This document shows positions 1 through 36,892 of a stretch of 36,892 bases of DNA, one piece after another. The first letter of the stretch is position 1. Every line of letters begins with the position of its first letter. Under the pieces are notes generated by a model, which was given only the letters and a program-made list of their open reading frames with translations, ran no database searches and was not told the DNA's origin. Source of the DNA: a virus; IMG/VR virus record IMGVR_UViG_3300035661_000173, positions 1 to 36,892 of that record. One strand, 5' to 3'. The position numbers were made by a program, and so were the translations under genes.

Positions 1-95
1 ACAAGAGATAGGTATCCATCAGCGTCGGGACATTCGATGTGATCCAAGCTGTTGATTCTGTTGCCCTTGTGAATTGTTCTCGAAGACGCTGATGA

Positions 96-132
96 GGTGG
101 CGATGTGCCACCAACCATCTCTGAGGAGAGAT
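96..132 (+). promoter_or_regulatory. Structured leader with SD in hairpin loop
   Basis: Two hairpins precede the ATG at 136. The first has arms GGTGGC (96-101) and GCCACC (107-112). The second has arms ATCTCT (117-122) and AGAGAT (127-132) around the tetraloop GAGG (123-126). The SD GAGGAG is therefore half in the loop and half in the stem, 3 nt before the start codon. This is seen directly; translational control is inferred. Confidence 0.55.
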
Positions 133-135
133 CAC

Positions 136-708
136 ATGGCTAAGACGATGCTCCAGAAGCTCGGAATCGGTGAGACCGACGAGCAGAAGACCCCCGACCA
201 GAAGCCAGCCAGCACCGAGAAGGGCTTCCTCTCATACCACTCGGAAGGAAAATTCTTGGCGAGCTTTTTCTCTTTTGGACCCGCAGTTCCCAAGGAGAAG
301 AACCGCCGTCTTGCTGCTTCCCTCGTCAGCCGTAACTTCAAGTTCGCCTCAATCCAGAACGCTGAAGAGGTGCTACGAGTGTTGCTCCCCAGCGGCATTG
401 TCGAGGATGCCAAGTTCAATGGCTGGACCCTCACCGAGGTCGTCAAGCACGCCCACGACATCATCGAGGCCCGGAAGAGTGAGAAGAAGCCGATCAAGGA
501 GGTCGCTGACTACGATGTGAAGCGGCTCGTCAACATCCTGGCTGGTCTCTCTGCGAACACCACTCCCGAAGAGCTGCTCGCCGAGCTGAAGCTGATGGTC
601 AATGAGAAGGGTGATGCTGCTATCGCAGTCCTGAACAGGATGCTTCTGAATGAGAACCCTCGCGACAAGGATGGGTTTGTTTACTGCCGTCGAGTAAAAG
701 CTAAGTAG
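136..708 (+). CDS. Unknown phage protein, paralogue of right-end gene
   Basis: 190 aa. I chose the ATG at 136, which has GAGGAG just upstream, over an in-frame GTG at 97 that lies inside the leader hairpins. I do not recognise the family. The N-terminal 45 residues are polar and probably flexible; the rest looks helical and soluble, with no membrane segment. The C-terminal half, from GWTL onward, aligns with the protein encoded at 36305-36892. Shared features are G-(W/Y)-TL, an RL..(L)LA.L..N.T..E.LA.L stretch, an AAI and a terminal G-(F/W)-V..R. It stands alone on the plus strand, faces the late block tail to tail, and is closed by a strong terminator. A regulatory or nucleic-acid-binding role is possible, but nothing in the sequence proves it. 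Confidence 0.8.
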   Translation: MAKTMLQKLGIGETDEQKTPDQKPASTEKGFLSYHSEGKFLASFFSFGPAVPKEKNRRLAASLVSRNFKFASIQNAEEVLRVLLPSGIVEDAKFNGWTLTEVVKHAHDIIEARKSEKKPIKEVADYDVKRLVNILAGLSANTTPEELLAELKLMVNEKGDAAIAVLNRMLLNENPRDKDGFVYCRRVKAK

Positions 709-728
709 AAGAATCTACTTCCTGGATC

Positions 729-751
729 AGGCCTCTTCGGAGGCCTTTTTC
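729..751 (+). terminator. Rho-independent terminator
   Basis: Arms AGGCCTC (729-735) and GAGGCCT (740-746) enclose a TTCG tetraloop and are followed by a T run. It lies 20 nt after the stop codon of the plus-strand gene. From 752 to 897 I see no gene. Confidence 0.9.
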
Positions 752-897
752 TTTGCAATGGCAGCTCTCTTACCCTCCGAGATGCGAGCGCATTGTTCAG
801 GCGACCTTTTCTTACCACATTGGAGGCCCCTTTTCCTTTTGCAAGCTCGGATCAGATGTCGTATGGCAAGTCCTCCTACCTAATTGTCCAGCAGGTT

Positions 898-1188
898 TCA
901 GAACTGCTTCTTCAAGTGATGTCGAGGGTCTGGTGTCTCGTTCTCTGGGCAGATATAGCAGGGAAGGATCTTCAGTAGACGGTCATGTTCATCGACGGTC
1001 TCTTCGATCTGATCAACGCGTACTTTGAGTACCTCGTGATCTGTCTTCACCGTATTGACTAAGGTTGCCGTTACATCTGTATTGGTGGCGATTCGTTTCA
1101 AGAAGTAGAGGCATACGCCAGCCATTCCTGTTCCGATTGAGATAGCAAGTGGCAGCAGGATGCTGTTGAGTGACGGGTCGATGAGCAT
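898..1188 (-). CDS. Small membrane protein with coiled coil, holin-like
   Basis: 96 aa from the ATG at 1188, preceded by AAAGGTG. A longer in-frame extension to 1275 would run into the upstream gene and lacks an SD. One hydrophobic segment at about residues 9-33 is followed by a charged, heptad-like helix (VRVDQIEETVDEHDRLLKIL). The tail has two Cys (CYIC) and several His. An N-terminal transmembrane helix plus coiled coil is the layout of XhlA-like or holin-associated proteins, so a lysis role is plausible. The gene is last in the late operon, just after another small membrane protein. The endolysin, however, lies 24 kb away at 25410. The functional call is inference only. Confidence 0.7.
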   Translation of the reverse strand: MLIDPSLNSILLPLAISIGTGMAGVCLYFLKRIATNTDVTATLVNTVKTDHEVLKVRVDQIEETVDEHDRLLKILPCYICPENETPDPRHHLKKQF

Positions 1189-1198
1189 TGTTAAGGCA

Positions 1199-1226
1199 CC
1201 TTTATGTCTATTGTACTTGCTAACTT
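1199..1226 (-). promoter_or_regulatory. Intergenic GGACAAT-type motif
   Basis: On the minus strand this gap reads GCAAGTACAATAGACATAAA, close to the elements at 21567, 4886, 9016 and 15605. It sits in the only gap between the two small membrane protein genes. Candidate internal promoter; inference. Confidence 0.3.
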
Positions 1227-1453
1227 GGAGTATCACTTTTGTTTGCAACCTTAGCCGCGATATAGGTACTTCCACCGAGCGTTGCTAGTGCGCTGACAGT
1301 GACGGTGTAGAAGGTGCCCATAGCTGCATTGCTTTTGACGACGAGCCAGACGGTGGCGAAACTGAGCGTAAACCCGGCTAGAAGAGCGATGACCGCGTTC
1401 ACCCGAGGACCCTCAGGCCCTAGGAGGTCTTTGATGAACAGAAGCGGCTTCAC
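1220..1453 (-). CDS. Small two-helix membrane protein, possible holin
   Basis: 77 aa, with a GTG start overlapping the preceding stop codon (TAGTG). Two hydrophobic segments, about residues 19-39 and 47-69, are separated by a short polar turn and followed by a short charged C-terminus. Two helices in under 80 residues at the end of a late operon is the usual appearance of a class II holin, but no diagnostic motif is visible. It is followed by the transmembrane plus coiled-coil protein at 898-1188, so the pair could form a holin/antiholin-like unit. Confident as a gene, less so as a holin. Confidence 0.7.
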   Translation of the reverse strand: MKPLLFIKDLLGPEGPRVNAVIALLAGFTLSFATVWLVVKSNAAMGTFYTVTVSALATLGGSTYIAAKVANKSDTPS

Positions 1454-1746
1454 TAGTTCACCACTACCGGTGCCTTGGCGAAGAGTGTTCGCCCACCAGA
1501 GGTAGTGACTACCACCGACAGCTCATAGGTGAAGCCAGCGATGCCGTTCTGCACCTTGATGCGAACCGTGCCCCCTGAGATCACAGATGAACCGCTGAGC
1601 ATCGTTGAGCTGTCAAGATCGATACCCTGCACTGCCCTGATGTAGAAGGTAGCTGTTGAGATGGTCTCTGCTGTGTCGAGACGGTTGGAGAAGTCGAAAC
1701 CGAGGTAGACCTTCTCTTGCGTATTCTTCGATGAGAATTCTGTCAT
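1453..1746 (-). CDS. Small beta-rich virion-associated protein
   Basis: 97 aa. The sequence alternates hydrophobic and polar residues like an Ig-like or beta-sandwich domain: KVYLGFDFSNRLDTAETIS, then a GGTVRIKVQNG strand pair and a YELSVVVTTSGGRTL end. Such domains are common as small tail accessory or decoration proteins. ATG at 1746 with AAGGT upstream; 4 nt from the preceding stop. The function is inferred from fold appearance and position only. Confidence 0.65.
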   Translation of the reverse strand: MTEFSSKNTQEKVYLGFDFSNRLDTAETISTATFYIRAVQGIDLDSSTMLSGSSVISGGTVRIKVQNGIAGFTYELSVVVTTSGGRTLFAKAPVVVN

Positions 1747-1750
1747 TGAA

Positions 1751-2830
1751 TTAGACCTTTATGGTGTATGCGTCTGGAGCTAACGCGAGCAATGTTGTTT
1801 GCTTGTCTTGCTTGATGAGGTAATTATCCCTGCTGGTTGAGACCAAGTAGTGATCACGGTCTAGCACCATCCCGTATTGATCGCTGGGAAGGATGAGGAC
1901 CTGTCCCTTGTGGCTTGGAGCGACTACAGCTTCTGCATTCGAGGTAACAAACAGCTGTGCATGAGCTGTTACGGTGACGACTGGAGAAGCTGTCGCACTA
2001 GACGAGAGTTGGACCTGACCCACAGCAGCGGAGCTTACGATAGGTGTGCCTACGGCACTGGTCGTCAGAGCAATGCTGCCCTGCCCTACTGTGGAGACGA
2101 TGGGTCTCGCTACTGCACTAGAGGTCAACTGAATAGTTGATGCTGCCGTGGCGGTTACGGCTGGGCTTCCCACGTCGCAAACCGCGCTAGAAACGATTTG
2201 AATCGTGTTGGCCGAGGATCCGACCACACGAGGGTTTGCCTGGGCTGTAGAGGCGATCTGGATCGACTGAGCCGAGGTTCCGTTGACGACTGGATTCGAG
2301 GTTGCACTGCTCAGGACTAGCAGGACAGAAGCTGCAAGGGCGGTAATCGTTGACCAGACAGGAGTGGCTACCGCGCTGCTCGTGAGGGTAATCGAGGATG
2401 CGGCCTGAGCTATGATGCGAGGTGTGCCGGTGGCAGTGCTAGCTAGGGAGATCGTTGAGGCAGATGTGCCGGAGACCTTCGGTGTGCCAACAGAGCTAGA
2501 TGTCAGCGCTACTGTCGAAGCAGCAGACGAGCTGACAACAGGATTGGCAGCAGCGGTGGATGCAACTGTGATGGTCGAAGCAGCAGTGGCCGTAATGGTC
2601 GTAGAGACCGGAGTGCCAACCGCTGAGGAAGTGATGACTAGAGAGCCGCTAGCTTGAGCCGTTAGGATCGGAGCGGCAGCTACAGAGGATGAGAGAACAA
2701 CCTGATTCGTAGCTGTGCAGGTAAGCGTTCCTACCGGCACATCGAAGAATGAATCCGAGACAATCTGGCCCACACGAGGAGCTAGAAGGTTCCCCTGCGT
2801 GACTCTACTGGTTCGTCTCCGTCCTACCAT
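1751..2830 (-). CDS. Tandem-repeat tail fibre or adhesin-like protein
   Basis: 359 aa. After a basic N-terminus (residues 1-20) comes a run of 13 repeats, residues 40-308, each basically 20 residues with the theme AAST-I-x-L-x-SSA-x-GTP-x-V. Three repeats are 23 residues. The composition is dominated by Ala, Ser, Thr and Val, as in beta-solenoid or fibrous receptor-binding proteins. The last 50 residues are non-repetitive and charged, with three related DQY/DHY/DNY motifs (SDQYGMVLDRDHYLVSTSRD), and could be a tip or capping domain. It lies downstream of tail genes in the late operon. I infer a side fibre or adhesin; I do not recognise a named family. Confidence 0.75.
   Translation of the reverse strand: MVGRRRTSRVTQGNLLAPRVGQIVSDSFFDVPVGTLTCTATNQVVLSSSVAAAPILTAQASGSLVITSSAVGTPVSTTITATAASTITVASTAAANPVVSSSAASTVALTSSSVGTPKVSGTSASTISLASTATGTPRIIAQAASSITLTSSAVATPVWSTITALAASVLLVLSSATSNPVVNGTSAQSIQIASTAQANPRVVGSSANTIQIVSSAVCDVGSPAVTATAASTIQLTSSAVARPIVSTVGQGSIALTTSAVGTPIVSSAAVGQVQLSSSATASPVVTVTAHAQLFVTSNAEAVVAPSHKGQVLILPSDQYGMVLDRDHYLVSTSRDNYLIKQDKQTTLLALAPDAYTIKV
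1907..2713 (-). repeat. 13 tandem 20-residue (60-nt) coding repeats
   Basis: Units begin at about residues 40, 60, 83, 103, 123, 143, 166, 186, 206, 229, 249, 269 and 289 of the encoded protein. Units 2, 6 and 9 carry 3 extra residues. The DNA copies are diverged, so this is an old array and not a recent slippage product. Confidence 0.8.
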
Positions 2831-2840
2831 CGATCACCTC

Positions 2841-3629
2841 TTAGCCGATCAACGACAGCGTTCCTGAGACCGTTCCTGATGTAGTTGTATTGGTGGCCAT
2901 CATTAGTGCTAGGCAGGAGCTGGCTTCGAGGACCGGTAGACCAGTCGAAGCAAAGTCCTGAATGCAGCTGATGCCAACGAGAGGCATTGGAAGCTCTGTC
3001 TGACGCTCAAGCATCACGAGGTTGAAGGTGCCCGTGGGAGCAGCTGAACCGCTGATGTTTGTGATCTGACGAATGCCGGTATCACCGGCCTGAAGTGCAA
3101 AGGGGAACATTCTAGAGGCGATTGCCAAAGAAGGAAGGGTGCAAGTAGCTGTTCGGCCTGTTGTGCCTGCCTGATTGATGTAGGTCACGGTGATAGTGGT
3201 TGTAGCAGAGAGGACGGTTGCGATTTCTGCCCACAGCTCGACACCATCACCTGTAGCGGAGCGAGTGATAGCGGTTGTGGTGTTGGCGCTGATGACGCCA
3301 GCGACAGAGGTGTAAGCTCCTCCATGCCAGAGGCGGTCATAGACAACCAGAGTTCCGACGGAAGAGCTTCCTGCCGTTGCACGGTTGAGGTAAATGTTTC
3401 CCGTGCCTGCGTTCGCATAGGTGAATGCGCCAGCGGTAGCGCTAGTGCAGATCGCTCCTGTCGTGATGTTGCCAGCCGAGACAGTGCCAGCACCGGGTTG
3501 TCCTACTGCGCTCCAGAGAGAGAAGTAGCCACCAGCCACTGTTGTAAGCGATGCCTTGGTAAAGGGCATTCTCTGGTTTGTGTTTGCTAGTGCATTCAAA
3601 TATGAATTGTTGTCGGTGATTGATGCCAT
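2841..3629 (-). CDS. Late structural protein, unknown
   Basis: 262 aa. Beta-rich, Gly/Thr/Ala-rich and low in charge, typical of phage tail accessory or decoration proteins. Visible features are an N-terminal SITDNNSYLNALANTNQRMPF segment, a YDRLWHGGAY motif near residue 100 and a C-terminal LERQTELPMPLVG segment. The start codon overlaps the preceding stop (TAATG), so it is translationally coupled to the 59-aa gene upstream. I do not recognise the family by name. Position between a tail-associated protein and the repeat protein supports a virion role (inference). Confidence 0.75.
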   Translation of the reverse strand: MASITDNNSYLNALANTNQRMPFTKASLTTVAGGYFSLWSAVGQPGAGTVSAGNITTGAICTSATAGAFTYANAGTGNIYLNRATAGSSSVGTLVVYDRLWHGGAYTSVAGVISANTTTAITRSATGDGVELWAEIATVLSATTTITVTYINQAGTTGRTATCTLPSLAIASRMFPFALQAGDTGIRQITNISGSAAPTGTFNLVMLERQTELPMPLVGISCIQDFASTGLPVLEASSCLALMMATNTTTSGTVSGTLSLIG

Positions 3630-3808
3630 TAGTTCCTCAAATAGGTCGCTGCGTCGGTGATCTGCTTAGCGATCAACTCAAGGTCGTCTGGCTTGTACCA
3701 ATCTCCGAAGATGTAGGTCACAGCTGCGCCGGAGGTCTCTGCTTTCACAGTGACCTCGGCAATCAGAACGCCATCTTGATTGATGGCCTGGAAGATGCGG
3801 TCTTCCAT
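3629..3808 (-). CDS. Small late protein, 59 aa
   Basis: Starts MEDRIFQAINQDGVLI and ends ITDAATYLRN. It is coupled at both ends by TAATG overlaps, with the GIY-YIG endonuclease stop at 3808 and the next gene start at 3629. A short beta hairpin (VLIAEVTVKAE) and an amphipathic helix (PDDLELIAKQITDAATYL) are visible. Before the endonuclease arrived it was probably coupled directly to the gene now ending at 4446. Function unknown. Confidence 0.75.
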   Translation of the reverse strand: MEDRIFQAINQDGVLIAEVTVKAETSGAAVTYIFGDWYKPDDLELIAKQITDAATYLRN

Positions 3809-4443
3809 TAGATCGCTTCCTTAAGGTGCTTGTAGGTTTTGAATAATGTGATTTGGCTTATGCAGGACATCGTGACGTTGAAACGAGCTGCCAATTCCTT
3901 GCAAGGGATGAGGCCTTTCAAAGATCGAATTTCGAGGACTTCGGAATCTATGACACGAGAGTTAACTGATCGCTTTCCAACGCGGCCTTGCTGCATTGCC
4001 TGCTTAGCGGTCTCAGTCATAGAGTGTTTCCCCTTATTCCAGGGAGCTACGCCAGTTCTAGGAGGCGGCTTCGTTCCCGCCCTCTTCTTTGCTTCTGAGT
4101 TGTGCTTACGAGCTTCTGCTGAGAACTTGATACCTTTGTTTGAGTCAGCTGCATCTCTTTGGTTGTAGAGATTGACTCCCGAGAGCTTGAAGAATTGAAT
4201 CCAAGCATTCTCGTAAATGGTCAGGGTTGCTTTCGTGCACTTCTGAACTTCTTCCAATACTGAAAACTGGAATGCCTCCCTGCCATACTTCTTCCACGAC
4301 CTGCGGAGATGGGAGTTTCCCTTCCCACAATTGAATGAGCTGATGTGATCCCAAAACCTCTTCTGAGGGATCTTCGTTGTTTGACCAACGTAGACCTTGC
4401 CAGAGATAGTGTTGTGAATGAGGTAGATGCACCCTCTAGTCAT
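3808..4443 (-). CDS. Free-standing GIY-YIG homing endonuclease
   Basis: 211 aa from the ATG at 4443, only 2 nt after the preceding stop codon. An in-frame extension upstream overlaps a real tail gene and is rejected. The N-terminal GIY-YIG nuclease domain shows GCIYLIHN (residues 4-11), KVYVGQT (16-22), catalytic Arg29 (KRFWDH), Glu78 (YEN) and NLYNQRD near 94. It is followed by a NUMOD3-like linker with KFSAEARKHNSEAKKR and PWNKGKHSMTETAKQAM, and a C-terminal helix-turn-helix (IPCKELAARFNVTMSCISQI) for DNA recognition. Such genes spread by cutting endonuclease-free alleles. It is inserted between two late genes with no disruption: TAACGATG on one side and TAATG on the other. Confidence 0.92.
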   Translation of the reverse strand: MTRGCIYLIHNTISGKVYVGQTTKIPQKRFWDHISSFNCGKGNSHLRRSWKKYGREAFQFSVLEEVQKCTKATLTIYENAWIQFFKLSGVNLYNQRDAADSNKGIKFSAEARKHNSEAKKRAGTKPPPRTGVAPWNKGKHSMTETAKQAMQQGRVGKRSVNSRVIDSEVLEIRSLKGLIPCKELAARFNVTMSCISQITLFKTYKHLKEAI

Positions 4444-4445
4444 CG

Positions 4446-4838
4446 TTATACCGAAATAGTCCAGCTCGTTACCTGCACTGGCTGGGAGAGAGCTATGGTC
4501 GTAGTGACCATGTTCATGTCTGATCCAGAGACGCCACATGCGCCCTGAGCCAGGACCGTAGTTCCATCAGAGGCGATGAAGCGGTAGAAGCTAGCAGTGC
4601 CAGCAGCGGCAGCGTTGGTCTGCGTTACAGCGTTGGCAGTCCACACACCACCTGAGGCAGCAGGAGCTACCGTGGCAGAGCAAGGCATCGAGACCAGCAG
4701 GGTAGCGCCACCAAGAGCAGCGTCCGCATTCGTCGGAACAGAACCGGAGTAGATTTTGACGGTTGCGGTTGCTCCAGCAGCAGTGGTGAGAGTGTCGAGA
4801 GCTGCGTTCTTACGTGCAGCTGTGAGGGTGAAGGCCAT
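4446..4838 (-). CDS. Phage tail-associated structural protein
   Basis: 130 aa with AGGAG upstream of the ATG. The layout MAFTLTAARKNAALDTL, then a KIYSGSVPTNADAAL segment, an AGTASFYRFIASDGT core and SGSDMNMVTTTI is a recurrent small phage structural protein seen in tail regions. It is beta-rich and low in charge. The exact role, fibre or tail-tip accessory, is unknown. It heads a small sub-operon (130-aa protein, endonuclease, 59-aa, 262-aa) preceded by an intergenic motif at 4886-4911. Confidence 0.75.
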   Translation of the reverse strand: MAFTLTAARKNAALDTLTTAAGATATVKIYSGSVPTNADAALGGATLLVSMPCSATVAPAASGGVWTANAVTQTNAAAAGTASFYRFIASDGTTVLAQGACGVSGSDMNMVTTTIALSQPVQVTSWTISV

Positions 4839-4885
4839 GCAGAATTTCTCCTAGGTCTAGCGAACTCAAGTTCGTATGGGGGTAT

Positions 4886-4911
4886 GTCTTATTGTCCCTT
4901 AGCTTTTGGAA
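4886..4911 (-). promoter_or_regulatory. Intergenic GGACAAT motif
   Basis: The minus strand reads CCAAAAGCTAAGGGACAATA. It shares an A-rich block followed by GGACAAT with elements at 9016, 15605, 29754 and 27585. It lies before the ATG at 4838 in a gap that separates a broken gene from the next transcription segment. Candidate promoter; not proven. Confidence 0.4.
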
Positions 4912-4951
4912 GCAAGCCGAAGGCCTGCTTCAATAACAAAGCAGCGATCCA

Positions 4952-5280
4952 TCACCAACGGATGCGGACACCTATGCGGTAGTTATGAGCAACCGCATCC
5001 GCTTCTCCGAGAACCGTTACGGCTAGCCACGCTGTGCGGTAGGGGCTCGGAAGGTAATGCGCGATGAGTGGCTGAAGCAATGCCGACGCAAGGCAGGGTT
5101 CCTTCCAAGAACTGGATTTCGTTCGAACTTGTCTTGCCTGTGGAACTCACTTGTCTGCTTCCAATCAGCGAATAGAAGGACTTGGTAGGCGACCTCAGCC
5201 GCGACCTGTGGCTTGGTCCAAGGGTCGCTCGCTCGCATAGGCAGGCCGAGGGCCAGGACTAGAAGAAGCGCTTTGAGCAA
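4952..5280 (-). pseudogene. Frameshifted small secreted or membrane protein
   Basis: The open frame from TTG at 5280 encodes a signal peptide (MLKALLLVLALGLP) and then ADWKQTSEFHR and ERNPVLGRNPALRR, and stops at 5023 after an unrelated-looking tail. In the -1 frame, from about 5086, a second stretch of 44 residues runs to TGA at 4952 with ALLQPLIAHYLPSPYRTAWL and GEADAVAHNYRIGVRIRW. Joined, the halves give a coherent protein of about 109 aa with a signal or transmembrane segment, a DW-x-QT motif, an NP-x-LG motif and a C-terminal hydrophobic helix. Similar small proteins occur in bacteria and phages. Either the gene is broken, there is a sequencing error, or frameshifting is programmed; I see no canonical slippery heptamer. 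Confidence 0.7.
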
Positions 5281-5290
5281 TCGGATTAAC

Positions 5291-5515
5291 TTAGAAGGTG
5301 ACTTCGTGCAGACGAGCGTCAGGGTGTGGATTGCTTAGGTAGCTCTGGTATTCGATTGGGTCCAGGTCGTCTTTGAACAGGAAGAAGGCCACACGAGGGT
5401 CTGTCTCAGATCTACCGATGCAAGAGCATCGAGTTCCGAAGGTGGCTCGGGTGTGGATGTAGTGGTCTCGCGCAAGTTCGATTGATGGAAATTCAACAAG
5501 CAGGTATGTAGACAC
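5291..5515 (-). CDS. Small late protein, 74 aa
   Basis: GTG start immediately after the upstream stop codon, with GGAG 5 nt before it. The sequence is a compact alpha/beta protein with a YLLVEFPSIELARDHYIHTR start and a C-terminal IEYQSYLSNPHPDARLHEV. No motif is recognised. It sits at the distal end of the tail fibre cluster and may be an accessory or chaperone-like protein (weak inference). Confidence 0.65.
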   Translation of the reverse strand: MSTYLLVEFPSIELARDHYIHTRATFGTRCSCIGRSETDPRVAFFLFKDDLDPIEYQSYLSNPHPDARLHEVTF

Positions 5516-6124
5516 TTACACTCCGTAGCAAAGATAGGCGCTGAGATTAGTTGAGCCGCTGACTGTTCCAACGTAGGTATTTGCACAACCCGGGTCCACA
5601 TAGATATCTAGAGGATCCGATCCGACGAGGGTGATTTGAACCTTCACATCTGTGCCGGAGAATGTCCCGAGAAGAAGGTCCTGTTTTGCCTTCACTGCGG
5701 TAACACCAGACCCACTTACCACAGCTGAGAGAAGCGTCGTTCCGTTGTAGACCTGAATAGACATGGATCCAGCACCGTGCTGGGTACGTCCAGCCAAGTA
5801 TGGTCCAGCACCACAGTCCAAATAGGCGCCTGGAACTGCCACAGCGTTGTCTGCAAAGTCAGAACTGAAGACGAGGTGGAGTGCCTTGCTCGTGATGTTG
5901 CCGAAGTTGTATGAGAAGCTTCCACCTGTAGAGGATTCGGTTGAATCCATGTATGCAGCTGTTGTCTGTCCCGCTAGCGTCACAGGGCTCTCATTACACT
6001 GAGGAGAGTCATACCCATAGGTTGGATTGGTAGCAGCCGCCAAGAGAGAGTCCGTGTAGCCAGTAGGGAAGATCCTTCCACCGCTGGCTACGATGACTCG
6101 ACTATGCGAACAAATGACTGGCAT
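5516..6124 (-). CDS. Tail fibre-associated structural protein
   Basis: 202 aa. Beta-rich, Gly/Ser/Thr-rich, with little charge. The mid-region YNFGNITSKALHLVFSSDF and a C-terminal jelly-roll-like run (DVKVQITLVGSDPLDIYVDP) suggest a carbohydrate-binding or fibre-tip fold. The ATG overlaps the preceding stop (TAATG), so it is translated together with the 157-aa gene upstream. Function inferred from composition and from position after the main fibre gene. Confidence 0.7.
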   Translation of the reverse strand: MPVICSHSRVIVASGGRIFPTGYTDSLLAAATNPTYGYDSPQCNESPVTLAGQTTAAYMDSTESSTGGSFSYNFGNITSKALHLVFSSDFADNAVAVPGAYLDCGAGPYLAGRTQHGAGSMSIQVYNGTTLLSAVVSGSGVTAVKAKQDLLLGTFSGTDVKVQITLVGSDPLDIYVDPGCANTYVGTVSGSTNLSAYLCYGV

Positions 6125-6597
6125 TAGCAGTAGGCCTTCAAGGTGATACCGAAGTCCGCTAGGGTTGCATCTGCCGACGCTGGGGCGACGATGGTGAGGT
6201 AGTCATTGATGGCAAAGCTAGTAGCCGTGAACGATGTCAGAGTCAGAGCACCAGCTGTTGAAATCGTCAAGGTGCCGAAGGTTGTTCCATTCTTCTGGCA
6301 GAGGAAAGCTGCACTAGCAGTAGGGTTTGTGAAGTCCTTCCAACCGTGTCCAGTAGCTGGAATGGTGAAAGGACGTACGGCTGGGAAGATTAGGATCTTC
6401 TGAGACGCTGTTGGCTTGCCTGATACAGAGCAAGAGATATCGTAGGACTGAAGGTCCGAGAACACCGGACCAGTAGCGTTGGAGCAGACACGAGTGCTAC
6501 CGAGAGTCGTATCGTAGTACATGTCTCCCACCAGCGCCGTTGCTGGCGCTGAGGAGAGATTTCGTAGGTTGAGAGGGTTGAGATTGAGAAGTGACAT
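6124..6597 (-). CDS. Tail fibre-associated structural protein
   Basis: 157 aa from the ATG at 6597, one base after the fibre stop codon. A longer frame to 6654 lies inside the fibre gene and is rejected. The N-terminal NLNPLNLRNLSSAPATALVGDMYYDTT resembles the tail-fibre segments in which a short repeat introduces a beta-structured head (A-x-G-D-x-Y-Y-D-T). The C-terminal part is beta-rich (KNGTTFGTLTISTAGALTL). Likely a virion fibre component or tip. Confidence 0.7.
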   Translation of the reverse strand: MSLLNLNPLNLRNLSSAPATALVGDMYYDTTLGSTRVCSNATGPVFSDLQSYDISCSVSGKPTASQKILIFPAVRPFTIPATGHGWKDFTNPTASAAFLCQKNGTTFGTLTISTAGALTLTSFTATSFAINDYLTIVAPASADATLADFGITLKAYC

Positions 6598-6598
6598 C

Positions 6599-8500
6599 TT
6601 AACCGACCACGACGACTCGGTACTGGTTTGTGGTAGGTGCAACTGGTAGCACAAAAGTGATTGTGTTCATGGTGGCCTTCACATAGTCGAGAAGAACTGT
6701 CTGTCCAGTAGCGACGACATGGAACGAAGCATTGACATCCGTCGTTCCGAGGTTGTGGGTGATTGTGAAGGAGGTAGTCGTTCCATCACCGAAGCTGGCT
6801 GAGTACTTGCCAGGAATGATCGAGTTCTGGTTGGGGAAGGTATAGGTCTTTGTAGAGGTAGCGGGACCGCTTACTGCAAAGAATTGGTTGCCTGTTCCAA
6901 AGGTAGTTGGGGCAACCCACGTCTTCACACCTGCAGCAGTGCTCGAAAGGACATACCCATCGACAGGTGGATTGGTGAGCTTTGATTCGAAGTTCGGTGA
7001 AGAGGCATTGAGGGTAATGGAGCCATCTGAGGCCTTGTAGACCGTTACGTTCTTCGTGCCATAGGTCGTTCCACCATTGACGTAGTAGACCTCGCCATCG
7101 TTCACATCTCTGACCTTGGTCAGAAGCATTGTCGTGGAGGTGCTTACTGCGTCGTAGCTGACGCCAGTAATGTTGACCGTGACATCGGCAGAGAAGACAT
7201 CGAAGGTGTATCCACCTAGATCAGTATCGTAGCTCTTGACGCTCTTCTTCGATGATGTGTAGTCGACGCGGACGCGGATCTGGCTTTGAGCAACACTAGC
7301 AATAGAAGCAGAGATCGAGTGATCGCCATTGTTGGCGGGACCGAAGGTATCCCAAAGAGTCCAGTTCGTTCCAGCGTCGGTGCTGTAGTAGACGCGAATC
7401 GACGATACAGCTGGGGTGTCATCAACACAGGTGGTCGTCAGGTTGCATCGAAGCGTTCCCGACAACGCAACACCACTCCAACCGGAGAAGGTCTGAGAGG
7501 AGGTCTGAGAGGAGGTTCCGAGGCAGGTGTATGTTCCGGTAGGGTTGGTGCTGGGATAGAAGGTTCCCGTTCCACCAGAGGTGGTCGTGCTGAGGGTGTA
7601 GATACCGTTCTGACTCAGAACGGTCTGAGCTGCCAACAGGAGCTGCTTGCCGTCGGTCTGCGTCACCCCATCAATGAGGGCTGAGGCAGGAGTCGGGATA
7701 GCTACGTTCGCAATCGCAATGGCGTCGATTGATCTAGTCGAGGCCTGAAGCGAGGCCATCAACTTGGTCTTCTCAGCATCGAAGGTGAACCAGGCACCCC
7801 AGAATGCTGTGGCATCAATCGCGGTATCAACCGCTGAGTCCATGAAGGTGCCGAGGCCTGCAATGTAGCCGGACAAGCCAATCCAAGCATTCTGGAAGGC
7901 CGTGTAGCCGACACCGAGGGTCTTTGCTTGATTGATCAGAATGTTCTTGTCGGACTCTGCGACGTTGTATCGGGTGATCTCTCTCGGCTTCTCCGAGACG
8001 GAGACCCAGCCATCAGCGATGATCAGCGCAATGGCATCCATAGCGGCATTGATGCCGGTGTAGAACATATCCGTCGGGGTGGTAAAGGTCGCCTCAGACA
8101 GGTCTCGGGAGTGCTGCCCATCGTAGATTCGGATTTTGAAGCGGTAAAACGAAAGCGGAAGTGCGTTGTCCACCAGGAGCGAGAAGCCACCGGACTGATC
8201 AACTGACACGGGCACTTCAATCCAGTTCAGGACAGCCGGCTCGGTTCCTTGGTAGCCGGTGTATAGAACCGATACCGCTGGACGTTCAGAGATGACTGGA
8301 AGTGATCCATCGTTCGTGACGCGAATACCCTTCCTGCCCTGCGCTTCGATGTTCTCGATGGCAAGCGATAGGTAGCTCTGGTTGATCGTGGTGAGGTCTA
8401 CAAGACGGTATGCACCTGCTGAGAGCTTCTTCGTTCTCTCCTTCGGCTCGATGATGATCGAGATACCTGTCTTGTCCCACTGCGTGTTTGTCTGACTCAT
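6599..8500 (-). CDS. Tail fibre / receptor-binding protein
   Basis: 633 aa. The N-terminal region has fibronectin-like strands (VSVLYTGYQGTEPAVLNWIE), probably for attachment to the tail tip. A helical segment around residues 145-260 follows. Next comes the phage fibre signature ALIDGVTQTDGKQLLLAAQT followed by NGIYTL, then beta-rich repeats. The C-terminal domain FGDGTTTSFTITHNLGT ... APTTNQYRVVVVG is a common fibre end domain. Together these say host-receptor recognition by a long tail fibre. It follows the tail-tip genes in the expected order. The host cannot be deduced from it. Confidence 0.82.
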   Translation of the reverse strand: MSQTNTQWDKTGISIIIEPKERTKKLSAGAYRLVDLTTINQSYLSLAIENIEAQGRKGIRVTNDGSLPVISERPAVSVLYTGYQGTEPAVLNWIEVPVSVDQSGGFSLLVDNALPLSFYRFKIRIYDGQHSRDLSEATFTTPTDMFYTGINAAMDAIALIIADGWVSVSEKPREITRYNVAESDKNILINQAKTLGVGYTAFQNAWIGLSGYIAGLGTFMDSAVDTAIDATAFWGAWFTFDAEKTKLMASLQASTRSIDAIAIANVAIPTPASALIDGVTQTDGKQLLLAAQTVLSQNGIYTLSTTTSGGTGTFYPSTNPTGTYTCLGTSSQTSSQTFSGWSGVALSGTLRCNLTTTCVDDTPAVSSIRVYYSTDAGTNWTLWDTFGPANNGDHSISASIASVAQSQIRVRVDYTSSKKSVKSYDTDLGGYTFDVFSADVTVNITGVSYDAVSTSTTMLLTKVRDVNDGEVYYVNGGTTYGTKNVTVYKASDGSITLNASSPNFESKLTNPPVDGYVLSSTAAGVKTWVAPTTFGTGNQFFAVSGPATSTKTYTFPNQNSIIPGKYSASFGDGTTTSFTITHNLGTTDVNASFHVVATGQTVLLDYVKATMNTITFVLPVAPTTNQYRVVVVG

Positions 8501-8509
8501 CCGGGCCTC

Positions 8510-9004
8510 TTAGTTCACAACTGCGGCGGCGAGGTCACAGGAAGCGAAGAGGTCTCGACTAACGATCTCGATATCGAAGCTTTTGAAGACGATATTTCCT
8601 ACTGGCTGGAGCGTTGGAGCTTTACTGATGAAGCATCGGAAGAAGGGATCTGCGGTTGAGGGGCTAAACTGCAAGCGCGACTCGCCGTACAAGCTCAACT
8701 CGTTTACCAGGTCTTCAGCAGAGGGCATCTGACCGTTGGCGGTTCCGATGGTGTAGCTAGCGTAGGTAGCGAGGTCGTCGTAGTAGGCATACTTGAGCTG
8801 CACCTTGGGCGAATACCCTTTGACCTTCTTTCGCTTGGAGCCATCCAGCAGCTCAACCAGCTGGGTTCCTCGTTCATCCCATGAGAGCGTGATGCCGTCC
8901 TGGAGTGGAACCGGAAGGTAGAGGGTCTTCACGACTGAGAGGTAATCGGTGCTGAGGATTTGGAAGCGTGGCGAGGTTGCGCCAAATGATGTAGACAAGC
9001 TCAT
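8510..9004 (-). CDS. Tail tip protein
   Basis: 164 aa with no membrane segment. It starts MSLSTSFGATSPRFQILST and contains a charged beta hairpin (DGSKRKKVKGYSPKVQLKYAYY) and a C-terminal VFKSFDIEIVSRDLFA. Position between the large hub protein and the fibre suggests a tail-tip or adaptor protein joining the fibre to the hub. It is separated from the hub gene by a 40-nt gap carrying the GGACAAT motif, which is unusual in an otherwise tightly packed operon. No family recognised. Confidence 0.7.
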   Translation of the reverse strand: MSLSTSFGATSPRFQILSTDYLSVVKTLYLPVPLQDGITLSWDERGTQLVELLDGSKRKKVKGYSPKVQLKYAYYDDLATYASYTIGTANGQMPSAEDLVNELSLYGESRLQFSPSTADPFFRCFISKAPTLQPVGNIVFKSFDIEIVSRDLFASCDLAAAVVN

Positions 9005-9015
9005 TGGGTTGGGGA

Positions 9016-9050
9016 TTCCTTACTTCAATTGTCCTGCCAAGTTTTCTTAG
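9016..9050 (-). promoter_or_regulatory. Intergenic GGACAAT motif
   Basis: The minus strand carries AAGAAAACTTGGCAGGACAA then TTGAAG, ending about 12 nt before the ATG at 9004. It is nearly the same as the element at 15605-15640: GAAAA, then GGCAGGACAATT, then AAGGA. Confidence 0.45.
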
Positions 9051-11785
9051 TACGCCTGAAGCAGCTTGATGTTTGCTTTGCAGTCAGCGAGTGAGTAATT
9101 CACGGACATGACATGCCATTCAGTCGTCTCGGAGTTGATCTTGATTCGTTGTAGGGGCTTCAAGGTTTCGTATGGAGCAGCACCCTGCCCTGTGTAGCTA
9201 ACTTCGAGGTCTCGGCCCATTCGGGGTTTGCCGTAGAAGTCCGCGTAGTCCGCAGCTAGAGAGGCACACTGAGAAGTCGTGGTCACGTAATCCCCACCAC
9301 TCAGCTCGAATGACTTGCCACCACGCTTGATGGTGCTCAGCTCGTGCATAGGATCGTTCGATCCAGCGGGTAGCCAATACCAGCTGGTGTCATCGTCCAC
9401 GCCCTTTACCTCGAACAAGCTGAAGAAGCTATCCGTTCTGGTGGTCGTCTCGGATTTGATATCCAGAGGAACTACCGTGGCGGCTTCGGTAAAGTTGCGG
9501 CTTAGGATCTGCAAGACAGCTCCATCACCTGGTAGAGCCATAGCGTTCTGAGCGATGCAGAGATGCTCGATCAGATCCAACGCAGAGCTATCGGGCTTGA
9601 AGCGTTCAAATGTGTCTGTGACCTTCGTTGAGATCTGGAAGATTCGTCCTCCAAGGATCCCGAATAGGCGAGTAGAGGTGGGGTCTTTAAGGGCTCTAGC
9701 GATGCTGTAGCTGCCATCGGCGATCTTCTCTGGCTGAATCGAGGGTGGAGCGAGAGCGTCTGGATCGAGATTGAATAGCCATACCTCATCGAGGATCTCT
9801 GGCTCTGCAGCATTGGAGTCCTTGATGTAGCGAATGTTTCCAAGGATGTACAGCTGGGTGCTACTCATTGCGGTCAGGGTGGTCTCAAAGAAGCGGAACT
9901 CCTTGAGCGTCTGGTTGTTCGGAAGGTAGACCTTTGGAATGTAGCTGTCGATGTGGAGTGCAGATCCAGTCCATGTGATCTTTCCGTATGCGCCGTTCTG
10001 ACCGATCAGGTAGACACCATAGGGAGTGCGGACGAGCACACCGTTCTCAAGGCCTGCTGGAGCTGCGAGGGTTGCTCCAGCTTGAGCACCGAATTCCAGG
10101 ATGAGTGATCCGTTACGCTGTAGGACTAGAAGAGTGTTGGCAAGCGCGGGAAAAGCGACTCCACAAAGCGGGGTGCTGCCTACTCCCGAGCCGAGAGTCG
10201 TCCTAGCTGTCCAAGCTGTACCGTTCCAAGTATCGCTGTAGTAAGTCGTATTCGAAACCGTTGCTGAGGATTTGTTGTTCTTGACCTCGTAGCGCTTCAT
10301 CGTTGAGTAGTCGTAGATGTAGAAGCCGTTCGGAGAGTCGTTCCAGGTGGTATTCGTATCGCCGAACTTCCACTCGCGGAACCATCGCGGCTTGTTTGTT
10401 CTCAGTGCGTATTCAGGATAAGTAGTGACCTCTAGAGGCATCAGTGATGAAGGAGCCGTAGTGAGGTGTTGAGTCCAATCAACCGTCTCCGTCCAGCTGG
10501 AGCCCTTCGTGTATCCGGTCTCTGGTGTTCCTGTCCATGTCTGAAGGTCAGGACCGCGCAGGGTGATGTCTGTCAGGTTGGCTTGGATGTTGTTCGGGGA
10601 GCTGATTACATCGCCAGCAGGACCACGGAAGGGTAGCCAGGAGAGGAACGGACGGCTGAAGGTGTGTGCCGTGAAGCGGGAGAAGTCCAGCACACCGCCG
10701 ATGGTCAGAGCACAAGCAGTGATGATATTCTTGAAGGACTCGAACAGAACGTATTCGTAGCTCTCGGGGCTGAGCTGGAGCTTGTCCCCAATCGAGACCG
10801 CTACGGTGATTGGCTCTGTGAAGACGAGGGTGTTGGTTTCTGAGTTGATGTCTCGAATGGTGTAGGAGGTTGTTTCTTTCACCGTCAGGTGATCAACCTT
10901 GTCCCCTGGATAGACACCATTCACGCTGTCTACCTTGAGGGTGTAGACCTTAGCGGCTGCGTTGCTCTGATCGGGGACAAAGGTTTCCTTCGCCGTCAGG
11001 AAGGTGGTTGTTGAGCAGTTCGTTGCCTGCCTGATGAAGGTGTAGCTGTACTGGCTGGGGTCAAAGATCCACAGTGTGGATGCAGGAGGGTTCGGCCATA
11101 GGAAGCCGGTCAGGGTAGCGATGTAGCAGTTCGAAGTACCTTGAGGGTTTGACCCGAGCCAGACCTTCTCAACCGTATAGGTTTGAAGCGTTTCGTTGCA
11201 GTAGACACGATCTCCAGGAATGAGCCAATCGGTATCGAGGTCGAAGTAGACGACGTTATTTGCTTCTGGATGTCCCCGGTAGTAGTTCGCTCCCACGATG
11301 CACTTCGCTGTACTCAGGCCTGCCTTGGTCTTACCGAATCGTACGTTGCCAGTCGTGGAGACCACCTGGGGCAGTGATCGCTTGACTAGCTCAGTCATGT
11401 CCGCATCTGCCAGCAAGCGTGACCAATCCTGGCAAGAGAAGTCCAGATAATCCTGCTTCGAATCGCGTGTGCGCTTCATGCTATCGAGATTGACGGTGCC
11501 ATAGAAGGTCGTCACTCCATCCACTTCGAGGTTCACGAATGGAGGCACCAGGCCGTCTGTCTGAGGCAGCGTTGAGGTGATCCAGTTGTAAATGCTGTCT
11601 ACCTGATCAAAGAGACGGAAGGAGAGCGTTGAGGGATTGATCCTCACGAGATCGTTGCCGCCTACCTGCCAGCTCTTGTTGCCAATCGAGACAATGGAAT
11701 CCGAGACCTCTAGCTGATCCTGGATTGCTCCCCTTCCGTTGTGCTTGATGAAGGCGAGTCGAATGGTGCGTCCGTAAAGGTTCAT
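9047..11785 (-). CDS. Large tail hub / baseplate protein
   Basis: 912 aa, immediately downstream of the tape measure gene, where siphophages encode distal tail and tail-associated hub proteins. The N-terminal 130 residues look like a hub or ring domain (IRLAFIKHNG ... TFYGTVNLDSMKR). The centre is a long beta-rich region. The end (PYETLKPLQRIKINSETTEW ... NYSLADCKANIKLLQAY) resembles the closing strands of baseplate hub domains that organise the tail tip. The gene may be a fusion of what are two genes in other phages. No peptidoglycan hydrolase motif is evident. Confidence 0.75.
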   Translation of the reverse strand: MNLYGRTIRLAFIKHNGRGAIQDQLEVSDSIVSIGNKSWQVGGNDLVRINPSTLSFRLFDQVDSIYNWITSTLPQTDGLVPPFVNLEVDGVTTFYGTVNLDSMKRTRDSKQDYLDFSCQDWSRLLADADMTELVKRSLPQVVSTTGNVRFGKTKAGLSTAKCIVGANYYRGHPEANNVVYFDLDTDWLIPGDRVYCNETLQTYTVEKVWLGSNPQGTSNCYIATLTGFLWPNPPASTLWIFDPSQYSYTFIRQATNCSTTTFLTAKETFVPDQSNAAAKVYTLKVDSVNGVYPGDKVDHLTVKETTSYTIRDINSETNTLVFTEPITVAVSIGDKLQLSPESYEYVLFESFKNIITACALTIGGVLDFSRFTAHTFSRPFLSWLPFRGPAGDVISSPNNIQANLTDITLRGPDLQTWTGTPETGYTKGSSWTETVDWTQHLTTAPSSLMPLEVTTYPEYALRTNKPRWFREWKFGDTNTTWNDSPNGFYIYDYSTMKRYEVKNNKSSATVSNTTYYSDTWNGTAWTARTTLGSGVGSTPLCGVAFPALANTLLVLQRNGSLILEFGAQAGATLAAPAGLENGVLVRTPYGVYLIGQNGAYGKITWTGSALHIDSYIPKVYLPNNQTLKEFRFFETTLTAMSSTQLYILGNIRYIKDSNAAEPEILDEVWLFNLDPDALAPPSIQPEKIADGSYSIARALKDPTSTRLFGILGGRIFQISTKVTDTFERFKPDSSALDLIEHLCIAQNAMALPGDGAVLQILSRNFTEAATVVPLDIKSETTTRTDSFFSLFEVKGVDDDTSWYWLPAGSNDPMHELSTIKRGGKSFELSGGDYVTTTSQCASLAADYADFYGKPRMGRDLEVSYTGQGAAPYETLKPLQRIKINSETTEWHVMSVNYSLADCKANIKLLQAY

Positions 11786-11798
11786 TTATGTTTCCGAT

Positions 11799-14700
11799 TT
11801 ATCTCAGGTGCTTGTCGTGATAGGTCAGTGCATCCTTAACCGCTTGAGCAGCACCAGCAGGATCGATGGAACCAATGTGGAAGGTGTTCTGGACCGATGC
11901 CGAAGCAGGATTCGAAGAAAGTGTTTGTGCAGCCATCTGTGTCTGCATTGCAGAGGTCATCTTTGAGGCCTGAGAGCTAGCAGCGATATCAGCTCCACGG
12001 ACGGCGAACTTAGCAGCCCAGTCCTTGAAGTCATGCTCTGGGGCGACTACTTCCGTAATGCCGTGCTCACCAAGCAGCGTTAGCTCAGGTCCGTTGAGAC
12101 CTGCTAGACCACCTGTTGCACGACCAGTAGCGGATGACTTAGCACTAGACATAGCAGCCATCATCAAAGCGATTAGGCCCATTGCGATGGCAACACCAAC
12201 GAATGGGATGCCGCTGTGTGCTTTGAAGATTCCAGAGGTTGCTTCAACGGTGTTGCTGGCTGTCTTCGTTCCCGCTTCCGTCTCGGACTTCACGGTATCT
12301 GTGGTGTTCCAAGCAGACATGACCTTCTTCATTGCCCAAGCTGCCAGCTCCTTGGCGAGCATGTCACTGATGGCCTTGATGACCGTCTGCTTCAATCCAT
12401 CCCACAGTTGCTTCATCTTCTGGTTGAAGCTCATGCCACGGGTCAGCATTGACTGGAAGGCGTTTGATAGGGAGTCGGTGATCGCCTTCCCGACTGAGGA
12501 GAAGATCGTTCGGACTTCCTTTGCAGCAGTGCGGTTGTAGTCAACCCAATCCTGTAGCCCTGCCTTCATGTTCTCGTATGGGTTCTCGTTGGTCTGTTCC
12601 TTCTCGATGGCGTAGTTGCCCTGCTGGGAGATCAGCTCGTACTTCTTCTGAAGTAGTTCGATCTGCTCCTCGAGCTGCTGGGTCTCGATCTTCTTGGAGG
12701 GATCGTTCTCTACAAGGATGAGCTTGGCATTCAGGATCTTTTCTTCCAGGTTCAATTCCTGGAGGGCGAGTTCAAGCTTCTTCTGAAGGTATTCGGTCTC
12801 GGTCAGCTCACGCTTGTCGCGCAGCTGGTCGAGCTTGTCTAGCTTGAGTTTGAAGTTTGCCTGTTCTAGAGCTTGCTCCTTCTGGAGGGCATCCATCTTC
12901 AGCTTGAGGATCTCTTCTTCCTTCTTGCGTTCCAGTTCGATGGTCTGCTTGTGGGCATCCTCAAGACGCTTCTTGTCTCCGATGTAGGTCTTAGCGATGA
13001 ATGCTTCACGGGCCTTAGCTAGTTCGATCTGCTTGTCGAAGTTGTGTTCTGCTGCCTTGATGTCAGATTCGTACTTGGCTAGCTCGGCTTCCTTCTCGTT
13101 GAGGAATCGCTTCTGAGTGTCGGACTCCATGAGCTTGTTGATGCGATTGGTGATCTCTCGCTTCTGGTCTGCATTCAGGCCGTGACGGTTGATCTCCTTC
13201 CTGAGGAAGTCAGCTTCCAGAGCATCTGTGGTGATCCAAACCTCTCCGGCGTCACGAGCTTCCTGAGCACGGATTTCCTTCTTGCGCTCTACAGCTCGCT
13301 CCAAGGCCTTCATTGCCTTTTCGTTGTCTGCTGCACCGCCAGTGCCGTCACCAATGCCCTTCTGCTTCTCGATTTCGCTGCCCTTGGTTGCCAAGTCAGC
13401 GAAGTTCTTGCTGTCCAGAACGTGCTGGGCAATCACCTGATGGAGCTCGGACAGCTCTTGGAGCTTGGCTCTGAGGGCTTCGACCGAACCTTCGACGATG
13501 TCCTTAGACAGCTCTTGGATGTCTGCCTCGAGGCGCTCTGCCTGGATTGCTTCCTGCTGAAGCAGCTGGTCGGTTCTAGCTCGATCGTTTGCATACCCTT
13601 CCTGCTTGGTCTTCAAGTAGGCGTTGTATGCATCGCTGGCCGTATTGTATCCATCGTTGATCTTCTGGAGGTATGGAATCAACTCAGGATTGATATCACC
13701 GATACGGGCCTGGAGAGCACCAGAACGCTTGTCGTCCTTGTTCGCCATTGCCTTAGTCAGCTCTTCGACGTAGCCCTTTGCCTTCTCGGTTGCATCGACG
13801 GTCTTCTGAAGCTGCTCACGAATCTCCTGCTGTGACTCCTCGAAGGCCTTGCTCATCTTCTCGAACCAGAGCATCAAGCCAGCGATGCCAGCGATAGCGA
13901 TAGCGATCATTCCGCCAGGACCGAGGGTGGTCATGAGAGCGGAACCAAAGCTGCTGATACCTGTCACACCTTGCATTGCACCCAAAGCCATCTGGACGCG
14001 GATCATCTGGACGAAGTTCTGCATCGGTGCAATGACCTTCGTTAGGGCTCCGAAGAGACCTGCGTTGGCTGCTAGACCGATGGCGGCACCGAGAGCAACG
14101 ATCTTGACGGTGGTGTACTCGAAGGCCTTTGCGACGGAATCGAAGACAGAAATGATCTTCCCTAGTGCATCAGGCCCTGTCTTGTTGAACCATGCTCCCA
14201 CGCGGATAAGCTCCGGCATCAGGCGGTCTCCCACCTTTAGCTTGGCGCTCTCTACTACCTCGCTGAAGTCCCTCATCTCAGCGCGATACTTGGAGACCAT
14301 CACTTGACGGTCAGGACCGAAGACGAGCCCTAGTCGATCTGCCTTCTCACGGGCCTCATCCATGACGCCGGAAGTGATCTTGAGGTACTTACCTGCATCG
14401 GCCCAACCCTTACCGAACAGCTGGGTCATGACCTCGTTGCGCGAGACACCCTCAGTGAAGTCCATCAGTCGGTTGGAGGTGTTCTCCATGATCGACTGGT
14501 AGTCCAGAAGGTTGCCGTTGCTGTCCTTGGTCTGGATTCCGTACTTCTCGAACTTGTCTCCACTGGAGGCCAAGGCCTTGGTGAGCTTGGCGACCATCGA
14601 CACGTATCCATCGGTGTCCCCGTAGACGCTATTGATCGCCACACGGAGAACTGAGGCCTGCTCGGAGCTGATGCCCATCACTCGGGAGAGCTTGGCGGTC

Positions 14701-14942
14701 TCCTTGCCCATCTCCACAGCGCCTTCGATGGCACCCTTGAAGACAGCTCCACCAGCCAGGACAGCGCCAACGGTTGCTAAAACACCTTGGAAGCTACCGA
14801 GCTTTGAGGTAAGAGAGGTGAAGCTGGACTCCATCTTGTTCGCGGAGTCCTGCACTGCACCAGTTGCTTTAGTGAGTTCGCTTACAAGACCGGTCGAGTC
14901 ACCAGAGAGAATTACTTTCAGTTCGTTGTCGTTGCGTGCCAT
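11799..14942 (-). CDS. Tape measure protein
   Basis: 1047 aa, the longest gene, located directly after the frameshifted tail chaperones, as in lambda-like phages. The N-terminus is helical with a hydrophobic stretch near residues 55-75 (LATVGAVLAGGAVF). Further hydrophobic segments occur near 285-345 and 925-945. Between about 370 and 820 there is a long Glu/Lys/Gln-rich coiled coil. The C-terminal RATGGLAGLNGPELTLLGE and GITEVVAPEHDF is the usual tape-measure end motif. It sets tail length and is ejected with the DNA. The length would predict a tail of the order of lambda's or longer. Confidence 0.92.
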   Translation of the reverse strand: MARNDNELKVILSGDSTGLVSELTKATGAVQDSANKMESSFTSLTSKLGSFQGVLATVGAVLAGGAVFKGAIEGAVEMGKETAKLSRVMGISSEQASVLRVAINSVYGDTDGYVSMVAKLTKALASSGDKFEKYGIQTKDSNGNLLDYQSIMENTSNRLMDFTEGVSRNEVMTQLFGKGWADAGKYLKITSGVMDEAREKADRLGLVFGPDRQVMVSKYRAEMRDFSEVVESAKLKVGDRLMPELIRVGAWFNKTGPDALGKIISVFDSVAKAFEYTTVKIVALGAAIGLAANAGLFGALTKVIAPMQNFVQMIRVQMALGAMQGVTGISSFGSALMTTLGPGGMIAIAIAGIAGLMLWFEKMSKAFEESQQEIREQLQKTVDATEKAKGYVEELTKAMANKDDKRSGALQARIGDINPELIPYLQKINDGYNTASDAYNAYLKTKQEGYANDRARTDQLLQQEAIQAERLEADIQELSKDIVEGSVEALRAKLQELSELHQVIAQHVLDSKNFADLATKGSEIEKQKGIGDGTGGAADNEKAMKALERAVERKKEIRAQEARDAGEVWITTDALEADFLRKEINRHGLNADQKREITNRINKLMESDTQKRFLNEKEAELAKYESDIKAAEHNFDKQIELAKAREAFIAKTYIGDKKRLEDAHKQTIELERKKEEEILKLKMDALQKEQALEQANFKLKLDKLDQLRDKRELTETEYLQKKLELALQELNLEEKILNAKLILVENDPSKKIETQQLEEQIELLQKKYELISQQGNYAIEKEQTNENPYENMKAGLQDWVDYNRTAAKEVRTIFSSVGKAITDSLSNAFQSMLTRGMSFNQKMKQLWDGLKQTVIKAISDMLAKELAAWAMKKVMSAWNTTDTVKSETEAGTKTASNTVEATSGIFKAHSGIPFVGVAIAMGLIALMMAAMSSAKSSATGRATGGLAGLNGPELTLLGEHGITEVVAPEHDFKDWAAKFAVRGADIAASSQASKMTSAMQTQMAAQTLSSNPASASVQNTFHIGSIDPAGAAQAVKDALTYHDKHLR

Positions 14943-14966
14943 TTCATACCAATAGATGACTTCGAA

Positions 14967-15595
14967 TTAAGTAGTGCTGACCCTACGCATGGTTGGTTGG
15001 AGCGTGTTGACTGGAGCTGTCGCCTCTTCTTCAACGCCTAGACCGTAGTCGCGGGGGTCTGGTGGGTCTGGTGCGCCGTCTTCGCAGTGGACGTATGCGG
15101 GGAAGCGAGCGGACCAGCAGAGTTCATCGTGCTTGTAGCGATCTAGCGAATCCTTCATTCGAAGGTCTTCAAGGATGAAGAGAGCTTCTCTGAGAGGGAC
15201 TCGCTTCGCTTGTGACCAGCCACCTACAACGGGAGCGATGCGGCGGGTTAGCTCGCACCCTACTTGATGGGTCCGAGGATCTGGCTCGTCTCGGCCCTTG
15301 CCGCCTCTAGAGCGTTTAGAAACTCTGTGGGCAGCAGACGGTGAGCTTTCGAGAAGCTGATCCACTCGTCGAAAAAACTGGAAAGTAGCGTCTCCGATTC
15401 ATTCTTGGGTAGACGCTTCATCTCCTTCTTGAGCTGTGACATAGCTTCTGGCTCGTCCAGCTCGTCGTCTGTTGCCTTGACGATTGCCAGCAGTTCGATT
15501 TGAGCGTCGAGAGTGGAGAAACCAAGGTTCTGCTGTTCGGTAAGCTTGAAGAGCTTCTCTTTGAACAGGTCGTAGCGATAAGTACTAATTACCAT
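14967..15595 (-). CDS. Tail assembly chaperone G-T frameshift fusion
   Basis: Product of -1 frameshifting at 15371-15377. 75 residues from the G frame continue as 134 residues in the -1 frame, to the stop at 14967-14969, giving about 209 aa. The T part begins RRVDQLLESSPSAAHRVSKR and ends with a Pro-rich acidic tail. In lambda and many siphophages the analogous G and GT proteins bind the tape measure protein during tail assembly in a fixed ratio and are absent from the virion. The T frame has no convincing start of its own: its first possible codon, GTG at 15365, has no SD. It is open back to the slip site, as expected. Confidence 0.88.
15260..15595 (-). CDS. Tail assembly chaperone, G-like
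   Basis: 111 aa, acidic and helical (DDELDEPEAMSQLKKEMKRL), with an ATG at 15595 preceded by AAGGAG. It lies between the major tail protein and the tape measure gene, the fixed position of chaperone G. The 3' third overlaps the T frame by more than 100 nt. The unshifted product ends at TAG 15260-15262. The ratio of G to GT is expected to be set by the slippery site. Confidence 0.88.
   Translation of the reverse strand: MVISTYRYDLFKEKLFKLTEQQNLGFSTLDAQIELLAIVKATDDELDEPEAMSQLKKEMKRLPKNESETLLSSFFDEWISFSKAHRLLPTEFLNALEAARAETSQILGPIK
15371..15377 (-). other. -1 ribosomal frameshift site T TTT TTC
   Basis: A perfect slippery heptamer in the correct G frame (codons TTT at 15376-15374 and TTC at 15373-15371). 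About 12 nt further downstream is a small hairpin, AGCTT and AAAGCT around CTCG. Slipping back one base enters the T frame with no intervening stop. Confidence 0.9.
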
Positions 15596-15764
15596 TTGGG
15601 TGTTGCTCCTTGATTAAATTGTCCTGCCTATTTTCTTTGTTCCGTTGTCTAGTAGCTATTCGCTTAGCAACGTGTTCTGGAGATTGCTCGGTGAAATTGG
15701 ATGCTTGCCCGATGTAGGACTTTCCATTCACAGTGTTGAGGATGATGTAGATGCCAGAAGCCAT
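15585..15764 (-). pseudogene. Truncated GIY-YIG endonuclease remnant
   Basis: A 59-codon frame from the ATG at 15764. It begins MASGIYIILNTVNGKSYIGQ, a textbook start of a GIY-YIG nuclease domain, and then degenerates into EHVAKRIATRQRNKENRQ and ends. The catalytic Arg/Glu region and any DNA-binding domain are missing, so it cannot be an active nuclease. No SD is visible, and it lies just after the major-tail-protein terminator. Its 3' end overlaps the chaperone start by 11 nt and contains the GGACAAT motif. It is best read as the residue of a homing endonuclease insertion between tail tube and chaperone genes. Confidence 0.8.
15605..15640 (-). promoter_or_regulatory. Intergenic GGACAAT motif before chaperone genes
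   Basis: The minus strand reads AAAGAAAATAGGCAGGACAA then TTTAATCAAGGAG, directly before the ATG at 15595. Because a strong terminator lies upstream at 15801-15828, a promoter is needed here to express chaperones and tape measure unless readthrough suffices. This supports a promoter role. Confidence 0.5.
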
Positions 15765-15796
15765 ATGCTTCTAACAGTCCGGGCAGTTTTCACATC

Positions 15797-15828
15797 ACAA
15801 AAAGACGCCCCCAATTGGGGGCGTCTTT
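15797..15828 (-). terminator. Strong bidirectional terminator after major tail protein
   Basis: A perfect 12-bp inverted repeat, AAAGACGCCCCC (15801-15812) and GGGGGCGTCTTT (15817-15828), around AATT. On the minus strand it is followed by a T run. It follows the major tail protein stop by about 20 nt, which would give that abundant protein a separate transcript end. Confidence 0.93.
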
Positions 15829-15846
15829 GGACTGCGTGACCACTAG

Positions 15847-16517
15847 TTAGAGGCCTGCTGCTGTAACCTCGTCAATATCGTAGAGTTCTGCGCGAAGTGT
15901 GTCGGGGTTGACGCAGCCAGCATCAGGGATCAAGGAGAACTTGACCTTGGCGGTGGCGAGATCGGTGCCCTTCATGTCGAACTTGATCTCAGGATCGATG
16001 GTGGCGCAGTAGGCCAGAACGTGCTCGAACTCACCAGGGAACTGAGTGGAGGGGATCTGGACCATCACGACGTAGCGATTGGCGACAACCTGTCCACCAG
16101 TCGAGAGTGACTTACGACCGGCCTTGCCAGTAGCAGCGGTGATGGTCGTCAGCTGACCAGTGGTGCTGGAGAGAACGTCCTGAAGGTGAGCGACGTCAGT
16201 GTCGTTGAAGGTCACTTCAATGCTGCCTTCGAATGCACCATAGCCGACAGTGGCCTTTGCGCCACCCATGCCGGTCTTGGCGATGGCACTGGCCTTGAGG
16301 TCAACACTGACACCCTCACCAGCGAGGTCAACCCACGGCTTCACACCGCCGGCCATACCCTTGCGGATATCACCATCAGTGTAGAAGAGACCGTAGACGG
16401 CCTTGCGAGCGAGAGCGAGGGTTGCCTGACCAGAAGTGGTAGTTGCAAGCCAAGGTGCTAGATACACCTGGCAGTTGCCGACGCGGTAGTACGAGGAACG
16501 CTGTTGAGCGGTTGCCA

Positions 16518-16518
<1 letters not shown>
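15847..16518 (-). CDS. Major tail tube protein
   Basis: 223 aa. Position (after small head-tail completion genes, before frameshifted chaperones and tape measure), size and strong isolated terminator all fit the major tail subunit that polymerises into the tube. It begins MATAQQRSSYYRVGNCQVYL. It has a beta-rich core with AKATVGYGAFEGSIEVTFND and a C-terminal region ATIDPEIKFDMKGTDLATAK typical of tube beta-sandwich strands. The start codon overlaps the upstream stop (TAATG). The call rests on context and general features more than on a named motif. Confidence 0.85.
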
Positions 16519-17407
<889 letters not shown>

Positions 17408-17409
17408 GC

Positions 17410-19371
17410 TTACCAAGCGATCGAGATGTCGAGATCGTTCAGGACGGCGAAGCTGTCGTAGCGCTCGAAGCCGATGTTGTACTCGTGGAAAGCAGTAACA
17501 ACGATCAAAGCGTTACCAGCGGTTGCAGCAGAGGTCTCATCGACCACGAGCTGCATGGGTCCGAACTCAACGAAGAAGGAATCGCTGAAGTTGCCGAAGA
17601 CCAGGCCGTGTTCCTTGACGCTAGCACCCATCGTGTGGGGGACGTTCTGAGTGCGGAGCACATCGTAGCCGTAGGACTGACCGTCCTTGATGATGGCTTC
17701 GTAGATGTTCGCGGGTTTGGCGACGTTGACGGACTTCCAGTACACACCAGGGGTGGTGATGAACTTGGCACCGGTTACGTCTACGTTCTTGTTCTCAACG
17801 GAGGCGATCAGGTCTGCTAGGACAGCAGCAGTGAGCTTCTTGGAGCTGGAGGTTCCGACTGCGATGTTGTCAGCAGCGGCCTGACCGAAAATACCAGTCG
17901 TGCCATTGGCCTGAGCCAGACCAAAGTAGTCAGCATCCATCTTGCTTGCGAGGGTGGCGCGCATGCGGCCTTCGACCCAAGCGTTGAGGTTCTCAGGCAA
18001 GCTGTTTAGGGCCTGACGAGAGAAGGGCACCTGATCCATGACGGTCTTAGGCGTCAGGGTTACGGATTCCCACTGGATGGTGCTCTGTGCGATTGGAGAA
18101 GCAGGGTTCTCAGCGATGAACTTCGGGTTGGGAACGGCCTTCTCACGCATGAAGACGTAAGCAGCGGTTGGGCTGTTGCGGACGCCGACACCGGCCTGCA
18201 TTGCTACGGACTTGGGCAGCAAGAAGGGAACGGTTCCACCGTAGGTGGTAAGACCGGCGTAGACATCACCCTGGTTGGTTGCATTCAAGGCGATAGCGCT
18301 TGCGTTGCTAGCACGAACGCCAGCAGAAGCAGCGCTGATGCGGTTGTCGATCAGGATGGCATTGGCGCGAACGCTCTTGCCGCCCTTGTCGCAGATGGAG
18401 CGAAGCTCTTTCTGTACATCCAGTTCAAAGCCAACACTCTTGGTGTCGCCAGTGAAGCGGGATTCGATCAGCTTGCCAGCGTCGAAGCTACGCTTCTCGG
18501 CCTTCATCGTGTCAACGATGCCGTCCACTAGGGACTGGTAAGCGGTGTTGATGGGCTCGGGCTGGGCCTTGTGGGTCTCCACGAGTGAGCGGACGGCACT
18601 GGTTAGGTCGCCCAGCTGTTCTTTGAGGTTCTCATCCATTACAATGGACTCCTTATTGGTAATGCCGACTTCAACTGTTGAATCGGTATTGGTTTGTTCC
18701 TGAGTTGTTGGTTCTTCTGGCTTTGTAATTTCGGGCGTGACTGTCTGAGCCCTAACAAGAGCGTCAATTTCGAGGTAGGTGCTGTCGCCTGTAAGCGAGC
18801 GAAGCACTCCAACGCTGTCGTCTACTGGGATGGCTACGGAACTGATCTCGTAGGGTTTCCAGTTGCGAATTTTTACGATTGGGATTCCATCATTATCCCC
18901 TACTATTTCTCCAGTGGCATTTAGGCATGTATAGCCAAAGCTGATGTCCGTTGCGATACCGCCAACCATGTCGCATTTGCGCGTCTGTGCCTCTTCTGAA
19001 GAGCCAAAGTAGATGTCTGCATAACCAAGACCGTTCTCGAAGCGGACGTTGCGAGCACGACCGATCAATCCCTTAGGGTTGTGATCCATCAGGAACGGCA
19101 AACCGTTGCCGACCCTAGACAGGTCTACATCTCCAGGATCGTGGCTGAGCAGTTCGTAGTAGGGCTTGCCATCCTTTGAGGTGCGCTGAGCAAGAGCTTC
19201 ACTAGAGAAGCTAATGGTGATGAATTCACCGTTATCCTGCACACTCGTTAGGTCTGACTCGGAATGATCCAGGCCGGGTTCAATGTTCTTTTCATCGAGC
19301 ATCAGCTGTCCTTCGACAGTTGCGGCCATGGCTCTGCTATCGCTCTCGGCGACTGTGATTTCTAGTTCCAT
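17410..19371 (-). CDS. Prohead protease fused to HK97-type major capsid protein
   Basis: 653 aa. Residues 1-200 form an S78-type prohead protease, with catalytic His97 (FLMDHNPKG), Ser144 (DISFGY) and a WKPYEISSVAIPVD strand near 171-184. A Thr/Glu/Pro linker (205-243) follows. From about 245 there is an HK97-fold capsid protein with an N-terminal helical delta-like region (MDENLKEQLGDLTSAVRSLV) and the capsid body (QSTIQWESVTLTPKTVMDQV, NLNAWVEGRMRATLASKMDADY). The protease normally digests the scaffold and itself during maturation. Fusion to the capsid protein would incorporate protease at a fixed ratio, unless the internal start at 18639 supplies free capsid protein. It sits just downstream of the portal gene. 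Confidence 0.9.
   Translation of the reverse strand: MELEITVAESDSRAMAATVEGQLMLDEKNIEPGLDHSESDLTSVQDNGEFITISFSSEALAQRTSKDGKPYYELLSHDPGDVDLSRVGNGLPFLMDHNPKGLIGRARNVRFENGLGYADIYFGSSEEAQTRKCDMVGGIATDISFGYTCLNATGEIVGDNDGIPIVKIRNWKPYEISSVAIPVDDSVGVLRSLTGDSTYLEIDALVRAQTVTPEITKPEEPTTQEQTNTDSTVEVGITNKESIVMDENLKEQLGDLTSAVRSLVETHKAQPEPINTAYQSLVDGIVDTMKAEKRSFDAGKLIESRFTGDTKSVGFELDVQKELRSICDKGGKSVRANAILIDNRISAASAGVRASNASAIALNATNQGDVYAGLTTYGGTVPFLLPKSVAMQAGVGVRNSPTAAYVFMREKAVPNPKFIAENPASPIAQSTIQWESVTLTPKTVMDQVPFSRQALNSLPENLNAWVEGRMRATLASKMDADYFGLAQANGTTGIFGQAAADNIAVGTSSSKKLTAAVLADLIASVENKNVDVTGAKFITTPGVYWKSVNVAKPANIYEAIIKDGQSYGYDVLRTQNVPHTMGASVKEHGLVFGNFSDSFFVEFGPMQLVVDETSAATAGNALIVVTAFHEYNIGFERYDSFAVLNDLDISIAW
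18637..18654 (-). promoter_or_regulatory. Internal SD and ATG for separate capsid protein
   Basis: In the mRNA, AAGGAG (18654-18649) stands 9 nt before an in-frame ATG at 18639. This ATG is codon 245 of the fusion, exactly at the start of the capsid delta-like region, and would give a 409-aa capsid protein. Its position at the domain border makes chance less likely; use of the site is inferred. Confidence 0.6.
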
Positions 19372-19373
19372 TT

Positions 19374-20975
19374 CTATTCCTTAGCTGCTGCGCTTGGAGC
19401 TTGAGTTGGTTCTGCCACTGGCTCTGCGTCTTCAGCACCAGGTGTCTTTGCTTCCTGCTTCACCTCTGCGGCTGGCTCAACTTCTTGAGCACCAGGAACG
19501 GCGATGGGAAGGATGTCTGCGAACTGAAGGCCAAGCTCTGCGGCGAACTTCTTCTCTTCAGCTAGGCGCTCGAACTCCATGCGGTAGTCGAGTCCTCGGT
19601 TCTGATAAATGTTGCTGAAGCTAGTCAGACCGTTCTTGAGCTGCATGACGTTTGCAGTCGCCTCATCCACTGGCTGCATGTATTCCCAGCCGCGAGTGAT
19701 CCATTCCCAATCCAACGTGTCCAGGTTGCGGACTGAGGTGTAGGACTGAGTTGCATTCGTCTTAGACCAAGCGATGAAGAGGGGCTCAAGCAGAACGTCG
19801 ATGAACCATGTCTGGATGCACTTGAAGTGATCGCGCTCTTCCTGGAGGCCGAGGCGACCAGCTGAGAAGTTCACGTTCTCAAGGTCAGAAGCGAGGATGT
19901 GGTAGTTGATATTCAGACCAGAGGCCACACCACGCAGAGCAGCGCGAACAAAGTCAGCGAAGTTGCCTGAGGGATGACCGGACTCGAAGCGTTTTACATC
20001 TTCACCAGCGTTCAGGTATTGAACAGAGCCAGGATCGAGCGAGGCGTTGCGAACGATTGCCGTCTCAGCTTTACCTGTAGGGGTGATCGTTACATCATCG
20101 ACATTGACCGGAGCTTCCTTGTCCTGAGTAATGAAGGCGAGCGTTGCGGAGGCGACGAGAGCAGCAGCGTTTTCATAACGCATGTACTCATCGAGGAGCT
20201 TGAGGTGCTGGAAGACAGGAGCAAGCCAGCTCGTGCCGCGATTAGCGGTCATACGAGTAGCGCCCTGCCCCACCTTGTAGACATGGAGCACTTCATTGGC
20301 CGGAATACGAATCAGCTTCGACCCCATTCCACCGTCAGATGGGTGAGAGGTGCGGAAGTGGTAGGCAGTTGCCTTGCCCCAGCGGTCTACTTCGACGCCT
20401 AGAACTACCTGGTTCTGCGTCGTGGGGTTGATCCAAGCCATCGTCTCATCGAGGAAGTCAGCATCAAGCAGTTGGACCTGGAAGCCATACTTGCCACCGG
20501 GAACCATGCGAACGAAGACCTCTCCATCGAGAGCAGTCGTCTTGAGGATCTGAGAGCAGGCCTCAAGCATGGTGGTTCGGCCATCAACACAGAAGTGTTC
20601 TGCGGTGCCGAAGTCCTTCCATGAGTCCATCACCTTCTTATTGGCGACGGCATGAAGGTTTCCCTCTCGCGTCTTGATGTTGGCTCGCAGAGCGATGCCA
20701 CCAGGACCGAGGATTGAATTGCTTAGATATGTGAGGTACTTCGTGACGTAGGGAACCTGCTGGAACAGCGAACGTGCAGAAGCACGGACCTGTTTCGATT
20801 CGTTCTGGATGTCACGGTTGGCAGAGATGATCGTTCGACCATCCCAATTCAGCATTCCTTCGATCTTGTCATTGAAGAAGCTGCGGATCTGCTTTGGCTG
20901 AACGCGAGGGAGGCGAGCTTCTGGAGCTACCTCGGTCTGCTTTTTGATGAAGAAGTCACGTAGACGGTTCGCCAT
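19374..20975 (-). CDS. Portal protein, lambda gpB family
   Basis: 533 aa, in the range of gpB-type portals. Recognisable parts are the N-terminal LNWDGRTIISANRDIQNESK and RASARSLFQQVPYVTKYLTY helices, the wing region (GEVFVRMVP, LLDADFLDE, GWGKATAYHF-like strand), and the stem and crown segment GHPSGNFADFVRAALRGVAS then SDLENVNFSAGRLGLQEERD, a hallmark of this family. The C-terminal 40 residues are Ala/Glu/Pro-rich and probably disordered. It forms the dodecameric DNA channel at the capsid vertex and docks the terminase. The start overlaps the upstream stop (TAATG). Confidence 0.93.
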   Translation of the reverse strand: MANRLRDFFIKKQTEVAPEARLPRVQPKQIRSFFNDKIEGMLNWDGRTIISANRDIQNESKQVRASARSLFQQVPYVTKYLTYLSNSILGPGGIALRANIKTREGNLHAVANKKVMDSWKDFGTAEHFCVDGRTTMLEACSQILKTTALDGEVFVRMVPGGKYGFQVQLLDADFLDETMAWINPTTQNQVVLGVEVDRWGKATAYHFRTSHPSDGGMGSKLIRIPANEVLHVYKVGQGATRMTANRGTSWLAPVFQHLKLLDEYMRYENAAALVASATLAFITQDKEAPVNVDDVTITPTGKAETAIVRNASLDPGSVQYLNAGEDVKRFESGHPSGNFADFVRAALRGVASGLNINYHILASDLENVNFSAGRLGLQEERDHFKCIQTWFIDVLLEPLFIAWSKTNATQSYTSVRNLDTLDWEWITRGWEYMQPVDEATANVMQLKNGLTSFSNIYQNRGLDYRMEFERLAEEKKFAAELGLQFADILPIAVPGAQEVEPAAEVKQEAKTPGAEDAEPVAEPTQAPSAAAKE

Positions 20976-21544
20976 TAGACACCTGCCTTGAAGAGCAGAG
21001 TTCGAGCGAAGCCGTTACCCTTGCCGCGTTCTTGGAGCACGAGACGTGCGTAGTAGTTGCGTACCTTCATCAACTGATCGAGTGGGTACGACTGAAGTTC
21101 ACGCCCGTTGAGGACCATTTTCAGTTCGAGAGATGAGGCCTTCCCGAGCATGTAGTTCTCAATAGCTGCGAACGTCTGTTCCGCAACTGAGGTCGAGCGT
21201 GTGTCGAATGACTGACCAGCAGACACGAGCGCTAGGTTCTGCTGAACCTGCACCTTCCCGGACTCAAGCACCTTCTCGAATCCGGGGTCAGTCAGGACGA
21301 CTTGATAGACGACATTGCCCTGTTGCAGGGTGGTGGTATCGGCGGCGGAGAGGTTGAAAGTGACAGTGACGTAGGGTCCGCTATGGATCGTTGAGGTAGC
21401 GATAGAGGTCACGCCAATGGTGGCGAGGTCATTCGCTAGGACGACTTTGTATGCAGATGGGAGAGCTGATGCGCCTTCTGGAATCTCAAAGGTGGAGTCC
21501 CAGGTGATTGCTTCACCTCGATAAAATTGGGTTGGAATGGACAC
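20975..21544 (-). CDS. gpW-like head protein with extra N-terminal domain
   Basis: 189 aa. In lambda-type phages the gene between terminase large subunit and portal is W, a short (about 68 aa) connector. Here the C-terminal 65 residues (SLELKMVLNGRELQSYPLDQ, LMKVRNYYARLVLQE) look like that fold. The N-terminal 110 residues are an added beta-sandwich (ITWDSTFEIPEGASALPSAY, HSGPYVTVTFNLSA) resembling BppU/Ig-like domains. The gene is coupled to the portal by TAATG. The function of the extra domain is unknown. Confidence 0.7.
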   Translation of the reverse strand: MSIPTQFYRGEAITWDSTFEIPEGASALPSAYKVVLANDLATIGVTSIATSTIHSGPYVTVTFNLSAADTTTLQQGNVVYQVVLTDPGFEKVLESGKVQVQQNLALVSAGQSFDTRSTSVAEQTFAAIENYMLGKASSLELKMVLNGRELQSYPLDQLMKVRNYYARLVLQERGKGNGFARTLLFKAGV

Positions 21545-21566
21545 TCAGTTAGCTCGTATGGGTTGA

Positions 21567-21590
21567 CTTCATTATCCTTGCTGTTTTTCG
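21567..21590 (-). promoter_or_regulatory. Intergenic GGATAAT motif
   Basis: The minus strand reads CGAAAAACAGCAAGGATAAT then GAAGTC, right after the terminase large subunit stop codon. It is the member of the motif group closest to a standard -10 box. Candidate internal promoter for gpW-like, portal and capsid genes. Confidence 0.45.
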
Positions 21591-23531
21591 TTATCGTCTT
21601 ATTGCTGCTAGCTTCGATGCAAAGCCACCACCTACTGCTGGACGTTTGAATGGGTTGATCACTTGAGATGCTGGAGCTGCTACTGGTTCCGATACTGGTT
21701 CCAGTTCTGCCTCTAACAACACGCTGTCGTCTTCGTCCTGCTGAGGTGTGAAGGAATCCACGAACGCATCGATGTCCACCTTCTGGTAGTCGAATGCAGC
21801 GAACGCATACACGAAGCAGTCAAGTGCCTCATTGCGCTTCGAGTCGTTGATCTTCTTCCACTCAACTCCGAACTTTGTAGCGACTCGCTTCTCACTCAGG
21901 AGCTGCTCGAAGTAGGTTGCGTCAATGCCTTCGCGGATTGGGAAGTGAACGAAGCCAGGATGCTCGGGGTTCTTCACGCTCATGCGACCGAAGACAAGGT
22001 TTTTGGCATCGTTCACATTGATCTGGACGCCGTTGGTAACGACTGAGCCCTGCTTGTTCTTCGTTCGTTTGGGAGCGTAGGTAGGCCCAGACGCGACACC
22101 CTTGATCGGATAGATGGACAGTCCGAGCTGACGGAAGCGGTAGCACTTGCGCTGGACGACTTGAGTTGCATAGCGGGAGTCCATGAAAGCGCGGGAAATC
22201 TTCATCTGAGATCCGCTTTCATGCGTGAAGGTCTTCGAGGCATAGGCGAAGAACTGATCCCATACCTGATCAACCATCACGTTCGGGTTGCCCTGTAGGA
22301 TCTTGTGTTCGATGACGTAGGTTGTGTTGTCCCTGCCGTGGCCTAGAACAGTCATCTCAAGGCGATCACCCTGAACGTCAGCACCAAGCGTTAGGTAGCC
22401 GACACCATATGGGACTTCGGCATCGTAGGGCTCGACACGGCCATTGAGATCCGAGGTGCGGAGGTCGCCTTCCTTGAACTCGAACGGCTCACCGAGGGTG
22501 GTCTGTGACCACTCCATGAGACCTTCTGGCGTAGCGGAGAGACGAAGCCATTTCTTAGCCAGCTGTTCCCATGTTGAGGATGGGAACAGCGAATACAGCT
22601 CTGACAGATGGAAGCTGGCGTGGTCTTTGATCTCGGGATGCGAGGGAACCCACTGCCCAAGCTGCATGATCTGTTCTCGATGCGGCTGTGAGATGTGTCC
22701 GTTGCAGCCAATACACTCGTAGTAGGCCTGATCGCAGCGGTACTCGTTCCCCTCTTTCGGGATCTTTAGCCGGTAGATGCCAGCTTCATCCCGCCAAACA
22801 AGCCGCTGTAGAAGGCCGCAATGAGGGCATGGAACATGGAAGTAGCACTGATTTCCCTCCATGAACGCTGTTTCAATCTTGCTAATTGACTTAATCTTGG
22901 GAGTGCTGATGCGCATGATCTTGCGATCTGCGAACGTCTTAGAGCGCTCCATGACGATGTTTACAGGGTCGCCTTCATCGTGGAAAACACCGAAGTCATC
23001 GATCTCATCCATCAGAACGACCTTGCAACTCATCGAGCGAAGGTCAGAACTGGACTGAGCACTAGCGATTGAGATCGATCCACCGGGGAGCTTCTTGAAC
23101 AGGAGGGAGTTGCCACCACTCTTGTCTTTGTTTGATCCGAGGACGTTCTTCAGCGCTGGGCTGTAGTCGAATAGCTCCTGGAGCTTGGTCTTGCTGAACT
23201 TCTCACCAGAGCCAGCGGTTGGGTAAACGATGATGATATTTTGAGGATCAAGGTGAGCGTGGTAGCCGAGGATGATCAGCATCAACGTCGTCTTGCCTAC
23301 CTGCGCGGACGACATCATCGAGAGGTGGCGGACCTCTGGATCTGAGTAGGCCTCTAGGATTCCCTTCTGAAAGGGAGCCATGTCGAACGAGTAGCTACCC
23401 TTGATGGCGCTGGACTGAGGCAGAACGTAATACTTCTCGGCCCACTCAGCAGGAGTTAACTGCTCTGGTGGGGTGAGGGAGTCGATGAGGTTCTGGAGTA
23501 GATCCAGTGTTCCTTTACTCTTGATCTTCAT
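21591..23531 (-). CDS. Terminase large subunit, GpA family
   Basis: 646 aa, matching lambda GpA in size. The ATPase has a Walker A-like SSAQVGKTT (residues 74-82), a VYPTAGSGEKFSKTKLQEL segment and Walker B VVLMDEID (171-178). A four-Cys zinc-ribbon follows: CPHC (235-238) and CIGC (273-276). The nuclease domain starts around YLTLGADVQGDRLEMTVLG (379-397) with the metal-binding Asp385. It cuts concatemeric DNA and drives it into the prohead with the small subunit. GpA-type enzymes generally cut at cos sites, implying defined cohesive ends. It overlaps the small subunit gene by 17 nt. Confidence 0.96.
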   Translation of the reverse strand: MKIKSKGTLDLLQNLIDSLTPPEQLTPAEWAEKYYVLPQSSAIKGSYSFDMAPFQKGILEAYSDPEVRHLSMMSSAQVGKTTLMLIILGYHAHLDPQNIIIVYPTAGSGEKFSKTKLQELFDYSPALKNVLGSNKDKSGGNSLLFKKLPGGSISIASAQSSSDLRSMSCKVVLMDEIDDFGVFHDEGDPVNIVMERSKTFADRKIMRISTPKIKSISKIETAFMEGNQCYFHVPCPHCGLLQRLVWRDEAGIYRLKIPKEGNEYRCDQAYYECIGCNGHISQPHREQIMQLGQWVPSHPEIKDHASFHLSELYSLFPSSTWEQLAKKWLRLSATPEGLMEWSQTTLGEPFEFKEGDLRTSDLNGRVEPYDAEVPYGVGYLTLGADVQGDRLEMTVLGHGRDNTTYVIEHKILQGNPNVMVDQVWDQFFAYASKTFTHESGSQMKISRAFMDSRYATQVVQRKCYRFRQLGLSIYPIKGVASGPTYAPKRTKNKQGSVVTNGVQINVNDAKNLVFGRMSVKNPEHPGFVHFPIREGIDATYFEQLLSEKRVATKFGVEWKKINDSKRNEALDCFVYAFAAFDYQKVDIDAFVDSFTPQQDEDDSVLLEAELEPVSEPVAAPASQVINPFKRPAVGGGFASKLAAIRR

Positions 23532-24117
23532 TCGCGCCTTCGATCAACCGAGCGATCGAAGACGTCATGTCCAGGAGGGTCTTGTTGACTTCCTTCTCTG
23601 CGATCTCTCTCTTCCTTGCATGCGACAGTCCCTCAACGAAACGAGTCGCCAACGTGTCCGGTAGGCGCAGCAGTTCGCCACGACAAGTCAGGACGACGCT
23701 GTTCAGAGCGAACTCCAATTCCTTACGAGGAATGAGAACGCGCATGAGCTTGTCGAGCTTCACCTGTTCCTGCTGCACCTTGATCTTGCGAAGGTTCAAC
23801 TCCTCTGTGTCGAGATCGTTCCTCGTGACGAGGCGAACCTGTTCAGCACCCTGCACTGCATGACCCTTGTATGCGCCACGGCCCGATTGAACGTAGGCGA
23901 TATACCAAGGGAAGAACTCTGACCACTGGATGTAGCGGACGCCCTTGTCGTTGGTGTAGAAGGGGGCGCCACCGTCTAGGTAATCCTTCACCGTTCTAGG
24001 TGCTACGCCGAGGAGCGTAGACAGATCCTTAGAGGTGAGACGGTTCAGGTCTACAGCAAGGGTCAACACGGGCAGCGCTATCGCAAGGGGTTTAATGGTT
24101 TTAGATTTTTGAGGCAT
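23515..24117 (-). CDS. Terminase small subunit, Nu1-like
   Basis: 200 aa. The N-terminal part holds a winged-helix DNA-binding motif (SKDLSTLLGVAPRTVKDYLD, residues about 29-48, then GAPFYTNDKGVRYIQWSEFF). The central helix has the family run LNLRKIKVQQEQVKLDKLMR followed by VLIPRKELEFALNSVVLTCR and LLRLPDTLATRF. This is the DNA-recognition and dimerisation layout of small terminase subunits that bind next to cos. ATG at 24117 without an obvious SD. It is adjacent to, and overlaps, the large subunit gene. Confidence 0.9.
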   Translation of the reverse strand: MPQKSKTIKPLAIALPVLTLAVDLNRLTSKDLSTLLGVAPRTVKDYLDGGAPFYTNDKGVRYIQWSEFFPWYIAYVQSGRGAYKGHAVQGAEQVRLVTRNDLDTEELNLRKIKVQQEQVKLDKLMRVLIPRKELEFALNSVVLTCRGELLRLPDTLATRFVEGLSHARKREIAEKEVNKTLLDMTSSIARLIEGANEDQE

Positions 24118-24266
24118 ATATTGGTGGTATTAGCTTCCTATAATTGTCAGTGGATTCGTGTATTTAGCGGTTATTCACGATATTGATCGATATCTTCGAC
24201 AGCAACCTAAGTTTGAGGCCTCATAGAGACACTAAGGGGTGGCTATGAGCTGCGCTAGAGGCGGCA
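24118..24266 (-). other. Non-coding gap upstream of terS; possible cos region
   Basis: 149 bp without a gene. It contains a near-perfect 16-bp palindrome at 24179-24194 (GATATTGATCGATATC, one mismatched pair) and the minus-strand sequence GACAATTATAGGAAGCTAAT just before terS, which shares pieces with the leader motifs elsewhere. In lambda the cos site lies immediately upstream of the small terminase gene. The cos assignment is therefore positional inference. Confidence 0.4.
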
Positions 24267-24500
24267 TCACATAGACGGCTTCGGCTCATTGCGAATGTCT
24301 CCCTTGATGTATGTCGTCCTCGTCTCTGCATTGCGACTACGTACAGCAGCCAGGGCTAGTGCTAGGTCTGCCTCTACCTCCTGCATGAATAGCTCAGCCG
24401 AGGCCTGGTCCTGCTGGATGAATAAGTCCCAGTACTCCTTGCTGATGAAGTCCTCTAGGTGAGCCAGCACCAGCCGCAGTCGCGTACAACCCTCCCTCAT
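24267..24500 (-). CDS. Small helical protein, 77 aa
   Basis: ATG at 24500 overlaps the upstream stop (ATGA). Mostly helical and acidic (LVLAHLEDFISKEYWDLFIQ, FMQEVEADLALALAAVRSR) with a basic polar tail. No signal peptide or membrane helix is visible. It belongs to a four-gene coupled set with the endolysin gene. Function unknown. Confidence 0.65.
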   Translation of the reverse strand: MREGCTRLRLVLAHLEDFISKEYWDLFIQQDQASAELFMQEVEADLALALAAVRSRNAETRTTYIKGDIRNEPKPSM

Positions 24501-24772
24501 CGAGCACCTCCACGCTTGCGCGTGCTAATGCTCTCGTCCGGAGATGGGGACGCAACACGCGGCTTGCTAGCCAGTAGGGCTTCGATCTCTAAGGTGAGGC
24601 GTTTAATGTATGAGTCGTCTGGTAGCGGGGAGGTCTCCATAGCTACCTCAAGGCAGGGGTGCATACCCTGCCAGAACTCCTCAGCGAGCGTAGGGGCGTA
24701 CTGTTTCATCTCCAGGTATTCCTGGACGATCTGTAGGTGGAGTTGGTTCAGTAGGTCTAGTGAGCGGCTCAT
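24497..24772 (-). CDS. Small helical protein, 91 aa
   Basis: Start and stop both sit in ATGA overlaps with its neighbours. N-terminal helix SLDLLNQLHLQIVQEYLEMK, a second helix IKRLTLEIEALLASK, and a basic, Ser-rich disordered tail ending TRKRGGAR. No recognised domain. The tight coupling with the 213-aa putative virion protein upstream suggests a shared role (inference). Confidence 0.65.
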   Translation of the reverse strand: MSRSLDLLNQLHLQIVQEYLEMKQYAPTLAEEFWQGMHPCLEVAMETSPLPDDSYIKRLTLEIEALLASKPRVASPSPDESISTRKRGGAR

Positions 24773-25410
24773 CGTTTCCTTGTCTTCATGGCTTGTGCCA
24801 TTGCATCTGAGAAGATTTGTGAGTAGTTGTCGTTGATGACCTTCGTAGCTGTATCAACGAAGTGCAGGAGTGCGGGTACGCGAGTCCTCTTAAGCAAGCG
24901 ATATATCGTTCGATACTTCGCAGAACGACCCTTACCGATCCTCTGCCTAACTGAGATCGTTCCGTCTGGCCTTTTCACCATGAACGTTCCCTTATCGCCT
25001 ACGACTTTGTTCCCATCACGATGGAGATGCAGATTCTTAAATTGAAGTCCATTGCCTCTGGAGAGTTTGCCTAGCACAGAGCGGACAGGGACGACTAGCA
25101 GGCCTCCTGTATTACTCGTTTTGAACCCGCCGTCCTCGAACCTCTGAGTCATCTGACGGTCTTGCAGCACAGAGATGACGACGTATTGCTTTGTGCGGTT
25201 AGCTCGGTCTTCCTTTGTGATGCGGACACCATAGATGAACCAAGTGCCTTTCACATCGAAGTTCTTCCTCATCAGCTCTCGCTGGGTGTTCTGGACTAGC
25301 GTTGCTGTCTTGTTTAGAGCTAGAGACATCGCAAACGGCAGTTGGGTCTGTTCCTGCTCGGATAGGTTCCTGAGCAAGTCCTGTCTGTCTATTTGAATCT
25401 TGATCTGCAT
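24769..25410 (-). CDS. Putative virion or tail completion protein, gpZ/gp10-like
   Basis: 213 aa, basic. The opening (LPFAMSLALNKTATLVQNTQ, RELMRKNF) followed by a beta core resembles the minor tail completion proteins of the gpZ or HK97-gp10 class, whose N-terminal helix reads A..ALN.TA..V....R.... The long basic C-terminal half (GKGRSAKYRTIYRLLKRTRV) is unusual. The location between endolysin and terminase is not the canonical position of gpZ, so the call is tentative. The start overlaps the endolysin stop (TGATG). Confidence 0.55.
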   Translation of the reverse strand: MQIKIQIDRQDLLRNLSEQEQTQLPFAMSLALNKTATLVQNTQRELMRKNFDVKGTWFIYGVRITKEDRANRTKQYVVISVLQDRQMTQRFEDGGFKTSNTGGLLVVPVRSVLGKLSRGNGLQFKNLHLHRDGNKVVGDKGTFMVKRPDGTISVRQRIGKGRSAKYRTIYRLLKRTRVPALLHFVDTATKVINDNYSQIFSDAMAQAMKTRKR

Positions 25411-25817
25411 CAGTAGGGCTCATATCCGGTTGGCGTCTTGCGAAGTGTCACTACTCGGTTGCCACTGGCCTTATGGCTGATGTGGAGCCAGCTCGGCTCA
25501 CGAATAAGCTGGTCGAAGTCGTCCACACCCTCTTGGAGGTGCAGCACTGCCTCATCGAGGTCTTCAGTGGGAACGAAGTCGAGCGCCTGCGCCTTCATGT
25601 GCTGACTGCCTTTGGCACCCTTGACGACTCGGTTGAGCGCTTCAGTGCGAAAGCCAGAATCGAACTGCTTGACCCCAACCACTGGCTCGACAGAATCGTT
25701 GAACCAATCGATATAGGCGATTGCGTCTGGTAGGAGAGCGTCTGGTAGCGAGTTGTCTAAGCCACACTGCTTTGCTTTGTCTGAGTGTTGGAAGATGGAT
25801 AGATCGAGCTTCGTCAT
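25410..25817 (-). CDS. Endolysin, M15-family peptidase
   Basis: 135 aa, single domain. It has the peptidase M15 pattern DSGFRTEALNRVV (53-65), SQHMKAQALDF with zinc ligands His73 and Asp80, and SWLHISH with zinc ligand His112. Such enzymes cut the peptide part of peptidoglycan (D-Ala-D-Ala or L-Ala-D-Glu bonds) for host lysis. There is no signal peptide, so a holin or other export route is needed. The nearest holin-like genes are at the far end of the late block (898-1453). Coupled to its neighbours by ATGA-type and TGATG overlaps. Confidence 0.85.
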   Translation of the reverse strand: MTKLDLSIFQHSDKAKQCGLDNSLPDALLPDAIAYIDWFNDSVEPVVGVKQFDSGFRTEALNRVVKGAKGSQHMKAQALDFVPTEDLDEAVLHLQEGVDDFDQLIREPSWLHISHKASGNRVVTLRKTPTGYEPY

Positions 25818-25954
25818 AGGTATTGGTCAATCTGTTCTTTCAAGTGATCAATGAGTGTCTCAAAGTATTCGCAATCAACCTCGTCACCAAGGATCGTGAT
25901 GCGGTAGGAGTTGTTGGCCCACTCTAGATGAATATCTAATTCCCTAGGTTTCAT
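25814..25954 (-). CDS. Small protein, 46 aa
   Basis: Starts MKPRELDIHLEWANNSYRIT and ends HLKEQIDQYL. ATG at 25954, 3 nt after the HNH-AP2 stop, with AAGGGA upstream inside that gene. The end overlaps the endolysin start by 4 nt. A beta hairpin followed by one amphipathic helix is predicted. Tight coupling to the endolysin is the only hint of function. Confidence 0.65.
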   Translation of the reverse strand: MKPRELDIHLEWANNSYRITILGDEVDCEYFETLIDHLKEQIDQYL

Positions 25955-25957
25955 GTT

Positions 25958-26452
25958 TTATCCCTTACAGGCAAAGCTACCGAAGAGTTCCTCGGCTTTG
26001 GCCTTGTATGCTTCGTGCGCTAGTTCTGGAGTATCGAAGAGTCCAAGGTAGTAGTTGTGGTTTTGGTGTTGGATTTGGGACATCCACTTGTTTGCTTTCT
26101 TACTCCAACAAACCCCTTTGAATCCCGAAGTATTGTTTTTGAAAGTGGATCTATTCGCTAGATTCTGGCTGTAAGTAGCTAGTCGTAAGTTTGATCGACA
26201 GTTGTTCAATGGGTTCTGATCAGCGTGATCCACATGCAAATTAGGGAAACCCAATAGCAGTCGATGCATTGAATAGTCGCAGCGTTTACCACACTCCATT
26301 ACGACAGTTGTTGCGTACCTTTTACTGTCTAAGTGCCAACGGTGCTCACCAACCAACTCTAGGTCTTCGAGGTCAACCGTGCAGACGCGATCCTTGATCT
26401 TGATGTGAACGACATCGCCTTCGACTGTGTGTTCGTTGAAGTTCTCTCTCAT
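25958..26452 (-). CDS. HNH homing endonuclease with AP2 domain
   Basis: 164 aa from the ATG at 26452, preceded by AGAGGA; a GTG at 26476 is possible but lies in the upstream gene. The N-terminal half is beta-rich (CTVDLEDLELVGEHRWHLDS). The HNH core is MHRLLLGFPNLHVDHADQNP then LNNCRSNLRLATYSQN, and the C-terminal AP2 DNA-binding domain is NTSGFKGVCWSKKANKWMSQ then YYLGLFDTPELAHEAYKAKA. This is the standard free-standing HNH-AP2 mobile endonuclease. It sits between a small membrane protein and the lysis gene set, and its stop is close to the next start, so it rides in the operon. Confidence 0.93.
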   Translation of the reverse strand: MRENFNEHTVEGDVVHIKIKDRVCTVDLEDLELVGEHRWHLDSKRYATTVVMECGKRCDYSMHRLLLGFPNLHVDHADQNPLNNCRSNLRLATYSQNLANRSTFKNNTSGFKGVCWSKKANKWMSQIQHQNHNYYLGLFDTPELAHEAYKAKAEELFGSFACKG

Positions 26453-26469
26453 TGCGATTCCTCTGGTGT

Positions 26470-26589
26470 CTAACACAGGTGGCGAACAAGAATGAGAATC
26501 CCGAGTATGGATGAGCCAATAGCTAAGCTAATTACGAAGCTCAGTGCGATTTCTACGGTGCCCTTTGCGATTGACTGGATGAATGACAT
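26470..26589 (-). CDS. Small membrane protein, 39 aa
   Basis: MSFIQSIAKGTVEIALSFVI start, then a single hydrophobic helix of about 24 residues ending in VRHLC. I chose the ATG at 26589 because GGGAGGAA stands 6 nt upstream within a leader hairpin. An in-frame ATG at 26646 preceded by GGAGG would give 58 aa with an extra charged N-terminus, and cannot be excluded. A one-helix protein near an endolysin could be a pinholin or lysis regulator; this is inference. Confidence 0.6.
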   Translation of the reverse strand: MSFIQSIAKGTVEIALSFVISLAIGSSILGILILVRHLC

Positions 26590-26591
26590 TT

Positions 26592-26618
26592 GTAGTTCCT
26601 CCCTACCCCTTAGCTTCC
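26592..26618 (-). promoter_or_regulatory. Leader with SD in hairpin loop
   Basis: mRNA arms GTAG and CTAC (plus-strand positions 26603-26606 and 26592-26595) enclose the 7-nt loop GGAGGAA, just before the ATG at 26589. Upstream is GGAAGCTAAGGGGTAGGG, like the leaders at 28603 and 29427. Confidence 0.5.
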
Positions 26619-26828
26619 TGGAGGATTCTTCAACTCTGTTTTCCATGCAGGCAGACCTCCGCTGTATGCGCTTCTGATCGGCCTGTAGAAGCCCCATTTC
26701 TGCTGAATTGACGTTGCGTCGATATCCACAGTTTCTGCGGATTCCGTATGCGCTGATGGAGGTGTAACTGCTCTATTTACAGGGCGAAATAGTTTGTTTT
26801 CTGATGGATTTCCCTGTGCCCTGATCAC
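26610..26828 (-). CDS. Possible small protein, 72 aa
   Basis: Open frame from a GTG at 26828 with AGGAAACAG directly before it. It ends SAYSGGLPAWKTELKNPPGS, 21 nt before the next ATG. The composition is polar (HTESAETVDIDATSIQQKWG) with no motif. It lies in the divergent region between a minus and a plus gene, so it may be chance. Low confidence. Confidence 0.3.
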   Translation of the reverse strand: MIRAQGNPSENKLFRPVNRAVTPPSAHTESAETVDIDATSIQQKWGFYRPIRSAYSGGLPAWKTELKNPPGS

Positions 26829-26866
26829 CTGTTTCCTGAAGAAAGTGGGGGCTAAGGAGGTCAGTC

Positions 26867-27079
26867 ATGACCAACAAAATCGAAGCCAAGCTCATCGCCG
26901 CCACCAGCAAGGCGATGGAACTCATCAGCACCGGTTCAACCGAAGTGTGGTCCTCACAGTTGGGAGACCTCACCAAGAAGCAGTTCATCACTGTTCTGCT
27001 TCGCCTCAACAACACCGGCTTCAAGGTCCAGCACATCACCAACAGCTACGACAACGGTTTCGTTGTTGTGAAGAAGTAG
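26867..27079 (+). CDS. Small protein, 70 aa
   Basis: ATG at 26867 with AAGGAGGT 6 nt upstream. Helical N-terminus (MTNKIEAKLIAATSKAMELI) and a beta hairpin end (GFKVQHITNSYDNGFVVVKK). First of three plus-strand genes forming an islet among minus-strand genes, all with good SDs and ending in a terminator, so they are expressed independently of the late block. No family recognised. Confidence 0.75.
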   Translation: MTNKIEAKLIAATSKAMELISTGSTEVWSSQLGDLTKKQFITVLLRLNNTGFKVQHITNSYDNGFVVVKK

Positions 27080-27087
27080 GAGCAGAG

Positions 27088-27309
27088 ATGCGGAAACCTC
27101 AGTTCATCACCGATCACTACGAATGGAGCCACGGAAAGCCGCCCTCAGGGCGTGGGACGTGGGCATTCGGGACGAAGAGCAACCCGGACGTTCTCAACAC
27201 GAAGGAATGCTTCTTCACCACCTGCAACACGCTCTACAGCGAAGCGAAGAAGGAAGCCGCTCAGTGGGCCGTCAGGAACGAAGAACCCCTCATCTACGTC
27301 CTTCCCTAG
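27088..27309 (+). CDS. Small protein, 73 aa
   Basis: ATG at 27088 with AGGAG 5 nt upstream, 8 nt after the previous stop. MRKPQFITDHYEWSHGKPPS start, then GRGTWAF and a helix SEAKKEAAQWA, ending PLIYVLP. The small, aromatic-rich alpha/beta layout is typical of phage accessory proteins. A longer frame starting at 26794 overlaps the first gene and is rejected. Function unknown. Confidence 0.72.
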   Translation: MRKPQFITDHYEWSHGKPPSGRGTWAFGTKSNPDVLNTKECFFTTCNTLYSEAKKEAAQWAVRNEEPLIYVLP

Positions 27310-27317
27310 GAGCCACC

Positions 27318-27500
27318 ATGCAAGCGAGTGAAGCGTTCTACCAAGCAGCACACGTCTTCGGACAGGCCTACCGTAGAGGAGAAGTGTGGGCAGTTGAACT
27401 CGATCAGCACTACAACCAGCGAGGTATGGCGACCTGCCCCATCAACACCTGGACCGCTGCTGAGCAGAAGAGGTTCGTTGAGGAGGTCTCTAAGCACTAG
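27318..27500 (+). CDS. Small protein, 60 aa
   Basis: ATG at 27318 with TAGGAG upstream, 8 nt after the preceding stop. MQASEAFYQAAHVFGQAYRR helix, then NTWTAAEQKRFVEEVSKH, a helical end. Last gene of the islet, followed 17 nt later by a strong terminator. Unknown function. Confidence 0.72.
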   Translation: MQASEAFYQAAHVFGQAYRRGEVWAVELDQHYNQRGMATCPINTWTAAEQKRFVEEVSKH

Positions 27501-27517
27501 ACAGCACCGAACACAAC

Positions 27518-27549
27518 AAGAGCCCGGTTGTTCAGCACCGGGCTCTTTT
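27518..27549 (+). terminator. Rho-independent terminator of plus-strand islet
   Basis: Arms AAGAGCCCGGT (27518-27528) and ACCGGGCTCTT (27537-27547) with an 8-nt loop, followed by TTCTTG. Confidence 0.9.
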
Positions 27550-27584
27550 CTTGCCATCTCGGGTCCGTCTATTGACCCTTCCTA

Positions 27585-27607
27585 TTCATTGTCCTACGGT
27601 TTGTCTA
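27585..27607 (-). promoter_or_regulatory. GGACAAT motif in convergent gap
   Basis: The minus strand reads AGACAAACCGTAGGACAATG. It follows the stop of the 74-aa membrane protein gene and would read leftwards, antisense to the small plus-strand islet. It may be a promoter for the minus strand or a remnant; unproven. Confidence 0.25.
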
Positions 27608-27629
27608 ACTTCACTTCGAAGTGGATAGT

Positions 27630-27854
27630 TTAATCGACAAGGACCTTCCATCCGCAACGGTCGTAGAACTTGGCCAAGGTTTCACGATCACATGAGGCAC
27701 TGCGCTCAAGGTTTCCATGCTCGAAGACCATGTATAGGACACAACCAATACAGGTGATCGCACAGAGGATGGAAGGCAGCCAGTGTGAACCTGGGATTGC
27801 CAGAGCAGCCATGTTGAAGCCAAGAAGCAGTGCGGTTGAGTTGAATATAGTCAT
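27630..27854 (-). CDS. Small two-helix membrane protein, 74 aa
   Basis: ATG at 27854 with GGGGAGG upstream. Hydrophobic segments at about residues 5-24 (NSTALLLGFNMAALAIPG) and 27-46 (PSILCAITCIGCVLYMVFEH), followed by a polar C-terminal domain (ERSASCDRETLAKFYDRCGW). Candidate inner-membrane protein: superinfection exclusion or an alternative holin are possible, but nothing is diagnostic. Its leader carries the GGAAAAGCTTGAGGGATAGT version of the recurrent motif. Confidence 0.68.
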   Translation of the reverse strand: MTIFNSTALLLGFNMAALAIPGSHWLPSILCAITCIGCVLYMVFEHGNLERSASCDRETLAKFYDRCGWKVLVD

Positions 27855-27876
27855 TGAGTTCCTCCCCTTGTATTAA

Positions 27877-28242
27877 CTATCCCTCAAGCTTTTCCAACTC
27901 GATTTCTGTACGTTCGTGGTCAGCTGCCACCTTCTCCAGGGTGAGCTTCCAGATCATCGAGTCATCGATCTCCAGAGCAGCGAATATGGCATCCACACAC
28001 AGCTTCTCTAGATTCGAAGCGTCTCGCTTCTTCACTGTGCCATTCAGATTGAACCATCGGGTTGAGTAGAAGCGAATGTGGACCTGTAGGAGTCCCTCTG
28101 GTGGCTTCTCGTTGAGAGCGCGAACGATCTTCTCTACCTCGACCTTGTAGGCCCTGGCTTCGGGTGCTAGCACTCGAAACCTGCCTCGGGTGATGAAAGC
28201 GTGATTCGTGGTCATGGGTAGGCCTGGGATGCTGATCAACAT
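27877..28242 (-). CDS. RusA-like Holliday junction resolvase
   Basis: 121 aa, the usual RusA length. MLISIPGLPMTTNHAF opens like the family (I-x-G-x-P-x-x-x-N), so I keep the ATG at 28242 over the later ATG at 28215. The catalytic region reads VKKRDASNLEKLCVDAIFAA (70-89) then EIDDSMIWKLTLEK: Asp74, Asn77, Lys80, Asp84 and the Asp93/94 pair correspond to the metal site. One oddity: the second Asp of the R-D-x-D-N motif is Ser76. The enzyme would resolve branched DNA during phage replication or recombination. It is the only clear DNA-metabolism enzyme of the minus-strand accessory block. Confidence 0.85.
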   Translation of the reverse strand: MLISIPGLPMTTNHAFITRGRFRVLAPEARAYKVEVEKIVRALNEKPPEGLLQVHIRFYSTRWFNLNGTVKKRDASNLEKLCVDAIFAALEIDDSMIWKLTLEKVAADHERTEIELEKLEG

Positions 28243-28246
28243 GCAG

Positions 28247-28277
28247 GCCTAACAACAAGAGAGCCGCACGATGCGGC
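28247..28277 (-). terminator. Probable terminator upstream of rusA-like gene
   Basis: mRNA stem GCCGCA and TGCGGC (plus-strand positions 28272-28277 and 28263-28268) with a 3-nt loop, followed by TCTCTTGTTGTT. It would end the transcript of the 87-aa gene upstream; a moderately strong signal. The rest of the 28243-28336 gap shows nothing else. Confidence 0.6.
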
Positions 28278-28336
28278 CCCTTGCGTAGCTGTGATCCTGA
28301 TGTGAATGCTAGCTACTGATGAGTGGTTCTAACTTC

Positions 28337-28600
28337 TTAGCTCTCCCACGCGATCAGGTTGTACTGATGCTGGTCCAGAATAGAGTCAAGACGCTCTGTA
28401 GCGTTCTCATCGTTGTAGTCAATGAACTCCCTGAGCACATCGTTCATGAAGTTGGTGCCGCTACGAAGCTCTATGCCAACCAGTAGGCGGTCTGGATGGT
28501 TGTCATTACCTCTCACGAGAACAGGATTGCCTCGGAAGCTGTAGTGGCCTCCGGTCGTATTCTTGTTGAGGTAGTTGAGCTGCTCGGAAAGCGTTTGCAT
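28337..28600 (-). CDS. Unknown accessory protein, 87 aa
   Basis: MQTLSEQLNYLNKNTTGGHY start, then a beta region FRGNPVLVRGNDNHPDRLLV and an acidic helix NDVLREFIDYNDENATERLD. Soluble and acidic, so an anti-host or regulatory role is conceivable but unproven. The ATG at 28600 lies in the stem of a leader hairpin whose loop is the SD. Nearly the same leader precedes the HNH gene at 32251. Confidence 0.7.
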   Translation of the reverse strand: MQTLSEQLNYLNKNTTGGHYSFRGNPVLVRGNDNHPDRLLVGIELRSGTNFMNDVLREFIDYNDENATERLDSILDQHQYNLIAWES

Positions 28601-28626
28601 GGGTTCCTCCCCATAGCTAAGCTTCC
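28599..28626 (-). promoter_or_regulatory. Leader hairpin: SD in loop, start codon in stem
   Basis: mRNA arms ATGGG and CCCAT (plus-strand 28610-28614 and 28599-28603) around the loop GAGGAA. The AT of the start codon pairs in the 3' arm. Upstream GGAAGCTTAGCT is shared with 32224-32235. Confidence 0.55.
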
Positions 28627-28635
28627 ATGCTGTTT

Positions 28636-28989
28636 CTAATACTCATCAGCCAGCAAGATGGTCGCTACGCGAGTGGTGACCTGATCATCAGCTGGGTCTT
28701 CTGAGTAGAATCTAAGCTCTTCTTCAGCCGCATACATATCCCACTTTAGATAGAACTTGGTCTCTCCTAGTGTGAGCATAAGCATGTCTCGCTCACCCCT
28801 AGGATCGATGTCGTCCGAATCCTGCTCAGGACCGCAGAGGAGCGCTGCAACCGCCTCCATACCGCGTGTATGAGCCGTTACACCGCGTGTGAGAAGCAAC
28901 CGAGCAAACTTGGGCTCTGGCGCGGGTCCGGCGGCGAATCTGCGCCTCCAAAATTCATTCCTGGTTCCTATTTCGTTTCGTTCAGACAT
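28636..28989 (-). CDS. Unknown accessory protein, 117 aa
   Basis: ATG at 28989 chosen because GGAGG stands 7 nt upstream; an in-frame extension to 29010 lacks an SD. Basic N-terminus (MSERNEIGTRNEFWRRRFAA), a helix with GMEAVAALLCGPEQDSDDID, then a beta hairpin (DMLMLTLGETKFYLKWDM) and an acidic helix. No motif recognised. The SD is fully paired in an 8-bp leader hairpin, so translation may be conditional. Confidence 0.7.
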   Translation of the reverse strand: MSERNEIGTRNEFWRRRFAAGPAPEPKFARLLLTRGVTAHTRGMEAVAALLCGPEQDSDDIDPRGERDMLMLTLGETKFYLKWDMYAAEEELRFYSEDPADDQVTTRVATILLADEY

Positions 28990-28993
28990 GGGT

Positions 28994-29030
28994 AGACCTC
29001 CTCGGCGCACCCTAGTCGCTCTGGAGGTCT
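28994..29030 (-). promoter_or_regulatory. SD-sequestering hairpin
   Basis: In the mRNA, AGACCTCC (29030-29023) pairs perfectly with GGAGGTCT (29001-28994), burying the SD of the ATG at 28989 in an 8-bp stem with a 21-nt loop. Confidence 0.6.
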
Positions 29031-29048
29031 CGCACCAAGAATGAGATT

Positions 29049-29423
29049 TTAGTTGGTAGCAGTGGGGGCCGGGTCTGCTGGCAGGATGATGAGTTCCTTC
29101 TGCTCGTAGCCGACATAAGCGCCGTAGCTGTTCTTACCATTGATCTCGTAAGTGACCATCCAACCGTACTGGTAGCCACCCCCATTGATCAAACCTTTAT
29201 AACCAGCACAGCGACCACGAAGCTGGATGTTGCGGATCTTGATGGAGTCGGGGTCCTTCCAGTTCTTACCCGCCACTGTGTTGTTGACCAGCTTGACGAT
29301 CATCTCCTGAGAGGGCTGGGGTCCGCACAGCGCGTACGTGTCTGGTGTGACCTCAGGCCTCAAGGGAGCACACCCGACGTTCATCAGGGCGGCAAGACAG
29401 ATTGAAATGAAGATTTTGCTCAT
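29049..29423 (-). CDS. Putative lipoprotein
   Basis: 124 aa with a signal peptide (MSKIFISICLAALMNVGCAP) ending in a lipobox-like NVGC, so Cys18 would be lipidated. The mature part has two further Cys (ALCGPQPS, GRCAGYKG), a KDPDSIKIRNIQLRG strand and YGWMVTYEINGKNSYGAYVG. Phage lipoproteins are often expressed from prophages and can block superinfection or change the host surface; this is family-level inference. It is the first minus-strand gene left of a divergent promoter region. SD AGGAGG precedes the ATG at 29423. Confidence 0.78.
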   Translation of the reverse strand: MSKIFISICLAALMNVGCAPLRPEVTPDTYALCGPQPSQEMIVKLVNNTVAGKNWKDPDSIKIRNIQLRGRCAGYKGLINGGGYQYGWMVTYEINGKNSYGAYVGYEQKELIILPADPAPTATN

Positions 29424-29426
29424 GTT

Positions 29427-29465
29427 GTTCCTCCTGGGTTCCTCTAACCCTACCTTTCAGCTTCC
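29427..29465 (-). promoter_or_regulatory. Divergent leader, lipoprotein side
   Basis: mRNA GGAAGCTGAAAGGTAGGG, then stem GGGTT and AACCC around AGAGG, then AGGAGGAAC before the ATG. It mirrors the plus-strand leader at 29506-29536. Confidence 0.45.
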
Positions 29466-29505
29466 GGGCGAGGTCAACAGGAACGGCTCACAACGCATAG
29501 AACGT

Positions 29506-29536
29506 GGAAATCCGGGTTAGTAGAACCAGGAGGAAC
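29506..29536 (+). promoter_or_regulatory. Divergent leader, plus-strand side
   Basis: GGAAATCCGGGTTAGTAGAA, then CCAGGAGGAACC before the ATG at 29542. GGTT pairs with AACC around AGTAG. It shares GGTTAG...AACC.AGGAGGAAC with the opposite leader, so the two divergent genes have matching 5' signals. Confidence 0.45.
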
Positions 29537-29541
29537 CACCA

Positions 29542-29754
29542 ATGCGAAAACAGCCACTGCAAACACCGAAGAGGACAGTAGACATCAACATCTACCTGTC
29601 TCCAGAGCTGGTAGTCCAGCTGACACCAGAGGAGAAGTACAACCTAGCTCACTTGTGGCCGGAGGATCTTCAACGCTTCGAGCAGCAGTGGCAGATGCAC
29701 CTCAGGACGTTTGGGGCTACGAACCAGTTTCCATGGAGGCCAAATCCCTGTTAG
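29542..29754 (+). CDS. Small protein, 70 aa
   Basis: MRKQPLQTPKRTVDINIYLS start, followed by ELVVQLTPEEKYNLAHLWPE and a helix DLQRFEQQWQMHLRTFG. First gene of the plus-strand early-like segment. The fold looks like a short strand plus two helices (a ribbon-helix-helix-like DNA binder is conceivable but not shown). Good SD (AGGAGG) 6 nt from the ATG. Confidence 0.7.
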   Translation: MRKQPLQTPKRTVDINIYLSPELVVQLTPEEKYNLAHLWPEDLQRFEQQWQMHLRTFGATNQFPWRPNPC

Positions 29755-29778
29755 GAAAACCTAAAGGACAATTCAAGG
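29754..29778 (+). promoter_or_regulatory. GGACAAT motif upstream of 560-aa gene
   Basis: GGAAAACCTAAAGGACAATT then CAAGG, on the plus strand and the same sense as the downstream gene. That the motif switches strand with gene direction supports it being a transcription or translation signal. Confidence 0.45.
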
Positions 29779-29810
29779 GCTGGTTGAGGGATCAGCACTG
29801 AGAGGAAGAC

Positions 29811-31493
29811 ATGAAGGACAAGAAGTTCGTTCCACGCAAGCAGCTCCAAGTTGGTGACTGCCTGATTCGCATTGGTCTCGTTGGATTCCAGAAGCAGATC
29901 CTATGCGACAACCTTAATGACCCAAGGATCGCAGCTGCATTCAAGGACGTAGCGTTCTACAAGCAGCATGTTGGTATGAATGGGTATTGGACTCGTTGCA
30001 CCGTTCCCAGTCGTGCAAAGGGTAAGAGTCGCTTAGACAAGAACGGCATCGAGAAGACAACCAAGACCCTACAGAGTGGATGGAAGCCCTTTCAACCTCT
30101 CATCCAAGCTGTAGCTGCTAGCAAGATGTTCAAGGCAGCTCACGAGGATGCCATCAACTTCTACGATGCTGACGGTCTCAACAACCAATCTGAAGAGATT
30201 CAGCAGGCAGCATTCATCAAGCTATCCCATGCACTCAAGGGAAAGGCAGTCGTCTGGAGGACAGCAAGCGGCTCACCCAAGGCAGCAATGTGGGTCAGGG
30301 ACCTCTCAGTCGGCGAATGCCTCGCCTTAAACCGCGATATCCACGCTGAGGTGTTCGGAGGGGTGGACATCTATGCTCCAGCGAGGAACCACTCCGACAT
30401 GACGTGTGCCTTCGCGGTCAATCAAGAGGTGCTAGACGCCTTCTGGTCCTTCTTCTCGCAAGCGAAGGAACCTATCCGAGCTGGACAGGACACAAGACCT
30501 GTCTACGTGGAAGAGATCAAGCAAACACCGGTAGGGATGGAATACCTGAAGGCCTCATGGGGAGTAGAGGTGGTAGAGGAACCCGTATGGGACTACCCAC
30601 AGCACCCCTTAGCAGCTAGTAGGACTTATGAAGAGGGTGTAGAGGGAGAGGTTGAAGAGGGTCAAACCCCCAGCACCCCCTTAGCAGCTAGTAGGACTTA
30701 TGGCTTGCTCCAGCACAACCTATCTAGACCTATCTATTTGGGAGAGTTACCCAAGAGTTTGTTCGAGAGGGTCTCGCTCATGCAGGAGATCGCCATCAGG
30801 TACGCGTTGTCGATGCCTGATGCGTTCCTGTCCGATGAGGGTGTGGCTCTGTCCAGTGTCATCACTCAGAAGCTAGCGTTCGAGCATTACCCTGATCGAT
30901 TCAAGCCAAAGGTGTTCAAGGGGAAGGTAGATTCGTCTGCTGCTGGCAAAGCGATCAACGCTCTGGTCGCTAGGGGTGTGATGGCTTGTGCTAGTGAGGA
31001 CCGCTACGACCTTGTATCAACGATTGCTGAGGTAGGTGAGGGTGGCGAATACATCGAGAGAGTGGAGAAGACGACTACCAACTACGTTCCTGGCATCCGA
31101 GCAAGAGCGTTCCGAGCTGTCCATCCTGACTTGATCGAACTAGCTAGCAAATTGATTCAAGAGAGGACTCCTGGCATCCGTGGCTGCGCTACAGCCGTTG
31201 AAGCCGCTGCTCTCTATTTGAAGGTCACTGGTAAGAGGATTGAAGACACTCCGCTAGATGGTTGCAGCAATGAGACCATCTTCCCCCTCTCCAGCTATTG
31301 CGACTCGCTGGAGGTCTTCACCGACCTCTGCTACATGATTCCCACGTTTTCAGACAAGGAAGACCGCGTGGCACGCCTCCCCTACCAGTGGGCGGCTCAT
31401 CTCAGAGGTGATCGCCGCAAAACGCAGCGAAATATCGAAGGCCTGTTAAACCAGGTGACCCTTGAGGAAGGGATTCAGGAGGAGTTCGTATGA
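29811..31493 (+). CDS. Large unknown early protein, possible replication protein
   Basis: 560 aa, with GAGAGGAAG upstream of the ATG at 29811. No family recognised. The N-terminal 230 residues are alpha/beta and basic (KKFVPRKQLQVGDCLIRIGL). Residues about 265-300 form an acidic linker containing two copies of PLAASRTY. A likely winged-helix region follows (VSLMQEIAIRYALSMPDAFL, AAGKAINALVARGVM), and then a helical C-terminus with RGDRRKTQRNIEGLLNQV. Size, first place in the rightward early-like operon and the possible winged-helix domain suggest a DNA-binding replication or partner protein. No polymerase, helicase or primase motif is visible. It overlaps the next gene by 4 nt (ATGA). Confidence 0.8.
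   Translation: MKDKKFVPRKQLQVGDCLIRIGLVGFQKQILCDNLNDPRIAAAFKDVAFYKQHVGMNGYWTRCTVPSRAKGKSRLDKNGIEKTTKTLQSGWKPFQPLIQAVAASKMFKAAHEDAINFYDADGLNNQSEEIQQAAFIKLSHALKGKAVVWRTASGSPKAAMWVRDLSVGECLALNRDIHAEVFGGVDIYAPARNHSDMTCAFAVNQEVLDAFWSFFSQAKEPIRAGQDTRPVYVEEIKQTPVGMEYLKASWGVEVVEEPVWDYPQHPLAASRTYEEGVEGEVEEGQTPSTPLAASRTYGLLQHNLSRPIYLGELPKSLFERVSLMQEIAIRYALSMPDAFLSDEGVALSSVITQKLAFEHYPDRFKPKVFKGKVDSSAAGKAINALVARGVMACASEDRYDLVSTIAEVGEGGEYIERVEKTTTNYVPGIRARAFRAVHPDLIELASKLIQERTPGIRGCATAVEAAALYLKVTGKRIEDTPLDGCSNETIFPLSSYCDSLEVFTDLCYMIPTFSDKEDRVARLPYQWAAHLRGDRRKTQRNIEGLLNQVTLEEGIQEEFV
30600..30702 (+). repeat. Direct repeat pair inside the 560-aa gene
   Basis: A 31-nt copy at 30600-30630 and a 32-nt copy at 30671-30702, identical apart from one extra C. 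The shared part includes TTAGCAGCTAGTAGGACTTA. Both encode PLAASRTY. The 40 nt between encode an acidic run. Could be a recent duplication or protein-binding sites (iteron-like). Confidence 0.8.
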
Positions 31494-32056
31494 GGGTTCT
31501 AGTTGTTCCAAGTGGTCGTGCTGCTGCTAAGGTCGCAGCTGCGATCACAGAGTTGAATTTGCAGAGTGAGGAGCTTGTCTTTGCTGACTGCCCCACTGCT
31601 GCTGAGAAATATCCTGACTTCAACATCGTTGAAGGTGTAGAGATCAACGGGACGCAGAACCCGACTCTCTGGAAGCTGAATGTCCAGACCGCAGTTGAGA
31701 ACGTTGACGCTGTTCTCTTCTTCATGAGCACCAGCGGACAGAACTACGGGACACTGCGAACCTTCAAGGTGTTTGCCAAAGACAAGCTCTTCTGGGTCTT
31801 CGACAACGGGTTGGCAGACGAGTTGTATCCGATCATGGAGCTGCGACCAAAGGTTGTCAGTAAGGTTGGTTCCTTCGAGCGAGCTGCTAAGTCCTTCTTC
31901 GCTTCACACAAGAAGGCGAGCAAGGAAACACTTGAGCAGCTACAGCTGATCGACCTGCTAATGGATCGAGCTTTGGAAGCTCTAGCTAGCAACAAGAACG
32001 CTTCTATTGCGCCAGTCAAGCTCCCAAGACCGAAGAGATCGGAATTGCTGGGATAA
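31490..32056 (+). CDS. SLOG-like Rossmann nucleotide-binding protein
   Basis: 188 aa, starting in an ATGA overlap with the 560-aa gene. The N-terminal strand and helix MRVLVVPSGRAAAKVAAAIT, then VDAVLFFMSTSGQNYGTLRT (about 73-92) with an S-x-G-x-x-x-GT phosphate-binding-like turn, then KLFWVFDN, resemble the SLOG / molybdenum-cofactor-carrier / lysine-decarboxylase-like Rossmann group. Some of these bind or process nucleotides or nucleotide-derived signals. The C-terminal 40 residues are helical and basic. A role in nucleotide modification, signalling or counter-defence is possible; only the fold class is supported. Confidence 0.6.
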   Translation: MRVLVVPSGRAAAKVAAAITELNLQSEELVFADCPTAAEKYPDFNIVEGVEINGTQNPTLWKLNVQTAVENVDAVLFFMSTSGQNYGTLRTFKVFAKDKLFWVFDNGLADELYPIMELRPKVVSKVGSFERAAKSFFASHKKASKETLEQLQLIDLLMDRALEALASNKNASIAPVKLPRPKRSELLG

Positions 32057-32069
32057 TGTTATTGAGTTC

Positions 32070-32188
32070 GTCAGCGGTCCCTTGAACTACCAACCCCGCT
32101 GACAGGGCCAGCGAAGTTCTGGCCTGCTAGGGTAAACAGCTTCCTCCTGTACCCTAGCCACAAGGCCCCCATCAGTTTTGGGGGCCTT
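32070..32188 (+). ncRNA. Four consecutive hairpins; candidate regulatory RNA
   Basis: Stem 1: GTCAGCGG (32070-32077) with CCGCTGAC (32096-32103). Stem 2: GGCCAG (32106-32111) with CTGGCC (32119-32124). Stem 3: CTAGGGTA (32127-32134) with TACCCTAG (32150-32157), plus inner CAG/CTG, giving loop CUUCCUC (32140-32146). Stem 4: AAGGCCCCC (32162-32170) with GGGGGCCTT (32180-32188). All are perfect. Stem 4 is terminator-like but lacks a T run. The loop of stem 3 is complementary to the GAGGAA loops of several leaders, including 32241-32247 just downstream. Could be a leader, attenuator or small RNA. No coding frame is evident. Confidence 0.5.
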
Positions 32189-32223
32189 GCCTTGCGTGAG
32201 GAACAGAGTTGAGGAAACAGACC

Positions 32224-32256
32224 GGAAGATTAGCTATGGGGGAGGAACCCATGCTA
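32224..32256 (+). promoter_or_regulatory. Leader hairpin: SD in loop, start codon in stem
   Basis: Arms TAGC (32231-32234) and ATGGG (32236-32240), with one bulged T, pair with CCCAT (32248-32252) and GCTA (32253-32256). The loop is GGAGGAA (32241-32247). The ATG at 32251 is inside the stem. Almost identical to the leader at 28599-28626. Confidence 0.6.
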
Positions 32257-32949
32257 TTGACACCTGAACAGCGACGCTACTTAGCTCAAGAGCTTCTACT
32301 CAAGGATGATTGGATGGCATTCAACCAAGAGCTTTGGCATCTAGTTGATTGTGAGAATCCAGATCCAATCATCATGGCTTCGCTAGTGCTCAAAGAGTAC
32401 CTTCCTGTGAAGCGGCTCTATGATCGCCACTTCCTCAACAAGATCCAAAAGGCCCCTGTCGAGCATGTTGAGAAGTGGTTGTGTGACATCCTTGTTTGGA
32501 TCAGAGCCAACAAGTCAGCAATCGATTCCTACCAGTCAGAGCGAAGGTGGCACGCGAACCGCAGAAATATTGAGCTAAACCCGCGTTGGAAGAGGTTCCG
32601 TGAGTTGTCCAACGCGATGATGCGAGAAGAGAAGAGCTGCATGAAGTGTAAGCAGTTCAGAGGACACCTCCAGCTAGATCACGTTCGACCTGTAAGCAAT
32701 GGAGGTTCCTTTTGGGATCTCCGCAACGTGCAGTTACTTTGCTCCGACTGCAATATCAAGAAGTCGAGCACCACAGCTGACTTCAGGACTGATGACTTCA
32801 AGAAGCATGTTGATGGCTTCATCAAAGAGAACACTCGGGACTACCAACTCATGTTGTGTACACCGGAGCCGGAGAAGGCCTTCTTCAGCTCTCAACCGAT
32901 CCGAATGAATCGCGTCATCCAGAAGACCTTCGACAAGTCCTGCGCCTGA
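32251..32949 (+). CDS. HNH endonuclease
   Basis: 232 aa from the ATG at 32251, which has GGAGGA 4 nt upstream. A TTG at 32209 with its own GAGGAA is an alternative and would add 14 residues. The N-terminal 115 residues are helical. The C-terminal HNH domain shows C-x2-C (130-133, SCMKCK), HLQLDHVRPVSNGGS with Asp143-His144, Asn159 (RNVQLLC) and C-x2-C (164-167, CSDCNIKKSS). Such domains nick or cut DNA, acting as homing enzymes or in packaging. It is not next to the terminase here, so a mobile endonuclease or an early nuclease is more likely. It is separated from the SLOG-like gene by the hairpin cluster. Confidence 0.88.
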   Translation: MLLTPEQRRYLAQELLLKDDWMAFNQELWHLVDCENPDPIIMASLVLKEYLPVKRLYDRHFLNKIQKAPVEHVEKWLCDILVWIRANKSAIDSYQSERRWHANRRNIELNPRWKRFRELSNAMMREEKSCMKCKQFRGHLQLDHVRPVSNGGSFWDLRNVQLLCSDCNIKKSSTTADFRTDDFKKHVDGFIKENTRDYQLMLCTPEPEKAFFSSQPIRMNRVIQKTFDKSCA

Positions 32950-33175
32950 CCATAGAGGCATTCTTCAGAGCCCCAACGCGACGTTTTTATCGCGTCGGTG
33001 GCTCTCTGGGTGCGCGAGGTCTCCCCGGAGGTCTTAAAACGTCGTTTTCGGTGTCTGGATTTACATCTCTTTTTTTTCATTTTGAACTTGGCATGTTTTT
33101 CTTCTCGTTTTTATCACATCAGCGAGAACGCCAACTCAAATTAATTCTTCTACCCAAACCCCCACCCGTGCGTGG
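32950..33175 (+). promoter_or_regulatory. AT-rich intergenic region with hairpin and repeats
   Basis: Holds a compound hairpin, AGAGCC with GGCTCT outside and ACGCGA with TCGCGT inside, between about 32967 and 33006. Two copies of CGTTTTTATC lie at 32982-32991 and 33106-33115, and there is a T-rich run. TTGAAC and TTGGCA near 33082-33095 are possible -35 elements for the micro-gene operon. No gene seen. Confidence 0.35.
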
Positions 33176-33200
33176 ACTTCCCGGTTTGGTAGGAGGAAGT
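33176..33200 (+). promoter_or_regulatory. Leader hairpin overlapping SD
   Basis: ACTTCC (33176-33181) pairs with GGAAGT (33195-33200). The SD AGGAGG (33191-33196) is partly in the stem, one base before the ATG at 33202. Confidence 0.45.
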
Positions 33201-33201
33201 A

Positions 33202-33471
33202 ATGAACAACGATCAAGTCAGCAAGGTGGCAGCAGAGACGAAGCTGCTCACACTCATCGAGCTTTACGCTTCGATGCTGGTGGTAGATAGGTGGATGAAG
33301 GATGAGGACTTCAGCGATCTCACCTTCGAGCAGGTCAGAGCGATGCAGCAGGCAGAGCGCGGTTGGCCAGACAGCGATATTGATGATGATACCAATGCTG
33401 AGTACATCAAGCAGTTGGATGCCATCAGCGAAGGCGTTGTGCTTGCGTTGATGCAGAAGGGAGGTAAGTAA
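33202..33471 (+). CDS. Small acidic protein, 89 aa, first of four coupled genes
   Basis: Helical and acidic: MNNDQVSKVAAETKLLTLIE, WMKDEDFSDLTFEQVRAMQQ and SDIDDDTNAEYIKQLDAISE. It ends in GGK, encoded by GGAGGTAAG, which serves as the SD of the next gene; TAA and ATG overlap. Acidic, helical early proteins of this size are often inhibitors of host enzymes; that is only a possibility. Confidence 0.75.
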   Translation: MNNDQVSKVAAETKLLTLIELYASMLVVDRWMKDEDFSDLTFEQVRAMQQAERGWPDSDIDDDTNAEYIKQLDAISEGVVLALMQKGGK

Positions 33472-33611
33472 TGAAGAACAAGGATGTAATGAAGCAGACA
33501 GTAGCCGACAAGCTCTGTCTTGCAGTGAAGAAGCGCATCTCAGAACAGAAGCGTGTAGCGAAACTGGCTCGTCGTCGTCAGCGCTATGCCGAGAAGAATG
33601 GAGGTAAGTGA
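33471..33611 (+). CDS. Small basic protein, 46 aa
   Basis: MKNKDVMKQTVADKLCLAVK start, then KRISEQKRVAKLARRRQRYA, ending NGGK. Very basic and helical, so it probably binds nucleic acid (inference from composition). The terminal GGAGGTAAG again provides the next SD, and TGA overlaps the next ATG. Too regular in its coupling to be chance. Confidence 0.7.
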   Translation: MKNKDVMKQTVADKLCLAVKKRISEQKRVAKLARRRQRYAEKNGGK

Positions 33612-33781
33612 TGGACAAGGTTTGGTCTGAAGCATGGTTCGTGCAGATGAGTCGTCGTGGCTTCAAAGGAGATGATCCAGGAGCATTCATGCGAAGCATC
33701 GCAAAGGAAGATATCCCGAAGCAGATGGAAGAGTTCGACGCGATCTACAACGAGTTGCTTGCTGCGAAGGGAGGTGAGTGA
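33611..33781 (+). CDS. Small protein, 56 aa
   Basis: MDKVWSEAWFVQMSRRGFKG start, followed by PGAFMRSIAKEDIPKQMEEF and AIYNELLAAKGGE. The end is encoded by GGAGGTGAG, the SD of the next gene, with a TGATG overlap. Two short helices around a basic RRGFKG turn. Function unknown. Confidence 0.7.
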   Translation: MDKVWSEAWFVQMSRRGFKGDDPGAFMRSIAKEDIPKQMEEFDAIYNELLAAKGGE

Positions 33782-33954
33782 TGAAGGTAGATGGCAAAGC
33801 ACTCCTAGCTCTCTGCTGCACTCCTCCTGCTAAGAAGAAGGATCGTCTCTTCACCAGCGATGTAGCAAAGCAGTTTGCTAATCTCACTGAAGACGGAGAT
33901 TGCAAGCCCCGTGCTAAATTTCCCAAGGTAGTGAGTCATAGGAACACTTACTAG
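33781..33954 (+). CDS. Small protein, 57 aa, last of micro-gene operon
   Basis: MKVDGKALLALCCTPPAKKK start, then DRLFTSDVAKQFANLTEDGD, ending VVSHRNTY. It lacks the GG-K/E ending of the three upstream genes, as expected for the last member, and is followed by a terminator. A CC pair near the N-terminus. Function unknown. Confidence 0.68.
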   Translation: MKVDGKALLALCCTPPAKKKDRLFTSDVAKQFANLTEDGDCKPRAKFPKVVSHRNTY

Positions 33955-33981
33955 TTCAAGCAAACACCCACTCACCGTCAT

Positions 33982-34005
33982 AGCCCCCAGCGATGGGGGC
34001 TTTTT
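33982..34005 (+). terminator. Rho-independent terminator
   Basis: AGCCCCC (33982-33988) and GGGGGCT (33995-34001) around AGCGAT, followed by TTTTATTT. It separates the micro-gene operon from the integrase. The ATG at 33993 lies in its loop and is therefore not a credible integrase start. Confidence 0.92.
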
Positions 34006-34035
34006 ATTTCGATGAAAACCCTCGCACCGCCTCCT

Positions 34036-34065
34036 CCCGCGTGAAATGCAGGTTAGAGACACCTG
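34036..34065 (+). repeat. Direct repeat, left copy, before integrase
   Basis: CCCGCGTGAAATGCAGGTTA then GAGACACCT. It matches 35393-35425 with a few changes and a small gap (CCCGCGTGA, TGCAGG, GA(G), ACACCT shared). Candidate integrase arm-type or recombination site. Confidence 0.5.
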
Positions 34066-34081
34066 GAGGAAAACAGGTGTC
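34058..34081 (+). promoter_or_regulatory. Inverted repeat around integrase SD and start codon
   Basis: GACACCTG (34058-34065) and CAGGTGTC (34074-34081) enclose the loop GAGGAAAA. The SD spans the first arm and the loop, and the GTG start is in the second arm. A related sequence (GACACCTGGAGGACAGGT) recurs at 35645-35662. Confidence 0.65.
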
Positions 34082-35180
34082 ATCCAAAACAAACGCGAAG
34101 AAGGTGGTCCGCAGGGGGTGTCGTGTGGACAAACTCAGTTACTTGAACAACCTAGGACGCGATCCTGAGTCCGGTGTGTTCAAGTTCCGCTTCAGCTTCA
34201 GAGGCAAGGTCTACGCGGGTTCAACGGGCTGCTACCGCATGGCAGAAGCTCGTGACTACCTGAACAAGGTCAAGTCAGACCTCTCGCTAGGAGCAGTCGG
34301 CATCAAGAGGAAGAAGGTAGTGACATTCCGTCTGGCCTTCCAATCATGGCTAAAGATCAATGCTGCCTCTCAGTCACCCAACTACATTCGCAACATCACA
34401 CAGCGCCTACAGCACCATGTCCTTCCATACATCGGAGGAATGGACATCACCGAGATTGATCGCACCGTCATCTCGGAAGTGATGAGTCGCCATGTCGAGA
34501 AGGGTGGTGCTAAGTCCTCGGCAAATGTCCTTGGACTCCAGATCGGAACCATCCTCTCTCACTGTGTCGATAAGAACTGGCTCGTCAATCGTCCACGCAT
34601 CAAGGAGATTCGATTCCAGCAGAAGGTTCGTCCTGTCATTAGCAAGCTCCAGCTAGATGACTTCCTCTTCTGGGTAGACACCAGAGAAGACATCCACTTC
34701 AGCTTCATGATGCGAGCAATGATCTACCTCGGCCTTCGTGACGAAGAGACCCGACTGATGAAGTGGTCCTGCTTCAACCAAGAACAAGCTACCTACCAGC
34801 CAGACAAGACGAAGAATGGAATGGCTCCTGAGATGCCAATCCCACCAGTGATGATGGAATGGTTCCTGAAGATGCAGCAGCACACCCTAGAGAAGAAGGT
34901 GCTGTCACCTTGGATCTGTCCCAGCCCTCGTGACTCAAGTCGTCCTCGTAGTCGCGGTAGTGCGAATGCTATGCTCGTCGCGGCGGGTCAGAAGTTGGAG
35001 ATCGCGCACCTGACAAAACATCGCCTCCGAGCCAGCTTCTGCACGATGCTTCACCGAGCTGGAACCCCGATCAAGACGATTCAGAAACTCATGCGACACG
35101 CTTCGGTGGAGACGACGATGATGTACATCCAGGTTGACGCCTCGGAGATGCAGGCCGCTGTAAACGAGGCCTTCGCATGA
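34077..35180 (+). CDS. Tyrosine recombinase integrase
   Basis: 367 aa from the GTG at 34077, which has GGAGGA 6 nt upstream. The longer frame from 33993 starts in a terminator. The N-terminal part has an arm-binding/SAM-like layout (FRFSFRGKVYAGSTGCYRMA, FRLAFQSWLKINAASQS, LPYIGGMDITEIDRTVISEV). The catalytic domain has Arg221 (YLGLRDEETRLMKW), a Lys near 244-246 (DKTKNG), H-x-x-R 315-318 (KHRLRASF), His341 (LMRHAS) and nucleophile Tyr350 (TTMMYIQ): the complete set. It catalyses integration and probably excision at an att site. The stop overlaps the AP2 gene (ATGA). Confidence 0.95.
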   Translation: MSSKTNAKKVVRRGCRVDKLSYLNNLGRDPESGVFKFRFSFRGKVYAGSTGCYRMAEARDYLNKVKSDLSLGAVGIKRKKVVTFRLAFQSWLKINAASQSPNYIRNITQRLQHHVLPYIGGMDITEIDRTVISEVMSRHVEKGGAKSSANVLGLQIGTILSHCVDKNWLVNRPRIKEIRFQQKVRPVISKLQLDDFLFWVDTREDIHFSFMMRAMIYLGLRDEETRLMKWSCFNQEQATYQPDKTKNGMAPEMPIPPVMMEWFLKMQQHTLEKKVLSPWICPSPRDSSRPRSRGSANAMLVAAGQKLEIAHLTKHRLRASFCTMLHRAGTPIKTIQKLMRHASVETTMMYIQVDASEMQAAVNEAFA

Positions 35181-35401
35181 CCTGGAAAACCGCAAACCAA
35201 GGCACTAGGAAGACAAACACTAGTGGCTTCAAAGGAGTGAGTTGGTACGCTCGAACAGGTAAGTGGAACGCTCAGGTCTGCCATCAACGCAAGTACTACA
35301 ACCTTGGGTACTTCGACACACCAGAAGAAGCTCACGAGGCGTACAAGGTAAAGGCGCTCGAACTCTTCGGCGAGTTTGCCTATGATGGTTTGCCCGCGTG
35401 A
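35177..35401 (+). CDS. Orphan AP2 DNA-binding domain protein
   Basis: 74 aa, nearly only an AP2 domain: NTSGFKGVSWYARTGKWNAQ then YYNLGYFDTPEEAHEAYKVK and LFGEFAYDG. It closely resembles the C-terminal domain of the HNH-AP2 enzyme at 25958-26452 but has no HNH nuclease. ATG at 35177 overlaps the integrase stop by 4 nt, so it is co-translated with the integrase. Known AP2 domains bind DNA. It may be a decayed endonuclease or may have been recruited as a DNA-binding accessory (excisionase-like) for the integrase. Its stop codon lies within the right copy of the flanking repeat. Confidence 0.85.
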   Translation: MTWKTANQGTRKTNTSGFKGVSWYARTGKWNAQVCHQRKYYNLGYFDTPEEAHEAYKVKALELFGEFAYDGLPA

Positions 35402-35425
35402 GGTGCAGGATGAGAAGGACACCTC
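35393..35425 (+). repeat. Direct repeat, right copy, after AP2 gene
   Basis: CCCGCGTGAGGTGCAGGATG then AGAAGGACACCT. Matches 34036-34065. A third CCGCGTGA stands at 35502-35509. Confidence 0.5.
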
Positions 35426-35688
35426 CGCTTACAGTTTTGGAGACCCTTGAAACCCACTGTCAGCGCAACGCTCCGTGTTTTCCGCATTTAGAGAAATTTG
35501 ACCGCGTGAGTGTCCATACGGGTAAACTGCTCTTTCTAATGGGTTTAGCCGGAAAAACTGATAGCTAACTGATTCTCACCTATAAAGTCGAATGCGATTT
35601 AATGATTGAAAATAGGGCTGTTTAGAACGTGACAGGACTGGAATGACACCTGGAGGACAGGTTTTCCGTCCGATCGGTAATAACGAAC
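35402..35688. other. Non-coding region after integrase, candidate attP
   Basis: About 290 bp with no convincing gene. It contains part of the right flanking repeat, CCGCGTGA at 35502 and GACACCTGGAGGACAGGT at 35645-35662, plus a relatively AT-rich stretch 35560-35625. Position next to int and the repeated boxes make it the best place for the phage attachment site; the core cannot be defined from one sequence. Confidence 0.4.
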
Positions 35689-35711
35689 GAAGCCCACTCA
35701 CCGTGGGCTTC
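35689..35711 (-). terminator. Terminator of right-end minus-strand operon
   Basis: GAAGCCCAC (35689-35697) and GTGGGCTTC (35703-35711) with a 5-nt loop. On the minus strand it is followed by GTTCGTTATT. About 45 nt after the last stop of that operon. Confidence 0.8.
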
Positions 35712-35754
35712 AAGGGTCTCAATGACCTCGGGTTCGTGCGGTGCTGGTAATCGA

Positions 35755-36135
35755 CTAGTTCTTGTTGTGAGCTGCCTCCAATGCCGTCTGTGCCTCCTGT
35801 AGCTGCTGTTCAAGCTGTCTGATCGCTTCTTCGCTGTAGTGCTTGAAGCCAGCAAGGAAGCCAGCTCGCTTCGCGTAGGTATTTGCGTCCCTACGGATCT
35901 TGAGCTGATCTAAATCAGCAACACAATGCTGAGCTAGGGTAGTGATGATCTTCTGGCTTAGCGCACAGTCCTTCATCATCTTGATGCCGAAGAAGCTCAT
36001 CACTGCCTTATTCAAGAACTCTCGCATTCGGTAGGCATCCTGAAGCTCCCACTGAAGCGCACCCACGCGAGCTATCTGCTCCCGATGGGGGTTGGGATCG
36101 AAGGTGCCCGGTGGAGGGGGTGGGATGAGAGACAT
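35755..36135 (-). CDS. Unknown protein, 126 aa
   Basis: ATG at 36135 overlaps the upstream stop (TGATG); an ATG at 36147 is possible but lies inside the upstream gene. MSLIPPPPPGTFDPNPHREQ opens with a Pro-rich stretch. A helical body follows (RVGALQWELQDAYRMREFLN, KDCALSQKIITTLAQHCVAD), then a C-terminal coiled coil (EEAIRQLEQQLQEAQTALEA). No family recognised. Third and last gene of a coupled operon, followed by a terminator. Confidence 0.72.
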   Translation of the reverse strand: MSLIPPPPPGTFDPNPHREQIARVGALQWELQDAYRMREFLNKAVMSFFGIKMMKDCALSQKIITTLAQHCVADLDQLKIRRDANTYAKRAGFLAGFKHYSEEAIRQLEQQLQEAQTALEAAHNKN

Positions 36136-36305
36136 CAGGACGCCCATTCCATTGCGGCTTCCAGGATCGCCCTATCGATGATTGCCTGGTTCTCCGGAGT
36201 AGGGTTGCTAGACAAGTAGTCATCGTAAGCAAGCTGCTCGGGAGGGGTCATGGAGGGATCAAGCTTGGAGAGATAGATGGCGTAGAGTTCGGGATCACAA
36301 CGCAT
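36135..36305 (-). CDS. Small protein, 56 aa
   Basis: MRCDPELYAIYLSKLDPSMT start, PPEQLAYDDYLSSNPTPENQ middle and a helical end AILEAAMEWAS. Both ends are coupled (TAATG upstream, TGATG downstream), so I start it at 36305 and not at an upstream GTG/ATG inside the neighbour. Acidic. Function unknown. Confidence 0.7.
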   Translation of the reverse strand: MRCDPELYAIYLSKLDPSMTPPEQLAYDDYLSSNPTPENQAIIDRAILEAAMEWAS

Positions 36306-36892
36306 TAGGCCACCTTCTGCTTGCGGGGGGTCTTGGACTGCTTGCGGATGAAGACCCAACCCTGCTCATCACGGCCTCCGAAGTGGTCCTTGGTCTCTTT
36401 GCGACGAGCGCAGTCGTCGAAGAAGATAGCTGCCTTCTCACCGCTGACTTCGATCCACCTATTGAGACGAGCGAGAACCTCTGCTCCGGTCTCGTTGGGA
36501 GCGAGAGTAGCGAGGAGCGAGGCCAGACGTTCGTGATCGGTGTCCTTGGCTACGGTGATGGTGCGAGCCGTCGACTTCTTGTAGAGCTTCGCTGCCGTGA
36601 TGAGCTGAACGAGCGTGTAGCCGAGTTCAGCCGCTTCGTCACCAATCCAGCGACCCGATACCGGACGCACAAGGAAGTCAGCGATCTTCTCTTCGGCATC
36701 AGGACGACCAAGGAAGCGCTGACAGGCGACTGCATCAACCTTGTCGAGAGCGATGTTGTCGTTGCCACCGTTGAAGGTGAAGTAGGCCTTCTGGCCCTGC
36801 TTCTTCGGTTCGCCCTTCTTTGCCTTCTCGATGGGGTGGTAGGTGAGAGTTGGAAGCGAGTCGACATCAATCGAAGAGTCAGCTTCTTCGAT
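36305..36892 (-). CDS. Unknown protein, 5' end cut by window edge; paralogue of left-end gene
   Basis: The minus-strand frame is open from the window edge to the stop at 36305, at least 195 codons. A GTG at 36670 is only an internal codon. Visible parts: acidic EEADSSIDVDSLPTLTYHP, basic KAKKGEPKKQGQKAYFTFNG, then FLGRPDAEEKIADFLVRPVS and GYTLVQLI ... RLASLLATLAPNETGAEVLA, ending EQGWVFIRKQSKTPRKQ. The second half aligns with the protein at 136-708. Both pair a variable polar N-terminus with the same roughly 120-residue domain. Family not recognised. Heads a three-gene coupled operon. Confidence 0.8.
   Translation of the reverse strand: MEEADSSIDVDSLPTLTYHPIEKAKKGEPKKQGQKAYFTFNGGNDNIALDKVDAVACQRFLGRPDAEEKIADFLVRPVSGRWIGDEAAELGYTLVQLITAAKLYKKSTARTITVAKDTDHERLASLLATLAPNETGAEVLARLNRWIEVSGEKAAIFFDDCARRKETKDHFGGRDEQGWVFIRKQSKTPRKQKVA

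Follow-up and report, generated by a model that had tools for sequence, protein, structure and literature searches.

A candidate repeated start-associated cassette with gene-specific Shine-Dalgarno stems before non-structural genes of a temperate phage

The nearest described system found for the leaders reported here is that of the cluster K mycobacteriophages, in which SAS (GGGATAGGAGCCC) and the extended SAS (ESAS) are repeated over the ribosome-binding site (RBS) of non-structural genes, with GGG...CCC symmetry around AGGAG and, for ESAS, with putative promoters; their function is unproven (PMC3203893, PMC11373665, PMC12699233). SAS copies have been sought as the 13-bp GGGATAGGAGCCC with at most two deviations (PMC3203893, PMC12699233). 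Cluster K provides the only repeated start-associated sequences found described. The phage reported here is unrelated yet shares that layout, and with copies that have diverged and a box that either is the Shine-Dalgarno (SD) sequence or sits apart from it, it lends itself to asking whether such boxes act on DNA, on RNA or as an RBS alone. Many short repeated sites within one temperate phage genome are also known as the stoperators of cluster A mycobacteriophages, which serve transcription control (PMC3203893), whereas the sites described here lie at start codons.

The window, that is, the whole stretch of 36,892 bases that was analysed, is a complete IMG/VR record of a tailed phage whose genes include those for a phrog_15 terminase, a portal, a capsid and a tape measure, and a tyrosine integrase gene starting at GTG 34077 (genes are named here by the position of their start codon). 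The phage is temperate and unclassified. Megablast of positions 1-24000 against 50,697 phage records gave zero matches, and TerL and capsid have distant relatives only, at identities of up to 36%, the best matches being to non-mycobacterial phages such as those of Serratia, Roseobacter and Synechococcus, with the freshwater cyanophage S-LBS1 among them; on both counts the phage falls outside cluster K. The top match in an aligned TerL search was again at 36% identity, with no close relative, and none was found when GTDB genomes were scanned with the integrase; IMG/VR protein scans with the 560-aa protein, the integrase and TerL yielded no relative near enough for covariation. A search with the leader pattern gave 19 single matches, none carrying the cassette by profile, and these had no genes in common beyond a 35% stretch of an HNH/AP2 protein. 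Several homing-type genes are present in this one phage (25958-26452(-), 35177-35401(+), 3808-4539(-) and 32251-32949(+)), comprising AP2 domains (one with HNH), a GIY-YIG endonuclease and an HNH endonuclease. The 560-aa gene contains a perfect 26-nt direct repeat (CCCCTTAGCAGCTAGTAGGACTTATG) at 30605-30630 and 30677-30702.

Start codons were picked by hand from the SD and the reading frame, and leaders of 60 nt were aligned pairwise and compared with 5000 shuffles. Pair scores of 60, 42, 38, 36 and 36 exceeded every shuffle (maximum 32), the pairs concerned being 32251/28600, 32251/26589, 29542/34077, 34077/29423 and 29542/29423, and the majority of the top-scoring pairs join two accessory genes. 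Homology extends across 40-56 nt among the leaders of 32251, 28600 and 26589 (set A; TTGARG...GGAAGCTTAGCTATGGGGAGGAACCC-ATG) and across about 27-37 nt among those of 29542, 29423 and 34077 (set B type; roughly CGTGAAATCCGGGTTAGAGAACCAGGAGGAAC); a repeat search also found 41- and 28-nt inverted copies. These leaders lie directly before the starts, the SD boxes of cassette A standing 5-8 nt from those of 32251, 28600, 26589 and 27854 (Table 1). What the leaders have in common is primary sequence. Leave-one-out profiles recover 32251 (E 2e-5), 26589 (E 8e-5) and 28600 (E 0.013), with E values of 0.7-2 for 27854, 29423, 29542 and 34077, and with a profile of the three A leaders the 29423 leader is the top non-member (E 0.047); the homology between the two sets, like that of 27854, is weak. 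What links the sets in the joint alignment is a GGG(TTA)GAGGAACCC box, the GGG-GAGGAACCC of A sitting over the GGGTTAGAGGAACCC of B; this box constitutes the SD in set A, and in set B it precedes a second SD (at 29423, the separate SD is AGGAGG). A profile search of the structural block found no cassette A at E < 0.1, and a promoter scan recognised no consensus at these leaders. Repeated leaders are not purely a trait of accessory genes, as the structural genes 15595(-) and 9004(-) share a different one (GGCAGGACAATT..AAGGA..CCCAATG), which scores 48 and so exceeds all shuffles. At 889-860(-) there is a third GGACAATT copy, with TAGGAGG, but no clear gene.

Table 1. Leaders and leader copies in the window; arm, loop and arm of a stem are separated by hyphens.
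Feature	Positions	Strand	Leader type	Stem or dyad
Leader of gene 136-708	117..138	+		117-132, ATCTCT-GAGG-AGAGAT
Leader of gene 28600-28337	28598..28640	-	cassette A	28614-28599, ATGGG-GAGGAA-CCCAT
Leader of HNH endonuclease gene 32251-32949	32193..32253	+	cassette A (TTGAGG..GGAAGATTAGCTATGGGGGAGGAACCCATG)	5 bp around SD, 32236-32240/32248-32252, ATGGG-GGAGGAA-CCCAT
Leader of small gene 26589-26470	26587..26649	-	cassette A, arms diverged	4 bp, 26606-26592, GTAG-GGAGGAA-CTAC
Leader of gene 27854-27630	27852..27895	-	partial cassette A (GGGGAGGAACTC); overlaps rusA end	
Leader of gene 29423-29049	29421..29475	-	cassette A-like box	29450-29436, GGGTT-AGAGG-AACCC
Leader of gene 29542-29754	29501..29544	+	cassette B	29515-29527, GGTT-AGTAG-AACC, upstream of separate SD
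Leader of tyrosine integrase (GTG 34077)	34034..34081	+	cassette B	8 bp, 34058-34081, GACACCTG-GAGGAAAA-CAGGTGTC
Leader of DUF3768 gene 28989-28636	28987..29030	-		8 bp, 29023-29030/28994-29001
Leader of gene 33202-33471	33176..33204	+		ACTTCC/GGAAGT, 33176-33181 with 33195-33200
Leader of gene 16518-15847, structural operon	16516..16538	-		CAATCT-AAGG-AGATTG around SD
Orphan copy of integrase leader (CGTGACAGGACTGGAATGACACCTGGAGGACAGGT)	35627..35662	+		arms ACCTG/CAGGT
Second partial integrase-leader copy (CCGCGTGAGGTGCAGGATGAGAAGGACACCT)	35394..35424	+		

As in SAS and ESAS, a short element with an AGGAG core is repeated at the RBS of some non-structural genes and is not limited to one gene family, there is an outer GGG/CCC symmetry at the SD, and an upstream extension may contain a promoter. 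Unlike SAS, the consensus here is GGGGAGGAACCC with variants, the copies are far less uniform and are found on both strands, the stems reach 8 bp, and some copies have a separate SD downstream of the box. By inspection, none of the boxes GGGGAGGAACCC, GGGTTAGAGGAACCC and GGGAGGAACTAC comes within two changes of the SAS consensus; cassette A shares the SAS location, a few nucleotides from non-structural starts, and the box of cassette B lies further upstream. The cassette of this phage is not a member of SAS, although by analogy it may work like it.

An earlier note on this DNA had listed seven stand-alone genes (136, 26589, 28600, 28989, 32251, 33202 and 34077) with an inverted repeat around or over the SD, and had remarked that the tightly coupled structural genes it looked at do not obviously show it. 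All seven pairings are present in the sequence, but as a single class the count is inflated by mixed architectures: only 136, 28600, 32251 and 34077 are strong cases, and the other three (26589, 28989 and 33202) are borderline or do not stand out. The stem at 34077 encloses the SD and takes the start codon into its 3' arm (folding z -3.06), that at 28989 pairs the SD itself across a 21-nt loop and is borderline (z -1.67), and the leader of 136 has no homology to cassette A or B. Two were rejected as significant hairpins in their own right, namely 26589, where 4 bp compares with 1.5 in 20 leaders expected at that length (z -0.18), and 33202, with its 13-nt loop (z +0.24); further upstream of 33202, CGTGGA..CCGG resembles cassette B. 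A restriction to stand-alone genes was likewise rejected, since 28600 and 28989 closely trail same-strand genes, starting 35 and 59 nt past their stops, and are not clearly stand-alone. The absence from structural genes fails at 16518, which carries a stem around its SD.

The excess of such stems was measured by counting perfect stems with at least four SD bases inside a 4-9-nt loop, thresholds that were chosen after the earlier list had been seen, against 1000 permutations in which the SD and start codon were fixed and the remaining bases permuted. Stems of at least 5 bp are found in 4 of the 20 SD-bearing accessory leaders (136, 28600, 32251 and 34077), with 0.34 expected and the count reached by none of the 1000 shuffles; as a class they exceed chance. 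Structural leaders have one (16518, 6 bp) against 0.2 expected, and in six annotated phages 3 of 141 SD leaders have a stem, which matches the chance expectation (about 2% in other phages). With a single automatic gene rule applied throughout, 4/14 leaders in the window have such a stem, against 7/347 across about 100 other phage stretches (Fisher P 4e-4; counting the homologous pair 28600/32251 once raises it to 0.004). The enrichment is confined to starts and is absent genome-wide, where SD-loop hairpins number 27 listed rows, about 22 of them distinct, against 21 expected under a Markov model. The SD itself is unrecognisable at 15 of 27 structural starts (1-26 kb block, minus strand), as against 3 of 23 accessory starts. 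In folds of -30 to +10, accessory leaders have a mean z of about -0.9, compared with 0 in structural leaders and +0.1 to +0.15 in control phages (accessory versus SD-bearing controls, Mann-Whitney P 2e-5), and the accessory leaders that the list had left unnamed go in the same direction (mean z -0.64). This better folding of accessory leaders depends on the span folded, being weaker at -40 to +20 and almost lost at -25 to +20 (accessory -0.17); the pairing signal is therefore located upstream of the start codon.

The preferred reading, held at a shade better than even, is that of a repeated start-associated expression cassette with gene-specific SD stems. A leader of about 25-55 nt (GGAAGCTTAG...GGGGAGGAAC, in two related forms) would have been duplicated before non-structural genes on both strands, each copy bringing its own strong SD. 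The cassette would act as an expression signal, an RBS that probably has promoter or operator sequence ahead of it. This fits the extent of the similarity, which at 28600, whose leader occupies the 35-nt gap behind the preceding gene, starts about at the stop codon of that gene, and at 32251 and 26589, the first genes of transcription units, extends about 56 nt upstream, through a TTGA-box. Short stems enclosing the SD, present in some copies and, independently, at 136 and 16518, would then tune initiation gene by gene, with no common effector. If transcription begins within the cassette, the left arms may be absent from the mRNA.

It is unlikely, though worth weighing ahead of the other alternatives, that the start-overlapping dyads (GGGTT-N5-AACCC, ATGGG-N6/7-CCCAT and ACCTG-N5/8-CAGGT) are DNA operators which bind a phage repressor, excisionase or integrase, with RNA pairing as a by-product. 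Operators of this kind would account for boxes that also stand upstream of a separate SD at 29423 and 29542 and for half-sites that are partly common within a set, and it was DNA-binding sites that Pope et al. (2011) favoured for the cluster K ESAS repeats (PMC3203893). Downstream of the integrase there are two partial copies of its leader, and one of them, with its dyad at 35646, has no start codon at SD distance; because the arms are present there without a start, this orphan copy favours a DNA site at that position. The arms of 136, 16518, 34077 and 28600, however, have no common half-site sequence, the left half-sites differ between the sets, and the ORFs searched yielded no recognisable repressor gene. 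The region past the integrase and AP2 genes is flanked by a 24-nt inverted repeat (88%; 35440-35463 and 35697-35720), which may belong to attP or to a terminator.

Less probable again is the model of the earlier note, in which one trans-acting RNA-binding protein or RNA switches the translation of accessory and integrase genes, here taken to recognise SD-in-loop hairpins in the manner of CsrA. It is borne out in part, many accessory genes having leaders that are related to one another and an excess of SD-loop stems being found there, but a single switch is unsupported: the stems vary in the sequence of their arms, in register and loop length and in where they lie relative to the SD, and three leaders have a separate SD downstream of the homologous box. 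The common stem in the joint alignment comes down to three GGG/CCC pairs with one compensatory cell, a number reached by 144 of 500 shuffles; covariation equals that of shuffled columns, and a common hairpin is not supported. Pairing falls from 89% in register to 67% and 56% when the partner is slid by one column, a drop that is expected because the structure was read from the consensus. The loops GAGGAA, TGAGGA, TAAGGA, GGAGGAA and GAGGAAAA do present GGA or GAGG on a stem of 4-8 bp, as would suit CsrA, which binds GGA, often in a hairpin loop, and may cover the SD (PMC6686035). The better folding of accessory leaders than of controls fits as well, yet GGA or GAGG is inevitable in any loop that holds such an SD, a stem also occurs at a structural gene, and homologous leaders do not keep the hairpin, which is lost at 27854 and displaced at 29423 and 29542. 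The likeness to CsrA/RsmA repression consists in a GGA within a short hairpin loop at the SD; the CsrA consensus has an A at -2 of the GGA, which is mostly missing here, and the phage ORFs searched include no CsrA-like protein and no recognisable RNA-binding regulator; CsrA-type control is a lead only. No Rfam match reached the gathering threshold. Because the box at 27854 is kept with no stem of at least 4 bp directly around the SD, and the arms at 136, 16518 and 34077 are unrelated, a common trans-acting factor that reads structure is possible rather than likely.

More doubtful still is the view that nothing is regulated, strong RBSs having been spread by duplication and the stems being a chance excess in some 20 leaders. 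The independent strong accessory cases are only three, the P value of about 0.004 with the pair collapsed follows a choice of thresholds, the folding signal fades in the -25 to +20 span and SD-loop hairpins are not in genome-wide excess; nevertheless, the excess stands against shuffles, structural genes and the roughly 100 other phage stretches, and 34077 alone has a perfect 8-bp stem. Least probable of all is start-associated control outside the mycobacteriophages in which a phage or host factor would read an SD-centred stem-loop box and co-switch the translation of dispersed non-structural genes, the integrase included. At 33455-33788, three successive small genes (33471, 33611 and 33781) have near-identical GGAGGTRAGTRATG start junctions.
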